Below, one piece after another: positions 1 through 64,000 of a DNA stretch of 64,000 nucleotides (within the stretch, counting starts at the first letter, position 1; each line of letters begins with the position of its first letter). The DNA lies in contig NZ_QVFV01000003.1 of the NCBI RefSeq assembly GCF_004212215.1, positions 1-64,000 on the forward strand. The letters run 5' to 3'. Under the pieces are notes generated by a model, which did not search any database, had not been told where the DNA came from, and was given only the letters and a program-made list of their open reading frames with translations. Position numbers and translations under genes: made by a program. Source of the stretch: Leptolyngbya iicbica LK (GTDB taxonomy: Bacteria; Cyanobacteriota; Cyanobacteriia; Phormidesmidales; Phormidesmidaceae).

Positions 1-1
1 A

Positions 2-67
2 CAACGAGGCGACTCGTTCATCGAACAAGTCGCCCAAGCCATGGTGCGGCAAAATCGCGCTGCTTAA
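2..67 (+). CDS. C-terminal fragment of an unidentified protein
   Basis: A reading frame open from the left edge of the window ends at TAA (65-67). It would encode about 21 C-terminal residues, ending in VRQNRAA. This is too short to assign a family. It is listed only because an open frame enters the window here and is followed by a gene-free stretch. It could be a chance open frame. Confidence 0.3.
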   Translation, partial: QRGDSFIEQVAQAMVRQNRAA

Positions 68-1233
68 ATCGACGCTAAACACGTACGCGCTAACCCATCC
101 TACAAAAGCTTTGAATATTTAGGGCGCTTTACTTACAACCTCACGGTTGTTTCTGCCCTGACCCTAACCGAAGCTCGAAGTCGCCAAACTAAGCCCTACA
201 TCTAGAGTCTCACGAGCCGAATCGAATCGAAAAAACTCTATCGGTGCCATCTTTTGACCATGATAAAAACGATCAGTCACTATCAGTAAACAGCGCTAAA
301 CAGTCCCATCATCAATTCACTCAATATGGCCGACTTTTAATCTGCTAATAATCTTTGACTGCCTGTTTTCATCGTGGCGGCATTACCGAGTCGCAAAAAA
401 ACGCTAGAAATGTTTAAATTCCCTCATCCCTGAAACATTCATGGTCAGAGCAAATTCGAACAATCACTTTTTGCAAAAAAACGCTACGTCATGAAATAGC
501 CCACGCAGCCTTCTGTTACGGTCTGTTAAAACTTTCCGGGAATTGTTTCTGGCTGAACTACACTTGTGACCCCTCTCAATCTATTTAAGACAAAAATGCG
601 CCGTTGACTGCCTAATAAAAATTAGACAGTTATCCTTTTTTTCTGAATACGCACTTTCCAAAAAAGGATTTGTAACAAAAGGCGGCAAGTGGTGAGTGTT
701 TTAAATAACATCGTGGGTATCCTCACGGGTGTTGATGGTATTTATGAGTTTTGGATGAATGGTGCCGTTGATGCAGTCAGGGTTGATGTTGATGGTGGTT
801 TGCGAATTCCCCTTTGTGCGAGGGCTGTGGTGATCGTCGCTAAATGGGAGGGCGAGATTCTGGCCGACGCTGAATGTTTAAGCTGATGTAAGGGCAAGAT
901 GGGTTGGGAGAACGTGCTGAGTGCTTTTTCGGACGTGTTGAGCGATGTTGTCCCTAAAAGTTTCCTCGTTGTTGGCCAATAGGTGAGAGTCATCTTGGTG
1001 TTGATTTGTCGCCGCAACTCTTGGGTCAAGTTGGCTTTAAAACATCAGTGTGGGGCAGTCGCTAGAGAAAATCTCTGTCGCAAAAGCAGTGTGTGGGTGT
1101 GATTTTTGGTGTGATCTTTGCAGAAACCTCTTATACACTTTGGTCAGCATGATGCCTGAAATCAGTGAGTAGGTGTTTGACTAAAAAGAGTGGATTCGGT
1201 GTGCAGGTTGTAGATTTTTTTGGGATGCGAATC
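68..1233. other. Long gene-free leader upstream of the first giant gene
   Basis: No convincing gene lies here. The two short open frames (about 689-886 plus, 742-1029 minus) overlap each other on opposite strands, have low-complexity translations and match no family I recognise. The stretch is AT-rich compared with the genes and contains a 10-base perfect inverted repeat (ATCCTTTTTT at 632-641, AAAAAAGGAT at 660-669). It probably carries the promoter and a long untranslated leader for the giant gene that starts near 1234. No promoter boxes can be fixed with confidence. Confidence 0.5.
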
Positions 1234-4200
1234 ATGGCGAATAAAACGAAGTCTATTGTTTTTGTTGATGCAAGTATTGAGGCTCCTTTGCAGCTAGCTG
1301 CTGGGATTGCTCTTGATGCTGAAACCTTGATTTTGCCTCCCGATGTCGATGGTGTGGCCTACATCACCGCTACCCTACAGGCTCACCCGACTGCGACCGA
1401 AGTCTTTGTGGTGGCGCACGGTGCGCCAGGGCGACTCTCGCTCGGCAATGCTGAGCTGAGCTTGTCAACGCTGCCTCAGTATCGCGATCGCCTCCAACAA
1501 TGGACAGCTCAAACTGCCATTCAGGATATCCACTTTTACGGCTGCCGAGTCGCTGCGGGCGATGCCGGAGCCGAGTTTTTGGCCGCCATCCACACCCTGA
1601 CCCACGCCAATATTGCTGCTTCTACCCACGTGCTCGGCCACGCCGCTCGCGGCGGCGACTGGACCCTTGATGCCTTTTGGGGCGAAGTCGAGCGGCGCCA
1701 ACTCCTCACCGCTGCTGCCGCTGCCGCCTATCCCGGCACCTTAGCTGCGAACAACGATATTCAGAATGCGATCGCCCTCACTCCAGGGACGCCTGATGTG
1801 ATCGGCAACGCGCTAGCCAATAATCAAGTCGGTGAGCCGATTCACGATGCCACCCCAGGGGCGACCACCTTCTCCAACGACTCCGTCTGGTGGACTTGGA
1901 CCTCCAACGTCGATGGCCTGGTGAACATCAATACGGCTGGGAGCTCTATCGGCACTGTGCTAGCGGTCTATAGCAGCCCGATCGCCGCCACCGATCCAAC
2001 CTTTACCTTCGGCAGTCTGACCCCCATTGCCAATGATCTGAGCGCCTCTAGTAGCGACACCACTAGCGTCAGCTTTGAAGCGCAAAATGGGGTGATTTAC
2101 TACTTTGCAGTTGATGGCACAGGCTTTCAACAGACGGCCAACGATACCACTGGCATCACGATTCAGCTCGATGTGCCACCGCAGATTGCCCCGGCGCAGC
2201 TGTTTACCGTTCCCGAAGACAATAGTGCTGCCCCCAGCGATGGCACCGACAACCAGGTGAACTTGGTTGACCCTGCCGTGACGGTGGATACGTGGGCGAT
2301 CACCAGCGGTAATCTTGACAATGACGGCGATGGCAATCTGGTGTTTGCGATCGATAGTGCGACTGGGGCCATCACCGTTAATGATGCCGATGACCTCGAC
2401 TTTGAAGCCTTTCCGCAAAACTATGAGCTGACTATTTCGGCGACTAATGGCGCTGACACCGATACCGAATCGGTGTTTGTGCAGGTGACTGATATCAATG
2501 AGGCGCCCACTATTACCAGCCTGAGTGTGCCAGCAGGCACTGTAAATGAGGGGCAACTCTTTACTCTGACAGGGCAAGTTGATGACCCTGATATCAGCGA
2601 CACCTCAACCGTGCTCATCGAATGGGGCGATGGCACCACTAGTACAGTGGCGGCTGATGGCACTGGTGCGTTTTCGGCCTCTCATGCCTATGCCGACGAT
2701 ACTGCCTTTACTGCAGGCTTCATTAAGGCCACGGTTACTGATTCCGGCAGCCTGACGGATTCAGCGACTCTTGATATCTCAGTGGAGAATGTGGCTCCCA
2801 CGGTCACACCATCTATTGGCCAAACCTTTTCATTGGCGGAAGACGGCACGAAGAGTTTCTTTCTCACCGCTACCGATCCGGCTGGGGCGTTAGATCCCTT
2901 TACGTGGAGTTTCACTACACCCCCCTTATCAGCAGGAGGAAACCTCGTCATCAACCCGGGTGGGGACGAGGCAACACAGTTCTTTACCTATACGCCGCGC
3001 GCCAACTTTAACGGCACCGAAACGTTTGCCATCAAGGTTGACGATGGTGATGGCGGCACCAGTACGATTAACTTCACTGCCAACGTCACGCCAGTTGCAG
3101 ATGCGCCGACCAGTTTCAAGTTGGCCACTTCGGCGGCCACCATTGATGAAGGCGACTCCATCATCCTCAGTGGTAGTTTTGTCGATCCTGACGTCGGGGA
3201 CACCTTTACTGTCACCATCAACTGGAATGATGGCACCGCCCCAACCACCTTGAATTCGTCGGATTTAACCTTCAAAGCGGCGACGAATACCTATTCCTTT
3301 AATACGGGCCATGTGTTCAATACCAATGGCACCGTTGCGATCTCGGCCACCGTGGTTGATAGCTTTGGCAAAGTCGCGAACGCCACCAAGTCCATCATTA
3401 TTGAAAACACGCCGCCTGAAGTGAGTCCGATCAGCAGCTTCCTCACGATTGACGAAGACGCTACAGGCACTATTACCCTTTCCGCTGCAGATATTAGCTC
3501 TGAGAGCTTTACCTGGGAAATTGATACTGCTCCGACTCAGGGCACCGCTAGCTTTGTGACCAGCGGCACGGGTGACACGCAAACCTTGTCGTATACGCCT
3601 AACCCTGATTATTTTGGGGGCGACAACTTTATTGTGAAGGTCACCGATGAAGACGGCGGCATCTCGTTTGCCAGCATCGGTGTCAACGTTAACCCGGTCA
3701 ATGATGCGCCGATTAATCTGACGGTCACGCCCGATGTCAGCAGCATTAATGAAGGCGACACCGTCACGCTGAGCGGTAGCTTTGATGATATTGATAACTC
3801 CACTGAGGTCGATCTCGATGACGTCCACTCCATCACGGTGGACTGGGGTGATGGCACAGTCGAAACCTTCAATGACACGGATGTCACCATCTTTACGAAT
3901 ACGGATCAGACGACGGTTTCCTTTGCCGGGCTGACTCATACCTATCTGGATGAGGGCGATGGGACCTATGATGTCACGGTTACGGTGACCGATAAGGCCG
4001 GAGCCACAGACGACTTTACTACCGAGATTCAGGTGGCAAATGTCAGCCCGACGCTGGTTGATCCGGCTGCATCACCGACTAACCTGGGGCCGGTCACCGA
4101 AGATAAATCGTTTAATTTCACCGTCAAAGCGAGCGATGTCGGCACTCAAGATACGCTGACCTGGCAAATTGTGTCTGGCCCGAGCAACGGAACACTGACA

Positions 4201-7200
4201 CTCGGCACAAGCCCGAGTAATGGAGTCCGAAATCTCACTTATACGCCTGATGCCAACTATGACGGAGATGGTGACGGCGCGACTTTTAACGACGATACCT
4301 TTACGTTACAGGTCTCTGATGGCGATGGCGGCTTTGAAGACTTGGTCTACAACGTCGGGATTACGCCGGTTGCCGATCGCCCTGACATTACCGTCAACAG
4401 CTTCACCGTGGTGGAAGATCAGGTGCTGCAAGTCACGGGCGATGTGCTGAATGCGATCGATGATGACACCTTGCCTGCCAATCTCAACTTCACGATTACA
4501 GGCACTGACTCAGGCAGCTTCTTCTACAACGACGGCACCACGGTCAGCGCAAAAGATAACTTCACGCTGGACGATGTTTTCCAGGGCAAAGTCACCTTCC
4601 TGTATGAGAACGCCAACAATACTGGTGCGCCAAACTTTACCATTACGGTCTCTGACGACACCACGCCTACCCCACTGACCGATATTGTGGCGGGCAACAT
4701 TGTCAATTTCACGGCTGTCAATGACGCCCCAGAACTGGTCCTCGATGAGAGTACTGATGACCCGGCGACTGTTGATGTTGTTGAGATCGACAACTTTGTG
4801 GTTGATGAAGGCGGGCAGCTAAAGATTTCGAATGCCCTCATTAGCGCCACTGACGAAGAATCTGGCCCGGCTAATCTGACCTTTACGCTCACCAATATTG
4901 AAGGTGGCGATTTCATTGTCAACGGTCAGGTCAAGACGAGCTTTACCCTGGCACAAGTGAATGCCGGAGCTGTATCCTTCCGCCATGATGGGACTGAAAT
5001 TGCCCCTCTTGCAACCATTAGCGTGACCGACGGTAATGGGCTATCGTCACTGCCACAAACCATTCAAGGCATTATTGATCCGGCTGGATTCGTAAATGAT
5101 CCGCCCACGATTTTGGTCAACAATTTTAACGTGGTGGAAGGGGAAGAACTGCTCATTACCACCAGTGTGTTGGATGCGATCGATGTCGATGCGGCTACTC
5201 CTGCGCCTGACATCCAATTCACGATTTCCGGCCCTAATGCTACCAGCTTTATCTTTCCAGGAGATACTGACCCGGATAATGACGCTAGCACGGTCACCTT
5301 CAATCGCTCCGATATTGTGGCGGGTGAGGTCACCTTCCTCTACAACGGCGAAACGGCCCCCGTCTTTAGCATCACGGCGAATGATCAAGACCCGAATGTC
5401 ACTCCCGCTGAAACCACTGTGGCGGGGAATGTCACCTTTACTGAAGTCAACGACACGCCAGTCTTTTTAGAGCCAGTTAATCCTGCGGTGACGCCAGTCG
5501 TCTTTGAGCCGAGCGATGGCATTTTGCCTGACTTTACGGTGAAAGAAGGCGGCAATGTCGCGATCAATCGACTGATCATTCGAGCGACCGATGGCGACTT
5601 TGACGATCGCAACCTCCAATTCACTGTCTCGAATGTGCAGGGGGGCGAATTCCGCTTGGTAGGCAGCTCCAATGCAGTTACCACGTTTACCCAAAACGAC
5701 ATCAACTTGGGCCGGGTGCTCTTTGTTAACGATGGCACCGTAACTGATCCGAGCTATGACATCAGCGTCACCGATGGCGTCAACACCGCTACGGCCATCG
5801 GCGGTGGCACTGTTACGGCAGTCAACGATGCGCCCGAAATCACGGTCAATAACTTTACCGTTGTGGAAGATCAGGTGCTCTTAGTCGATGGCAGCGTGTT
5901 AAATGCGACTGACGAAGATAACCCTGACCCGAATGACCTCACCTTTACGATTACGGGTAGGGATGCTGCCAGCTTTATTTTTGCTGGGGATACTGATGCC
6001 ACCGACGGCATTAGCTTCAAGCTTTCAGATGTCTTCCAAGGCAACGTCACCTTCTTGTATGAAAACGCCGATAATCTCGGCGCGCCCAGCTTCAGTATTA
6101 AAGTTGCGGATTTACAGCCGCTGGCAGATACGGCAGCAGGCAACATTGTTAATTTCACTGCGGTCAATGACGCCCCGATTTTAGATGGCACTCCGCTAGA
6201 TGATACGGATTCAGATGATCTGACTCCCATCACCGTCGATGAAGGCGGACAAGTTACCGTTAATAGCGTCAACATTGGGGCGCGGGATGAAGAATCAGGG
6301 GCCGCTAACCTGACCTTTAACCTGACGAATATTGAAGGCGGCGACTTCATTGTTAGCGGTCAAGTCAAGACCAGCTTTACCCAGGCACAGGTCAACGCTG
6401 GGGCAGTGTTCTTCCAGCATGACGGCACCGAAGTGCCACCGGCTTACACGGTGACCGTGACCGATGGCGGAGGTCTATCGTCTCCGCCACAAACCATTCA
6501 AGGCATCCTTGACCCGACAGGACTCGTCAACGACCCGCCCACGATTTTGAAGAATAACTTTGTGGTGACGGAAGGGGAAGAACTGCTGGTTACGACGAAG
6601 GTGTTGGATGCGATCGATGTCGATGCTACGGTTCCTGGCACCGATATTGAGTTCACCATTACGGGTGCCGATGCCAGCAGCTTTATCTTTGCGGGCGATA
6701 CTGATGCGACAGACGGGATTACTTTCAAGCGCTCCGATATCGTAGCGGGTGATGTCACCTTCCTCTATGACGGTGAAACTGCCCCTGTCTTTAGCATCAC
6801 GGCCAATGACCTTGACCCAGATGCCGCGGGTGGCGCGAAGGTCACGGTAGCGGGCAATGTGACCTTTACCGAGGTCAACGATACGCCCATCTTCCAAGAG
6901 CCGGACGGTGCGGGTGGCTTTGTCACCATTACCGACGGTACCTTGCCAGACATTACGGTGAATGAAGACGGTAATGTCTCAATCACGCGGCAAATTATCA
7001 AAGCGACCGATGGCGACTTTGACGATCGCAACCTCCAATTCACCGTCTCCAATGTGCAGGGTGGCGACTTCTTCATCATTGGCAACGCTAATCCAGTCAC
7101 CACCTTCACCCAAAACGACATTAACTTGGGCCGCGTCTTCTTTGAAAACGACGGCACCGAAACTGCCCCGAGCTACGACATCAGCGTCACCGATGGCGTC

Positions 7201-10200
7201 AATACGGCGACGGCTACAGGCGGCGGTACTGTCAATGGCGTCAACGATGCGCCCGAGATCACCACCAACGTCTTCAACATTACCGAAGGCGTTGAGCTGG
7301 TCATTACCCCCGACGTGCTCAATATCACTGATGTAGATAGTCTCGACAGCGAAATCGAGATCACGGTTGCGGGCAACACCGGCAACCCGGTCGCGGGAAT
7401 CGATACTGATGGCGAGATTAACGCAGCTTTTGCTGTCAATGGCACCCCTGCAACGACCTTCACCCTCGAAGACATCATCAATGGCGACGTCACTTTCAAA
7501 TACGAAGGTGAAATTGAGCCGTCCTTTAGCATCACAGTCACAGATAATCGGGCTGGCGTGAATCCAACGCCCATTCCGTTAGCTCCGGTTGATGCCAACA
7601 TCACCTTTACCCCGGTCAATGATGCTCCAGAGCTGACGCTCGACCCAGCAACGAACATTCCGATCACTGAAGATGCATCCCTGGCCATTACGGACACTTT
7701 CTTCAAGGTCGTTGATGCTGAGGTGAAAGCTGGACTGCAACCGCTAACCGATCTGGTTTACACCGTTGATGCCACCACCAACGGCACTTTCCAGCTCGAC
7801 GGCGTTAACGCCACCACCTTTACCCAAGCGGATGTCGAGAATGGCGATGTTACCTTCTTGCACAGTGGCGAAACCGCCCCTAGCTTTACGGTCACCCTCA
7901 ATGACAACGGTGCCCCCATTGATGAAGAGGTCACCGTAACTGTTGCGCCGGAAGACTTTAACTTCACGGCAGTGAACGACGTGCCCGAACTGGTCAACAA
8001 AAACCTGACTGTCACCGAAGGCAGCACGGTGACTCTGACAACGGCCAACTTAAGCGCGATCGATGTTGAAACCAAAGCGCTGGATCTTGAATTCACAGTC
8101 TCCAACGTGGTCAACGGTAGCTTCAATAAGACGACCTTCACGCTGCTAGACATCATTCAAGAAACGGTCACCTTTACCCACGACGACACGGGCGAAACCC
8201 CCACCGACAATAAAGCACCTAGTTTCGATGTCACCGTGACCGATATCGGAGCCGACGCCGGTGCGGCCTTAGCCGACAAAACGTCTCCGGTATCCACGAT
8301 TAACGTCACCCTGATTCCGGTCAATGATGCTCCTGTGCTGATTCCCGATGGTGATCTGCCCGGTAACCTGGGCAATGACCCCTTTGCCATTACCGAGGGG
8401 GCGCTGCTCGTCCTTGATGCGACCAACGTAGCGGTGAATGCGGCCATTTTTGCCAGCGACACCGACACCTTGCCCGAAGATTTAGACTTCACGGCAACCA
8501 ATGTTGTGGGCGGGTTCTTTGCTTTGGCGACTGATACCAGTACCCCAATCACCACCTTTACTCAAGCTGATATCGACAATCGACTGGTCGCGTTTAAGCA
8601 CAACGGCACCGAAACCCAGCCCAGTTTTACGCTCGAAGTCACTGACGGCACTAGCACCGATCTACAAAACTACGTTGCGACCCTTGTCCCCGTTAACGAT
8701 CCACCGGCAATTACGACGAATACCCTGACCATCAGTGAAGATGAGCAGGTGCTCCTGACCATCAGTGACCTCAAAGTCGTTGATCCAGAAAGTGGCCCTG
8801 CCAACCTCAAATACTCCATTACGAACCTGGCCAATGGCTCTTTCTTTATTGACGATGGCTCCGGTGCCTTCGCGACTGAAATTGCGACCAATACGGTGGA
8901 TGCCTTTAGCCAACAGCAGGTGATTGACGGACTGGTCGCCTTTAAGCAAGGCGGCAGTAACGACGCTCCCACCTATACGCTGACGGCAAAAGACAATGGC
9001 ACGCCTCAGGGAGTTTCTGTCGCCAGTGATGCGGATATTAACTTCACGCCGATCAACGACGCCCCTGAGTTGGCAGCCGGCACAACGGAAGGACTATTCG
9101 CGATTTCACAGGGCCAAAAAGTCACCATTGATGGAGCGACTCAGCTCAGCTTTGTGGATGAAGAAACCTTTGATGGCACCACTGGTGACCCGGCACTGCT
9201 GACCTACACCATTGATGCTGTTAGCAAAGGCACCTTCTTCTTGAGTGGTGCGGCGTTAGGCGTCAACGATACCTTTACGCAGCAAGACCTCAACCTGGGA
9301 AGCGTGGCCTTCCAGCATGACAACAGCGAGTTCGCGCCCAGCTACACCGTTACGGTGAGCGACAATGGCGTTCCCGCACCCGTCCAGTCCACTTCCTTAG
9401 AAGTGGTCTTTAAGGACGTCACTGATGGCGGCACCTTTACCAATCTACCGAATGCTCCGGAGTTGCTGATCAATGCCCTCACCATCGACGAAGGGCAAAC
9501 GGTCGAGTTCACCACCAGCAATCTCAGTGCCGAAGACTTAGATTCGCCCAATCTCGACCTGGAATTCTTCATCACAGACGAGACCAATGGCACGTTCACC
9601 GTTGATAACTCAACTGCTGTTAATGGGGACTTCACTCTGCGCGATGTGGTGGAGGGGCGAGTCAGCTTTGAACATGACGGCTCGAACGATGCGCCGACTT
9701 ACAAAGTCGAGGTCAAAGATGCTGGAGGCACGGGACTGACTTCCGGCGTGGAAGCTGCCGATATCACGTTCAATCGTGAGAACGACAATCCCACGTTGAT
9801 CAGCCCCGATGGGCCGATTCCGGCGACTGATCTAGAAACGGCCAATGACTTGGCACAGTTTACGTTCACTGTCGAGGAAGATGGCATTTTCGGCCTCACC
9901 CTGGATCAAATTAATGCGGCGGATGAACTGGGTGAAACCGCACAAGAAAATTTGACGTTCGAAGTTGCTGAGGTGAAAGGTGGCTTCTTTGCCCTGTCAA
10001 CCAGCTCGGATACCCCGATCGCTGATAACAAGTTCACCTGGGTGCAGGTTGAAAATGGCGACATCGTCTTCAACCACGATGGCTCTAACGTGGTTCCAAG
10101 CTATGAGCTGACCGTTTTTGACGACGAGGGCGGCAGCACGACCGCTACTTACGAGGGCACCTTGACCGCCATCAATGATGTGCCCGTGCTCAAGGCGGCC

Positions 10201-13200
10201 CAGCTCAGCCTCACCGAAATCGACGACGGCACTGGTACGCCCATCACGGCAGCCAACCTGCTGTTTGAAGACGAAGAGACGGCCCCTGCGAATCTCAACT
10301 ACGAGATCATCAGCGTTGGTCCCGATGGGGCGACCGATGCGGAAGATGCATTCTTTACCAGAAACGGTACGCGGCTCAATGTTGGGGAGTCGTTTAGCCA
10401 AGCCGACGTCAACAATGGGCTAATCGCCTTTGTGCAGGCTGAGGTAGACAACAATGCCGCGCCGACCTTTAAGTTACAGCTCAAAGACCAGGTGGTGCCT
10501 GGTGATGTCACTTCCACGGTCAACGCTATTGATATCGAGACCGGAGTCAACTTTACGCTCAACTTCACGCCAGTCAACGATGCGCCGACACCTGATCCAT
10601 TTGTGATTAGTTTCCCGACGGTGGTCGAGGGTGGCACCATCAATGTCGTGAGTGGAGTTGCAGATCCGCTGGCGGATCCGCCTGAGGTGCAGATCTTTGT
10701 CGAAGACGAAGAAACGACGAATCCGGTAGAGCTGGTTTACACCGTCGATAGCATTGCCAATGCGAACTTCCAGGTGAGTGGCAGCAATGCGACGACCTTT
10801 ACCCAAGATGACATCAACAACAATCGGGTCACCTTTGTTCACGATGGCAGTGAGTTAGAACCGACCTTTACGCTGTCGGTGCAAGACAATAATGGCGGTA
10901 CCGGGGCCAATACGCTCACTCAATCCGTCACTCCTATGTTCCAGTTGGCTAACGAAGCGCCAGAGCTCACGAAGAATACGCTGAGCCCGATTGAGGGACA
11001 GGAGATCACCCTGACCACTGACAATATCTTTGCGAGCGATCGCGAAGACCTGGTCACACAACTCAAATTTGAGATTTCTGATGTGGTGGGCGGCACCTTC
11101 TTCCTGAATGGTGTAGCGCTAGACGTTGTCGATGGTGGCGATGGCTTTGGCCAATTTTCCATTGCGCAGTTAGCTGCAGGTGAGCTCACCTTCAAAGATG
11201 ACGGTAACGAAGATGCGCCCAGCTACAAGGTCAACGTGATTGATAGTGAGGGCTTGGCACTGGCGGCACCCGAAGCGGCCACCATTGACCTGTCCCAGTT
11301 CCCGGTGAATGATGCGCCTGAGATTAAAGTCGTTAACTTCCCCATTGTGGAAGGGACGCTGTTAGAACTCGATCTTGATCTCCTCGATACGGCCAACGCC
11401 AACCTGTTTACCGCGGATCCGGACAATACCGATGCGGAGCTGACCTACACCGTCAGTAACCTCACAGGTGGCCAGTTCTTGCTCTTTAACTTGACCACTG
11501 CGGCGCTAGATCCGACCAGCACATTCACCCAAAAAGACGTGATCGACGGCTTGGTCAACTTCCAGCCGGACAAAAATAGTGAGGTGGCCCCGAGCTTTAC
11601 GCTGACGGTCAGTGACGGCATTGATGGCACTGACTCGGTCAACGTTTCTGTTGCGAGTGGCAATATCACCTTTATTCCGGTCAACGATCCGCCGGTAGCG
11701 GTTGCGAATAGCTTCACTACCGATGAGGATACGAAGCTGACTGGGCTGAATGTGACCGCGAATGACACTGACGACAGCGGCACCACCCTGCAGGTCACTG
11801 AGATCAACGGTCAAACGGGGACGGTCACTACCACCAAAGGGGCTACCGTTGAAATTGTTGGTAACCTGATTAACTACGATCCAACGACATCTACAACTTT
11901 CCAAGCGTTGGCAGTCGGGCAATCCGGCACAGACACCTTTACCTACACGATCAATGACAATGACCCTGACTTAACTGATGGCAAAACAGCTATTGGTACG
12001 GTGACGATCGCGATCGAGGGGGTAAATGACTTGCCTACTCTGGATACGGCGAGCTTGACTGCGGCAGCGACTGAGGGCAGCCCGCTTAACCTCAACCTTC
12101 TGACGGCGGCGGGAGCGAAGGATGTCGATTTTGGCGATGTGCTTACCATTAGTGACGCCAGCGATGGCACCTTCGGTACGGTCACGTTCACCAATGACAT
12201 CCTGACGTATACCCCAACGGGGAATCTCTTAGGGGGCGAAGTTAAAGAGGATACGGTCACCTACACAATCAGTGACGGCAACGGCGGCACCGTCGATGGC
12301 GAGCTGAAAATCACCCTGACAGGCGTCAACGACCCACCTGTTGCCGTCGCCAACAGTGGCTCTGGCTTCCGCACAGTTGAGTCAGCGGCCTTTAGAACCG
12401 GTAATGTGCTAACCAATGACTTTGACCCTGAGGGCCAAGCCATCACCTTAAAGAGTGTTGACACGACTGGGTTGCGAGGCTTACTCGTCAACCGGGGCGA
12501 TGGCACCTTTACCTATGATCCCAACGGGGTGTTTGATGCGCTACCAGTGGGCAAAACTCGCAATGATGTCTTTAGTTACACCATTGAAGATGCTCAGGGG
12601 GCAACTGATAGCGCTACCGTCAGCATTCGGATTACCGGGCAGCTCAGTTCCTTCCTCGATTATGAGAAGCAACTGAAACTCCAAAACCTGAATGCCGTGG
12701 CACCGGGGAATACCTTCGGCGTGTTTCCCCTGGCCCAGCTCTACGACGAGCGATACTATCTCAATCAAAACCCACAAGTTGCGGCTGTTGTCGGCCCAGG
12801 TTTACCCTTTAGTTCTGGCTTCCAGCACTTTGTACAGTTTGGCTTGAGTGAAGGGCGCAACCCCAGTGTGCTCTACAACGAGTCGTTCTATCTGGCGAAC
12901 AATGCGCAAGTGCGTCAGGCGGTCAACAATGGTATTTTCAGAAGTGGTTTGGAGCATTTCCTCCAGTTTGGTCACCGCGAAGGCCGAGACCCCAGCGCCT
13001 TCTTTGACCAGAGTGATTACTTGCTTAACAACCCCGATGTAGATAGGGCCGTAGATAGTGGGGCGATTCAGAGTGCCTTCCAGCATTACGTCATTGCTGG
13101 GGTGGATGAAAATCGCTTGCCCGCGTTGTCACTCTTTGATGCCCAGTACTATTTGGATACGAATCCTCAATTAGTACAGGCGGGCGTTACCCGAGCAGGA

Positions 13201-13389
13201 GCATTTGACCACTTCCAACAATTTGGTCAGTTTGAAGGGCGACGAGGTAGTGCGGCTTATCGTGAATCGAGCTACCTGTCATTTAACACAGACGTTGCTA
13301 ACGCCATCAACTCTGGAGCCCTGCCCAATGGCTTCCAGCATTTTGAAGCGGCGGGCCGCTTTGAAGGACGGTTTGTCTTGCCCGTTTAA
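1234..13389 (+). CDS. Giant DUF4347 / cadherin-like repeat surface protein (about 4051 aa)
   Basis: Predicted giant extracellular or cell-surface protein, probably adhesive or matrix-forming; no activity is known. The N-terminal ~170 residues are a DUF4347 domain with a His-Gly (H62, in VVAHGAP) and a Cys (C104, in FYGCRVA). Cadherin/PKD/Ig-like domains follow, then about 20 units of roughly 120 residues carrying the signature FTQxDxxxGxVxFxHDGxE, as in Cadherin_3/CSPG-type repeats. After that come Ig-like domains with DPNGxFxxLPVG. The last ~240 residues are five copies of a YLxxNPxV...HFxxFGxxEGR motif. There are no RTX nonapeptides and no classical signal peptide, so export may depend on the C-terminal module (inference). 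Start choice: ATG 1234 has GGGA eight bases upstream and gives MANKTKSIVFVD; GTG 1165 and ATG 1225 are in frame but have no better ribosome-binding site. A block of four repeats is duplicated in tandem inside the gene. Confidence 0.85.
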   Translation: MANKTKSIVFVDASIEAPLQLAAGIALDAETLILPPDVDGVAYITATLQAHPTATEVFVVAHGAPGRLSLGNAELSLSTLPQYRDRLQQWTAQTAIQDIHFYGCRVAAGDAGAEFLAAIHTLTHANIAASTHVLGHAARGGDWTLDAFWGEVERRQLLTAAAAAAYPGTLAANNDIQNAIALTPGTPDVIGNALANNQVGEPIHDATPGATTFSNDSVWWTWTSNVDGLVNINTAGSSIGTVLAVYSSPIAATDPTFTFGSLTPIANDLSASSSDTTSVSFEAQNGVIYYFAVDGTGFQQTANDTTGITIQLDVPPQIAPAQLFTVPEDNSAAPSDGTDNQVNLVDPAVTVDTWAITSGNLDNDGDGNLVFAIDSATGAITVNDADDLDFEAFPQNYELTISATNGADTDTESVFVQVTDINEAPTITSLSVPAGTVNEGQLFTLTGQVDDPDISDTSTVLIEWGDGTTSTVAADGTGAFSASHAYADDTAFTAGFIKATVTDSGSLTDSATLDISVENVAPTVTPSIGQTFSLAEDGTKSFFLTATDPAGALDPFTWSFTTPPLSAGGNLVINPGGDEATQFFTYTPRANFNGTETFAIKVDDGDGGTSTINFTANVTPVADAPTSFKLATSAATIDEGDSIILSGSFVDPDVGDTFTVTINWNDGTAPTTLNSSDLTFKAATNTYSFNTGHVFNTNGTVAISATVVDSFGKVANATKSIIIENTPPEVSPISSFLTIDEDATGTITLSAADISSESFTWEIDTAPTQGTASFVTSGTGDTQTLSYTPNPDYFGGDNFIVKVTDEDGGISFASIGVNVNPVNDAPINLTVTPDVSSINEGDTVTLSGSFDDIDNSTEVDLDDVHSITVDWGDGTVETFNDTDVTIFTNTDQTTVSFAGLTHTYLDEGDGTYDVTVTVTDKAGATDDFTTEIQVANVSPTLVDPAASPTNLGPVTEDKSFNFTVKASDVGTQDTLTWQIVSGPSNGTLTLGTSPSNGVRNLTYTPDANYDGDGDGATFNDDTFTLQVSDGDGGFEDLVYNVGITPVADRPDITVNSFTVVEDQVLQVTGDVLNAIDDDTLPANLNFTITGTDSGSFFYNDGTTVSAKDNFTLDDVFQGKVTFLYENANNTGAPNFTITVSDDTTPTPLTDIVAGNIVNFTAVNDAPELVLDESTDDPATVDVVEIDNFVVDEGGQLKISNALISATDEESGPANLTFTLTNIEGGDFIVNGQVKTSFTLAQVNAGAVSFRHDGTEIAPLATISVTDGNGLSSLPQTIQGIIDPAGFVNDPPTILVNNFNVVEGEELLITTSVLDAIDVDAATPAPDIQFTISGPNATSFIFPGDTDPDNDASTVTFNRSDIVAGEVTFLYNGETAPVFSITANDQDPNVTPAETTVAGNVTFTEVNDTPVFLEPVNPAVTPVVFEPSDGILPDFTVKEGGNVAINRLIIRATDGDFDDRNLQFTVSNVQGGEFRLVGSSNAVTTFTQNDINLGRVLFVNDGTVTDPSYDISVTDGVNTATAIGGGTVTAVNDAPEITVNNFTVVEDQVLLVDGSVLNATDEDNPDPNDLTFTITGRDAASFIFAGDTDATDGISFKLSDVFQGNVTFLYENADNLGAPSFSIKVADLQPLADTAAGNIVNFTAVNDAPILDGTPLDDTDSDDLTPITVDEGGQVTVNSVNIGARDEESGAANLTFNLTNIEGGDFIVSGQVKTSFTQAQVNAGAVFFQHDGTEVPPAYTVTVTDGGGLSSPPQTIQGILDPTGLVNDPPTILKNNFVVTEGEELLVTTKVLDAIDVDATVPGTDIEFTITGADASSFIFAGDTDATDGITFKRSDIVAGDVTFLYDGETAPVFSITANDLDPDAAGGAKVTVAGNVTFTEVNDTPIFQEPDGAGGFVTITDGTLPDITVNEDGNVSITRQIIKATDGDFDDRNLQFTVSNVQGGDFFIIGNANPVTTFTQNDINLGRVFFENDGTETAPSYDISVTDGVNTATATGGGTVNGVNDAPEITTNVFNITEGVELVITPDVLNITDVDSLDSEIEITVAGNTGNPVAGIDTDGEINAAFAVNGTPATTFTLEDIINGDVTFKYEGEIEPSFSITVTDNRAGVNPTPIPLAPVDANITFTPVNDAPELTLDPATNIPITEDASLAITDTFFKVVDAEVKAGLQPLTDLVYTVDATTNGTFQLDGVNATTFTQADVENGDVTFLHSGETAPSFTVTLNDNGAPIDEEVTVTVAPEDFNFTAVNDVPELVNKNLTVTEGSTVTLTTANLSAIDVETKALDLEFTVSNVVNGSFNKTTFTLLDIIQETVTFTHDDTGETPTDNKAPSFDVTVTDIGADAGAALADKTSPVSTINVTLIPVNDAPVLIPDGDLPGNLGNDPFAITEGALLVLDATNVAVNAAIFASDTDTLPEDLDFTATNVVGGFFALATDTSTPITTFTQADIDNRLVAFKHNGTETQPSFTLEVTDGTSTDLQNYVATLVPVNDPPAITTNTLTISEDEQVLLTISDLKVVDPESGPANLKYSITNLANGSFFIDDGSGAFATEIATNTVDAFSQQQVIDGLVAFKQGGSNDAPTYTLTAKDNGTPQGVSVASDADINFTPINDAPELAAGTTEGLFAISQGQKVTIDGATQLSFVDEETFDGTTGDPALLTYTIDAVSKGTFFLSGAALGVNDTFTQQDLNLGSVAFQHDNSEFAPSYTVTVSDNGVPAPVQSTSLEVVFKDVTDGGTFTNLPNAPELLINALTIDEGQTVEFTTSNLSAEDLDSPNLDLEFFITDETNGTFTVDNSTAVNGDFTLRDVVEGRVSFEHDGSNDAPTYKVEVKDAGGTGLTSGVEAADITFNRENDNPTLISPDGPIPATDLETANDLAQFTFTVEEDGIFGLTLDQINAADELGETAQENLTFEVAEVKGGFFALSTSSDTPIADNKFTWVQVENGDIVFNHDGSNVVPSYELTVFDDEGGSTTATYEGTLTAINDVPVLKAAQLSLTEIDDGTGTPITAANLLFEDEETAPANLNYEIISVGPDGATDAEDAFFTRNGTRLNVGESFSQADVNNGLIAFVQAEVDNNAAPTFKLQLKDQVVPGDVTSTVNAIDIETGVNFTLNFTPVNDAPTPDPFVISFPTVVEGGTINVVSGVADPLADPPEVQIFVEDEETTNPVELVYTVDSIANANFQVSGSNATTFTQDDINNNRVTFVHDGSELEPTFTLSVQDNNGGTGANTLTQSVTPMFQLANEAPELTKNTLSPIEGQEITLTTDNIFASDREDLVTQLKFEISDVVGGTFFLNGVALDVVDGGDGFGQFSIAQLAAGELTFKDDGNEDAPSYKVNVIDSEGLALAAPEAATIDLSQFPVNDAPEIKVVNFPIVEGTLLELDLDLLDTANANLFTADPDNTDAELTYTVSNLTGGQFLLFNLTTAALDPTSTFTQKDVIDGLVNFQPDKNSEVAPSFTLTVSDGIDGTDSVNVSVASGNITFIPVNDPPVAVANSFTTDEDTKLTGLNVTANDTDDSGTTLQVTEINGQTGTVTTTKGATVEIVGNLINYDPTTSTTFQALAVGQSGTDTFTYTINDNDPDLTDGKTAIGTVTIAIEGVNDLPTLDTASLTAAATEGSPLNLNLLTAAGAKDVDFGDVLTISDASDGTFGTVTFTNDILTYTPTGNLLGGEVKEDTVTYTISDGNGGTVDGELKITLTGVNDPPVAVANSGSGFRTVESAAFRTGNVLTNDFDPEGQAITLKSVDTTGLRGLLVNRGDGTFTYDPNGVFDALPVGKTRNDVFSYTIEDAQGATDSATVSIRITGQLSSFLDYEKQLKLQNLNAVAPGNTFGVFPLAQLYDERYYLNQNPQVAAVVGPGLPFSSGFQHFVQFGLSEGRNPSVLYNESFYLANNAQVRQAVNNGIFRSGLEHFLQFGHREGRDPSAFFDQSDYLLNNPDVDRAVDSGAIQSAFQHYVIAGVDENRLPALSLFDAQYYLDTNPQLVQAGVTRAGAFDHFQQFGQFEGRRGSAAYRESSYLSFNTDVANAINSGALPNGFQHFEAAGRFEGRFVLPV
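4381..5832 (+). repeat. Four-domain cadherin-like block, copy 1 (internal tandem duplication)
   Basis: This 1452-base in-frame segment encodes four consecutive repeat domains whose order and wording recur in the next segment. Matching landmarks are VVEDQVL, TNIEGGDFIV, QVKTSFT and FTQNDINLGRV. Copy 2 lies immediately downstream. The match shows growth of the gene by segmental duplication; divergence between the copies argues against a sequencing artefact. Confidence 0.85.
5833..7251 (+). repeat. Four-domain cadherin-like block, copy 2
   Basis: This 1419-base in-frame segment is homologous to the preceding 1452-base segment, domain for domain. It is 11 codons shorter and carries many substitutions, so the duplication is not recent. 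Confidence 0.85.
12727..13386 (+). repeat. C-terminal five-copy YL-NPDV / HF-x-FG-EGR module, first giant protein
   Basis: Five tandem units of about 45 residues, each with a tyrosine-rich start (YYLNQNPQV, FYLANNAQV, DYLLNNPDV and so on) and an end of the type HFxxFGxxEGR. The same five-unit arrangement closes the second giant protein. Similar modules occur at the C-termini of other large bacterial exported proteins. A role in secretion or surface retention is inference. Confidence 0.8.
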
Positions 13390-14468
13390 GGGGGTAGGGG
13401 CTTAACGTCAAAACGACTCCACGACCCAGACTCGTCTTTTAATAATTGGCGGGGCTGGGTCATTCTTATTCAGCCATGTTGGTGGTGAGGAAATGTTCTT
13501 TTATGGGTAAGCGATCGCCCCACCATCACAACTCTGACTTCCTTTTCTGAATACTAAACTTGATTTTTGTAGATAAATCATTATCATGATTACGGTCGAT
13601 CCTGTTCAGTTCTTGGTAAAGATCTAGGACGATCTTTAGAGACGTATCGGCAATAGCGACTCATCGCTTTGACCTGATGCCAAAGTGCAAGCAATCGATG
13701 ACGTCTTTTGTTGATTTTGCAGTCTTAAATAAAATGACTTTTGACCAATTTAGGTTGAGCTAAGGTTGCGAAACGGCGTGACTTCTTGTGACGACGTGAG
13801 TTCACTCGTTGATGTCTGATCAAGCAAATTTGCTTTAGCTGAAGCTATGCGAATACTTGCTTGAGTACTTGTCACGCTAATACCATTACGAACGCTATGG
13901 CAGCCCGTAATGCCGATTGTAATGATGGAAGCCTTATTTTTCCGAAGGCCCTGGTAGCCTGAATGACTTTAGGGAAAGCCTGGCAGAGCTTATATCTATA
14001 GACTTTGTCACGTTTCTCTACAGTGCCAAATTTGATGAATGGCCTATTTTTAGGGCTACTTCGACTGTGTTAATTATTGCAGGATGCTGCACTCAACTCT
14101 ACGAACTCTGTCAGTCTCAAGAAAGATAGTTACGAAAATGATCTGCCTTAGGTGGGAACCGATATTTGGTTTGGCCTGATATTTAGAGACGACTTCAAAT
14201 TCTGCGATCGCTGAAAAACTACTATTGCTGAGTTGTTGCGCTCCATAAAATTTATGTGCTCAAAGCCGCTCACTTTTTAAAAGTTGAGCTAGAGTTTATG
14301 TGGCTTTTTACACACAAGTAATTTGAGTCTACTGTTGGGTGTTTGTTAGGTGATCTAATTTTTGAGTGAATTTTTATGAGCGTTGATTGTGTGCGAATAG
14401 TCACCTAAAAGGCTGCGATCGAAATCGAGTTAAATCTTCCACTGCATTGAAATTCAAGAGTGAATCCC
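13390..14468. other. Gene-free spacer between the two giant genes
   Basis: About 1.08 kb with no credible reading frame. A loose inverted repeat just after the first giant gene (GACCCAG near 13424, CTGGGTC near 13456) could be a transcript end, but the loop is long and there is no T-tract. The rest is AT-rich and presumably carries the promoter and leader of the second giant gene. I found no tRNA or insertion sequence. Confidence 0.5.
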
Positions 14469-17400
14469 ATGGCTATACCCATCATCCAGAACAATATTCT
14501 CAGCATTGAAGAAGGGAATACCCGCACACTATCGCTGAACAACTTGAATGCCACTGCAGGGGACGCGGCACTGGATGAAATTCTCATCACAGTTGAGCCG
14601 ACGTCTGAGGGCTCATTGGCGGGGACCTTTTTGCTGGATGGCCTGCCCACACTGAGTTTCACCCTTGATGATGTGGATATGGGGCTAGTGGAATTTGAGC
14701 ATGACGGCTCGAACTTTGCCCCCAGCTACAACATCATCGCGAGTAATGACGGTGATGTGTCTGCCCCAGATCTCGCGCAGGTATTGTTCGACGCGGTGAA
14801 CGATTCTCCCGATGTTGAGGCCAATGCGCTGACGATCGCCGAAGGCGGCACCGTCGTGTTCAACCTTGGGGATACCGTCAACCTCCTAGTGACTGATGAG
14901 GAGGGAGAATCAACAGCCGCCGAGCTTACCTACGATATTCAGTCGGTCACCAACGGTAAATTTCAGAAGTTAGAAGATGGCGTATTCGTTGACTTAGGGG
15001 TGGGTGACGATGCGTTTACCCAAGCCGATGTTGATAACGAGCTGATTCGATTTGTCCATGATGGCAGCGAGCTCGCGCCCACCTATCGCCTGCGCGTGGT
15101 GGATAGCGGTTTGCCGGGTGAGGGCTTTGATAAGTTGCCCATTGGCCAGTCGATCCGGGGCAATATTACGTTTGAGCCGGTCAATGACGCGCCGACTCTG
15201 ACGACGAATACGTTGACGTTATCAGAAGGCGATACCGTCACCATCACAGCGGCTAATTTGGCGGCCACTGATGTGGAAGAGGATGACGCGACCCTCACCT
15301 TCACAATTACCGCGATCGCGGGCGGACGATTTGAGCTGCTCGACGCTCCTGGTGGCAGTGTCGTAGACGTGTTGGCGGCCCCCGGGCAAGCCCCGGTGGG
15401 CTTTACGCAACAGCAGGTGAGCGACGGACTGGTGCAGTTTGTTAACGATCCGGCGACCGATACGGCTCCCAGCTACTCCGTGCAGGTCAGCGACTCTGGC
15501 CGAGTGTCGGCAACGGCTGCTCCGAATCCTGATCTTGTGCAAACCGACAGCGGCGCGATCAGTCAGGGTGACGGTATTACCTTTGCCCCGGTCAACGACG
15601 TGCCCATCGTCAAGTTTCCCAATGTGGATTCAGCGCTGATCGATTTGGCTGAACAGACCCAGGTCACGCTGTCCAACAACGATTTGAGTGTTGAGGACGA
15701 AGAGTCGACTGCGGCCAACCTGGTTTACACCGTGACGGATCTAACGGAGTCACCGAACGAAGCAGCTGGTGAATTTCTCCTGGAAGATGTTGACACTGGA
15801 GAATCCAGCCCGACGCTAACGTTTACTCAGGCCGACATTGATGCAGGCTTGGTGTCCTTTAACTACTTTGGTGATAAACAAGCTCCCAGCTTTGAACTCA
15901 CTGTGACCGATGAAGGCGGCGAGTCTGTCGTAATTGCTGGTGGTGAGATTTTCAACTTCTTGCCGAACAATGATGTGCCCCAGATTGCGGATGATCTAAG
16001 TCCTCTGGCTCTGCCGGAAGGGGAGATGGTGCTCATCACTGCGGCTAATCTATCGGTTACTGACGAAGAATCGACAGCGGCAGAGTTGACGTATACCGTC
16101 ACCATCAATAATTTGGACCCCGACCAGCCCGATAGTTTCATCATCGATGGCGTAGTGGAACTCGGCCCCGAAGTCACGTTTACACAGAAGCAGATAGATG
16201 ACGGACTGGTGATATTGGTGCATGGGGGCTCGAATTTTGAGCCCGATTTGACCATTAGCGTGACCGATACGGCAGTCGGGGGCGATGCGAATACGATTCC
16301 CGTGTCGTTGAATATCGCCTTTGAACCGCTGAACGATCTACCTGTTTTGGAGCCCCTGGCGTTGTCCCTCACTGAGGGAGGCACTGTGCCCATCACGGAT
16401 GCAGTACTGTCCGTCAGTGACGAAGAATCGGGGGCTGCCGACATCACTTACACCGTCGATGCGGTGACTGGCGGACAGTTTTTGCGCTTGTCGACGGAGC
16501 CCGGTGGCGAGCCGACAGTGGCGACCACCTTTACCCAAGCCGACATTGACGCTGGGGATGTCATCGTCTTTGAGCATGATGGCTCGAACGATGCGCCGAC
16601 CTTTAGCCTGGCGGTGAGTGATGGCGAAGATGCGATCGCGATCACCGACGCCGATGGGCAGATCAACTTTACCGCCACCAACGATGCTCCAGTCCTGACG
16701 AATAATACGTTGACGGTGCCCGAGGGTAACCCCGACAATCTGGTGGGCATCACCCTGACCGCCGACAATTTGTTGACTGAAGACGAGGAAAGCGCTCCTG
16801 AAGGCTTGACGTATACCGTCACGATCGCCGATAACGACGCCGAAAATCCTGACTTCTTTCAGGTGGATGGCGTCAGAGAGATTGGGCCAGAAGTCACCTT
16901 TACCCAAGCGCAGGTCAACGACGGGCTCGTCCAGTTTGTCCATGGCGGCTCCAACAGCATCGCAACGCTAACCGTCAGCGTGACGGATACCTTCCCCGAG
17001 GGAGAGCCGATTACGACGCCCCCCGTGCCCTTGAACGTCGATTTTCAAGCGGAAAACGACTTGCCCGTCGTGGTCAACAATCGCCTGGCGATTAATGAGT
17101 CGGGTTTGGTGATTTTCGGTCCCAATAATTTAAAAGTCACGGATGAAGAGACCACGGCGGCAGCGGATCTGGTATACACCATTGAGGCTGTGACCAACGG
17201 TGACTTTGAACTGCGGGATCTGGATTTGGGCACGGCCACGAAACTGACCGTCGGGCAAACCTTTACCCAAGCGGATATCGATGGTGGACTGATTCAGTTC
17301 AAGCATGACGGCGAAGAAGCGGCTCCCACCTACGAACTCAGCCTGGTCGATACGCCGCTAGAGCCGGGCGGCCCGGTGAATGAGGTCGCGATCGCGAGCA

Positions 17401-20400
17401 AGATTACCTTCGAAAATATCAACGATGACCCCACCTTGACCGCGAACGCGATCGAAATCGATGAGGGTGGTTCCGTCATTCTCACGCCGGATAATCTGGC
17501 GGCCAGCGACCCTGACAACCTGGCCAGCGAACTCCGATTTAATATCACCAACGTCCAAGGCGGTACCTTTACCTTTGATGGCCAACCGTTGGTCGAAGGG
17601 GCCAATTTCACCTCGCAGGATCTGCTGCTCAAAGAGCTGAAGTTTACGGACAATGGCGACGAAACTAAGCCCGCTTACACGGTGACTGTGCTCGACCCTG
17701 AGGGCGGCGTAACCACTGGCGATGCTGCGGTCACCTTTAACCCCGTCAACGATCCCCCTGAAATCACCGTCAATACCTTCACAATCGCCGAGGGCGGCAT
17801 CTTAACGCTGAATGACAAAGACACACCAGGCGTGGTGAATCTGGCAGCGACGGATGATGAAACGGCGGCGGCGGCGTTGGTCTTTACGCTGAGCAATGTG
17901 CAGGGCGGTTCGTTCGTAGACTTTAATGCGCAACCGATCACCGAGTTTACGCAAAGCGTCTTGAACCAAGGGGAAATCACCTTTGTGCAAGATGGCAGCA
18001 GCCCCGTCCCCAGCTTTGACATTACCGTCAAAGATGCCGCCGGCGAAACGGTCACCGTCGCCGCTAACGTTGACTTTATCCCCGTTAATGATGCGCCCGA
18101 GGTGCAGGTGAGCACCTTTGCGGTCACTGAGGGCGAGACCGTCACTCTGAGTTCAGAAACCCTGCTCACGTTGGATGACGAAGGCGAGAGCGGCCCCGAA
18201 GATTTGACCTATAAAATCACGATTGCCGATAACGACGCCGAACAGCCCGACGGCTTCGAAGTCGATGGTGTGTTGCAAACGGGGCCCGAAGTCACGTTTA
18301 CCCAGGCTCAAGTCAACGACGGACTGGTGAAGTTTGTCCACGGTGGCTCCAACACGATTGCCGACATCAGTGCCACCGTGACCGACGCCTTCCCCGCAGA
18401 ATTTGGCGAGCCGATTACGATTCCGGTAACGCTGGAAATTGGCTTTACCGCCACGAACGATCCCCTCGTGGTGGAAAAGAACAGTTTGACCATTAACGAA
18501 GGGCAAACGGTGACGCTGACCGAAAATAATCTGCGCACCACCGACGAAGAAACCGCGCCGGAAGATATCCTCTACACCGTCGTTGCCACGACCAATGGTT
18601 CCTTCCAGCGGCGCAATCTCGATCCTGACGACACGGCGACGACGATTCCGGTCGATGGCACCTTTAGCCAGGCCGAGATTACCGCAGGCTTGATTCAGTT
18701 CAAGCAGGACGGCGCAGAAGCGGCTCCCACGTTCTCGCTCAAGGTGGAAGACACGCCCCTGGCCCCCGGTGACGAGACCAACAGCATCACCTTTGATGGG
18801 GTGATTGCGGCCTTTGAGAATGTGAACGATGCCCCGACGTTGACCGCCAATGCCCTGACCGTGACTGAGGGGGGCGAGGTCACCGTCACCCCGGCGAATC
18901 TGGCGGCAACGGACCCCGACAACTCACAAAGTCAACTGCGCTTTTCAATTGGGGCAGTCACTGGTGGCGAGTTCTTCTTGGATGGGGCGCTACTGGCCCC
19001 AGAGCAAAAATTCACTGCGGCCGCGATCGCCTTTGGTGAACTGACCTTTAAAGATGATGGTGACGAGATTGCCCCCACGTATACCGTCACGGTGACCGAT
19101 CAACAAGTTGATGGCACCACCGTCGCTCCGGCTGCGGTCACCTTCAACAAGGTCAATGATGACCCCGACATCACAATCAATACCTTCACCATTACAGAAG
19201 GTAAGCGGCTCACCCTTAACAATCCTGATACGCCTGAGGTCATCAATCTGGCCGCCACCGACCCCGAAACACTAGCGCCCAATCTGCTGTTCCGAGTCAG
19301 CAATGTGGTGGGGGGCCAGTTCTTTGATTTCGCCGCTCAGCCGATCACCGAGTTTACGCAGGCGTTGCTCAACGCGGGCGAAGTCAGCTTTAAGCATAAT
19401 GGGTCGGAAACTTCGCCAACCTTTGACATCACGGTCGTCGATGCGGATGGCGGCACCTTTACTGAGGCGGGCAACGTCGTCAGCTTTGTGCCCATCAACG
19501 ACCCGCCGGTGATTGGCAAGGCCCAACTGACGGTGACCGAAGGGGCGACCATCACGCTGACCGGCGACAATATCGCGGTTGACGACCCTGATACCCCGTC
19601 TGAAAACTTGATCATCACCGTTTCGGGATTGTCGGGCGGCTCATTCAACTTAGTAGTGGATGGTGTCGTCACTGAAAATGTCACCAGCTTTACCGAAGCT
19701 CAAGTGATCGCGGGTCAGGTGCAGTTTGTGGATGATGGCGACCAAGTCCAGCCCAGCTTTAGCGTCAGCGCGAGCGATGGTGAGTTTACCAGCGTGGCCG
19801 TGCCCATCACGATTGTGGAGTTCCTCAACATCAATGATGCGCCGACGGCGGTGCCCGATCCGAGGCCAGGTAATGGTGCGGCCTTCACGACGGATGAAGA
19901 TACGGCCTTTGTCACGGGCGATGTCTTGGCGAATGACACGGATGTCGATCCGGGGGATCAGGACAATCTCTTTATCTCAGCGATCGCGGGCCAAGCTGTG
20001 GCGACTGGCGATATTACGCTGGCCTCTGGAGCGATCGTGTCCCTAGCCGATGGTGGCACGATTAACTACAACCCCAATGGCGCGTTCCAGTTAGCCCTCG
20101 GTGAAACCGACACCGACAGTTTTAGCTACACCGTCAGTGATCCCAATGGCGGCAGCAACACCACAACGGTGACCGTCACGATTACTGGGGTGAATGATGC
20201 CCCGATCGCCAAGGATGATCCGATCCCAGAAGATGAGGACGATCTGGCGTTATTTACGGCTCCTGACAACGCCCCCTTTACGACTCGCCCGTTGACCGAC
20301 AATGATGAAGACGAAGATGGCGATACCCTCAAGGTCACCAAACTGAATAATCTGGCTGCCGTGGTGGGGATACCGGTGACCCTCGACGACACCGATACGA

Positions 20401-21935
20401 CGACCGCCACTTTGAACGCTGATGGCAGCATCACCTACACGCCACCTGAAATTTTCCGGATGTTGGCAGTGGGAGAGACTGCCACCGATAGTTTTACTTA
20501 CACCATTGCAGACCCAAGCGGGGTCGAAAGCACGGCCACGGTCACGATGTTGATCAATGGCGTCAATGAAGCGCCGACTATCACGAGTGAGTTGGTGACC
20601 TTTGACACCACCGAAGGCAACGCGATCGATCTAAATCTCCTTACCAAGGCTGGGATTACAGACATTGACCTCAATGACAATCCCAACCTGACGATTAGCA
20701 GTGTGAGTGACGCAAGTTTTGGCACGATCACCAATAATGGCAGCACCCTGACCTATACCCCTGGGCAAAGCCTCATCGGGGGGCAGGTCGCAACCGAAAC
20801 GCTCACTTACACCGTTAGTGATGGCAATGGTGGCGAGGTTGATGGCACCGTCAACATCAACATCACGGGGATTAACGATCTCCCGATCGCCCTCAACGAT
20901 AGCGGCGCGGGCTTTAGAACCGATGAAGCCACGGCCTTCACCACGGCGAACGTCTTGGGGAATGATTTTGATCCGGAATTCAAGGCGGATCCGAGCTTAG
21001 GGCAACTCGAAATCATCAATGTTGATACGTCGAACACGCGGGGCTTAATCGTCAATCGCGGCAACGGGACCTTTAGCTACGATCCCAATGGGGCCTTTAA
21101 CTTGTTGCCAGTGGGGCGCAGTGCCACCGACCAATTCACCTACACCGTGCAGGATGAACAGGGCGCGACGGCGACGGCGACGGTCAGCATTACCATACGC
21201 GGTCTGCTCAGCACCTTTATTGACTACGAGCAACAGCTCCAGCTCGATAACCCAGCGGCAGTGGCCCCAGGAGAGTTCATTGATAGCTTGCCCTTGGCCC
21301 AGCTCTTTGACGAGTCTTTCTATCTCAGTCAAAACCCTGATGTGGCCTCTTTGGTGGGTTCGAGGTTTACCTCGGGCTATCAGCACTTTGTGCAGTTTGG
21401 CATTAACGAAGGACGCAATCCCAGTGTGCTGTTCAACGAATCGTTCTATCTGGCGCGTCATGGAGACGTACGCAATGCGGTGGCGACTGGGGCGCTCAGC
21501 AGCGGTCTGTCCCATTTCCTGACCCGTGGTCACCGAGAAGGGCGCGACCCCAGCGCGTTTTTTGACCAAAGTGACTATTTGTTGAACAATCCCGATGTGT
21601 CGCTAGCCGTCGCTCAAGGTCGATTGACGAGTGCCTTCCAGCACTACATTTTGACCGGGGTTGATGAAGGGCGCGTACCGAGTCTCGCCCTGTTTAATGA
21701 GCAGTTCTATCTCCGAAATAGCCCAGATGTGGCAGCTGCAGGCACGGATCCTTATGAGCACTTCATCGACTTTGGTCAGTTCGAGGGCCGACGACCGAGT
21801 GCGTTGTATAACGAGGACAGCTATCTGGCCCTCAACCCAGATGTGGCTGCCGCTGTGAATGCGACACCAGGCTTCACGGGCTTCCAGCACTATCAAGAAA
21901 TCGGCCGCTTTGAGGGGCGGCGCGTGTTTGCTTAG
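14469..21935 (+). CDS. Giant cadherin-like repeat surface protein, paralogue of the preceding giant gene (about 2488 aa)
   Basis: Predicted extracellular or surface repeat protein. It lacks the DUF4347 domain and begins almost directly with repeats (AIPIIQNNILSIEEG). About 15 cadherin-like units carry the FTQAxxxxGLVxFxHDGSN signature. They are followed by Ig-like domains with DPNGAF and LPVG, then five C-terminal units of the YLxxNPDV...HFxxFGxxEGR type, nearly superimposable on those of the upstream protein (for example FDQSDYLLNNPDV in both). ATG 14469 is preferred over GTG 14460 because AAGAG sits eight bases upstream of it. Same strand as its paralogue, 1.08 kb apart, so probably a separate transcription unit. 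It contains its own tandem four-domain duplication. Function is unknown; adhesion or matrix is inferred. Confidence 0.85.
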   Translation: MAIPIIQNNILSIEEGNTRTLSLNNLNATAGDAALDEILITVEPTSEGSLAGTFLLDGLPTLSFTLDDVDMGLVEFEHDGSNFAPSYNIIASNDGDVSAPDLAQVLFDAVNDSPDVEANALTIAEGGTVVFNLGDTVNLLVTDEEGESTAAELTYDIQSVTNGKFQKLEDGVFVDLGVGDDAFTQADVDNELIRFVHDGSELAPTYRLRVVDSGLPGEGFDKLPIGQSIRGNITFEPVNDAPTLTTNTLTLSEGDTVTITAANLAATDVEEDDATLTFTITAIAGGRFELLDAPGGSVVDVLAAPGQAPVGFTQQQVSDGLVQFVNDPATDTAPSYSVQVSDSGRVSATAAPNPDLVQTDSGAISQGDGITFAPVNDVPIVKFPNVDSALIDLAEQTQVTLSNNDLSVEDEESTAANLVYTVTDLTESPNEAAGEFLLEDVDTGESSPTLTFTQADIDAGLVSFNYFGDKQAPSFELTVTDEGGESVVIAGGEIFNFLPNNDVPQIADDLSPLALPEGEMVLITAANLSVTDEESTAAELTYTVTINNLDPDQPDSFIIDGVVELGPEVTFTQKQIDDGLVILVHGGSNFEPDLTISVTDTAVGGDANTIPVSLNIAFEPLNDLPVLEPLALSLTEGGTVPITDAVLSVSDEESGAADITYTVDAVTGGQFLRLSTEPGGEPTVATTFTQADIDAGDVIVFEHDGSNDAPTFSLAVSDGEDAIAITDADGQINFTATNDAPVLTNNTLTVPEGNPDNLVGITLTADNLLTEDEESAPEGLTYTVTIADNDAENPDFFQVDGVREIGPEVTFTQAQVNDGLVQFVHGGSNSIATLTVSVTDTFPEGEPITTPPVPLNVDFQAENDLPVVVNNRLAINESGLVIFGPNNLKVTDEETTAAADLVYTIEAVTNGDFELRDLDLGTATKLTVGQTFTQADIDGGLIQFKHDGEEAAPTYELSLVDTPLEPGGPVNEVAIASKITFENINDDPTLTANAIEIDEGGSVILTPDNLAASDPDNLASELRFNITNVQGGTFTFDGQPLVEGANFTSQDLLLKELKFTDNGDETKPAYTVTVLDPEGGVTTGDAAVTFNPVNDPPEITVNTFTIAEGGILTLNDKDTPGVVNLAATDDETAAAALVFTLSNVQGGSFVDFNAQPITEFTQSVLNQGEITFVQDGSSPVPSFDITVKDAAGETVTVAANVDFIPVNDAPEVQVSTFAVTEGETVTLSSETLLTLDDEGESGPEDLTYKITIADNDAEQPDGFEVDGVLQTGPEVTFTQAQVNDGLVKFVHGGSNTIADISATVTDAFPAEFGEPITIPVTLEIGFTATNDPLVVEKNSLTINEGQTVTLTENNLRTTDEETAPEDILYTVVATTNGSFQRRNLDPDDTATTIPVDGTFSQAEITAGLIQFKQDGAEAAPTFSLKVEDTPLAPGDETNSITFDGVIAAFENVNDAPTLTANALTVTEGGEVTVTPANLAATDPDNSQSQLRFSIGAVTGGEFFLDGALLAPEQKFTAAAIAFGELTFKDDGDEIAPTYTVTVTDQQVDGTTVAPAAVTFNKVNDDPDITINTFTITEGKRLTLNNPDTPEVINLAATDPETLAPNLLFRVSNVVGGQFFDFAAQPITEFTQALLNAGEVSFKHNGSETSPTFDITVVDADGGTFTEAGNVVSFVPINDPPVIGKAQLTVTEGATITLTGDNIAVDDPDTPSENLIITVSGLSGGSFNLVVDGVVTENVTSFTEAQVIAGQVQFVDDGDQVQPSFSVSASDGEFTSVAVPITIVEFLNINDAPTAVPDPRPGNGAAFTTDEDTAFVTGDVLANDTDVDPGDQDNLFISAIAGQAVATGDITLASGAIVSLADGGTINYNPNGAFQLALGETDTDSFSYTVSDPNGGSNTTTVTVTITGVNDAPIAKDDPIPEDEDDLALFTAPDNAPFTTRPLTDNDEDEDGDTLKVTKLNNLAAVVGIPVTLDDTDTTTATLNADGSITYTPPEIFRMLAVGETATDSFTYTIADPSGVESTATVTMLINGVNEAPTITSELVTFDTTEGNAIDLNLLTKAGITDIDLNDNPNLTISSVSDASFGTITNNGSTLTYTPGQSLIGGQVATETLTYTVSDGNGGEVDGTVNINITGINDLPIALNDSGAGFRTDEATAFTTANVLGNDFDPEFKADPSLGQLEIINVDTSNTRGLIVNRGNGTFSYDPNGAFNLLPVGRSATDQFTYTVQDEQGATATATVSITIRGLLSTFIDYEQQLQLDNPAAVAPGEFIDSLPLAQLFDESFYLSQNPDVASLVGSRFTSGYQHFVQFGINEGRNPSVLFNESFYLARHGDVRNAVATGALSSGLSHFLTRGHREGRDPSAFFDQSDYLLNNPDVSLAVAQGRLTSAFQHYILTGVDEGRVPSLALFNEQFYLRNSPDVAAAGTDPYEHFIDFGQFEGRRPSALYNEDSYLALNPDVAAAVNATPGFTGFQHYQEIGRFEGRRVFA
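16689..18095 (+). repeat. Four-domain block, copy 1 (second giant gene)
   Basis: A 1407-base in-frame segment of four repeat domains. Shared landmarks with the next segment are TIADNDAE, GPEVTFTQAQVNDGLV, FVHGGSN, DxPTLTANA, ITEFTQ and TFDITV-type ends. The duplication is in register. Confidence 0.8.
18096..19505 (+). repeat. Four-domain block, copy 2 (second giant gene)
   Basis: A 1410-base homologue of the preceding 1407-base segment, with the same order of four domains. The copies have diverged at the codon level. Confidence 0.8.
21289..21932 (+). repeat. C-terminal five-copy YL-NPDV / HF-x-FG-EGR module, second giant protein
   Basis: Five units beginning FDESFYLSQNPDV, FNESFYLARHGDV, FDQSDYLLNNPDV, FNEQFYLRNSPDV and YNEDSYLALNPDV. 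Each ends in EGRxPS or a close variant. This is the region most strongly shared with the first giant protein, suggesting a constrained common function such as export or anchoring. Confidence 0.8.
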
Positions 21936-21966
21936 GAATGAGGATCAAATCACCCCAATGGTTGTA

Positions 21967-21989
21967 AAAGCAGGCAGCTTGTCTGCTTT
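21967..21989 (+). terminator. Possible hairpin terminator after the second giant gene
   Basis: AAAGCAG (21967-21973) pairs with CTGCTTT (21983-21989), 32 bases after the stop codon. There is no T-tract after it, so termination is only a suggestion. Confidence 0.3.
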
Positions 21990-22182
21990 GGGATAGCCGT
22001 AGTGGCTGTTTAGCGTTAGTTCGGAATAGCTGGTCCCCTCCGATGGAGGGGTGCCCGGAGGGCGGGGTGGGTCAGATATCGGTCATGACTTGACTAACCC
22101 ACCCCAACGCCCCTCCCCAGAGGGGATTCAATCCCGGCGGAGAGCTTCACGCTAAACACTTACTAGCTGTATCGGCTATCCC
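21990..22182. repeat. MITE-like palindromic element of about 193 bp
   Basis: Nested inverted repeats. The outer arms are GGGATAGCCG (21990-21999) and CGGCTATCCC (22073-22182 region, arm at 22173-22182). The next pair is TGTTTAGCGT (22007-22016) and ACGCTAAACA (22149-22158). An inner imperfect hairpin is made from CCCCTCC/GGAGGGG and GGGTGGGT/ACCCACCC-type arms (about 22034-22128). It contains no reading frame. It looks like a small non-autonomous or REP-type element. The stretch 21936-22500 around it holds no gene. Confidence 0.65.
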
Positions 22183-22500
22183 GATCGCTGCTCGTTCTCT
22201 AGCGAAGGACTGCTGCTGAGAAAACCCGATCGCTTTTTTTAGATATCGCTCTCGAGAGCGATCAGTCTCTTTGGCTCGCGTGCTGGTAAAACTGGGCGCG
22301 GGTCATATTTGATATAGGCGTGGGACGAGTTTTCTCAACCGTGACCTTTTGGGAACCCACAAAATCGCTCTAAAATATTGACAAAATCGTTTCTTTTTCC
22401 GAAATCGTTGTTATCATCATTGGCGCTTCTACCTATTCGTTCACGATAAATTTGATGACGCCAGGTTTAAGTGTGCGATGTTTAGGGGTGCTTTAAGCAA

Positions 22501-25017
22501 GTGCACCCTCGTCTCTGGCTCTACAACAGTTCCAACAGCATGGTTAACGCTACTGTCAATTCATCGGCTGATAGTCTGTCCACCAAGGTGTTGGCGGCTG
22601 CTGGGCAGTTTCGGGCGATCGCCCTCTGGCTCAATGAGCCGCTCATTCCCGAAGGCATTTATGCCCAGGTGAGCCAAGACAAACGGCCTGGTTGCATTCA
22701 AATCACGCTTGAGTTTGAGCGCACCCCCCTGCAAAAACCGCTGACTCAATATGTTTGTCACCTCATCTGGCAGCTCAATTCACCCCTGATTGAAGGCATT
22801 CATCTAACCGCGCGACCGATTGGTGGGCGCAAGCTGCTTTGGCAGCAGCGCATTCGGGTCATGACACCGGCGTTGAGAGAGCGTCTGAAGCGTGAACAAG
22901 GCGCGGGAGCAACTTCCGCGATGATTCCCCCGACTTTAGTGCAGCGGACCGCTTCTACTCCCAATATTCCAGGCTTTGGCTGGCCGGTACTGGCTGACCA
23001 AATTAAGACGATGCGTGCCTTTATGCTGACGGGGTCAGCCGTCGCCGCGTTCGTTTTTGGCTGCATGGTCGAAGTCGTGATGTCGGGTCGGACCGAGCCG
23101 TCGCTGCCCTTCCAAACTCGGGCGGAGACGGAGGCGGGCGATCGCCTCCTGCCTGCTGGTCGCGAGGCCCGCAACAAAGGGGCCGAACCGCAGCTGCCCA
23201 CCTTTACCCCTAACGGTACCCATACGGTGCTGGCTGACCATGCTGCCCCTGATCAGGCGACCAGCCATGCCACCACCGTCGCGACGTCGGTGGCCTATAA
23301 AGTTGAGCCCGAGCGCGATCGCCCCAATGTCGTCAATGCCGCCTTGGAACCCGTGGGCGTGCTGAAGCATGATCGCCTAGAGCTGCCTCAAGATCCCACC
23401 ATTACGCTGCTGTTTGGCGGCGATGTCGATTTAGACGGCTTGCCCTATGACCAGCTGGCCTATGAAGGTCAATTATTGGCGGGCTTGCCCAACTATCGCC
23501 AGGCGGACATTGCCATGGTCAATCTACAAGATCCCCTGGCGAGTTCAGCCACTTCGCTCGAAGAAGAATGGTTAGAACGGCAGCGTCCCGATGCCATTAA
23601 TCTGCTCAAAGAGGGCGGCGTTGATTTGGTTAACCTGACAGGCAAACAAGCGCTTGCCTTTGGGGAGCAAGGATTAGCCGAAACCCTCGATACTCTTGAT
23701 CGCAACGGTGTCTTTCGTGTCGGTGCCGGACGCGGCCAGCGAGAAGCCCGTCGCCCCGAAATTGTGGACGTCAAGGGACAGCGGATCGCTTATCTGAGCT
23801 ACGACCGTGACTTTACTTTGGCGGCTGATGAAACCCTCGGCGGCGTTAATGCCGTCACCATGAAAGAAATCGTGGCGGATATTCAGGCCATTCGAGATGA
23901 GGTGGACTGGTTGGTGGTGAGCTATCGCTGGTCAACGGAGCCACCCGCGACCCCCGCCGAATCCCAAACGAACTTGGCTAGATTAGCCATTGATCAGGGC
24001 GCTGATTTGGTTGTCGGTCAACATCCCCACCAGTTGCAAGGTGCGGAACTGTATAAAGGTCGCCCCATTGCCTATTCCCTCGGCGATTTTGTCTACACCC
24101 AGGCCACCGAAAACCCCACAGCGGAAACCGCCGTGTTGCAAGTGGCGATTCGCGCGGGACAAATGAAAGTCGATTTGATTCCCGTCAAGGTGGAAAATGG
24201 GCAGCCGCAAAAAGTGAGTGGCGCTGAGGGCGATCGCATCCTGCAAAAAATTTACGCCGCTTCCCAAGAATTTCGAGAGCCCATGCCACCGTCAGTCGTG
24301 CTGGACGTGCGGCCCACTGGCGCGGGTGCGGCACCTGTGACGCCCGATGGCGATGGCTTCACGGTTGATGAACCCCTCGAAACGACCCCTCAGTTCGCCC
24401 CCGAGCCCGAGCCCACGGGTGAAGCAGAGGTCGCGCCACCGGACGCCTTCGATGAGACGGCCCCCGTCGAGCCTGCCCCCACCTTCGAGGCGGAAGACGA
24501 GCTGGACATCGAAATTGAAGAATTTTCCGACGACTTGCTGCAAGAGTGGGGACCCAAAGATAGTCCCAACACAATTTACGAGCCGGAGTCTCGCCTGCCC
24601 AGTGAATTCAAACAACCGGTCGAAAAGCCTCAGCCGTCCACTCCGACCGATATTGACAAGCTAGAGCTGCAGGAAGTCGAAATTTCGAACCCTGCCCCTG
24701 ACGATAAACCGGCAGCCCAGCCCAAGTCGTTGGAATCGCCTCCCGCGATCGCGCCTGCCGCTCCTCCGCCTGCCCCAAAAGATGCCATCGGTCCCTATAG
24801 CGAGCCCTTAGTTGGCCCCATGAGTTCTTTGCCGGAGATTACCCCCGAGATGAAACTAATGCAGCATAAGCCGATGGACACCGATGTCAATGCGGGGCTG
24901 CCCCAAACCCGCGTTTATGAGCCCCTGAGTCATGACGATGAGCCAGGCGATACGGTGAACATCGACGCTATACAAATGGACGAGATCGCCCAATCGGATC
25001 CCTCCTCTTCTCTGTAA
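22501..25017 (+). CDS. CapA-family (poly-gamma-glutamate capsule) protein, membrane-anchored, atypical metal site
   Basis: 838 residues from GTG 22501 (AGGGG lies upstream; ATG 22540 is an alternative). Order: a ~150-residue N-terminal domain of unknown role, a single membrane segment at about 171-196 (FMLTGSAVAAFVFGCMVEVV), then a CapA-type metallophosphoesterase-like domain at about 300-590, then a proline- and acid-rich tail. Family landmarks present are GGDVDLDG, MVNLQDPL, VVGQHPHQLQG and YSLGDF. Several usual metal ligands differ: the NxE motif reads NLQ, the ANNH motif reads LTGKQ, and the HWG motif reads YRW. Phosphoesterase activity is therefore doubtful. The topology places the domain on the far side of the membrane. 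A role in capsule or envelope polymer biology is inferred from the family only. Confidence 0.75.
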   Translation: MHPRLWLYNSSNSMVNATVNSSADSLSTKVLAAAGQFRAIALWLNEPLIPEGIYAQVSQDKRPGCIQITLEFERTPLQKPLTQYVCHLIWQLNSPLIEGIHLTARPIGGRKLLWQQRIRVMTPALRERLKREQGAGATSAMIPPTLVQRTASTPNIPGFGWPVLADQIKTMRAFMLTGSAVAAFVFGCMVEVVMSGRTEPSLPFQTRAETEAGDRLLPAGREARNKGAEPQLPTFTPNGTHTVLADHAAPDQATSHATTVATSVAYKVEPERDRPNVVNAALEPVGVLKHDRLELPQDPTITLLFGGDVDLDGLPYDQLAYEGQLLAGLPNYRQADIAMVNLQDPLASSATSLEEEWLERQRPDAINLLKEGGVDLVNLTGKQALAFGEQGLAETLDTLDRNGVFRVGAGRGQREARRPEIVDVKGQRIAYLSYDRDFTLAADETLGGVNAVTMKEIVADIQAIRDEVDWLVVSYRWSTEPPATPAESQTNLARLAIDQGADLVVGQHPHQLQGAELYKGRPIAYSLGDFVYTQATENPTAETAVLQVAIRAGQMKVDLIPVKVENGQPQKVSGAEGDRILQKIYAASQEFREPMPPSVVLDVRPTGAGAAPVTPDGDGFTVDEPLETTPQFAPEPEPTGEAEVAPPDAFDETAPVEPAPTFEAEDELDIEIEEFSDDLLQEWGPKDSPNTIYEPESRLPSEFKQPVEKPQPSTPTDIDKLELQEVEISNPAPDDKPAAQPKSLESPPAIAPAAPPPAPKDAIGPYSEPLVGPMSSLPEITPEMKLMQHKPMDTDVNAGLPQTRVYEPLSHDDEPGDTVNIDAIQMDEIAQSDPSSSL

Positions 25018-25140
25018 GTGCCACTGGAAAACTGCCGTGTCTGATGCAGGCGTGCGGCGCTTATGCAATGTAGTTTCAATAGTGTGCGCTCAGCCTGCGC
25101 CCCTTTTTGCTGGCTGAGCTGCATGGTATCCAAACTGTCG

Positions 25141-26529
25141 CTAAAGATTCAGAATCTTACCGCGCAAATCTTTGGGCGCTTCTAAGCCGTAGCGGTGCAG
25201 CAGGGTCGGCACAATGTCGTACAGCTGAGCACCTTCCAGAACCTGTCCATGTTGGGGCGATCGCGGATCATGGAAAATCATCAACCCAAAGGGTGCATGA
25301 TTCGCATCGTCTGGCCCCGTGTCGTTTTCCACGGTATAAAGGTCGCCCGTGCCGACACTACCGACCGATCGCCACGCCAAATCATCAAAATACACAATCA
25401 GATCAGGCGCTCGACCCCGCACTTTTTGGTAAATCTCTTGGGGCCGAAATACCTTGACATTCAAGGGGTCGCCGGTCGGAGTCGTCAGTTGGGATAGTTT
25501 AGCGGTGAGTTCTTCCCGTAGCGGCTCGTAATCAGTCATGGCAACGGTGCCCTCGGGTTCGCGCCCCTTGACATTGAGAAAAATGCGGGCATAGTAGCCA
25601 CCGGCGCCCCAGACCTTAGTCTGGCTCCAGTCCACCGACACTTCATTTAAGGGCACGGGCTCAGGGGGGAACTCGTTAAGGGTGAGATAGCCGTTTTTGA
25701 TCAACCATTCGTTAATGCAAATCCCGCCCATCAAAGGTTGCGCGCCATGGTCTGAGACCACTAGCACCGCAGTATCGTCGTCACAGACCCGCAGCAATTC
25801 CCCAATGCGCTGATCAACGTGGACGTAATAGTCATGGATTGCGTTGGCAAAGGGAGAGTCCGGTTCATATTGCGGATGGCGCGGATCCATCGGTTTCCAA
25901 AAGGCGTGGTGAATGCGATCGACCCCCATATCCACCAGCATGAGGAAGTCGGGTTGGTCTTGGGCAATCAACTTTTCCGCCAGGGTAAAGCGTTGGTCGC
26001 ACAGCTTAAACAGATTGTCTAAAATGCGCGCTTTGTCATCCGAGCGAAAGTTGGGCACATCCATCATGAAATCGGGCATCCAATTGCGGATTTGGTCGCC
26101 GAGTTCGGGCGGGTGGGTAAAGGGCACCTCGGTGCTGGGGGTCAAAAAGCAGGAGACGAGGCTACCATTCACCGGATAGGGCGGTGAGGTGCCGGGCACG
26201 CCCAAGGCGGCCACTTGCCAGCCGGCGTCACCGAGCCAGTCCCACAAGCGAGGAAACTTTACTGCACTACCGTCGGAAATGCCCATGCTGTGGTAACCGC
26301 GATCGCGCCGATTGCGAAACCCATAAATCCCCAGCTCGCCTGGATCCCGCCCCGTCATCATGCAGCTCCAGGCGGGCACGGTAATCGCGGGAATGCTGCT
26401 TTCAAAGCGACCATAGCTGCCCTGAGCCATCAATCGCTGCAGGTTGGGCAAATCCTCCCGCCAGCGATCGAACACCAGCGAGGGTTCCATACAGTCCAGT
26501 CCGATGATGATGAGGCGGGGCGTTGGCAT
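25141..26529 (-). CDS. Alkaline phosphatase superfamily protein (phosphodiesterase / nucleotide pyrophosphatase type)
   Basis: 462 residues, typical of the type I phosphodiesterase branch of the alkaline phosphatase superfamily. The metal- and nucleophile-site motifs are visible: LIIIGLDCMEP near the start (Asp12), AITVPAWSCMMTG with the predicted nucleophile Thr50, DMGVDRIHHAFW, and VVSDHGAQP. The enzyme should hydrolyse a phosphate ester or diester using two metal ions; the substrate is unknown. There is no signal peptide, so it is probably cytoplasmic. The gene ends convergent with the CapA-like gene and is 87 bases downstream of the next minus-strand gene, so it may be read through from the gas vesicle side. 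Confidence 0.8.
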   Translation of the reverse strand: MPTPRLIIIGLDCMEPSLVFDRWREDLPNLQRLMAQGSYGRFESSIPAITVPAWSCMMTGRDPGELGIYGFRNRRDRGYHSMGISDGSAVKFPRLWDWLGDAGWQVAALGVPGTSPPYPVNGSLVSCFLTPSTEVPFTHPPELGDQIRNWMPDFMMDVPNFRSDDKARILDNLFKLCDQRFTLAEKLIAQDQPDFLMLVDMGVDRIHHAFWKPMDPRHPQYEPDSPFANAIHDYYVHVDQRIGELLRVCDDDTAVLVVSDHGAQPLMGGICINEWLIKNGYLTLNEFPPEPVPLNEVSVDWSQTKVWGAGGYYARIFLNVKGREPEGTVAMTDYEPLREELTAKLSQLTTPTGDPLNVKVFRPQEIYQKVRGRAPDLIVYFDDLAWRSVGSVGTGDLYTVENDTGPDDANHAPFGLMIFHDPRSPQHGQVLEGAQLYDIVPTLLHRYGLEAPKDLRGKILNL

Positions 26530-26616
26530 TAGCTTGGTTACCTTGTGAAGCTGTGCCTATTCTAGAGAACTCTGCCGCCATTCATTGACCAGAGCACTTA
26601 GCCACCTGGTCTGCGG

Positions 26617-27444
26617 TTAATAAGGCGCTTGCCGCGGCTGAAATTGCATCGGGTTGAAATCAAAGAGCTCGGTCGCCTGGGACAAGCCACCGTGATGGAT
26701 GCGTCCGGCCAAGAGTTTGCCGTGCTCTGCCCAGACTAAGCGATCACCATCCAGCTCGGCCCATTCCCAATCGGGATAATTTTGGGTCGTGCCCGAGGCG
26801 GGATGGCGGAGTTGATGCTCGTCCCAATAGCAGCCTTTGCCGACGGGCGCTCCCACTTCGGCATGGGCGATTTTGCGCAAGCGCCAGCCGTGACCTAAGG
26901 GCTTTTCGAAAATATCTTGACTCTGCCACTTCGCTATTTCTCGCTGCTCTAGCAATTGCCAGCCATCTCGTAGCAAACGGGGATAGTAAACCCCAGTACA
27001 TTCAGCACCAAAATAAGTAGAGGGCTGAAACTTCAGATCGCGGCGCAGTTTGTTGGCATGGTTGAACAAGGCTTCGTCATGACAGCCATTGAGCCAGTAA
27101 CGGGTGTGGCCGGTCCACAAGCCCCCGCCCTGCCAACAATCGCCCTTAGGAAATAGCGTCAATGCCTTGAGGTAAGGCGCTTGGGAAATCGCGGTCCACG
27201 ATCCTTGCGCCTCCGATTGCCAGTGGCCATTCATGGCAAAGTAGATCAGGTATTGGCCATCTGGCGAGAGATCGCTGCGGCGCTCATAAATACGGCCTTT
27301 GAGCCATTGCCCTAGCTGAAAGGTATCTTGGCGGCGATCCCACAAAATTGTCGCTACCTGTTTAGACGGACCCCGCCGAATGATGACCCCCAGTGGTGCC
27401 TGCGGAGCCAATAAACCATGGATGCGAGCGGGAAACTGGCGCAT
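26617..27444 (-). CDS. Conserved hypothetical protein linked to the gas vesicle genes
   Basis: 275 residues with no signal peptide or membrane segment. The composition is rich in Trp and Gly, with short motifs such as SDLSPDGQYLIYF and DWEWAELDGDRLVWAEHGKL that recall beta-propeller blades. I do not recognise a named family. The start ATG at 27444 lies 41 bases after gvpJ on the same strand, so cotranscription with gvpJ is likely, which may mean an accessory role or mere proximity. The enzyme gene downstream is 87 bases away. Confidence 0.65.
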   Translation of the reverse strand: MRQFPARIHGLLAPQAPLGVIIRRGPSKQVATILWDRRQDTFQLGQWLKGRIYERRSDLSPDGQYLIYFAMNGHWQSEAQGSWTAISQAPYLKALTLFPKGDCWQGGGLWTGHTRYWLNGCHDEALFNHANKLRRDLKFQPSTYFGAECTGVYYPRLLRDGWQLLEQREIAKWQSQDIFEKPLGHGWRLRKIAHAEVGAPVGKGCYWDEHQLRHPASGTTQNYPDWEWAELDGDRLVWAEHGKLLAGRIHHGGLSQATELFDFNPMQFQPRQAPY

Positions 27445-27485
27445 GGGTCAGGCATCAGCCCTCATTCATCAACGGGTGGATGCGG

Positions 27486-27830
27486 TCAGTCTTCTTGCGA
27501 TCGCAATGATTTCAGCTCTTGTTCCAAGCTTTCGATGCGGGATTGCAGTTGTTCATTGGCGGTCAAGAGTTCCTGCGATCTCGCACTCAGATACGGATCG
27601 TTTTCCCACCAGTTGATGCCCATTTCACGTGCCTTATCGACTGATGCGACCAGCAAACGAATGCGAATGGTGAGCAGTTCTGTCGAACCGACCGAGACGG
27701 AAATGTCGCCTGCAATGACAATGCCCTTGTCTAGTACTCGTTCTAAAACATCGACCAAAGTGGAACCTTGGGTCGCGGTGGCCATTTGGCGATTGGCACT
27801 TGAAGAACGCGATAAAGATTGGCCAGTCAT
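27486..27830 (-). CDS. gvpJ: Gas vesicle protein GvpJ
   Basis: 114 residues of the GvpA/GvpJ family. The core LVDVLERVLDKGIVIAG-DISVSV-STELLTIRIRLLVASVDKAREMG is GvpA-like. It is followed by INWWENDPYLS and a C-terminal coiled-coil tail rich in Gln, Glu and Leu, which separates GvpJ from GvpA. It is a minor component thought to act in nucleating the gas vesicle shell. ATG 27830 is chosen because AAAGGG lies just upstream; an in-frame upstream ATG at 27872 lacks this. Same strand as gvpN, 230 bases downstream of it. Confidence 0.92.
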   Translation of the reverse strand: MTGQSLSRSSSANRQMATATQGSTLVDVLERVLDKGIVIAGDISVSVGSTELLTIRIRLLVASVDKAREMGINWWENDPYLSARSQELLTANEQLQSRIESLEQELKSLRSQED

Positions 27831-28060
27831 GATTGCCCTTTTGTGCAGCAGTGGTTCAGAGACCACAAACAAAGTTGGAAAATTTTATGAGAGAAGTATT
27901 TGATTGAAACCCTCAGATGATTGAGTGAGATCGCCCCAATTGTGAGGCACTGACCAAAAATCATGGCAAATCATTTACGTGCCTTAAGAAAACTAGCCAG
28001 GGATCAGCATCAATGACAACTCATATTTACCCACTTGGCGAGCACTTGCAATGGCGGAAT

Positions 28061-29326
28061 CTAGGACTCCTCTGGCACTAAACCATAAATCGCTGGTTTG
28101 CCCGCACCGTTTTGTTTTTGTAAGTAACCGGCCTCGACCAGAGATCGCAAAGCATCGACTGCTTTAAACCGCGTCAAAGAAAGTTCCGACTCAATTTCTG
28201 ACAAAGAGGCCGATTCCCTCGCGGTCAAAAAGGTCAAAATGCTGGACTCGATTTCGTCGAGTTCTGGGGCTGAGGCACTATCATCACCAGCCTCATCAGC
28301 CTCCTCTGAAGCCTTAGCCGATTCTTTAGCCTTACTTTTTGTCGTAGATTTGCCCTTAGAGCCCTTCGTCTCGACTGGCTTATCTGCCTCGGGTTGGGGG
28401 CTGACATCAGTGCTGTTACTCTCTGGGCCCAACACGTCTGCGCTGGCAGTTAACTCATTAAATAAATCCCATAAAGTATGGGTTGCCGGCGACAGTTCAT
28501 TGGTGACGCGAGATAGCAGAACATCACTACAGACGTCTCGAAAATCAGCATCTTCCGTCATCATCGCGACGCCATGCTCATGGCAAATATTGGCGATCAT
28601 CAAGCTAGGTCGCAGGCTCGTTGCGCTGTGGTTCCCCATTTGGGATTTAAACGCTTTGACCAAGCGTACGATCATCAGCGCATCAGCTGGTTCAATCCCA
28701 ACTTTTTGGATCAGAATTTGCTGCTGAGTGAGCTCGTCAGGTTCGGGCATGTGGATGGTAATCAAACGATCCAGCAGGGCATCTTGAGTGCCGTGCACCC
28801 CCGCATACTCTTCGGGGTTAGAGGTGAAAATTGCCCGAAAATGGGGATTGACCCGCAAATATTCTGGTCGATGACCGCTCGGGGGCAGCACCAGCAATTT
28901 TTCTTCTAGGGCCGAGAGTAAAACGTTGTTGACCTCGGGACGCGAGCGGTTGAACTCGTCATACACCAGAGTGAACCCTTCTCGGCAGGCTAAGGTTAAG
29001 CGCGAATCGACCCAGTTGTGTCGCAGTTCATCTTCAACTTTCACGACACTGTGGATATAGTTGTCGACGACCTTTTTGCGGGTATAGCCAGACTGATTGC
29101 CAATCAAATCTGAGGTCTTGAACTCATCGTCACCAAACACCAGCATGATGGGCCGACTTAACAGATCAGCGAGGTGCAGGGCGAGGGTCGTTTTGCCAGT
29201 ACCGGCAGGGCCGCGCAGGTGTACCGAATACCCAGATTGGAGATACCGCAGGGCACGGCGGGCAATGCGTTCGACGGCGGGGGTACTGACAAAGTTGCGG
29301 GGGCGGGCTTGTAGGACGGTGCTCAC
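28061..29326 (-). CDS. gvpN: Gas vesicle AAA+ ATPase GvpN with C-terminal winged-helix-like extension
   Basis: 421 residues. The first ~290 residues are a MoxR-like AAA+ ATPase with Walker [10 protein letters not shown] (39-47), Walker B VYDE (121-124) and sensor-like TSNPEEYAG. GvpN is needed for efficient gas vesicle assembly. Beyond the ATPase lies a Ser/Lys/Glu-rich linker (about 295-355) and then a ~66-residue domain (about 356-421) with LSEIES and [11 protein letters not shown], resembling a winged helix. The same domain ends the neighbouring GvpC. The ATG overlaps the gvpC stop by 4 bases (29323-29326), implying translational coupling. The extension makes this protein longer than the GvpN proteins I remember. 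Confidence 0.9.
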
Positions 29327-30330
29327 AGAACGGCTTCCTCTTGAATACGGTAGGTTCTATCTTTTTGAACGATGAGCTCTTTTTGAATTAGCGATCGCAG
29401 GGCATCCACCGCTTGGAATCGATTAATTCCCAGAGTGGATTCGATTTCGGTCAAACGCGCACCGTCATTGTGGTCTTGCAAATACTCAAAGACCGCTTCT
29501 TCGGTGGGCACAGCAGCCTTAGCGGGAGTCGCTTTTGGCGCTGCCGGAGCCGGAGCTTTAGCGCCATTTGATTTAGCCACCGATTTCATCGTTGCTGGTT
29601 TAGTGGCAACCGGTTTTGCTTTTGTAGGAGACTTGCGGGCCGCTGCCGGTCGACTTTTTGCTGCCGATTTCGGTGGTTTCGGAGCCGCTGGCGCTGCTTG
29701 CGGGACGGCATCACCCCAGACAGACTGCCTTAAGTCTTCGCGAAAGTCGCGCATCTGCTGCCGATAAACCGTGAATTCTTCGCGCAGGGCTTCCACATCT
29801 TCTGTTAATGCTTCGCGATCGCGATGCCGCTGAGCCCGATCAACGACTGCCGTCGCCTCTCGATTTTCCTTGATCTCCGCCAGATAATCGGCAACGACGT
29901 CTTCGAGTTCAACGACATATTCAGACAAGGCTTGCGCTTGGCGACTGCGCATCACGGCGCGATCGTGCATGTGACCCGCCAACTTTTCCTGAGTGGCTTG
30001 TTGCAGCTCAAACAGGTCTTCTTGATTGGCCGCCCGTTGATCTGCCACAGCGCTGCGCAGCTCAGCATCAAACTCCTTTAATTGCTGAGCGGTTTGCCTG
30101 GCCATCGCCCGACGTTGTTGCTCGACTTGGGTCAAATATAAATTGGTTTCGTCCTGCACTGCGGCATAATGCTCAGCCAAGGACGCTCGCATTTGAGCAG
30201 CGTCGGCTTCGCGGCTCTGCTGGCAGTGCGCTAATTCTTCCAACACCGTCGCCCGGCGCTGAATCACTTCTTCTTGGCGCGTCGCACGCGCTGTTTCCCA
30301 TTCATCTCGGAGTGCCGCCACAGCCGTCAT
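29323..30330 (-). CDS. gvpC: Gas vesicle shell protein GvpC-like, with Lys-rich linker and winged-helix-like C-terminus
   Basis: 335 residues from ATG 30330 (TTG 30351 and GTG 30321 are alternatives; AGGGAG sits directly before the ATG, so GTG 30321 is better spaced). Residues ~1-205 are a long helical region with degenerate repeats of roughly 33 residues rich in Gln, Ala, Arg and Glu, for example [15 protein letters not shown]. It ends in [11 protein letters not shown], which matches the typical GvpC ending FRQDLFVSIFG. GvpC binds the outside of the vesicle and stiffens it. A Pro/Ala/Lys linker follows, then a ~60-residue domain with LTEIES and [11 protein letters not shown] that is homologous to the GvpN tail. 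Position between gvpA and gvpN agrees with the standard gene order. Confidence 0.85.
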
Positions 30331-30552
30331 CTCCCTAATAAAACTCTGCAAAGTGTGGTGAAAGATCTCTACCGATTTCTACAAGGGCTTCACTCCATAT
30401 TTGGAGTAAGAAAAAACATCTATTCGGCAACCTGTGAAGACCTGATAGAGAAGACTTCACGAGGCTAGAAATCCTGTGTGAACGAATCCCACAGTTCAGC
30501 TTCAAAGATGGGAAAACCAGTAGACAAACTCGAACAATCTCAAACAATGAAT

Positions 30553-30593
30553 GTTTGGGAGGAAGCAAGCGGTATGGCCAACTCCTCCCAAAC
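30553..30593 (-). terminator. Hairpin between gvpA and gvpC
   Basis: A perfect 11-base inverted repeat, GTTTGGGAGGA (30553-30563) and TCCTCCCAAAC (30583-30593), with a 19-base loop, begins 27 bases after the gvpA stop. A shorter competing pair, CAAACA/TGTTTG (30541-30546 and 30552-30557), overlaps its distal arm. Such a structure could partly terminate or stabilise the abundant gvpA message. There is no strong U-tract. Confidence 0.6.
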
Positions 30594-30619
30594 CAGGTTA
30601 ATTAAAACCGTAAACCTAA

Positions 30620-30838
30620 CTAGGAGGCAGGAACGGCAGCTTGAGCCGTCAAACCAACTGCTTCGGCATACTTCAAATAGGTCTCGACAGAGGCGATGAC
30701 AACGCGAGCTTCAATGGCTAGCAGCTCAATACCAACGAGCGATACGCGAACCCAAGCATCAACTACGATACCTTTGTCGAGAATCCGATCAACAACTTCT
30801 GCCAAGCTGGACGAAGAGTTTACTTTTTCAACAGCCAT
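30620..30838 (-). CDS. gvpA: Major gas vesicle structural protein GvpA
   Basis: 72 residues, [20 protein letters not shown]..., with the highly conserved core [22 protein letters not shown] and [20 protein letters not shown]. This is the small hydrophobic protein that polymerises into the ribbed gas vesicle wall. Start ATG 30838 is supported by GAGG nine bases upstream and by the family N-terminus; an upstream ATG at 30853 only adds five non-conserved residues. It is the first gene of the cluster, followed by a hairpin before gvpC. Only one gvpA copy is seen in the window. Confidence 0.97.
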
Positions 30839-31177
30839 GGTGATAAACCTCAAAATCTGTTTGATTCAGGAAATGTGAAATCTGTTGTTCACAGGCTCAA
30901 GAGAACTGTGCAGTGGGAACAACACACTTCATGTTTTGCACAGATTTATGTTGCCCAGCCGTTATGAGAACTCACCATGATTTACAGATCAAAATCATTC
31001 AGCAACAAACCTTGACAATGTCAGGGCACGCCCGGGCAGATTTTCAGGGGACGCTCAGGCACGTCTCACAAATACTGTTTACGATTACTTCAGCAGGGCT
31101 GTCGTTGAGGCAGTCGCTAGCTTGTTCTGAAAGTCAGTCAGCAAAGCGTTTTATTTTCCTTGCGGCATTCCTAACCT
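30839..31177. other. Divergent promoter region between gvpA and the DUF4079 gene
   Basis: About 340 bases with no gene, which must carry the gvpA promoter (minus strand) and that of the rightward DUF4079 gene. I could not identify reliable promoter boxes or operators. Confidence 0.5.
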
Positions 31178-31867
31178 ATGAATACTACCGACATTTTGCG
31201 GCTCGTCCACCCGGCGATCGCCGTTTTCTACGTTTTCCCTCTGATTGGGATTGCGACCTACTTTGCCTTACAAACTCGCCAACGCCGCTTGGCCGCATCC
31301 ACTAAACAGAAATCCAAAATCCCCCCAGTTGTTGGGGCGGAACACGTCAAGATCGGTCGCTGGCTTGCTGCCTCGGTGGTGGGCATTGCCCTCCTCGGCA
31401 TGGCCCATCCCCTCATCAAAACCCTGATTCGCACGAATGCCTTTGCCGATAACTTATTTCAGGTCTTTTTTATCGCTGCCATGTATGCCTTTACGGTGGC
31501 AACTTTGGTATTGCTGTATCGCGCTAAAAAGCCTGTTTGGCGTGCTGGCTTTGCCACCCTCTCCAGCATGGGGTTGATTATTTTAGGCTGTCAGGACGGC
31601 ATCTTTCGTCGCACGAACGAATGGTTCATGTCTCATTACTACTACGGCATTGTGGCGGCTGTGTTGATGATTGTATCGGTTGCCATCTTGCCCGAGATTT
31701 ATCGCTCTAAAGCTTGGCGCAACAGTCACATTGCCTTGAATATGGTCGCTCTCTTACTCTTTGTGGGCATGGGCATTACGGGAACCCGTGACCTGTTAGA
31801 AATTCCACTCTCCTGGCAGGAACCCGTCGTTTATCAGTGCGACTTTGCAAACAAAACCTGTGAGTAG
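31178..31867 (+). CDS. DUF4079 family integral membrane protein
   Basis: 229 residues with about six hydrophobic membrane segments, starting MNTTDILRLVHPAIAVFYVFPLIG. This agrees with the DUF4079 family found in cyanobacteria and plants. Conserved-looking histidines (LVHP, MAHP, SHYYYG, NSHIALN) fall within or next to membrane segments and recall cytochrome b561-like proteins, which could mean haem binding (inference). No function is established. Monocistronic by position, divergent from gvpA. Confidence 0.8.
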   Translation: MNTTDILRLVHPAIAVFYVFPLIGIATYFALQTRQRRLAASTKQKSKIPPVVGAEHVKIGRWLAASVVGIALLGMAHPLIKTLIRTNAFADNLFQVFFIAAMYAFTVATLVLLYRAKKPVWRAGFATLSSMGLIILGCQDGIFRRTNEWFMSHYYYGIVAAVLMIVSVAILPEIYRSKAWRNSHIALNMVALLLFVGMGITGTRDLLEIPLSWQEPVVYQCDFANKTCE

Positions 31868-32035
31868 CAGTGCCTGATTGGTTGGGTAGCAGAGTGCCTG
31901 GGTAGCTGGGTGGTTGGGTAGCAGAGTAGTTGGGTTAGCCAAGTAGCTTGAGGGCTCGATAGCTAAACCCCCTGCCACCCTCATACCCTCACACCCTGCC
32001 ACCCTCACCCCCTTCCCCAAGCTTCTGTAACGCCG
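31868..32035. repeat. Degenerate short tandem repeats (GGTTGGGTAGCAGAG type, then CCCTCAC/CCCTGCC type)
   Basis: Between the DUF4079 and UPF0182 genes lie variants of GGTTGGGTAGC (about 31879-31945) followed by a C-rich run of near-heptamers such as ACCCTCA and ACCCTGCC (about 31968-32020). The two halves are roughly complementary. Similar G-rich wording recurs at about 45380-45425. These resemble the short tandemly repeated repetitive sequences of filamentous cyanobacteria. Confidence 0.55.
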
Positions 32036-32072
32036 GACGATCACTCTCGCGATCGCCCCTTAAAATGCAGGC

Positions 32073-35000
32073 ATGTTAGAAAAACGACTCCGGTATTGGG
32101 CGGGCTGGCCGTGGCTCATTGGCATCGGCGGCGGGCTGCTGTTAGCGCAAGTCATCGCCTATTTTTGGGCTGAGGGGCTGTGGTTTCAAGATGCAGGCTA
32201 CAGCGATGTGTTTGTGCTGCGGGTGCGGAGTCAAGTGTTGCTGGGGGGGCTGGCGACTGGCCTAAGTGGGCTGGTGCTTTGGGGCAATTTGGCGTTAGCG
32301 AATCGGTTGCCCACACCCATTACCAGCGGCCACTCGCATCGCGAACGGGAGCGATCGCGCCAAACGGGTATCGGCCTGTTTCCCCTGCTGCTACTGACGG
32401 GTGGCCTGACCCTGATCCTGGGCATTCAAATGCTGTATTTGGGGCGCGTCGTCACCAGCTATTGGGATCTCAGCTCCTCGGTTTACAATCCTGCGCCGCC
32501 GCTGCCGCTGTGGGCTAAACCGGAGGCGATCGGCGCGGTGCTAGTGCAGTTAGTGACTTATCCCTGGCTGTTGGCGGCGCTGTTGGCGGTGGTGATAGCC
32601 TTCATCTTTTTGCCGCAAATCTGCACGGCGATCGCGGCCGTCTTTGCCAGTTTTGCCCTCGGCCTCGCCCTCTCTGAACAGTGGACAAAGGTCTTGACGG
32701 CCATCAATCCCGTTCCCTTTGACGCGGTTGATCCCCTCTTTGGTAATGACATCGGCTATTACGTGTTTCGACTGCCCTTTTTAGAAGTGGCGGAATTCTG
32801 GTTCATCAGCCTGATGTTCTTCACGCTGGTCAGCGTTACGCTGATTTATCTACTGTCAGGCAATAGCCTCAGTAATGGTCGCTTTCCCGGTTTTACCTCG
32901 CCTCAACAGCGGCACTTATATGGCTTGAGTGGCTTGCTGCTATTAGCCACCAGTTTGAACCATTGGCTGGGCCGGTTCGAGATTCTCTACTCTCCTCAGG
33001 GGGTAGTGTATGGCGCGAGCTACACCGATGTGCGGGTCGGGTTACCCGTCTACACTGCGCTCAGCATCATTTCCCTCATCTTGGGGATGGGGATGCTGTG
33101 GCGATCGCTCTTTTGGACAGTGGGTCTGCGTGATCTCATCGCTTGGGCTGGCGAGATTGCCCATCGCCAACACGCAACGTTGCCGCCGGTGACTCAACGG
33201 CCACTGACAACGCGCCCGCTAATTTGGGGCTTGGCTGTTTACATGGTGCTGGCTATTCTTGGGGGCTTGGTGGTGCCGCGCCTCGTGCAGCAAATTGTGG
33301 TGCAACCGAATGAATTGCAACGGGAGCGGCCGTACATTGAGCGGGCGATCGCGCAAACCCGCCAAGCCTTTGACCTGGCCGACATCAACGTGCAGCCCTT
33401 TGACCCCCAGGATAATCTCACCGCCGACACCCTCGAAGATAACCGCCTCACCCTCGACAATGTGCGTCTGTGGGATACCCGCCCCCTGCTGCAAAGTAAC
33501 CGTCAGCTCCAACAGATTCGCCTTTACTATGAATTTGCGGATGCGGATGTCGATCGCTACTCCCTCATCCAAGACGACAGTTCTACAACCCTGCGGCAGG
33601 TTTTGATTTCCGCCCGTGAGTTGAACTTTGAGCGGGTGCCCGAAGTGGCCCAAACCTGGGTCAACGAACACCTGGTCTACACCCACGGCTACGGCTTCAC
33701 TATGAGCCCCGTCAACACCGCCGATGATGACGGTCTGCCCACCTACTTTATTCGCGACATCGACCATACTCCCAGCGACGAAGCCGTGCGCCGCAGCATT
33801 CCCGTCGGGGCACCCCGCATTTACTTTGGCGAATTGACCAATACCTACGTCATGGTCGATACCCAGGTGCAAGAGCTGGATTTTCCCAGTGGTGACGACA
33901 ACGCTTACAACACTTACAGCGGTAATCGCGGCATTTCTCTGGCGAATCCGCTCACCCGCTTGCTCTTTGCGTGGCATCTCAAAGACTGGCAGATGCTCTT
34001 TACCGAAGACTTTACGGACGCGACACGATTGCTCTATCGTCGCCCCATCAGCGATCGCGTGCAGACCATTGCCCCCTTTCTGCGCTTTGACTCCGATCCT
34101 TACCTCGTCGTGGCAGATATTGGGAATGACAGTGAAACCTGGGGCACCAACGCTTCCGCTGCGGGCATGACGCCTCCCGACCAGCCCAACTATTTGTACT
34201 GGGTGATTGATGCCTACACCACCAGCGATCGCTTTCCCTACTCTGATCCGCTGGAAAACGACTTCAATTACATTCGCAATTCAGTGAAAGTCGTCATCGA
34301 CGCCTACAGCGGTGCGATTCGGTTTTACATGACCGATGCCGACGACCCCATCATTCAAACCTGGAGTCGGCTGCTGCCCGGCATGTTTGTCCCCATTGCC
34401 GACATGCCCCCGGCGCTCTTCGCTCACGTGCGCTATCCCCAGGATTACTTTCAGGTACAGTCCAATCAGTTGATGACGTACCACATGACCGACCCGCAGG
34501 TGTTTTACAACCGGGAAGATCAGTGGCGTGCGCCCAACGAAATTTACGCCAACGAAGCCCAAGAGGTGCAGCCCTATTACCTGATCATGCGGTTGCCCGA
34601 TCAAGCGGAAGAAGATTTCATTCAACTGCGACCCTTTACCCCCGCCCAGCGGAATAACCTGGTGGCGTGGCTGGCCGCGAGTTCGACGGGCGATCGCTAT
34701 GGCGAAATGCTGCTCTACCGCTTCCCCAAACAAGTGCTCGTCTTTGGGCCAGAGCAAATCGAGGCCCGCATCAACCAAGATCCCGCCATTTCCCAACGAA
34801 TTTCCCTGTGGAATACTCAGGGATCGCGGGCGATTCAGGGCAACTTGTTAGTCATTCCGATCGAGCGATCGCTGCTCTACGTTGAGCCCTTGTATTTGGA
34901 GGCGGAACAGAATAGCCTGCCCATCTTGGCTCGCGTCATTTTGGTCTATGGCAACCGCATCGCCATGGCCGAAACGCTGCCCGACGCCCTCGACGCCATC

Positions 35001-35147
35001 TTCAATCGAGAACGAGAAACTGCCGCGCCAGTCATTCGCGACCTGGAAGCGGACAGTCAGGGCATTGACACGATCGTGCCTGGCCTGCTCGATGAGCCCA
35101 CCGGGGCTGATGCTGAGGCTGGCGACAGTGAGGTCGAAACCCAGTAA
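32073..35147 (+). CDS. UPF0182 family membrane protein
   Basis: 1024 residues, matching the usual length of the UPF0182 (COG1615) family. The N-terminal ~360 residues contain about seven membrane segments, beginning YWAGWPWLIGIGGGLLLAQVIAYFWAEGLWFQDAGY. A large soluble region follows with family-like blocks such as VVQPNELQRERPYI, VYTHGYG, PRIYFGELT and FLRFDSDPYLV. The tail is acidic. It is an inner- or thylakoid-membrane protein of unknown function. ATG 32073 sits just after a HIP1 site and a repeat tract, and no strong ribosome-binding site is visible. Confidence 0.9.
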   Translation: MLEKRLRYWAGWPWLIGIGGGLLLAQVIAYFWAEGLWFQDAGYSDVFVLRVRSQVLLGGLATGLSGLVLWGNLALANRLPTPITSGHSHRERERSRQTGIGLFPLLLLTGGLTLILGIQMLYLGRVVTSYWDLSSSVYNPAPPLPLWAKPEAIGAVLVQLVTYPWLLAALLAVVIAFIFLPQICTAIAAVFASFALGLALSEQWTKVLTAINPVPFDAVDPLFGNDIGYYVFRLPFLEVAEFWFISLMFFTLVSVTLIYLLSGNSLSNGRFPGFTSPQQRHLYGLSGLLLLATSLNHWLGRFEILYSPQGVVYGASYTDVRVGLPVYTALSIISLILGMGMLWRSLFWTVGLRDLIAWAGEIAHRQHATLPPVTQRPLTTRPLIWGLAVYMVLAILGGLVVPRLVQQIVVQPNELQRERPYIERAIAQTRQAFDLADINVQPFDPQDNLTADTLEDNRLTLDNVRLWDTRPLLQSNRQLQQIRLYYEFADADVDRYSLIQDDSSTTLRQVLISARELNFERVPEVAQTWVNEHLVYTHGYGFTMSPVNTADDDGLPTYFIRDIDHTPSDEAVRRSIPVGAPRIYFGELTNTYVMVDTQVQELDFPSGDDNAYNTYSGNRGISLANPLTRLLFAWHLKDWQMLFTEDFTDATRLLYRRPISDRVQTIAPFLRFDSDPYLVVADIGNDSETWGTNASAAGMTPPDQPNYLYWVIDAYTTSDRFPYSDPLENDFNYIRNSVKVVIDAYSGAIRFYMTDADDPIIQTWSRLLPGMFVPIADMPPALFAHVRYPQDYFQVQSNQLMTYHMTDPQVFYNREDQWRAPNEIYANEAQEVQPYYLIMRLPDQAEEDFIQLRPFTPAQRNNLVAWLAASSTGDRYGEMLLYRFPKQVLVFGPEQIEARINQDPAISQRISLWNTQGSRAIQGNLLVIPIERSLLYVEPLYLEAEQNSLPILARVILVYGNRIAMAETLPDALDAIFNRERETAAPVIRDLEADSQGIDTIVPGLLDEPTGADAEAGDSEVETQ

Positions 35148-35299
35148 GCTGTTAGCCTTTTAATTTGCACGGTTGATTCAGTTTGAGGTGCGGCTGGACA
35201 GGCGAGGACGCCTATCCAACGAGTTTTCCCTGGCATCTAAATATGCAAAGTCGGTAGGTTTTAGCTTAGCCGCTGTTCGCACCCCGTCTCGGCTACATT

Positions 35300-35731
35300 T
35301 CATCGTTGAGGATTGATCCCGAAGAGAATAATCGCGATCGCGGCCAAAGCCGCTGCCACCCAATCTTTTGCGGCCAAACTCTCGTGGGAAATGCTGACGG
35401 CTAATGCAATGGTGACCAAAAAGCTCAGGCTCCGCAGCGTCGCCGCCACCGAGACATCAATGGCATTCACCGCGTAGTTAAAGGCCCACACGCTGGTGAA
35501 CAAAAACGCCGCGAGCAAGGCCGGCCAGAGGAGCGCCGTTTTATCAAACGGTTGTTTTTCGCCAAACGCGAGCCAAACGGCGATCGCGATGAGCAGGCTG
35601 AACAAGTAGTAGAAAAATGTTGTATTCGTCGGCCCAATCGCCGCTGTACTTTGCTTGTAGAGATAGGTGCTGATGCCTAAGGTCAGCATTGACAATAGCG
35701 CGAGCAATAAGCCGCTTAAACTTGTGGACAT
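35300..35731 (-). CDS. Half-size EamA/DMT-type membrane transporter
   Basis: 143 residues with five predicted membrane segments and an ending like one half of a ten-segment EamA transporter. Family-like features are STYLYKQS, TSVWAFNYAVNAIDVSVAATLRSL and AIAIILFGI. Half-size members usually act as dimers; the substrate is unknown. Start ATG 35731 is preferred over 35770 because GGAGG lies just upstream. It stands alone, convergent with the UPF0182 gene. Confidence 0.75.
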   Translation of the reverse strand: MSTSLSGLLLALLSMLTLGISTYLYKQSTAAIGPTNTTFFYYLFSLLIAIAVWLAFGEKQPFDKTALLWPALLAAFLFTSVWAFNYAVNAIDVSVAATLRSLSFLVTIALAVSISHESLAAKDWVAAALAAIAIILFGINPQR

Positions 35732-36001
35732 AAATCCTCCGTAGACGTGTGCCAAGCCCACCACCCACATGATTGGCGCAGCTTTGGATAGTGAACTACG
35801 GAATTGCCAGGATTGGCACCCCCAGGCCTTGGTCGAAACATTGCGGGCTGTAAGTCAGGCTCCGGGGACGGTTCAGTTGAGCTGATAAGGCCCCCGATCC
35901 CTGGATCGTGACCTCAGGAGATTGGAAAGTCTGCCAGGGACTGGGGGGCTGAAGAGATGATGTGGAAGATTGGTCAGCCCCATCTGCCGTCGCTAAATGC
36001 T

Positions 36002-37060
36002 CTAAACAGATTCTGTGAGGTAGTTGATGTAGCGCTTGACCCGCTCAAAATCACCCTGGGCAATGCAGGCCATCTTGAGGCTCGATAATGCTTGCCGCTG
36101 GAGGGATAAATCTTGTAGGCGAATGGCTGCCTTGAGCCGCTCTTCGCGAGCTTGCAGGGCCTTGGCGGTATCGCCCAAGATATCATAATTAATCGAGAGG
36201 TTTTCTAGCGTTTGCACTTCACCGCGATCGTCTTGGAGCTGGCGCACGAGTTGCAGTCGTTCTTGTAGGTAAACGACGGCCCGGGTGTAGTCGCCGATCG
36301 CATAACAAGCGCTGTGCAAATTACGCAAAATTTTGTTGACGACCGTTAGTTCCATGCGATCGCGGCTGAGTCGGAGCAAGCGATCGTAATATTCAATCGT
36401 TTTCTGTGAATTGCCGAGGGCATGGTAAGCATTGCCCAAATTGCGCAAAATCTGTTCTAGCGCCACTAGATCTTGATGGGCTTCAGCAATTTCTAGGCTC
36501 TGCTCATAGAGGTCAACCGCTTGGTCTGACTTGCCCTGCACCCGATAAATGAGGGCTAAATTACCGAGGGCCCGCATTTCAGCCTCGCGATCGCAAACGA
36601 CTTGAGCTAGTCGCAAACTTTGGGCCATGCAGGTTTCGGCGTTCTCCATTTCTCCCAGATGGCGATAACTGTTACCCAAACAACTCAGCGCTTGATGCTG
36701 CAAAGTCTGATCGGCTAACTGTTGCGCCAGCGCCAGCCCTTGACGAGCGTAGTCAGCGGCCCATAGATAATCGGCCAAGGTGTAACACAGATGTGCCATC
36801 ACGAGCACGACGCGGGCTGCCGATCGCGGCTGCGCCAGGGTTTGAAACACCTGTAAAGCCTTTTGAAAGTCACCTAACGCGGCCACCGTGTTGCCCTGGC
36901 GTTGGTGGGCTGCGCCCTGCTTCAAAGACTGCTTAGCTTCGGCAGCCAGACAAGTTCTTTGCTCCGGGGTGAGGGCCTGCTGAGCGAGTTCTTCATGAGA
37001 AGCGACTAGGGTCTCTTCTAATAGAAGCCGTTCAACTTCTGGGCTCGGGATGTGTTGCAT
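36002..37060 (-). CDS. Tetratricopeptide repeat protein
   Basis: 352 residues with about six TPR units of the 40-residue kind, for example LGNSYRHLGEMENAE, LGNLALIYRVQGKSDQAVDLYEQSLEIA, LGNAYHALGNSQKTIEYYDRLL and LENLSINYDILGDTAKAL. It has no signal peptide, enzyme domain or membrane segment, so it is probably a cytoplasmic scaffold for protein-protein contacts. Partners cannot be told from the neighbours. It is a lone minus-strand gene. Confidence 0.8.
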   Translation of the reverse strand: MQHIPSPEVERLLLEETLVASHEELAQQALTPEQRTCLAAEAKQSLKQGAAHQRQGNTVAALGDFQKALQVFQTLAQPRSAARVVLVMAHLCYTLADYLWAADYARQGLALAQQLADQTLQHQALSCLGNSYRHLGEMENAETCMAQSLRLAQVVCDREAEMRALGNLALIYRVQGKSDQAVDLYEQSLEIAEAHQDLVALEQILRNLGNAYHALGNSQKTIEYYDRLLRLSRDRMELTVVNKILRNLHSACYAIGDYTRAVVYLQERLQLVRQLQDDRGEVQTLENLSINYDILGDTAKALQAREERLKAAIRLQDLSLQRQALSSLKMACIAQGDFERVKRYINYLTESV

Positions 37061-37507
37061 CGGGGTAACTATACCTTTCTAAGCAGAAAATCTACTCAGA
37101 GTCTCTATATCAAAGGTGCTTGAAAATTTGGGGGTGGCTGGGAGGTCGGTGACGCATCGCTCGAGAGGGTTAAGGGGGTAGAAAAATGAAGGCAATATAT
37201 CTGTGATGTCATCCTAGTTAAAGCGTTGGTGAAGCGTAACCGTGCATATAACCAGACTTCTACGTATGTCCCTAAGCGCTTGATCCGCGTATTTTCGTGG
37301 TTTGTTCGGCTTGCAGAATGTGTCTCGAAGAGGATTCGTCACCGGCCTCAGCCCAACGGCTGACCGCATAACCGTCAGGCTGGACTAGGCTAATCATGGA
37401 GACGGACGTTCTTTCCGGATTAGCAGGCGGCGATGGTGGGCCAATGGCGAACCCGCAGCGGGCGATCGCATACTAAAGTCAGACCAGCACCAGAAGAGGA
37501 GTATCCG
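37061..37507. other. Gene-free spacer upstream of the radical SAM gene
   Basis: The stretch separates the TPR gene from the radical SAM gene. Within 37340-37375 there is a short pairing of GGCTGAC with GTCAGGC-type bases, but no riboswitch consensus that I recognise. The last 75 bases (from ATG 37433) are an open in-frame extension of the radical SAM gene that may or may not be translated. Confidence 0.4.
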
Positions 37508-39157
37508 TTGACTGCGCCATTTCACTTAGAAAAACTGCTGTTTACCCCGGCGACACCCGCTGACCAGGCGGCGACTGTGGTGTTTGCGTTTCCCAATGAA
37601 TACACCATTGGCATCACCAGTCTGGGGTATCAGGTGATCTGGGCCATGCTGGCGCAGCGGTCAGATTTGGCGGTGTCGCGCTTATTTACTGATGGACACG
37701 AGCCATTACCCACTCAGATTGAGCTGCTGGGCTTTTCCATGTCTTGGGAGCTGGACTACGCCAATATCCTCACTCAATTAGAGTCGTTGGATGTGCCGAT
37801 TTTGGCGGGCGATCGCGGCAACGAGCATCCCCTGGTGTTTGGCGGTGGCCCGGTGCTCACGGCCAATCCGGAACCCTTTGCGGCGTTTTTTGACGTGTTG
37901 CTGCTGGGGGATGGTGAGGTCGTGCTAGATGCGTTTATCGATGCGTATCAAACGGTGCGGGACTGCGATCGCCCCACCCAACTCCGTCGCTTGGCTCAGG
38001 TGCCCGGCGTTTACATTCCCGCGCTGTATGAGCCGATCTATGACAGTCCGACGGGGGCGATCGCGGCCATTCAGCCCATCGATGCCGATATTCCCGCCGT
38101 GGTGGAAAAGCAGACCTATCGCGGCAATACCCTCTCCACCTCATCCGTCGTGACGGAACAGGCCGCGTGGGAAAACATCTACATGGTGGAGGTGGTGCGG
38201 AGCTGCCCGGAAATGTGCCGCTTCTGCTTGGCGAGCTATCTCACCTTGCCGTTTCGCACTGCGCCTGTCGCTGGCGGGCTGATTCCAGCCGTGGAAAAGG
38301 GCATGGCGGTGACCGATCGCCTCGGCTTGCTCGGGGCTTCCGTTACCCAACATCCCGAATTTGACGACCTGTTGGACTATCTGAACCAGCCACAATTCGA
38401 CGATATGCGGCTGAGCATTGCCTCAGTGCGCACCAACACGGTGAATCAAAAGCTGACCAAAACCCTGACGCGCCACGGCACCAAATCCATCACGATCGCG
38501 ATCGAAAGTGGCTCGGAACGGGTGCGGCAAATCGTCAACAAAAAACTCGCCACCGACGACATTGTGGCTGCAGCGGTGAATGCCAAGGCCGGCGGCCTCA
38601 GTGCCCTCAAGCTCTATGGCATGGCGGGCATTCCGGGCGAACTGCCGGAGGATTTGGAAACGACCGCTGACTTGATGTTACAACTGAAGAAAGCGGCTCC
38701 GGGGTTGCGGCTCACGTTGGGGTGCAGCACCTTTGTGCCTAAAGCCCACACCCCGTTTCAGTGGTATGGCGTTAACCCGCAAGCCGACAAGCGCCTCAAA
38801 CGGCTGCAAAAACGCCTCCGGCCCAACGGCATTGACTTCCGCCCCGAAAGCTATAACTGGTCAATCATTCAGGCGTTGATTTCGCGGGGCGATCGCCGCC
38901 TCACCCCCTTGCTGTTGCAGGCTCGCGAATTTGGCGATTCCCTCGGCAGCTACAAGCGCGCGTTCAAAGCGTTGAAGGGTGAGTTGCCGCCGCTCGACTT
39001 TTACGTTCACGCCCATTGGGAACGGGATCAGCCCCTGCCGTGGGACCACTTGCAAGGTCTCCTGCCCAAAGCCACGCTGCTGAAACATCTGGACAGCGCC
39101 ACGTCCCATTTTGCTCCGGATACGCCGACCCCAGTGTTAGCCGCGAGCCAGTCCTGA
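37508..39157 (+). CDS. B12-binding-domain-like radical SAM protein
   Basis: About 549 residues. The N-terminal ~200 residues resemble the B12-binding-like domain of radical SAM proteins (FPNEYTIGITSLGYQ, LGFSMSWELDY, VFGGGPV, DVLLLGDGE). The radical SAM core carries the cluster motif CPEMCRFC (Cys233, Cys237, Cys240), with IESGSERVR and STFVPKAHTPFQW further on. It should bind a 4Fe-4S cluster and cleave S-adenosylmethionine; the substrate is unknown. TTG 37508 is chosen because AGAGGAG lies six bases upstream and the family-like sequence starts there. ATG 37433 would add 25 residues of non-conserved sequence. Confidence 0.85.
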   Translation: MTAPFHLEKLLFTPATPADQAATVVFAFPNEYTIGITSLGYQVIWAMLAQRSDLAVSRLFTDGHEPLPTQIELLGFSMSWELDYANILTQLESLDVPILAGDRGNEHPLVFGGGPVLTANPEPFAAFFDVLLLGDGEVVLDAFIDAYQTVRDCDRPTQLRRLAQVPGVYIPALYEPIYDSPTGAIAAIQPIDADIPAVVEKQTYRGNTLSTSSVVTEQAAWENIYMVEVVRSCPEMCRFCLASYLTLPFRTAPVAGGLIPAVEKGMAVTDRLGLLGASVTQHPEFDDLLDYLNQPQFDDMRLSIASVRTNTVNQKLTKTLTRHGTKSITIAIESGSERVRQIVNKKLATDDIVAAAVNAKAGGLSALKLYGMAGIPGELPEDLETTADLMLQLKKAAPGLRLTLGCSTFVPKAHTPFQWYGVNPQADKRLKRLQKRLRPNGIDFRPESYNWSIIQALISRGDRRLTPLLLQAREFGDSLGSYKRAFKALKGELPPLDFYVHAHWERDQPLPWDHLQGLLPKATLLKHLDSATSHFAPDTPTPVLAASQS

Positions 39158-39218
39158 GCGGTGCGGCGCAACGGTTCCGTGTCGCCCCATAATAGAGGTT
39201 GGCGATCGCGAGAGTGTC

Positions 39219-39938
39219 ATGACTTTGCCCACGGTAATTATTCCGGGATACTTTGCGGGGGCGGCTCCGTACCGGTCTTTAGTTGCGGACTTAAACCAGC
39301 GTGGCATTTGGACGACGGTGGTGCCGCTGACCCAAGCCAGTTGGGTGCCAACCATTGGCGGTCGTTCGGTGCAGCCGATTTTGCAGGCCATTGCTGCAAC
39401 CGTTGAGCAGGCCAGGGCGGCCACGGGGAGCGATCGCGTCAATTTGGTCTGCCATTCCGCTGGTGGGTGGATTGCGCGGATCTATCTCGGCGATGAACCG
39501 TACGATGTGCATCCGGCGGATCGCGATCGGGCCAACGCTTGGTCGGGCCACCGCCACGTGCAAACGCTGATTACCCTCGGCACCCCCCACACCAGCCAAG
39601 AGCGCTGGACTCGCCGCAACCTTGACTTTGTCAACCAGACCTATCCCGGTGCGTATCACGCCGACGTGCGCTACGTCTGCTTTGCGGGCAAGGCCATCTT
39701 TGGGCAACGGTGGCGCACCTGGTTTACCTACAACAGCTATCAGATTACCGGCGGCGACGGAGCCTGCTGGGGTGATGGCATTACGCCGATTCCGGCGGCG
39801 CATTTAGAGGGAGCGACAAATCTCGTGCTGGATGACGTGTGCCATTCACCCAAACCCGGTGTCGCGTGGTACGGCACCCCCAGCGTGGTGGATGAGTGGG
39901 CGACTTATCTGCAGGTCGATTCCGTGACCAGCCGATGA
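39219..39938 (+). CDS. Lipase-like alpha/beta hydrolase
   Basis: 239 residues. It begins TVIIPGYFAGAAPYRSL, a typical strand-turn with the oxyanion region, and has the nucleophile elbow LVCHSAGGW (Ser80), in which Cys replaces the usual first Gly of GHSAGG. Further blocks are LGTPHTS and a late His in DDVCHSP. It should hydrolyse an ester bond; similar cyanobacterial proteins are annotated as triacylglycerol lipases. There is no signal peptide. It follows the radical SAM gene by 61 bases on the same strand and may share its transcript. Confidence 0.82.
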   Translation: MTLPTVIIPGYFAGAAPYRSLVADLNQRGIWTTVVPLTQASWVPTIGGRSVQPILQAIAATVEQARAATGSDRVNLVCHSAGGWIARIYLGDEPYDVHPADRDRANAWSGHRHVQTLITLGTPHTSQERWTRRNLDFVNQTYPGAYHADVRYVCFAGKAIFGQRWRTWFTYNSYQITGGDGACWGDGITPIPAAHLEGATNLVLDDVCHSPKPGVAWYGTPSVVDEWATYLQVDSVTSR

Positions 39939-39967
39939 ACAAGAGAAACGGCTGGGCCGCAGCGCCG

Positions 39968-40612
39968 TTAACGGCCTAAATTATGGAGTTGATGAATGGC
40001 CGCTGCACATTGTTCAGTGGTTTGCTGCAGCAAGACTTTATCGGCCTTGGCCGGCGGCGGCGGAATGGGTTCGCCAATGCGCACGGTCAAGGGGTGCGAT
40101 CGCGGCACTTTGCTGCCCTTTGGCAAGATGCGTTGGGTGCCCCACAGGCTGACGGGCAATAAGGGCGCTTGGGCTTTGGCGGCAATCAGGGCTGCACCCA
40201 GTTTCGGGTTAGGAATGCGCCCATCGGCGGTGCGGGTGCCCTGCAAAAAGACTCCTACGGCCCAGCCTTGATCCAGCTGTTTCAACGCCTCGCGAATGGC
40301 GCTGCGATCGGCACTGCCCCGCTTGACGGGATAGGCACCATACAAGCGAATCGCTGGCGCTAACACCGGCACCGTAAAGAGTTCTTCCTTCGCCATAAAG
40401 GAGACGGGCCGCCGCACACAGTTCGATAAAATGGGCGGATCAAAATCGCTGGCGTGATTGGCCACCACGATCAGTGGCCCCTGCTTAGGCACGTGCTGTG
40501 CCCCTTCGACCCGCCCCCGAAAATACAGACGAAACGTGGGGTTCACTACCGTCCATTTGAACAGGTAGTACAGCAATAAACTGGCAAAAGGCTCGCGATC
40601 GCGGCTAGCCAT
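39968..40612 (-). CDS. plsC: 1-acyl-sn-glycerol-3-phosphate acyltransferase (PlsC)
   Basis: 214 residues. The catalytic motif NHASDFD (His53, Asp58) and motif III-like ALIAAKAQAPLLPVSLWG mark it as a membrane-associated acyltransferase that makes phosphatidic acid from lysophosphatidic acid and an acyl donor. The second motif, usually FPEGTRS, reads FLQGTRT, with Gln in place of Glu. An N-terminal hydrophobic stretch (SLLLYYLFKW) would seat it on the membrane. It starts 17 bases after the fabD stop codon on the same strand, so the two form a lipid-synthesis operon. Confidence 0.88.
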   Translation of the reverse strand: MASRDREPFASLLLYYLFKWTVVNPTFRLYFRGRVEGAQHVPKQGPLIVVANHASDFDPPILSNCVRRPVSFMAKEELFTVPVLAPAIRLYGAYPVKRGSADRSAIREALKQLDQGWAVGVFLQGTRTADGRIPNPKLGAALIAAKAQAPLLPVSLWGTQRILPKGSKVPRSHPLTVRIGEPIPPPPAKADKVLLQQTTEQCAAAIHQLHNLGR

Positions 40613-40629
40613 TAGGTGACGCCTCAGGG

Positions 40630-41514
40630 CTACAGAGCAGTGAGTTGCTCAAGGGTACCGACATTTGTGAGTTGCAAGGTTTTGACCGTGCGCTTGATCA
40701 GCCCCGTCAGCACGTTACCTGGCCCGACTTCGATCACTTGCTCCACCCCGAGTTCAGGCAACGAGAGGGAAATCTCGCGCCAACGCACGGAGCCCGTCAT
40801 TTGCTGTGAGAGCCGCTGCTTCAGCGTTGCTGCATCGGTGGCTGGCGTCGGGTCAACATTGGAGAGGACGGGAATGGTGACATCGCGGAATTCTACCGCA
40901 TCCAACACCTCTTGGAACTCCCGGGAGGCGGGGGCCATTAAGGGTGAATGGAAGGCACCGCTGACATTTAGTTTGACCGCCCGCTTGCTCTTGACATCTG
41001 CCAGCACCGCATCAACGCCCTCGGGTGTCCCCGAAATCACGACCTGGCCGGGGTTATTGTCATTGGCCAGGACCACCCCTTCGGTCTCAGCAATTTTGGC
41101 ATCCAACTCGTCGCGGTTAAAGCCCATCAGCGCCGCCATAATCCCCTCGGAGGTTTGGGACATGAGTTCGCCGCGCAGCTTTACCAGCCGCAAGCCAGCC
41201 GCAAAGTCAAAGGCTCCAGCGGCATACAGGGCGCCATATTCACCCAAACTGTGACCGGCGACGAGATCGGGAGTGTGGCCGTGCTCCTGTAGCCAATCCA
41301 CCAACAAACTTTCCAGCACATACAGGCACGGCTGGGTGTACAGGGTATTCGAGACTTTATCGTCAGGGCTCTGACAAATCTCGGCGACTGACCAACCCAG
41401 GATCTCGTCCGCGATCGCCAATCGCGCCTCGCTGGCAGCGTGGGTCATCAAGTCCATGCCCATCCCCACCGACTGCGATCCCTGACCAGGAAATACCCAG
41501 GCTGTTTTCACCAT
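40630..41514 (-). CDS. fabD: Malonyl-CoA:ACP transacylase FabD
   Basis: 294 residues, the normal FabD length. It transfers malonate from CoA to acyl carrier protein, supplying elongation units for fatty acid synthesis. Motifs: FPGQGSQ at the N-terminus, GHSLGEY with the catalytic Ser89, Arg114 in KLRGELM, and GAFHSPLM with His189. plsC follows by 17 bases. In many cyanobacteria fabH lies upstream; here the upstream neighbour is instead a divergent histidine kinase. Confidence 0.95.
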   Translation of the reverse strand: MVKTAWVFPGQGSQSVGMGMDLMTHAASEARLAIADEILGWSVAEICQSPDDKVSNTLYTQPCLYVLESLLVDWLQEHGHTPDLVAGHSLGEYGALYAAGAFDFAAGLRLVKLRGELMSQTSEGIMAALMGFNRDELDAKIAETEGVVLANDNNPGQVVISGTPEGVDAVLADVKSKRAVKLNVSGAFHSPLMAPASREFQEVLDAVEFRDVTIPVLSNVDPTPATDAATLKQRLSQQMTGSVRWREISLSLPELGVEQVIEVGPGNVLTGLIKRTVKTLQLTNVGTLEQLTAL

Positions 41515-41746
41515 GACTGCCTTCTTGTTTCACGAAACTCAAGATTGTGCATCTCTAACTCTCTCAAGAAATGGCCGTTTCGCAAAGTTGAATATTTTCT
41601 CGCTGAGCCTGGGATCACCATAGGGGGCTCCCTGCCAGGGTGGGAGGGGATTAAACGTGCGTGCGCTGCGCGTGTGAATGCGCCGGGGACGGGTACTCTA
41701 GCAAGCAAACCGACTAGATGCATGCCACAGCGCACTGCCTTTGTTT

Positions 41747-44188
41747 ATGGATGCTGCCGCTACCCGCTCGACCTTGCCCGATGCGCTCAAAAAATTAGTC
41801 GCTGGCTCCCCAGAATGGATGGTGCTGTTCGATCGCGATCGCCGTTACTGTCAAGCGAGTCCCCCCTTGGCGGCAGCGTTGGATGCCAGCAACTTGGCCT
41901 GGTTGGGACGACACAATACCGAATTGGCAGAGTTAGCAAAACAGGCTGGCTTGCCCAAGGTCTGGCGTAAGTATTGGCAGCAGGTCGAAGACGCTTTGAT
42001 GACCGTGCAGCAGCAGCGCAAAGCGGAAAAACGGGTACATGCCCTGCCCAATGAAGATGGTGACCTGCAGCTCTGTGAAGTCAGCTATACGCCGATTTGC
42101 GACGCGCAGGGACAGGTCGAGTCCGTGGTGAGCATTAGTCATCCCACGGTGGTGCCGCAGGGCCTGTATGAGTCGGAAGGCAAAAGTCTGACAGCGGCGC
42201 AGTTAGAAGCGTATCCAGATGCGATCGTCGGTGCTGAGATGCCCGACCTGACGGCGGCCTCCTTGGCCCATGTGCCGACGCCGTTAGCGGCGGCGGCCTC
42301 CCCCCTTGCCTCACGGCTACCGATCCCGGCGGTGGTTCAGCCGGGGCTCCAGGTTCATCAGACCGCCGAATTCCTCCAAGTCGTGCTGGACAATATCCCC
42401 CAATACATTTTTTGGAAAAACTTAGATTCGGTCTATCTGGGGTGTAACCAACGCTGGGCTGAGATGGCGGGCTTTAACAATCCCAGTGAGGTGGTGGGCA
42501 TTACGGATGCTGATTTGCCGTGGACGCCGGAAGAAGCAGCGTGGTACCTGAAGTGCGATCGCCGGGTGATGGCAACGGATACCCCCATGTTGCGCATCAA
42601 AGAGTCGCAGATGCAGGCCGATGGCAAACTGAGCTGGCGAGAAACGAGCAAACTCCCGCTACACGACGCCCAGGGTAACGTGGTGGGGCTGCTGGGCACG
42701 ATTGAAGACATTACCGAGCGCAAAATTGCGGAAGATTTGCTCAAGCAGTCGGAAGCCACCTATCGCAAATTGGCGAAGCAAGAAGAGCTGCTCAACCAAA
42801 TTTCCCAACAGATTCGGCAATCGCTGTCTGTGGCCGAGATTCAACAACGGACGGTGCAAGAAGTGCGCCAACTGTTTCACGTTGACCGGATGTTGATCTA
42901 TCGGTTTGACGAGGATTGGCTTGGTCGGGTCGTGACCGAGTCGGTGGAGGCGCCCTGGCGATCGCTACTCGACGAGGAAAGCCAGGATTCCTGTTTTCCC
43001 GAAGAACATGCGGCGATGTATTTGCAAGGGCGAGTCCGCACGATTCCCAACGTCGCCACGGCGGAGTTGGATGAATGTCATCGCGACTTTTTGCTGGGGA
43101 TGCAGGTGCAAGCCAACGCGATCGTGCCCATCCTCGTGCGTGATGAACTGTGGGGCCTCTTAATTGCCCACCAGTGTTCCGGTCCCCGTGACTGGCAAGA
43201 TGAAGAGATCAAGCTCCTCAATGCGCTCGCCGCCCAAGTCAGCATTGCGATTCAACAGGCTGAACTGTACGCCCAAACCAAACAAAGTGGTGAACTGGCT
43301 CAGCAAAAAGCGGCTGAGTTAGAAAACGCCCTACAAACTCTACAAAAGACCCAAACTCAACTCGTCCAGACGGAAAAAATGTCTGGGCTAGGGCAAATGG
43401 TGGCGGGGATCGCTCATGAAATCAACAACCCCGTCAATTTTATCTACGGCAATATTCCCCACATCAAAGAACACCTCACCGATCTCACCGATCTCCTAAG
43501 TCTCTACCGAGAAAACTATCCCGAGCCGGTGGAAGCCGTCGAAGAGTTCATTGAGGAAATTGACCTGGACTATGTGTTGGAAGATTTGAGCAAAATTTTG
43601 AAGTCGTTTCAAATTGGCAGCCAGCGCATTCAGCAAATTGTGACCTCGCTGCGCACCTTCTCCCGGTTAGATGAAGCGGAGAAAAAAGATGTCGATTTGC
43701 ACGACGGCATCGATAGTACCTTGCTGATCTTGCAGCATCGCCTCAAGGCGAAAAGCGATCGCTCCGTGATTGAGGTGAGTAAAGACTATGCCGATTTGCC
43801 CCTGGTGGAATGCTACCCGAGCCAGCTCAATCAGGTGTTTATGAACATTTTGGGTAACGGCATTGATGCCCTAGAGCAAGAAATGGCTACTGGGGCTAGA
43901 GCCGACAAAACTGAGCCCCCCACGATCGCGATTTCTACCCAGCAGCTCCCTGGCGAAGTCTTGATTTGCATTCGCGATAATGGACCCGGCATTGACGAAA
44001 AACATCGGGCGCGGCTCTTTGATCCCTTTTTTACCACTAAGCCGATTGGTAAAGGGACAGGGCTGGGCCTCTCTATCAGCCACCAAATTGTGACCGAACG
44101 CCATGGCGGACGACTCATCGTGATTTCTGAGATCGGACAAGGGACTGAGTTTCAAATCTATGTGCCCTTGGCTCACACCCCGCTCTAA
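41747..44188 (+). CDS. PAS-PAS-GAF sensor histidine kinase with a cyanobacteriochrome-like GAF domain
   Basis: 813 residues from ATG 41747 (TTG 41741 is in frame). Order: PAS at ~20-135; PAS plus PAC at ~205-327 (ending GTIEDITERKIAEDLL); GAF at ~350-505; coiled coil; phospho-acceptor helix GQMVAGIAHEINNPVNF with His557; ATPase domain with NILGNGIDA, DNGPG and GTGLGL. The GAF holds a Cys-His pair in DECHRDF (Cys444) and a DXCF-type motif DSCF (Cys416), exactly 28 residues apart. In DXCF cyanobacteriochromes the two bilin-linking cysteines are also 28 apart. It is therefore a candidate blue/green light sensor. There is no membrane segment, so it is cytoplasmic. No response regulator is adjacent. 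Confidence 0.88.
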   Translation: MDAAATRSTLPDALKKLVAGSPEWMVLFDRDRRYCQASPPLAAALDASNLAWLGRHNTELAELAKQAGLPKVWRKYWQQVEDALMTVQQQRKAEKRVHALPNEDGDLQLCEVSYTPICDAQGQVESVVSISHPTVVPQGLYESEGKSLTAAQLEAYPDAIVGAEMPDLTAASLAHVPTPLAAAASPLASRLPIPAVVQPGLQVHQTAEFLQVVLDNIPQYIFWKNLDSVYLGCNQRWAEMAGFNNPSEVVGITDADLPWTPEEAAWYLKCDRRVMATDTPMLRIKESQMQADGKLSWRETSKLPLHDAQGNVVGLLGTIEDITERKIAEDLLKQSEATYRKLAKQEELLNQISQQIRQSLSVAEIQQRTVQEVRQLFHVDRMLIYRFDEDWLGRVVTESVEAPWRSLLDEESQDSCFPEEHAAMYLQGRVRTIPNVATAELDECHRDFLLGMQVQANAIVPILVRDELWGLLIAHQCSGPRDWQDEEIKLLNALAAQVSIAIQQAELYAQTKQSGELAQQKAAELENALQTLQKTQTQLVQTEKMSGLGQMVAGIAHEINNPVNFIYGNIPHIKEHLTDLTDLLSLYRENYPEPVEAVEEFIEEIDLDYVLEDLSKILKSFQIGSQRIQQIVTSLRTFSRLDEAEKKDVDLHDGIDSTLLILQHRLKAKSDRSVIEVSKDYADLPLVECYPSQLNQVFMNILGNGIDALEQEMATGARADKTEPPTIAISTQQLPGEVLICIRDNGPGIDEKHRARLFDPFFTTKPIGKGTGLGLSISHQIVTERHGGRLIVISEIGQGTEFQIYVPLAHTPL

Positions 44189-44258
44189 CGCTACGTTTCA
44201 GCATTTTGTCGGCCCAACAGCGGGAGCGTTGCGATTCAACAACCTAGCAGCGTATTCC

Positions 44259-45380
44259 TTAGCTCAACTGGGCGCGAAAGCGGTTGATGCTCAGGCCTAG
44301 CAACAAGACGGTGAAGCCTACCAGGGCCAGCACTTCGGGGAGTAATACTTCGAGGCCAACGCCTTTCAACAGGAGGCTGCGGGCAATCGTGACGTAGTGG
44401 CGCAGCGGATTGAAGAACGAGAGGATGCGGAAGAAGGTCGGCATACTCTCAATGGGGGCGATCGCACCAGAGAGCTGAATCAGGGGCACATTGAAAAAGA
44501 AGGAGGTCAGCACCACTTGCTGCTGGGTGCTAGAGATGGTCGCCAGCAAAATGCCAATGCCAATGGCAACAAAAATGTAGACACCCGATAGCATCAGGAA
44601 CAAAAAATAGTTGCCGCGAAAGGGCAGGCCGAAAATGAGCCGAGCGATCGCGGAAGCCAGCAACACATCCCCCATCAGCAGCACAAACAGCGGTGTTATT
44701 TTGGCGGCGAGAATTTCCCAACCCTGGGCAGGAGTCATGAGCAGTTGTTCCAGGGTGCCGACATCTTTTTCACGAATGACGGTGGTGGATGAGACCAGCG
44801 ACCCCGTCAGCGTCAGGACGACCCCAATCACCCCTGGCACAAAGAACCAGCTGCTCAGCAAGCCGGGATTGTAGAGAAATCGGGTGGCGATTTCTACAGG
44901 CAAGTCGGGCACTGCCTGTAAGGATTGTCCATAGCGGTTAATCAGTTGCTGCATGTAGCCGCTGGCAATGCCGGCGGTATTGGCATCGACCCCATCAATG
45001 AGGACTTGCACATCCACGGTCTGATCAGCAGCAAGATGGTCAGCAAAATCCGGCGGAATCACCAACCCAGTGGAAACTCGCCCCGTTCTCACCTGCTGCC
45101 CCAAAGTCTCCACACTGGGCTGATAAGACTCGATCTGGAAAGTGTCATTGGCGGTTAAGGTGGCGACAAATTCGCGACTGGCAGGGCTGTGACTGTAGTC
45201 CACAACGCTGAGGCTGAGGTTCGTCACTTCCGGGTTGAGGGCGAGGCCAAAGACCAGCAGTTGCACGGTGGGAGGAAAAAGCAGAAGGAAGATAATCTGC
45301 CGATTTCGGAGGATTTGTCGCGTTTCTTTCAAAATGAGCGACCAGAGGCGGGATTGGCGGAAGGTACGAAGGGGGCGCAT
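44259..45380 (-). CDS. ABC-2 type transporter permease
   Basis: 373 residues from ATG 45380. It has one N-terminal membrane segment (IIFLLLFPPTVQLLVFGLAL), a large extracytoplasmic domain of ~150 residues, then five membrane segments. Family landmarks are REKDVGTLEQLLMTPAQGWEIL and GAIAPIESMPTFFRILSFFNPLRHYV. It should be the membrane half of an exporter. No ATPase gene is next to it. The start is supported by the family-like N-terminus RPLRTFRQSRLWSLILKETRQ; upstream in-frame codons run through a repeat tract and are probably untranslated. Confidence 0.85.
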   Translation of the reverse strand: MRPLRTFRQSRLWSLILKETRQILRNRQIIFLLLFPPTVQLLVFGLALNPEVTNLSLSVVDYSHSPASREFVATLTANDTFQIESYQPSVETLGQQVRTGRVSTGLVIPPDFADHLAADQTVDVQVLIDGVDANTAGIASGYMQQLINRYGQSLQAVPDLPVEIATRFLYNPGLLSSWFFVPGVIGVVLTLTGSLVSSTTVIREKDVGTLEQLLMTPAQGWEILAAKITPLFVLLMGDVLLASAIARLIFGLPFRGNYFLFLMLSGVYIFVAIGIGILLATISSTQQQVVLTSFFFNVPLIQLSGAIAPIESMPTFFRILSFFNPLRHYVTIARSLLLKGVGLEVLLPEVLALVGFTVLLLGLSINRFRAQLS

Positions 45381-45425
45381 GGGTGTGAGGGTGACACGGT
45401 GGTTGGGTGACAGGGTGGTTAGGTG
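45381..45425. repeat. G-rich degenerate tandem repeat before the ABC permease gene
   Basis: Near-heptamers such as GGGTGTG, GGGTGAC and GGTTGGG lie immediately before the permease start codon, on its upstream side. Wording is similar to the tract at about 31868-32035. Confidence 0.5.
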
Positions 45426-45426
45426 T

Positions 45427-45496
45427 AGGGGCGAGGCATTGTGGGCGCAGCATTCTGAATAAACCCGAAATATGATTTCCACAATGCCTCGCCCCT
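45427..45496. repeat. 70-bp palindromic element with perfect 18-bp terminal inverted repeats
   Basis: AGGGGCGAGGCATTGTGG (45427-45444) is the exact reverse complement of 45479-45496. The internal spacer is 34 bases and non-coding. This is the architecture of a very small MITE or a mobile hairpin. Confidence 0.7.
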
Positions 45497-45737
45497 GCGG
45501 ATCAGTTCACATGAGGGAAATGTATGGATGCGCATACAGGGAATGGGGCGGTGAATCAATTGGGGCATTGCAGGCGGTGGTAGGTGCAGGGAAGGATGCG
45601 GAAAAACAGTCCCCGATCGCGCCGACAGCCTATAGCGCGTACCCAATGCGGCAAACGCCAATCCCCTCCCAGCCTGCCTAAGAATATGCCTGGCAGCAAA
45701 AAGCTGAGACAGCTATGCCAACGGCTTCCCTCATTGC

Positions 45738-46322
45738 CTAGGCAAACATATTCCAGCAGAACACGACACCCAAGGCAACGACCATTAGGGACAGTAAGGT
45801 GATGCGACTCCTGAGGGCCAAGATTTCCGCCGCTTGCTTTTCAATAATGGGGGATAGTGACGGCTGGGCCTCTGACAGAGACTCAACCACCTCGGGCGGC
45901 AATTCACGCAGAGATTCCACCTCAATCGGTTCCAACTCGTGATTGCGCGCTTCAAGCAGCAAAGCTTTTTCGTCAAAACGGACTTGTCGGTAGAGCCAGT
46001 TGGTAATCAGTTCGGGACAGTTGCGCTTAAACCACCGCCAGGCAAAGAGCTTAAACACGGGTTTGCTAAAGGATGCAATGCCTTTGAGCGGCCCTCGCAG
46101 GGCTTTGATGCTGACCTTGTCATTGATTAAGTGGATCGATCCCACTTCATATAAGCCATCCAAAATTGCTCTGACAGTGGCTTTCTCGCGCTCAGCTAAG
46201 TTAGTCAGCAGTAGATGCGTATTTTGCATCAACTGCTGCTCTTTCTCGTATTCAGTTGAGTTGAGCGAGAGCCGTCGAGTTTCTCCGTTTCGGGAGGACG
46301 GCTGGGCTTGAGAATCCTGCAT
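45738..46322 (-). CDS. Hypothetical protein with C-terminal membrane anchor
   Basis: 194 residues. A helical, charged N-terminal half (EREKATVRAILDGLYEVGSIHLIN, then RWFKRNCPELITNWLYRQVRF) is followed by an acidic stretch with ELPPEVVESL. A single membrane segment closes the protein (ITLLSLMVVALGVVFCWNMFA). The topology suggests a tail-anchored protein facing the cytoplasm. I do not recognise the family. It is isolated; the next genes on either side are on other transcripts. Confidence 0.65.
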   Translation of the reverse strand: MQDSQAQPSSRNGETRRLSLNSTEYEKEQQLMQNTHLLLTNLAEREKATVRAILDGLYEVGSIHLINDKVSIKALRGPLKGIASFSKPVFKLFAWRWFKRNCPELITNWLYRQVRFDEKALLLEARNHELEPIEVESLRELPPEVVESLSEAQPSLSPIIEKQAAEILALRSRITLLSLMVVALGVVFCWNMFA

Positions 46323-46719
46323 TGGTAACTACATGACAGCGCTGACGATGAGCCCTGATATCAGAGGTTGCCATCACAATGAACAACCTTTATCAAGGTA
46401 CAACCTTCCCGAAGTTGATGCAGCCTGATGTCGATTCGAGAAAAGTTGCTGAGACAAGTGTCTGACGATCGCACCGACTCCACATGAATGACGAAATTAT
46501 ACTCCGGTCACATCAAGGGGATAGTCAAGATCCTAACGAACTTGCCCAGTTGTCGGGATCTCGGCGGCGTGGATCCGATTGATTTGTAACGGGCCTTTAA
46601 GCTGATTGCTGCAAAAAGTAGAGGAAAACCTGGACTAAGTGTGAAAATCGGTAAAATTTGCACAATCTAAGCCCTCATTTCAACGTATCGTCAGACTCGG
46701 TCTCCACAATCAGCCATTT
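46323..46719. other. Gene-free region upstream of ureA
   Basis: About 400 bases with no reading frame worth listing. A search by eye for an NtcA box (GTA-N8-TAC) found none convincing. It presumably carries the ureA promoter. Confidence 0.4.
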
Positions 46720-47022
46720 ATGCAATTAACGCCCCAAGAAAAAGATAAACTCCTGATTTTTACTGCGGCTTTGCTAGCCGAGCGACGTAAGGAAAAAGGT
46801 CTCAAGCTCAACTATCCAGAGGCGGTAGCATACTTGTCGGCGGCCATTTTAGAAGGGGCGCGGGAGGGCCGTACCGTGGCTGACCTGATGCATTACGGCA
46901 CGACCTTGCTAACGGCGGATGATGTGATGGACGGGATTCCGGCCATGATTGATGAGGTCCAGGTAGAGGCGACTTTTCCGGATGGCACGAAATTGGTGAC
47001 GGTTCATAATCCCATCGTCTAG
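46720..47022 (+). CDS. ureA: Urease subunit gamma
   Basis: 100 residues, the canonical UreA length. It starts [23 protein letters not shown] and has [25 protein letters not shown] and [18 protein letters not shown]. It is a structural subunit of nickel urease, which hydrolyses urea to ammonia and carbamate. It is followed after 86 bases by ureB. Confidence 0.96.
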
Positions 47023-47108
47023 CTTTTTTTACGGTTAGGGATGGTGCGGGGTGTGCCGCGATCGCCCGCTTACTCATTTTTTTGACTCAATTGCACTGGA
47101 GATAGCTC

Positions 47109-47414
47109 ATGATTCCTGGCGAATTGCTGCCTGCTGAGGGCGATATTGAACTTAATGCAGGTCGCGACACAGTGACGCTGGCGGTGGCCAATAGTGGCGA
47201 TCGCCCCATTCAGGTGGGGTCACATTTTCATTTTTTTGAAGTGAATACGGCGTTGCAATTTGACCGCGCTCAGGCTCGGGGCATGCGCCTCGACATCCCT
47301 GCTGGCACCGCCGTTCGGTTTGAACCGGGGGACGAGCGCGAGGTCACCCTGGTGCCTTTTGTCGGTAGCCGTGAGGTATATGGCCTCAATGCTTTGATTG
47401 ACGGTCCACTTTAA
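47109..47414 (+). CDS. ureB: Urease subunit beta
   Basis: 101 residues, typical Ure[37 protein letters not shown] and [15 protein letters not shown]. It packs with UreA and the catalytic UreC. ureC is not downstream: the next gene is on the opposite strand and ends only 25 bases away. The catalytic subunit must be elsewhere in the genome. Confidence 0.96.
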
Positions 47415-47439
47415 GGGTTGGGCGGTTGTCCAGACGGCA

Positions 47440-48495
47440 TTAACGAATGGCGACAAATCCGGCTTCGCTTAAAAGCTGTTGTCCCTGCTGGGTGAGCAGC
47501 AAATTGGCATAGGCTTCGCCCGCTTGCTGATCTTGCGTGCCATCTTCGCGGATGATGACAAATAATCTGCGAGTCAGCGGATACTCCCCACTACGCAAGG
47601 CGGCGCTATTGATTTGGTTGCGCTGGGCAGGACAATTTTCTGGCGGCACGTAAGGTTCTGCATAGGGGCGCACCAGTTGTCCCGGTTGGCGACCCAGGGC
47701 CAGGGGTTTTACCGTGCACTGACCCACCACTTCGGGGGCCGAGGCGTAGTAAATCGCACCGGGAGTGCTATCGACCAGACGTAAAGCTTCGGTCGTCGTG
47801 TTGGCGATGGTGATGCTGCTGGGTAGCGGGGTGCCGCCCAAAACGGTGCCAACAAAAAACTCGACGGTGCCGCCATCGCTGGGGCGAGAAATGGGCACAA
47901 TCGGCAAATTTGGCCCGCCGACCTGGCTCCAATTAGTGACGCTGCCTAAGTAAATATCGCGCAGTTGGGTGAGCGTGATGCCGTCAACGGGGAGATTGGT
48001 ATTGACGGCGATCGCCAAGCCTTCCAACGCCACGGGAATTTCTTTAAGACTGAATCCTTGCTGTTGAGCGGCTTGTTGTTCGTCGGGGTTAATAGCCCTC
48101 GACGACTGCGAAAACGACAGCTGCTTTTTGAGCAGCATATCGATGCCGGAACCGGAACTTGCCGGAACCCCAATAGGGTCGGTGTAGCGTAGCTGAAACC
48201 CTGGAAACGCCTGTTGCATCATCGGATCAACGCTGCCGCGCACGGGAGCCCAGGTAGTGCTGCCGCCATAGTTAAACAAGCCCGCCGGGACGTTTTGCAC
48301 CTCGTTGAATTGTCCCCCGGTACTGGCCGGAGCATCAGCACCGGAGGGGGAAGCGATCGGTGAGGAATTGCTGCCGCCGATACCGGGCACGTTTAAGCCG
48401 CCATCTCGCGTAAACCACCAATAGCCGCCGCCTAGGAGCGCGGCGGTAATCAGCAAAGAGGCGATTAGAACCGGAGTTTCATTCTTGCTGCTCAT
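47440..48495 (-). CDS. PstS-like substrate-binding protein, membrane-anchored
   Basis: 351 residues. A single N-terminal membrane segment (PVLIASLLITAALLGGGYWWF) is followed by a Ser/Pro/Gly linker and a periplasmic-binding domain of the PstS type. Landmarks are YGGSTTWAPVRG, SSGSGIDMLLKKQLSFSQSSRAI, LPVDGITLTQLRDIYLGSVTNW and ISRPSDGGTVEFF. It should bind phosphate or a similar oxyanion outside the cytoplasmic membrane. No pstC, pstA or pstB is adjacent. Instead it lies 76 bases after a Ser/Thr kinase gene on the same strand, so a sensing rather than a transport role is possible. Confidence 0.82.
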   Translation of the reverse strand: MSSKNETPVLIASLLITAALLGGGYWWFTRDGGLNVPGIGGSNSSPIASPSGADAPASTGGQFNEVQNVPAGLFNYGGSTTWAPVRGSVDPMMQQAFPGFQLRYTDPIGVPASSGSGIDMLLKKQLSFSQSSRAINPDEQQAAQQQGFSLKEIPVALEGLAIAVNTNLPVDGITLTQLRDIYLGSVTNWSQVGGPNLPIVPISRPSDGGTVEFFVGTVLGGTPLPSSITIANTTTEALRLVDSTPGAIYYASAPEVVGQCTVKPLALGRQPGQLVRPYAEPYVPPENCPAQRNQINSAALRSGEYPLTRRLFVIIREDGTQDQQAGEAYANLLLTQQGQQLLSEAGFVAIR

Positions 48496-48571
48496 TGATA
48501 ACTGTCGAATAAGGCCAAGAGAAGCGTACTTAACGAGGGTAGACCAGGAGCCAGCAGGTTAAGCGCGATTG

Positions 48572-50119
48572 TTACATGAAGGTAGATAGCAAGCGGTAAA
48601 TGAGCCGAAAGAGAGTCCCGATCGCGATCGCGGCAAGTCCCGCCATGACCGCCAACACAATCACTGTGATACGGGGCGTGGCACTGGTGGCCAAGATTGC
48701 TTGTAAGGGTGGAAACAACAGGACGACCCCCAGAGTCACCACCGCAATAATCACCAGGTCAAACCGCTCAATCACCCGCCGTACTTGCAGCAAAATCAGC
48801 ACGGCTAGCAGCAGCAGCCAAGCGCCACTGCCCAGCAAAGTAGTGCCGAGTAAGCTCAGCAGGGCGATCGCCAGCAGTCCACCTTCAAACCCAGTAAAGG
48901 CCGCACCGCTCAAAAACTCCACTAATGACACCGACGACATCGCCGTCGACTGGGATGCAGAAGCCGCAGGCGAAGCTGACTTCGCTTTGACTGGCTTCGT
49001 TCCCTTGGGAGGTCGCGCCAAACCAGGGGGGGCAGCGGGGGGGGCAGGCGCAGTAGGAGCCGCTGCCGATGCAGGAGTTTGCATGGCGGTGTTGGGAGAC
49101 GGCGCCGCCGGGCTGGTTGCGGCTCGGGGCGGTGGTGGAGCCGCAGCGTTAGCACTTCCCGATGAAGCCGCTTGGCGCAAGGCCGCGAGTACCGCTTTGG
49201 CCGATTCGTAGCGTTGATTGGGTACCGGTAACAGCATTCGATCCAGCACATCGGCGATCGCTGGATTGATTTGCGCATGGGCTCGCCACGCCCAGGAATT
49301 GTTGTACGAATCGTACAATTCCCCCGCCTCTTTGCCCGTCAGCAGGGTAATGCAGGTCACGGCCAAGGCATACAAATCGGTCGAAGGATACACCTCTCCC
49401 CCCGCCATTTGCTCAGGCGGCGCAAACCCAATGGAATAAATGCCCGTGGATCGGCCACTCGGCTTCCCCTGCGCTGCGGTCACCTGTTTCACCGCCCCAA
49501 AGTCCAGCAAATAGAGGCGGCCATCGCGATGACGCATGATATTGGAAGGCTTGATATCCCGGTGAATCGTGCCGTTATCGTGGACAAAACTCAATACTTT
49601 GAGCATCGAGACCAGCACTTCGATCATGTCGGAAGCGCTGAGGGGGCCACTGCGGGCTAACGCCTGCTCCAGATCTTCGCCATCGATGAATTCTTGAACG
49701 AGATAGAAATACTCTTCTTGCTTGCCGGGTTTGAGGCTGGGCACCATCAGCGGAAAGAAGGCATACAGATCGGGAATTTGCAGATGTTTGCGGCCAATTT
49801 CTTCCAGTACCGCCGCTTCGCGTTGAAACAAACTTTGCGCCAGGGCCAACTGGTCAGGATTGAGATCCCCAGACGGCTGAAACAGCTTGACCACGCAAGG
49901 GCGGAGGTTGGGGGTGTAGCGATCGCGGGCCAAATACGCCGCTCCGAAGCCGCCCTGCCCCAACAGTTTTTCAGGCAAATAACGACCACTCAGAATCAAC
50001 GGCATGCCACAGGCCGTGCAAAACTTTTGTTGCACCGTGGTCAACGTGGCCGAATTTTCCAGATCGGCAAAATGGTTGGCCGGTCGGGGACAGGTCGGTC
50101 GAGTACAGACAATCTCCAT
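48572..50119 (-). CDS. Membrane-anchored serine/threonine protein kinase
   Basis: 515 residues. An N-terminal four-Cys cluster (Cys5, Cys10, Cys34, Cys37) looks like a zinc ribbon. The Hanks-type kinase domain spans about 46-315, with GQGGFG (54-59), Lys78 in VVKLF, HRDIKPSN (186-193), DFG (206-208) and APPE (233-236). All catalytic residues are present. A Pro/Ala-rich linker (about 315-400) follows, then a C-terminal region with about four membrane segments. It should phosphorylate proteins at Ser/Thr from the inner face of the membrane. The PstS-like gene follows by 76 bases on the same strand. Confidence 0.9.
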   Translation of the reverse strand: MEIVCTRPTCPRPANHFADLENSATLTTVQQKFCTACGMPLILSGRYLPEKLLGQGGFGAAYLARDRYTPNLRPCVVKLFQPSGDLNPDQLALAQSLFQREAAVLEEIGRKHLQIPDLYAFFPLMVPSLKPGKQEEYFYLVQEFIDGEDLEQALARSGPLSASDMIEVLVSMLKVLSFVHDNGTIHRDIKPSNIMRHRDGRLYLLDFGAVKQVTAAQGKPSGRSTGIYSIGFAPPEQMAGGEVYPSTDLYALAVTCITLLTGKEAGELYDSYNNSWAWRAHAQINPAIADVLDRMLLPVPNQRYESAKAVLAALRQAASSGSANAAAPPPPRAATSPAAPSPNTAMQTPASAAAPTAPAPPAAPPGLARPPKGTKPVKAKSASPAASASQSTAMSSVSLVEFLSGAAFTGFEGGLLAIALLSLLGTTLLGSGAWLLLLAVLILLQVRRVIERFDLVIIAVVTLGVVLLFPPLQAILATSATPRITVIVLAVMAGLAAIAIGTLFRLIYRLLSTFM

Positions 50120-50190
50120 AGGCGCTGAGGTAGGCTAGCCAATCGCTAGATAAAGCTTATTCTTCCCCCATAACATTACAAGCCGATTCG

Positions 50191-51210
50191 CTACTCGACC
50201 GAAGCTTTCCCATTGATTTCAGGTAGTGAGGGCACTGAAGTCGTCTGCCCATTCTGCTCAGCTGCCCCTTGCGATAGCTCGATAGCCCGGTTTGTAAACT
50301 GGGGCAAAATCTCTTCGGTAAACGCTTCAGCCGCTTTTGAGCGATAGCGATTGGGATTCACAATCACCGAGAGGGTGCGGTTCACCACAACGCCTTCAAC
50401 GCGACCACGATGCAACATGCCCATCTGCAATTCTTTTTCAATCGCCGAGATGGAAACAAATGCTACTCCCAGACCCGACTGCACTGCGTTTTTGATCGCT
50501 TCAATGGAGTTAAGTTCCATCTCAATATGCAGATTCCCCGTTTCGATGCCGCAGCGGGTTAATACCTGATCAATCACTTTGCGAATGGTGGATTGAGAGT
50601 CGAGGGCAATGAATTTGAGCTGATACAAATCTTCACGACGAATAATCTCGGCATTCGCCAGGGGGTGATAAACCGGCATGATCAGGGCCAATTCATCTTC
50701 GGCGTAGGGGATGATTTCGAGGGATTCTTGCAGTTCGCTGGGCACTTCGCCGCCAATGATGGCTAAATCGACCTGACCATTGGCAACGCTCCACGAAGTG
50801 CGGCGAGTCGAGTGGACATGAAGCTGTACCGCGACTTCTGGATAGCGTTGACGGAACAAACCAATCATTCTTGGCAGCAGATACGTGCCTGTGGTTTGAC
50901 TCGCGCCGACAATCAGGGTGCCTCCCTGGAGGTTTTGTAGATCTTCGATCGCGCGGCAGGTTTCCTGGCATAGACTCAAGATGCGATCGCCATATTCCAG
51001 CAGCAAATGTCCGGCTTCGGTGAGTTGGGCGCGGCGACCCCCTCGGTCAAATAGGGGCACACTCAGCTGACGTTCTAAATTCTGAACTTGAAGACTGACC
51101 GCTGGCTGGGAAACATAGAGGCTATCGGCAGCCCGTTTAAAACTGCCTTCAGTTGCGATCGCTTTAAGGATGCGCAACTGATCCAAAGTAAACGGAAGAT
51201 CAGAAGACAT
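50191..51210 (-). CDS. rbcR: LysR-type regulator RbcR (Ycf30-like)
   Basis: 339 residues. The N-terminal winged helix ([33 protein letters not shown]) and the effector domain with [35 protein letters not shown] and SGLGVAFVS fit the RbcR/Ycf30 branch, which regulates RuBisCO and carbon-fixation genes. The C-terminal tail beyond ~310 is low complexity. No carbon-fixation gene is nearby, so it acts in trans. CmpR and NdhR are related; the wording here is closest to RbcR as I remember it. Confidence 0.85.
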
Positions 51211-51418
51211 AAAAACCTATCCAGAGAATCGAGTGAGACATAGAATTCAACAACAAACGCATGAGCATTTCATCGCAGTCACCCATCAATGCCATCTAGC
51301 TTGATGTTTCCCCAACTAATCCTTGGTTAAGGAAAAACAAAAGGATATTCAGCCTCCCTTAGATTACTCGTTCAGCGGATTTTCTCGATACCGCACTGTC
51401 AGAAAACTCAGCTTTTTT

Positions 51419-52249
51419 ATGAAACAACAGGTGATATTGAGCTTTTTAAATTTACCTGGGATCGTCGGTCTCGGCCTCATGGACGGGCACTCGCGGCCTT
51501 ATTTTTCAGGAATAGATCAGTCGCTCAACTTTCAACAAAAAGAAGCGTTAACCCAGGGTATACAGCAGGTCATCAGTACTACGCCGACCGGATTTGAATC
51601 ATTTGATTTTAAATTTGCTCGGCGCGACGCGCGAATTTATCGCCTCAAAACAGGCGTGATTCTATTAGTCGTTACGGATGAACACCTCGATACCGTAGTT
51701 TACAACGACACTGTGGCTCAACTCAAAGACACTTTAGAGAGTGATCCCCACAGTGCGGTCTCCACGTTTCGCTTGCTGGCCGGCAGTACGACGCTCAATC
51801 GGCCTACCGAGGGAGGAGCCGCCGATGCTCCGTCTGAGTCTCCAGCGTCTTCGCCCTCGGCACCCGTGGTTGCAAGTGCGCCCGGTGGAACGGCGATCGT
51901 CACCTGGGGCAGTTATCTGGCGACCCTCAACGCCTTGACCGATGCGACCGCCCAATATTTGGGCAAAATTGTAGTGGCTAACACCTGGCGCACCACGCGG
52001 CCCAAAGACGATCACCTTGATGTGATGCAGCTCGACCGCAACGGTCACTTTAGCGTGACTGCAGAGGCGCAAATTGCACCCGCAGCGTCCATTGATCAAG
52101 CTATACACGCGGCTCTCGATCAGTGGGTCAGTACCTTTATCAAACGGTGCTCAATGATCATTCGTGATTATCAAGCATTGGTGATTGAGCAACAGCTGAC
52201 ACCGGAGCAAAGAGCGGTATTGCAGGTCGACCAGGCTCCGGTTGAATGA
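51419..52249 (+). CDS. Conserved hypothetical cyanobacterial protein, roadblock-like N-terminus
   Basis: 277 residues from ATG 51419 (MKQQVILSFLNLPGIVG); TTG 51323 is an in-frame alternative adding 32 residues. The first ~120 residues resemble a roadblock/LC7-like fold (VGLGLMDGHSRPYFSGIDQSL, GVILLVVTDEHLDTVVY). A Ser/Ala/Pro linker follows, then a second domain with ATAQYLGKIVVANTWRTTRP and FIKRCSMIIRDYQ. Roadblock proteins often serve small GTPases or motility. No such partner is adjacent and no function can be stated. It is divergent from rbcR. Confidence 0.7.
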   Translation: MKQQVILSFLNLPGIVGLGLMDGHSRPYFSGIDQSLNFQQKEALTQGIQQVISTTPTGFESFDFKFARRDARIYRLKTGVILLVVTDEHLDTVVYNDTVAQLKDTLESDPHSAVSTFRLLAGSTTLNRPTEGGAADAPSESPASSPSAPVVASAPGGTAIVTWGSYLATLNALTDATAQYLGKIVVANTWRTTRPKDDHLDVMQLDRNGHFSVTAEAQIAPAASIDQAIHAALDQWVSTFIKRCSMIIRDYQALVIEQQLTPEQRAVLQVDQAPVE

Positions 52250-52384
52250 ATTAGAATTGATGCCTGACCGACACTGAAACCCAGGTGTCTAGCCTCACGA
52301 TACCTTTGGGGTGCCCCCCACTGTTTGATGGCAACTGATTGAAAATTGCCCGACCGCTCATACTTTTAAGGAGAATTCACCCTA

Positions 52385-52870
52385 ATGGTCAAAACCGTAC
52401 GGTTAGAACCCATTGCTCAGGAAAGCTCTATCCAAACGAATGGCAACCTGCTTTCTGTCTTGCTCAACAAAGACTTAGACGTGCTCAAAGAATGTGGCGG
52501 GCGGGGCATGTGTGCGACCTGTCATATCTACGTTAAAGACGGAGCTGATGCCTTAACCCCGATTAACCGTCGTGAGCAGCGCACCTTGGAGGTGATTACC
52601 TCGTGTAAGCCCAATTCACGGCTCGCCTGTCAAGCGCGTGTGATGGGTGAAGGGGTGGTGGTGGAGCTGCCGCCCGGTATGTACGTCAACTCTTTGCAGG
52701 ATATTGAAGCGCTGATTGGTCGGCGGGCCGAGTCCAACTTGCTGCACCCGATTACGGGCGCAGTGCTGGTAGAAGAAGGCAAATTGATTACCCGCTCGAT
52801 GCTGAAGCAGTTGGAAAACACCGATACCTTCAGAGTCAGCGAATACTATACGCAATCTTCGGAAGCGTAA
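52385..52870 (+). CDS. 2Fe-2S ferredoxin-like protein with adrenodoxin-type cysteine spacing
   Basis: 161 residues. The cluster ligands are Cys37-x5-Cys43-x2-Cys46 (CGGRGMCATC) and Cys82 (RLACQARV), 35 residues later; the x5/x2/x35 spacing is that of adrenodoxin-type rather than plant-type ferredoxins. An extra Cys74 is present. The C-terminal ~70 residues (NSLQDIEALIGRRAESNLLHPITG...) extend past the ferredoxin fold and may be a partner-binding region. AAGGAG at 52368-52373 gives a good ribosome-binding site for ATG 52385. It should carry single electrons; its partner is unknown. Confidence 0.85.
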   Translation: MVKTVRLEPIAQESSIQTNGNLLSVLLNKDLDVLKECGGRGMCATCHIYVKDGADALTPINRREQRTLEVITSCKPNSRLACQARVMGEGVVVELPPGMYVNSLQDIEALIGRRAESNLLHPITGAVLVEEGKLITRSMLKQLENTDTFRVSEYYTQSSEA

Positions 52871-52944
52871 GGGTTTGCTAGCCTGGATCATCATGGCGGG
52901 GATAAGTCGGTAGCCAAAACTAAGCATCTCTAGCGCGGCTAGTT

Positions 52945-53006
52945 TCGACTCCGCTCAATTAGCTAGACGGGTTGACGTGGGACCAACGAGGGCTGAGCGG
53001 AGTCGA
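52945..53006. repeat. Palindromic element with 13-bp perfect arms
   Basis: TCGACTCCGCTCA (52945-52957) is the exact reverse complement of 52994-53006. It lies in the spacer between the ferredoxin and the pseudouridine synthase genes and is not coding. It may double as a transcript end. Confidence 0.55.
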
Positions 53007-53121
53007 GGTCCGGATCGATGGAGAATTCTGAGTCCTGATTGAGACCTGGGATTGGTGCAAATCAGGAATGGCGATCGCCAAAAATGCTAGAGTTTGCTTC
53101 TGTTGAATTCAGTCACTCCCC

Positions 53122-54066
53122 ATTTCTGACACGACCCTACAGCTCCAGGTGGAAACAGCGTCACCGTCGCGGCTTGATCGCTGGTTGACAGCGCATCTCC
53201 CTGACCTGTCGCGTAATCGGGTGCAAAAGCTCATTGACTGGGAATACGTGACCCTCAACGGCTCCGTCTGTACGGACAAGAAAGCGGCGGTGAGGGTGGG
53301 AGATGCGATCGCGGTCACGATCCCTGCCACGAAGCCCTTAGAGGTGAAGGCCGAAGCCATTCCCCTCGACATCCTCTACGAAGACGAGCATTTCGTCATT
53401 GTCAACAAGGCAGCGGGCATGGTGGTGCATCCCGCCCCGGGCAACATGGACGGCACCCTGGTGAATGCGCTGCTGGCTCATTGTGGCGACCAACTGACGG
53501 GCATTGGCGGCGTCGAGCGTCCCGGCATTGTGCATCGGTTAGATAAGGATACGACTGGGGCGATCGTCGTCGCTAAGTCAGAGCTGGCCCACAAAGATTT
53601 GCAAGCGCAGATGAAGGCCAAAACCGCCCGCCGCGAATACCTCGGGGTGATTCATGGGGTACCCGCGACCACTAGCGGCACGGTCGATGCCCCCATCGGT
53701 CGCCATCCCCACGATCGCAAAAAGCAGGCGATCGTCCCCGTCCACAAAGGCGGTCGGGAAGCGGTGACCCATTGGCAAGTAGAAGAACGGCTGGGCAATT
53801 TCACGCTGATGCGCTTTCAGTTAGAAACGGGGCGTACTCATCAGATCCGCGTCCACTGCCTGCATATGAAACATCCCATGGTGGGCGATCCGGTTTACGG
53901 CGCGGGGCGTTCGGTTGGTGTGAATCTGCCCGGTCAGGCGCTCCACGCGGAAAAGCTGACGCTGCGCCATCCCGCAACGGGGGAACTCGTAACGGCGATC
54001 GCCCCTTTCCCCCCCCACTTCATCAAACTGCTCAGCGTGCTCCGCAATCGACAGCTATCGGGGTGA
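53122..54066 (+). CDS. RluD-type 23S rRNA pseudouridine synthase
   Basis: About 315 residues. An S4-like RNA-binding N-terminus (RLDRWLTAHLPDLSRNRVQKLI) is followed by the catalytic domain with GIVHRLDKDTTG, whose Asp attacks uridine, and LETGRTHQIRVH and HPMVGDPVYG. It isomerises uridines in large-subunit rRNA or other RNA. The first usual start codon is GTG 53149, but it cuts into the expected N-terminal strand (LQLQVETASPSRLDRW). In-frame codons upstream are ATT 53122 and ATT 53107, before a TGA at 53104. I give 53122 as the likely start; GTG 53149 is the conservative choice. Confidence 0.88.
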   Translation: MSDTTLQLQVETASPSRLDRWLTAHLPDLSRNRVQKLIDWEYVTLNGSVCTDKKAAVRVGDAIAVTIPATKPLEVKAEAIPLDILYEDEHFVIVNKAAGMVVHPAPGNMDGTLVNALLAHCGDQLTGIGGVERPGIVHRLDKDTTGAIVVAKSELAHKDLQAQMKAKTARREYLGVIHGVPATTSGTVDAPIGRHPHDRKKQAIVPVHKGGREAVTHWQVEERLGNFTLMRFQLETGRTHQIRVHCLHMKHPMVGDPVYGAGRSVGVNLPGQALHAEKLTLRHPATGELVTAIAPFPPHFIKLLSVLRNRQLSG

Positions 54067-54163
54067 ATTTTGGCGAATTTCTGACACATTGCCGCAGCAA
54101 CCAAGGCCAGACCCAGTATCCTGAAAGCCGAGACTTTGCACCTTAGCCGCTGGCACCTGCTTC

Positions 54164-54949
54164 ATGGGCGTCGAAATCCTGATCCTGACGGTTTATTTCA
54201 TCTGCGTCATCTATGTGCTGTATCAGATGGCTTTGTCTGTCGAAGACAAACTCGAAGATCAGGTGGCCATTGTGCTCCAAGGGGAAGCGCTGCAGGATGC
54301 CGTCAATGCCCAACTACAGCAGCAAAATTTATATCAGGCAACTGCCGAAACCCAAACCGTTAACGGCATCTCGGCGTTTGCCATCACGTTTTTCAACGCT
54401 GAGGAGCGGGTGGGTGCTGTCGCGCTGCAAGTGATGCCCCAGGGCAAGCGACCGTTGCAGCCCGCCGTCAAAACCTTGAGTGTGAATGTCGTGAATACGC
54501 TGCCCGATCAGCAGGTCTTTATCGAATGGGACCGCAGCGCCCTGAGCATTCACGGCGGCTACGCGCAGCGCGTGATTCGCCAGGTGCCCGGCAGCACGAC
54601 CGATTTGCTGCCGTCGCAAGCGCCAACGGTCGTGAACCCCGGTTTGCAAACCAGTGTCAACATCACCGGAGAAAGTCTCCTCAGCCGCCCCGACAATCAG
54701 ATGACGTTGGAGGTGGGGCCAGCCCTGGTGAATTTAAGCCAAATCCCCAATATGCCCGCTCCGGCCCGCCAATATACCCTGCAACTGGTGCTGTGGGTGC
54801 GATCAACCTTGCATCCCAATGCTCCGGCTTTGCAGATTATTTTGCCCTTCAATTTCCAAATTGAGGTGTTGCCTGATCATGTGGCCCTGCCGGTGTTGAG
54901 CTGGTTGCTCAACTTTAATCCCATGGCGCTATTGCCGCGAGGCCGCTGA
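54164..54949 (+). CDS. Hypothetical membrane-anchored protein
   Basis: 261 residues. One N-terminal membrane segment (ILILTVYFICVIYVLYQMAL) is followed by a soluble domain of mostly beta-strand character (SVNVVNTLPDQQVFIEWDRSAL, PTVVNPGLQTSVNITG, QYTLQLVLWVRS) and a C-terminal hydrophobic patch. The family is not recognised. Its stop TGA shares its last A with the ATG of the following protease gene (TGATG), so the two are translationally coupled. That hints at a link with hydrogenase maturation, or may just be compact packing. Confidence 0.7.
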   Translation: MGVEILILTVYFICVIYVLYQMALSVEDKLEDQVAIVLQGEALQDAVNAQLQQQNLYQATAETQTVNGISAFAITFFNAEERVGAVALQVMPQGKRPLQPAVKTLSVNVVNTLPDQQVFIEWDRSALSIHGGYAQRVIRQVPGSTTDLLPSQAPTVVNPGLQTSVNITGESLLSRPDNQMTLEVGPALVNLSQIPNMPAPARQYTLQLVLWVRSTLHPNAPALQIILPFNFQIEVLPDHVALPVLSWLLNFNPMALLPRGR

Positions 54950-55386
54950 TGACGACTTTGGTCGTGGGCTATGGCAACACGCTGCGGGGTGACGATGGTG
55001 TGGGCTATCAGCTGGCAGACCAGGTTGCAGCATGGGAACTGCCCAACGTGAGGGCGATCGCCTGCCACCAACTCACCCCAGAGCTGGCAGCGGCCATGGC
55101 TGAATGCGATCGCGTCATTTTCATCGACGCGACCTTGCCCCATACCCAAGTTGACGTGACCTGGCGATCTCTGTCCCCCAGTGATGCTCCCGGGCTGGAT
55201 GCTCATCGCAGCGACCCGGCTGATCTGTTACGCCTAACCGCGCAACTGTACGACACGGTACCGCTCGCCTATCAGTTACTATTGCCCACTGCGGCGATGG
55301 ATTTTTCAGAAACTTTGTCCGCGATCGCTCAAGCCGGTTTCGACACGGCATTGTCTCAGTTATGGGACTTTCTCACCGCGCCGTAA
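54949..55386 (+). CDS. Hydrogenase maturation protease (HoxW/HupW type)
   Basis: 145 residues of the HybD/HycI peptidase family. Motifs: VVGYGNTLRGDDGVGY with Asp16, VIFIDA with Asp60 and DAHRSDP with His86, matching the three nickel-sensing ligands of HybD (Glu16, Asp62, His93). It cleaves the C-terminal extension of a NiFe hydrogenase large subunit after metal insertion. No hydrogenase structural or hyp gene lies in the window, so whether it serves a Hox or Hup enzyme cannot be told. It overlaps the preceding gene by one base. Confidence 0.85.
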   Translation: MTTLVVGYGNTLRGDDGVGYQLADQVAAWELPNVRAIACHQLTPELAAAMAECDRVIFIDATLPHTQVDVTWRSLSPSDAPGLDAHRSDPADLLRLTAQLYDTVPLAYQLLLPTAAMDFSETLSAIAQAGFDTALSQLWDFLTAP

Positions 55387-55470
55387 ACCGTAACTAGAGA
55401 CAACCGACGCCTGTTCAGTCTGGGAGCCGTGCATTCGATCCATTCGCGCTTGCGCTCGTGTAACCCACCG

Positions 55471-55968
55471 TCAGCCGCCCTCTGGTGTTTGTTCACAAGC
55501 GCCGATGCTGACCCAAGTGCTCGCACCATCTTCCCAGTGCTCTTTTTTCCAAATCGGTGCGTTGTGCTTCAGCGTATCGATCGCATACTGGCAAGCGGCG
55601 AATGCCTCACTTCGATGGGGGCACCCCACAGCGACCAAGACACTGATTTCACCGACCAGCAGTTTACCCGTGCGGTGATGAATCACGACGCGAGTCACAT
55701 CCGGCCACTGCTGCCGCATCTGCGCCGCGATTTGTTTGAAGATTTCCAAGGCCATCGGCTCATAGGCCTGATATTCCAAATAGGAGACGGCGCGGCCATC
55801 GGTGTTGTCGCGCACCATGCCGCTCATCACCACGATCGCCCCATTCCGCGAATCATCCGCCAGACGATACACCTCATCTAACGACAGCGGCGCAAAGGTT
55901 ACGGCAAAGTTGTCGCCCTCAGCTACCGTCGCCTTCGTCACCACAGGCAGCGTTGAGTCTACAGCCAC
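55471..55968 (-). CDS. moaE: Molybdopterin synthase catalytic subunit MoaE
   Basis: 165 residues. Typical MoaE features: GAIVVMSGMVRD, LEYQAYEPMAL, VVIHHRTGKLLVGE, VAVGCPHRSEAF and KHNAPIWKKE, where the lysines form the active site. With MoaD it inserts sulfur into precursor Z to make molybdopterin. moaD is not adjacent. About 20 N-terminal residues precede the core. Confidence 0.92.
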   Translation of the reverse strand: MAVDSTLPVVTKATVAEGDNFAVTFAPLSLDEVYRLADDSRNGAIVVMSGMVRDNTDGRAVSYLEYQAYEPMALEIFKQIAAQMRQQWPDVTRVVIHHRTGKLLVGEISVLVAVGCPHRSEAFAACQYAIDTLKHNAPIWKKEHWEDGASTWVSIGACEQTPEGG

Positions 55969-56338
55969 ATATCCCTCTCTTCACATGCAACACAGCTATG
56001 GGTACAGCATACAAATCCTGGTCGCGATGACGCTGCCATCGTCGGTTAAATGTCAGCGGGTCAAACAACGCGAGTCATGCTACGGCGTTGCGCAGATAGC
56101 TCCGTTCATCGCTTTGGCAGCAAACCGAAGGGATTAGATTAGGAAGCAAGATTTTATCAAATCCCAGTTTTGTGGGGCATGCATCTTGACTGCCCCATGA
56201 CAGCCGAGACGGCTGTCCACACTTCGATTCAATGCCCATGCTTTTCCATGCCCATGCTTTCAACTTTTGGGCTCTCGGCACCTAACTGCGGATTGCCAGA
56301 CCTCTTGCTACCGGACGTGGCTCTGGCCCATTGTTCGC
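55969..56338. other. Spacer between moaE and the flavin reductase gene, with palindromic repeats
   Basis: No gene. It holds two adjacent hairpins: TGGGGCA/TGCCCCA (56173-56179 and 56191-56197) and GACAGCCG/CGGCTGTC (56199-56206 and 56210-56217). The second is a copy of a motif also found at 59099-59117. Confidence 0.5.
56199..56217. repeat. ACAGCCG-TCT-CGGCTGT palindromic motif, copy 1
   Basis: GACAGCCG (56199-56206), loop AGA, CGGCTGTC (56210-56217). Read on the minus strand, this and its flanks (GTGGACAGCCG...) match the copy at 59099-59117 (GTGAACAGCCG...). It is a dispersed extragenic palindrome. Confidence 0.6.
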
Positions 56339-56986
56339 CTATTGGGATTGCTTTAGAGCCGCCTTTTTCTCCGCAGAAAAGCCGTTGGGAATAGTGAAGC
56401 GATCGCGGATATGGCAATAATCATAGCCAGCCAAACGGCCTACTGCGCCAAGCTTGTCAGTGTCAACGTGGTAGCGATCGTCTACCAAATCATCGCGAAT
56501 AAACATGTGCACCACCTCGCCAATGACCATGGTGAACTCGCCCACTGGCACGATTTGGATGGTTTTGCACTCAAACGCCACTGGCGACTCTGCCACGCGC
56601 GGTGGCGCCACGAGTTTGCTCGGGGCCTGCGTGAGTTCCAAATAATCAAACTCAGATTCGCTATGGGGCAACGGCTCAGCTGCCTCAGCAACCTGCTGCA
56701 CATAAGACGACACCGCGAGATTGATCACATATTCGCCTAGCCCCCCTGCGCTAACGGGGCGTACATTGAGGATGGTATCTTTGTCGCTGCCATCGGGCTT
56801 TTTGCTAACGCTAAACATCAGTGCGAGCGGTTTGTGCCCCACGGCGTTGAAATATGAAAACGGCGCTAAGTTCACGACCCCTGCTGACGACAGGCTGGAG
56901 ACAAAGGCAATGGGACGGGGCACGACACTCCCAATCAGCAGCTTGTAGCGATCGCTCGGGTTCAGAGACTTGGGATCTAGTTCCAT
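56339..56986 (-). CDS. Flavin reductase family protein (flavoredoxin-like)
   Basis: 215 residues. Family blocks are YKLLIGSVVPRPIAFVSSLSSAG, NLAPFSYFNAVGHKPLALMFSV, KDTILNV and VINLAV, all around the FMN site. A second half carries FTMVIGEVVHMFIRDDLV and GRLAGYDYCHI. It probably binds FMN and transfers electrons from a reduced nicotinamide cofactor or a partner oxygenase; the physiological partner is unknown. It is a single gene. Confidence 0.82.
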   Translation of the reverse strand: MELDPKSLNPSDRYKLLIGSVVPRPIAFVSSLSSAGVVNLAPFSYFNAVGHKPLALMFSVSKKPDGSDKDTILNVRPVSAGGLGEYVINLAVSSYVQQVAEAAEPLPHSESEFDYLELTQAPSKLVAPPRVAESPVAFECKTIQIVPVGEFTMVIGEVVHMFIRDDLVDDRYHVDTDKLGAVGRLAGYDYCHIRDRFTIPNGFSAEKKAALKQSQ

Positions 56987-57610
56987 ACAGTCATCCTTGA
57001 TAAATTCGCGCAGTTAACTATCAAGACCAGCTTAGTGGTCTTTTTCACTCATCAGAGATCGGTAGACAAATAACATCACCAAACCAATGTGGATTGGCAG
57101 ATGAGTGCTTGAGTGAATGGTGCTTTCGGTGTGAATGCTTGATGGTGAGACAGTCTTGACGACACCCATCGAGCAGTGCCCGCATTTTCAGGCTTGCCCC
57201 AAATTTCAAGGTGGCGGGAGTGGACTTGTTATCAGGCACTCACCGACCATTTAGGGGCCATGCAGACAGATTTATGTAAACCATCCGTATATTTCGTGAG
57301 TCGCTTTTGAAGATTTCATGAACTCGCGGGAATCGAAATTTGCAACGGTGTCCGACGGATACTACCGTATGCAAATACAGCGCACTAATCGGCGCGATCG
57401 CGACCTATAGGATACAGCTAGAGATACTGTGCTGAGGGGCGGCAACGCTTTCGATAGCTATTGCCAAGCTCCTTGCTCAATATTTGACCCAACGCTAAGG
57501 AACCCGGCAGCAAGATATCTGGTCGATGCACCAAAGCTAAGTCTGGGTTTTGGTGGAACTGCCAAAATTAATGAAAATTCTCAAATTTACAGCCTGATTT
57601 TTGATGGGGA
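56987..57610. other. Gene-free region upstream of the polysaccharide export gene
   Basis: About 620 bases with a HIP1-type site near 57396 and no credible gene. The short frames here do not look coding. It presumably carries divergent promoters for the flavin reductase and export genes. Confidence 0.4.
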
Positions 57611-58846
57611 ATGATGATGAAGAATGCGTTTCTGGTGCTAGAGCGATCGCGGCTACCCATTTCAGCCGTACTGATTTCCCAGTTGTTGACCTGGGGCTGT
57701 CTCTATCCCGTCTGGGCCCAATCACTGCCGGAGAGTAGTGTTCGCGAAGAAGTTGACCCCGATGCCTTTGCGCCGCTAGAGCAACGCTCAGGTCGCCCGC
57801 CCGCCCGTAATTCTCAAACCTTTGATCCGTCACAAAATATTCCCACCTATCTTCTGGGACCTGGCGACGATGTGCGCTTCGATGTGTTCAACGTGCCAGA
57901 GCTAACTAACGACGAAAGCGGCAACCGTCTGGTCACCGACAATATCTATCGCGTGCTGGCAGACGGCACCATTAGCCTGCCGTGGATTGGTAGCGTTTAT
58001 GTCACTGGCATGAGTCTAGAAGAGGCCGCCGCCGCGGTCGCTCGACAGTATGAAGCCTTCATCTATGACCCAGTGGTGACCTTATCTTTGTCAGCCCCTC
58101 GCCCGATTCGTATTGCCGTTGCTGGTCAGGTGTTTGCGCCGGGTGCCTATACGACCCGCCAAGAAGGGGCCGCCTCAACAGAAGTCTCAGTGGCCGAACT
58201 GCGTACCGTTGCTCAAGCCATCCAAAACGCTGGTGGCATTACCCAACTCGCCGATATTCGCAATATTGAGCTGATTCGGCCCCAACCGGATGGCACCCGA
58301 GAGGTGATTCCCATCAACTTTTATGCGCTATTGGTTGATGGCGATCAGTCGCAGAATGCGCTGCTGCGGGATGGCGATACTGTATTTGTGCCAAGGGCAG
58401 AAGCCCTGAGCCCTGAGGAGGCACGAACGCTAGCCACAGCCAGCTTTGCCCAAGACTTTATCGAAGTCGCAGTCGTAGGTGAAGTGGAAGATCCTGGACG
58501 CATTGAAGTTGACCCAAACACCACTCTGAACCAAGCCATTTTGGCCGCTGGGGGGTTTGCTGATGCGCGGGCACAAACGGGTAAAGTTACATTCATTCGG
58601 GTTAATCCGAACGGTACGGTCGAAAAACGCGATATCGATGTTGACTTGGCAACTGGTATCGACGATGCCAACAACCCCCCGTTGCGAGAGAACGATATTG
58701 TCCTGGTATCGCGCTCTGGGGTGGCCCGCGCTTCAGACTTCTTGGAGCTCGTTGGCACTGCGGCCGGTGGCATCTTAGATCCCATTAATGGCATCTTGAA
58801 CATCTTCAGAATCTTTGATGATCTAGAGAATGATGGCCCTGATTAA
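57611..58846 (+). CDS. Polysaccharide biosynthesis/export protein (Wza-like, SLBB domains)
   Basis: 411 residues from ATG 57611 (57614 and 57617 are also ATG in frame; GGGGA lies just upstream). A signal-like N-terminus (VLISQLLTWGCLYPVWA) precedes a polysaccharide export domain (YLLGPGDDVRFDVFNVPEL, LPWIGSVYVTGMSLEEA). Two SLBB-type domains follow: RIAVAGQVFAPGAY with ITQLADIRNIELIRP, and EVAVVGEVEDPGRIEVDP with LNQAILAAGGFADAR. Proteins of this type form the outer-membrane channel for exopolysaccharide. No wzc or glycosyltransferase genes are adjacent. Confidence 0.88.
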   Translation: MMMKNAFLVLERSRLPISAVLISQLLTWGCLYPVWAQSLPESSVREEVDPDAFAPLEQRSGRPPARNSQTFDPSQNIPTYLLGPGDDVRFDVFNVPELTNDESGNRLVTDNIYRVLADGTISLPWIGSVYVTGMSLEEAAAAVARQYEAFIYDPVVTLSLSAPRPIRIAVAGQVFAPGAYTTRQEGAASTEVSVAELRTVAQAIQNAGGITQLADIRNIELIRPQPDGTREVIPINFYALLVDGDQSQNALLRDGDTVFVPRAEALSPEEARTLATASFAQDFIEVAVVGEVEDPGRIEVDPNTTLNQAILAAGGFADARAQTGKVTFIRVNPNGTVEKRDIDVDLATGIDDANNPPLRENDIVLVSRSGVARASDFLELVGTAAGGILDPINGILNIFRIFDDLENDGPD

Positions 58847-58899
58847 TCACTAAATTGGTTGACTGACACGACGCTGGCACGTGGTGAGTCATAAATGTC

Positions 58900-59081
58900 A
58901 GTTTGGGTTAAGTACTTGTCCCCCGCCGGGAATTTTGAGATTCCCGGCGGGGGACAAGCCAACTGAAAATGGACTTGCTCAGGGGCTCCAAGACTCCTTT
59001 TGAGTCCGTCTTAACGGACTTGTGTGGTGAGCCATGGCAATTTATTCCCTGGCGGATGAGCCGTGAAGCTTAACCCGAACT
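58900..59081. repeat. Composite inverted-repeat element of about 180 bp
   Basis: The outer arms AGTTTGGGTTAAG (58900-58912) and CTTAACCCGAACT (59069-59081) are inverted repeats with one mismatch. They enclose the 19-base perfect hairpin at 58915-58958. There is no reading frame. The arrangement resembles a small MITE, and the stretch 58847-59206 contains nothing else coding. Confidence 0.5.
58915..58958. terminator. Perfect 19-bp GC-rich hairpin after the export gene
   Basis: CTTGTCCCCCGCCGGGAAT (58915-58933), loop TTTGAG, then the exact reverse complement at 58940-58958. It begins 68 bases after the export-gene stop. It is very stable and could end transcripts from either side. It lacks a T-tract, so it may instead be part of the surrounding repeat element. 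Confidence 0.55.
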
Positions 59082-59098
59082 CAGGTGAATGAAGTGTG

Positions 59099-59117
59099 AA
59101 CAGCCGTCTCGGCTGTT
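59099..59117. repeat. ACAGCCG-TCT-CGGCTGT palindromic motif, copy 2
   Basis: AACAGCCG (59099-59106), loop TCT, CGGCTGTT (59110-59117). It matches the reverse complement of the copy at 56199-56217 including flanking bases. Confidence 0.6.
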
Positions 59118-59206
59118 AAGTAGCCGGTAAGGTGTCGGCCCGAAAAAACTCGGATGATCAAATCCTGAGTCCTGAGCATCGGTCAACCGATGATTAATCG
59201 TCGCCA

Positions 59207-59458
59207 TCAAATAGACGTCAACAGGATCCCGATAAAGATCGTAAATATCATCACTGCCCAAGGTGAGGCCCACGGATTTCCTGGTTTCTTATCGGGGCGA
59301 GGTGGATCCTTCAGCAAATGTGCATCAAAAATTTCCCCTGCGGCAGCCTTCAAGCCCTTCAACAAATCATCGCCAGGACTGGGCTTTTTCGGCTTCTTCT
59401 CAGGAACCAAAAGCGCTACAAAGGTTCCTATCACAAATAGCAGGGCGAGTGCTTCCAT
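59207..59458 (-). CDS. Small hypothetical membrane protein
   Basis: 83 residues with two hydrophobic segments, one at the N-terminus (LALLFVIGTFVALLV) and one at the C-terminus (WAVMIFTIFIGILLTSI). They are joined by a charged, proline-rich loop (PEKKPKKPSPGDD, PPRPDKKPGNP). A purine-rich GGATGG precedes ATG 59458. The two-segment pattern supports a real gene; no family is recognised. Confidence 0.6.
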   Translation of the reverse strand: MEALALLFVIGTFVALLVPEKKPKKPSPGDDLLKGLKAAAGEIFDAHLLKDPPRPDKKPGNPWASPWAVMIFTIFIGILLTSI

Positions 59459-59785
59459 GAACCATCCATCTGTTGCTGCCTATAGTTTTCAGCTTGATTC
59501 ATTCTTTTTCCGCAAGAAATCTGAGAAAGTTCAACCAAACTTGGTGCGCCTCTTTTAAGGAAGTGCTAATGGTTGTCGATCGCCTTCTCAAATTTTGGCG
59601 ATTAGCGTCAAGCCTCATCGCAAATTGCACCTAAGGATAGTGGGGAGATTGCCAAATCACCAACTAGACTTAACAAGTTGCAGGTAAAACTGCGCGACTG
59701 ACAGTTTGGCGTTTCGGCTTAAAGGCTCGTAAAGCGATCGCTCACTGCCAGCAAGATTAACGAATAGTTGAGAGGCTAGTTTTTG
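59459..59785. other. Gene-free spacer upstream of the nitroreductase gene
   Basis: About 330 bases between divergent genes. It contains a HIP1-type GCGATCGC near 59735 and no gene. Promoters for both sides are expected here but are not identifiable by eye. Confidence 0.4.
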
Positions 59786-60454
59786 ATGAGTGCGTCTTTG
59801 TCGTCACCTCTAGATACCTTTACTGCAATCACGACTCGCAGGTCGATCAAATCCTTTAAGGATGAAGCCATTCCGCCCGAGATGCTCCAGCGGTTGGTGG
59901 AGTTGACCGTGGCCGCCCCGAGCAGCTACAACCTGCAAGACTGGCGCATTGTGCTGGTGCAAAGCGCCGAGCAGAGACAAGCTTTGACGGAAGCTGCCTT
60001 TGGACAGCAGCAAGTGCAGCAAGCTCCGGTCACTTTTGTGTTCACCGCTAGCGCTACCGCTTGGCAAGACGAAGCCCTCATGGAACAGATTTATCAAACA
60101 GCGCTAGAACGAGATGCCTGGCCCCAAAAGACGGTGGATTACTTTAAGGAAGCAATTCCGCAGTTTCAGAAAAATTTGGGCGATCGCCAACGCGAGTATG
60201 CGATCAAAAACGCGATGATTGCGGCGACCCATACGGCACTGGCGGCTCAAGCTATGGGGCTATCTTCAGGCTTTTTGAATGGCTGGCAAGAGGATGCAGT
60301 TAAAAAAGTGATTGGGGCAGAGCATCGTTCCGATATTGCTGTGGCCGTGCTGCTACCGATTGGCTTTGCTGCCGAGCCGCGTAAAAATCCGGGCCGTTTG
60401 CCTTTATCCACCAACGTGTTTGTGGATAGCTTCGATACTCCCTACGGTGCCTAA
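59786..60454 (+). CDS. Nitroreductase family protein
   Basis: 222 residues. Typical nitroreductase blocks: ITTRRSIKSFKDEAIP at the N-terminus (FMN phosphate contact), VAAPSSYNLQDWRIVLVQ, AATHTALAAQAMGLSSGFLNGW and VAVLLPIGFAAEPRK near the C-terminus. It should be an FMN enzyme reducing nitro compounds or quinones with NAD(P)H. ATG 59786 is chosen over TTG 59783; GAGAGG lies upstream. It is a single gene. Confidence 0.85.
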   Translation: MSASLSSPLDTFTAITTRRSIKSFKDEAIPPEMLQRLVELTVAAPSSYNLQDWRIVLVQSAEQRQALTEAAFGQQQVQQAPVTFVFTASATAWQDEALMEQIYQTALERDAWPQKTVDYFKEAIPQFQKNLGDRQREYAIKNAMIAATHTALAAQAMGLSSGFLNGWQEDAVKKVIGAEHRSDIAVAVLLPIGFAAEPRKNPGRLPLSTNVFVDSFDTPYGA

Positions 60455-60893
60455 AGCGCAATTCCTGACCGGATGAGAGCGAATAGGGCCTCGGTTCCTC
60501 AGCGACGGTTATTTTCAGCGCTCGCAAGTTCAGGCTTCTGAACTTCGCTGAATGCGGTCATACTTTGTTAAATCGGCCGCTTTGCCGATCTGCTCTCATC
60601 TGCTCCCACTCCTCAACAGGACTAGCCTGAATGCCTGACCAAATTGACATTAATCGTGATTTAGGGCTATAGGAGGGCACGACGAAGCATCTCAGGAATC
60701 ATTTGCGCATCCTCAGAAAAAGTGCATCCACTCGTGGAAAAATTAGAAACAGTAAACCTGAAATAGCTTAACCAGCGGCAGATCAAAGGATGCTGTCGAG
60801 TATGGGGTCACCAATCCATACCAATTGCGATCGCCATTAGCCCCAATACTGCACTCTCATCGCCAGTGCTGCACTCTTATCAAAGGAGGCGTC
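60455..60893. other. Spacer upstream of the transglutaminase gene, with a direct repeat
   Basis: No gene. Near its end, CTGCACTCTCATC (60849-60861) and CTGCACTCTTATC (60869-60881) are direct repeats 20 bases apart with 12 of 13 identical. They lie directly before the ribosome-binding site AAAGGAGG (60882-60889). Confidence 0.5.
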
Positions 60894-61802
60894 ATGACTG
60901 TTGTTTACGACTTAGAGCATGTCACCACATATCGGTATCGCCAGCCAGTGACCTTTGGCGATCATCGAGCTATTTTTTTGCCGAGCCTCGGCTACAGCGG
61001 TCGTATCCTGCGGTATTCGCTAGACACCAACATCCCCGCTAAGGTGCATTGGCTGATGGATACCCTGTCTAACAATGTCGCGATTTTGCAATTTGCCGAC
61101 TCGGCGCCTGAGTTAAAGGTGACTTATCGCATCCGGGGAGAGCATTTTGGCATTCAAGATGTGGAAAATTTTCCCCTTTCAGAGCGGGCTAAGGAAGTGC
61201 CGATTCAGTACACGCCGGATGAATGGATCGATTTATCGAACTTTATGCGGCCCCATGCTGAAGATGAGGACGGTAGCGTCGCCGCCTGGGCTAAACGCTT
61301 TGTGGCGGGCGATCGCGATGACGCCTTAGACGTGCTCGATCGCATGATGGATGAGATTTGGAACAGCCTCACATACCAATCCCGGGAAGCCGAGGGCACT
61401 CAAAGACCTGGTGAAACGCTGAAGCGACGGCAAGGCACCTGCCGCGATTATGCGTGGTTGATGATTGAAGCGCTGCGGCGGTTAGGCTTTGCCTGTCGCT
61501 TTGTGAGTGGCTATCTCTATGACGAGGCGCTAGATGGGGGGGCCGTTGGCATGACGGGTTCGGGGGCGACCCATGCCTGGTTGCAGGTTTATCTACCGGG
61601 GGCGGGCTGGTGCAACTACGATCCCACTAATCGCATCACCCAAGGATTTGAACTTCTGCGAGTAGCGATCGCCCGCCATCCGGGACAAGTGATGCCTCTA
61701 TCGGGTAGTTGGTATGGCGAAGCTAACGACTACCTGGGTATGGAGGTCAAAGTCAGCATTCGCAAACTCGGCACCTTGCCCGAATTTCCAGCCGCCAGTT
61801 AG
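60894..61802 (+). CDS. Transglutaminase-like cysteine protease family protein
   Basis: 302 residues. The N-terminal ~100 residues form the bacterial transglutaminase-like N domain (YDLEHVTTYRYRQPVTFGDHRAIFLPS). The core has the catalytic triad Cys183 (GTCRDYAW), His227 (THAWLQVYL) and Asp243 (YDPTN). These bacterial proteins are thought to act as proteases or amide hydrolases; the substrate is unknown. There is no signal peptide. Start ATG 60894 is fixed by an ideal AAAGGAGG four bases upstream; the open frame continues to 60825 but lacks such a site. Confidence 0.88.
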   Translation: MTVVYDLEHVTTYRYRQPVTFGDHRAIFLPSLGYSGRILRYSLDTNIPAKVHWLMDTLSNNVAILQFADSAPELKVTYRIRGEHFGIQDVENFPLSERAKEVPIQYTPDEWIDLSNFMRPHAEDEDGSVAAWAKRFVAGDRDDALDVLDRMMDEIWNSLTYQSREAEGTQRPGETLKRRQGTCRDYAWLMIEALRRLGFACRFVSGYLYDEALDGGAVGMTGSGATHAWLQVYLPGAGWCNYDPTNRITQGFELLRVAIARHPGQVMPLSGSWYGEANDYLGMEVKVSIRKLGTLPEFPAAS

Positions 61803-62031
61803 CCAAGTCCAAGCTATCTTTCCAGTCTTGAATAGTGCTCCATAGACCCCGATCAGCCTCTGATCCCGTGCACGTCATGACCAGCGAGCGCAGCACTCTA
61901 TGGGCACTCACTGTGGCACTCTGGTTTCCAGGTTCGGGATGGCACCCGGGCCTCTGTTCAAGCAACAGGCATGAATGTCGTGAATTGTTTTCAATGGCGT
62001 CCATCCCTTTTTTTCGCGGCTACAAGCTTCG

Positions 62032-62697
62032 CTACCAGGGCAAAATTTCACCATTGCTATGCCAAAAGCTGCCCGTGTTTTCTAAGGTCAAATCATCAAT
62101 CCGGGCCAGCAAGCCTTTCACCGACTCTGCCGGCGTAATGCCATTGGTCGTAAAGCCGGTCATACGTGTGCTCACTAAACCGGGGTGCAGAATCGCGACG
62201 GCAATGTTTTGGGGTTTTAGGTCAATAGCTAATGACTTACCCGCCATAGAGACCGCCACTTTAGACATGCGATAGCCATAGGAACCGCCGGAAGTATTGT
62301 CTGCAATGGAGCCCATGCGACTAGTCATGATGATTACCTTGCCGCCGCTGACAATCTGGGGCAATAGGGCATGGGTGAGTCGCAGCGTGCCGATCGCATT
62401 CACCTCAAATTGTCGGCGAATGCTCTCAAAATCCAGATTGGCCAGACTAATGCGTTCCACAATGGCGGCATTATTAATCAGCACATCCAGGCGAGTGTCC
62501 TGCAATTTTTGGGCTAATTGCGCGACTGAGTCTGCTGAGGTGATGTCGACGCCAGTTTCTACTTGCACTCCGAGGGCGTCCAATGCTTCGGCACTACTGC
62601 GACAAACGGCAATGACCGTGTCGCCTCTTTGCTGTAGTTGGCGGCAATATTCTAAACCGATCCCTCGGTTGGCCCCAGTGACTAGATAGGTTGCCAT
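62032..62697 (-). CDS. Short-chain dehydrogenase/reductase
   Basis: 221 residues. Classical SDR features: TYLVTGANRGIGLEY (cofactor-binding TGxxxGxG), LINNAAI, a Ser in IIMTSRMGS and the YxxxK pair in YGYRMSK. HPGLVSTRMTG follows. It should be an NAD(P)-dependent oxidoreductase; it resembles members annotated as C-factor-like. ATG 62697 is used because the Rossmann fold begins immediately after it; the frame upstream to 62790 is not conserved-looking. The substrate is unknown. Confidence 0.87.
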   Translation of the reverse strand: MATYLVTGANRGIGLEYCRQLQQRGDTVIAVCRSSAEALDALGVQVETGVDITSADSVAQLAQKLQDTRLDVLINNAAIVERISLANLDFESIRRQFEVNAIGTLRLTHALLPQIVSGGKVIIMTSRMGSIADNTSGGSYGYRMSKVAVSMAGKSLAIDLKPQNIAVAILHPGLVSTRMTGFTTNGITPAESVKGLLARIDDLTLENTGSFWHSNGEILPW

Positions 62698-63177
62698 GCG
62701 ATCGCTCACCCTGCTCATCAACGTTGATGTGAACCAACTTACCGTGCCCTGAAACATTTGGGGGCCGCTTTGATGCCGCGCTGCAATCAATTTGAGGGCT
62801 AGAAGACTAAGCCTTCAGCCAATTGTTATTGATGTCGGGCGTGGATGGCTTCGTTCAAAGAAAAATGTAACGACGATAAGTCATGCCTAAACTCGGCTTG
62901 AGTCAGCCGTTTCGTAGTCTCAATTTGAGTTAGTCAGAATCAATGAATCCGCGTCGAGGTCAGGCAGCGGTTGCAAGGAAATGGCTGATATGGCTGCCGC
63001 TTAGGCACAGCATTGCCAAATCAAACTGGTGGTGAATACCTTTGATGGGGTGGCCTGTAAAGCCGCTCACAGAAAATAGAACTGCAAGATGCCGTCGCAT
63101 CTTGTGCGGCCAAACCTTTGGGGCCTTGTTAAGTCGACATTTGCAGTAAGCCCCTCAGGGGGCACTCAGAGCCCAGA
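62698..63177. other. Gene-free region between the dehydrogenase and the small minus-strand gene
   Basis: About 480 bases without a gene. It contains two small hairpins close to the end of the small gene: CAAGATGC-CGTC-GCATCTTG (63086-63105) and GCCCC-TCAG-GGGGC (63150-63163). They could end the minus-strand transcript; neither has a T-tract. Confidence 0.45.
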
Positions 63178-63375
63178 CTATTGTTGAGGACAAGGGCACC
63201 GATCGTTCATCGCTCCGACCAGCAAACGGTCAATGGCCAACCGCTCAGATTCCTCCAGGTTAGGGGAACCCAAGGCTTGGGCTAAAACTCGGCGATGGCT
63301 GTCACTGATGGTGCCCGTTGAAACCTTGCGAGCCTGTAGCTCTGCTAGGGCCAGGGAAAGATTTTGAGATGTCAT
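63178..63375 (-). CDS. Small conserved hypothetical protein
   Basis: 65 residues, MTSQNLSLALAELQARKV..., helical, with ISDSHRRVLAQALGSPNLEESERLAIDRLLVGAMNDR and a C-terminal CPCPQQ. The pattern 'xxxxAL...LxEEERxxIDRLL' is one I associate with small cyanobacterial proteins of unknown function. ATG 63375 gives the compact form; ATG 63468 would add 31 residues of doubtful sequence. Confidence 0.6.
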   Translation of the reverse strand: MTSQNLSLALAELQARKVSTGTISDSHRRVLAQALGSPNLEESERLAIDRLLVGAMNDRCPCPQQ

Positions 63376-63752
63376 AGCGTCAACTGATTGCTCAGCAGTA
63401 CAGTTCAAGTGTGCCTGATGCCAAAGCGTATCGTCTCGGTAATTGCCCTGAGTATAGAGAGATTTCAACTATTCGTGAGGCCAGCTTCACAATCACCGAT
63501 GCCCTCTATGCCAGAAGTGTGCCAGTCATCCTCGCTTCGTCACCCACTCTTCACGCCAAGAGCCTTGCTGTATTCTGGCGAGAGATCTTTGTGGTGCAGC
63601 CATTCGGTACGTTTGCTACACAACTCGTGGCTGGAATATCTGCCCGCAAGACCGTAAGAGAACCGCATAATCACAGTAAAGTCGAGTGCTTAATTTATCT
63701 CGGTCATTCACCGCAATACGAACTTTCACGGAACTGATAGGAGTTGCAAGCT
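63376..63752. other. Spacer before the DUF1801 gene
   Basis: About 380 bases between divergent genes. Open frames of up to 108 codons exist on the plus strand (63411-63737) but the translation looks unlike a folded protein and no family is recognised. I treat the stretch as non-coding. Confidence 0.4.
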
Positions 63753-64000
63753 GTGGCTGAACTGAAAACCCGCCCCAATGATAAAAGTGTCACTCAATTT
63801 CTAGATAGCTTGGACAACGAACAACGTCGGGTGGATGCGTTTACCCTCCTGGCGCTCTTTGAACAAGTGACTCAGCGTCCGGCGGTGATGTGGGGCGATT
63901 CTATTGTGGGGTTTGGCAGTTACGAGTACACCAACTCGACGGGAACATATCGCTGGCTGATGACGGGCTTTGCGCCACGCAAGCAGAATTCCACTATCTA
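63753..64000 (+). CDS. DUF1801 domain protein (5' part, runs off the window)
   Basis: 82 codons visible from GTG 63753, with GGAG nine bases upstream. The translation VAELKTRPNDKSVTQFLDSL, RRVDAFTLLALFEQVT, PAVMWGDSIVGFGSYEY and TYRWLMTGFAPRKQN matches the start of DUF1801 proteins. Their function is unsettled. The C-terminal part lies beyond the window. Confidence 0.8.
   Translation, partial: MAELKTRPNDKSVTQFLDSLDNEQRRVDAFTLLALFEQVTQRPAVMWGDSIVGFGSYEYTNSTGTYRWLMTGFAPRKQNSTI

Follow-up and report, generated by a model that had tools for sequence, protein, structure and literature searches.

The 64,000-nt stretch of the Leptolyngbya iicbica LK genome analyzed here, referred to as the window, carries gvpA, gvpC, gvpN, and a gvpJ-like gene, all on the minus strand. 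The gene for the major shell protein, gvpA (30620..30853), matches NF006874 at 137 bits, over the cut-off of 100. Between it and gvpN lies gvpC (29323..30330), which encodes 335 aa from an ATG, or 342 aa from an alternative TTG start at 30351. The gvpN gene (28061..29326) has a GTG start and encodes the 421-aa AAA+ ATPase of gas vesicle assembly; its AAA+ core, aa 12-274, matches TIGR02640 with 387 bits against the curated cut-off of 266.8 (E = 3e-116), and no other protein of the genome is over that cut-off. Read directly from the sequence, the stop of gvpC and the start of gvpN overlap by 4 bases, GTGA (29323..29326), an arrangement that probably couples their translation. The gvpJ-like gene (27486..27872) encodes a minor shell protein with 57 bits to PF00741, for which GvpJ is the best NCBIfam match, at a score under the GvpJ cut-off. 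The gvp genes of this genome are scattered, with A, C, N, and J in the window (27486-30853) and two GvpL/GvpF genes on contigs C9 and C1. Flanked by the gvpJ-like gene and a type I phosphodiesterase gene is a 275-aa open frame (26617-27444, minus strand) with no Pfam match at E <= 0.001.

The helical rods of GvpC are positioned on the outer vesicle shell, and vesicle elongation requires GvpN. The window GvpC consists of a helical rod, a linker, and a tail. It has no Pfam GvpC match, and a PDB sequence search with the whole protein gave nothing useful. It is identified by local alignment with untailed GvpC proteins, with z = 10.4 to Nostoc and z = 5.4 to Dolichospermum, and by an end motif, FRxDLxxSxxG, that is common to all of these and after which the Leptolyngbya linker, then the tail, begin. 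The 33-residue repeat is faint, offset 33 scoring -0.12 where shuffles average -0.48 (SD 0.15), and the top score is at offset 51.

The tail of GvpN is encoded at 28070..28270 (minus strand, about aa 353-419, tail profile E = 2.2e-20) and that of GvpC at 29332..29526 (minus strand, about aa 269-333, E = 2.3e-29). The preliminary description held these two ends to be homologous, counting 16 identities in 22 positions of the stretch that it quoted, and both the homology and the exact count are borne out. It also took that stretch to align without gaps, which is correct; to the left of it, one residue is gapped in the optimal alignment. Chance is excluded as the source of the likeness because the whole-tail alignment reaches a score of 86 where shuffles average 22.7 (SD 4.2, maximum 50 in 2000 shuffles), giving z = 14.9. 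Searching the window genome with the tail profile finds only the two gvp tails as strong matches (E = 2e-29 and 2e-20), with the next match at only 0.03, so the tail is not a domain shared with other proteins throughout this genome. Weak third matches that we opened in other genomes were ordinary MarR or NB-ARC proteins.

Both tails can be called winged helices with confidence on the strength of profile matching and structure models. The GvpN tail matches Pfam TrmB (PF01978) with 29.3 bits, over the cut-off of 25.6, and the GvpC tail alone scores 15.7 bits, under it, while at E <= 0.1 the TrmB profile picks up 53 of 55 aligned tails drawn from GvpC and GvpN together. AlphaFold2 predicts the same fold for the two, in the order H-H-H-E-E, with a pLDDT of 88.8 for the GvpN tail and 86.8 for the GvpC tail. 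Three helices and a two-stranded wing are thus found in both models, and structural comparison with the PDB agrees, with Z = 11.9 for the GvpN tail and Z = 11.7 for the GvpC tail; Zalpha, MarR, ArsR, and IclR domains are matched at Z 10-12. The winged-helix character first suspected from the letters alone is therefore upheld.

The question is then whether these domains contact nucleic acid or protein. One early suggestion was that they bind DNA or RNA and so couple the assembly of vesicles with the nucleoid or with gvp expression. The fold and the nearest structural matches, MarR, IclR, and Zalpha, are those of DNA-binding domains, and the nearly invariant R36, with which the recognition helix begins, is together with an Arg at position 44 compatible with nucleic-acid contact. 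However, a winged-helix fold alone shows no function, and the face of the recognition helix, its outward-facing residues assigned from known winged-helix geometry rather than from coordinates, has a different character. The helix consensus begins with N, S, or T; a hydrophobic residue, as in F37, stands at position 37 in 95% of the tails on GvpC and 85% of those on GvpN; an acidic one, as in D41, stands at position 41 in 95% of the tails on GvpC, where most of those on GvpN have D or N; and K and R are almost absent from the face. Among regulator domains of the same genome taken as controls, 8 rows were legible, the remaining rows aligning too poorly to read, and none of the 8 is hydrophobic at position 37. 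Measured against these 8 legible controls only, the gvp tails lack the basic or polar recognition-helix face of a DNA-binding regulator.

The linkers bear on the same question. A Lys-rich linker had been described for each protein, and for GvpC (29506..29712, minus strand, about aa 207-275) the description is apt, the linker being Ala/Pro/Lys-rich with 17% K and a net charge of +13. The GvpN linker (28253..28456, minus strand, about aa 291-358) is instead acidic, a low-complexity stretch with 11% K, 25% D/E, and a net charge of -9. Relatives follow suit: GvpN linkers have a median net charge of -13 and are negative in 60 of 62 cases, including where GvpC has no tail, and GvpC linkers are neutral to basic with a median of +3. 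Taken together, the surface residues and the linker charges favor protein contact over DNA contact. Going by these residue patterns, DNA binding by the tails appears unlikely, and the fuller proposal, in which contact with DNA or RNA couples assembly with the nucleoid or with gvp expression, we consider quite improbable.

To see how far the tail extends, 390 genomes of the class were surveyed with thresholds of E <= 1e-40 for GvpN and E <= 0.001 for the tail. GvpN is present in 180 of them, and a tail match in 131, so the tail is not confined to Leptolyngbya iicbica. About 95 genomes have at least two tail matches, as compared with the 180 GvpN-bearing cyanobacterial genomes. In the two-tail loci that were read directly (n = 51), one tail is on GvpC and one on GvpN. 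G335, of Nostocales family f32, has a tailed gvpC (L163:1480-2187) that does not adjoin gvpN but lies about 6 kb downstream of it; this genome has both tails, although the F and D positions are lost in its GvpN tail. In L041 the GvpN tail is apparently split over short frames just after the gvpN frame, probably by a frameshift in the metagenome assembly.

There are exceptions. Kaiparowitsia, Pegethrix, Elainella and their relatives, and also G082, in which GvpN stops at the end of its core, have a tailed GvpC and an untailed GvpN. The reverse, a tailed but diverged GvpN with an untailed GvpC, is seen for the majority of the Nostocales GvpN proteins that were examined; G193 and G014 likewise combine a tailed GvpN with an untailed GvpC. 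Neither tail occurs in loci that, from their sequence, we take to be Dolichospermum-like, Microcystis-like (f23), and Cyanobium-like (f5). Because such one-tail lineages exist, a strict partnership of N-tail with C-tail is not the whole story. Some of the GvpN proteins that have no winged helix (L061, L107, and L109) end in a short conserved motif, ESLI.LLE......EDDL, which is possibly a linear binding motif. In the Microcystis-like and Cyanobium-like genomes (L114, L115, L117, and L118), GvpC, encoded upstream of gvpN, has in the winged-helix position a different C-terminal helical module of about 60 residues with ..NDRDRVRDLLARGANSLKVDPSDILNALL.., for which Pfam gives nothing above cut-off.

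A tree of 121 tails groups mainly by protein, with 7 changes of N/C label against about 40 in shuffles, although the alignment is short at 64 columns and many forks are unresolved. This is consistent with one early copying of the tail followed by losses. Gene conversion keeping the tails of one genome alike has little support, since the tree splits mainly by protein and the N-C distance is 1.01 within genomes versus 1.08 between them. The two copies have fared differently: the GvpN tail evolves about 2 times as fast, with a mean distance of 1.15 versus 0.61 for the GvpC tail, and has been lost repeatedly. There is a suggestive pattern in which the GvpN motif decays once the GvpC tail is lost, but L113/G335 contradicts it and most of the cases come from one clade. 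The pace and losses of the GvpN tail would suit a neutral passenger that spread to the neighboring gene by tandem duplication and was kept by drift, as would the adjacency and overlap of gvpC and gvpN. Planktothrix can be cited in the same sense, its aerotopes having shown no difference in size or abundance whether GvpC was long or short (PMC5259702); the same paper gives a shorter GvpC for planktic strains. Drift does not, however, produce conservation as strong as that of the GvpC tail, which spans many families; where a locus carries both tails, R36, L46, and Y59 are each present in 100% of GvpC tails and D41 in 91%. We accordingly rate a passenger origin of the pattern as very doubtful.

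The GvpC tail is also fully conserved in lineages with an untailed GvpN, to the same degree as where GvpN is tailed. Each tail can persist where the other protein has none, so pairing of N-tail with C-tail is not the sole function. Nor do the two tails co-vary beyond phylogeny, the partial correlation being 0.02 with GvpN core distance removed, and 803 of 2000 permutations being as high. These observations would also be accommodated if the tails share a third partner to which both bind, such as GvpF/L, GvpV, GvpW, or GvpJ, and GvpC and GvpN come to one assembly complex independently of each other. In Halobacterium salinarum, self-association has been shown for the C-terminal domain of GvpC, as has binding to GvpN and GvpO, and to F, H, I, and L besides (PMC9372576). 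A third partner accounts for the exceptions nearly as well as docking does; we nonetheless place it on the unlikely side.

The best reading, from sequence features and by analogy with the haloarchaeal system, is that the tail serves in protein docking, is under its tightest constraint on GvpC, and would let GvpN meet GvpC. That a shared tail might serve to bring the two proteins together had been proposed at the outset, and it is plausible and the favored interpretation. The homology and fold of the tails, their distribution, the pattern of their residues, and the charges of the linkers are what the analysis shows; from these we infer binding partners, competition, and an effect on assembly as follows. 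A single TrmB/MarR-type winged helix, present at both C-termini in many cyanobacteria, would have given up nucleic-acid binding for a role in protein docking. On its flexible neutral-to-basic linker, the GvpC tail would contact accessory Gvp proteins as well as the tails of further GvpC molecules. The GvpN tail, on an acidic linker, would offer the same kind of surface, by which the AAA+ motor could bind GvpC, and the opposite charge of the linkers may aid heterotypic pairing of N-tail with C-tail; it speaks against this that GvpN linkers keep their acidity even opposite an untailed GvpC. Alternatively, the GvpN tail may compete with the contacts between GvpC molecules at sites of shell growth. 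The model as a whole, in which retooling of the winged helix gives the motor its reach to the coat, we hold tentatively, at a little less than even confidence. A bolder version is that GvpN bears a duplicate of the contact domain of GvpC and, at the growing rib, displaces the contacts between GvpC molecules; the outer cage would then open and let the ATPase add GvpA at that site. We think this version unlikely; if true, the motor imitates the coat that it must remodel. A domain common to GvpN and the coat protein is a direct, testable handle on how GvpN meets the growing vesicle. In engineered vesicles, the tail could double as a natural anchor. The Anabaena flos-aquae type cluster, the basis of much of the structural and engineering work, does not have the tail.

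The preliminary description knew of no earlier account of the tail, which is nearly right but overlooks a short similarity between GvpC40 and GvpN. In 2017, a stretch of 28 residues in the C-terminal part of Planktothrix GvpC40 was noted to share 64% identity with the GvpN of that genus, and a match of 60 residues to GvpC of Geitlerinema was noted as well (PMC5259702). Very probably this is the same winged-helix tail, noted there in one sentence for one genus, with no domain, fold, distribution, or function named. Anabaena PCC 7120 GvpN is described only as bearing an N-terminal AAA domain (PMC7204071), and the tailed GvpN of Nostoc sphaeroides is annotated plainly as GvpN. Among the papers listed from the openly searchable literature, none joins gas vesicles with "winged helix", and the fold, breadth, and docking model of the tail appear to be new.

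As to known domains, the gvp tails share with TrmB, MarR, and IclR (PF01978, PF12802, and PF09339) the H1-S1-H2-H3-S2-S3 fold, with MarR and IclR structures aligning at Z 10-12. They differ in having no sensor or dimerization domain, in being attached to gas vesicle proteins, and in the hydrophobic and acidic face of the recognition helix. Also among the structural matches are the archaeal Rpa2 winged helix (PDB ID: 9f26, in the PriS-PriL complex) and ScpB (3w6j), small winged helices that make protein contacts; their host proteins are unrelated to Gvp, and a shared use would be by inference. A Halobacterium GvpC (L185:1173-2321) has at its end a ROS/MUCR-type zinc-finger Pfam match of 28.3 bits, over cut-off, a second DNA-binding-type fold that ends a GvpC. 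The H. salinarum GvpC is thus alike in carrying a small DNA-binding-type domain at its C-terminus behind a long charged linker, although its fold is the ROS/MUCR zinc finger, its linker is acidic, and haloarchaeal GvpN has no matching tail. Pulldown with GvpN or GvpO there brings down GvpC as a monomer and not a dimer (PMC9372576). By analogy, the cyanobacterial winged helix may do on GvpC what the haloarchaeal C-terminal domain does, with the copy on GvpN serving as the motor's access to the coat.
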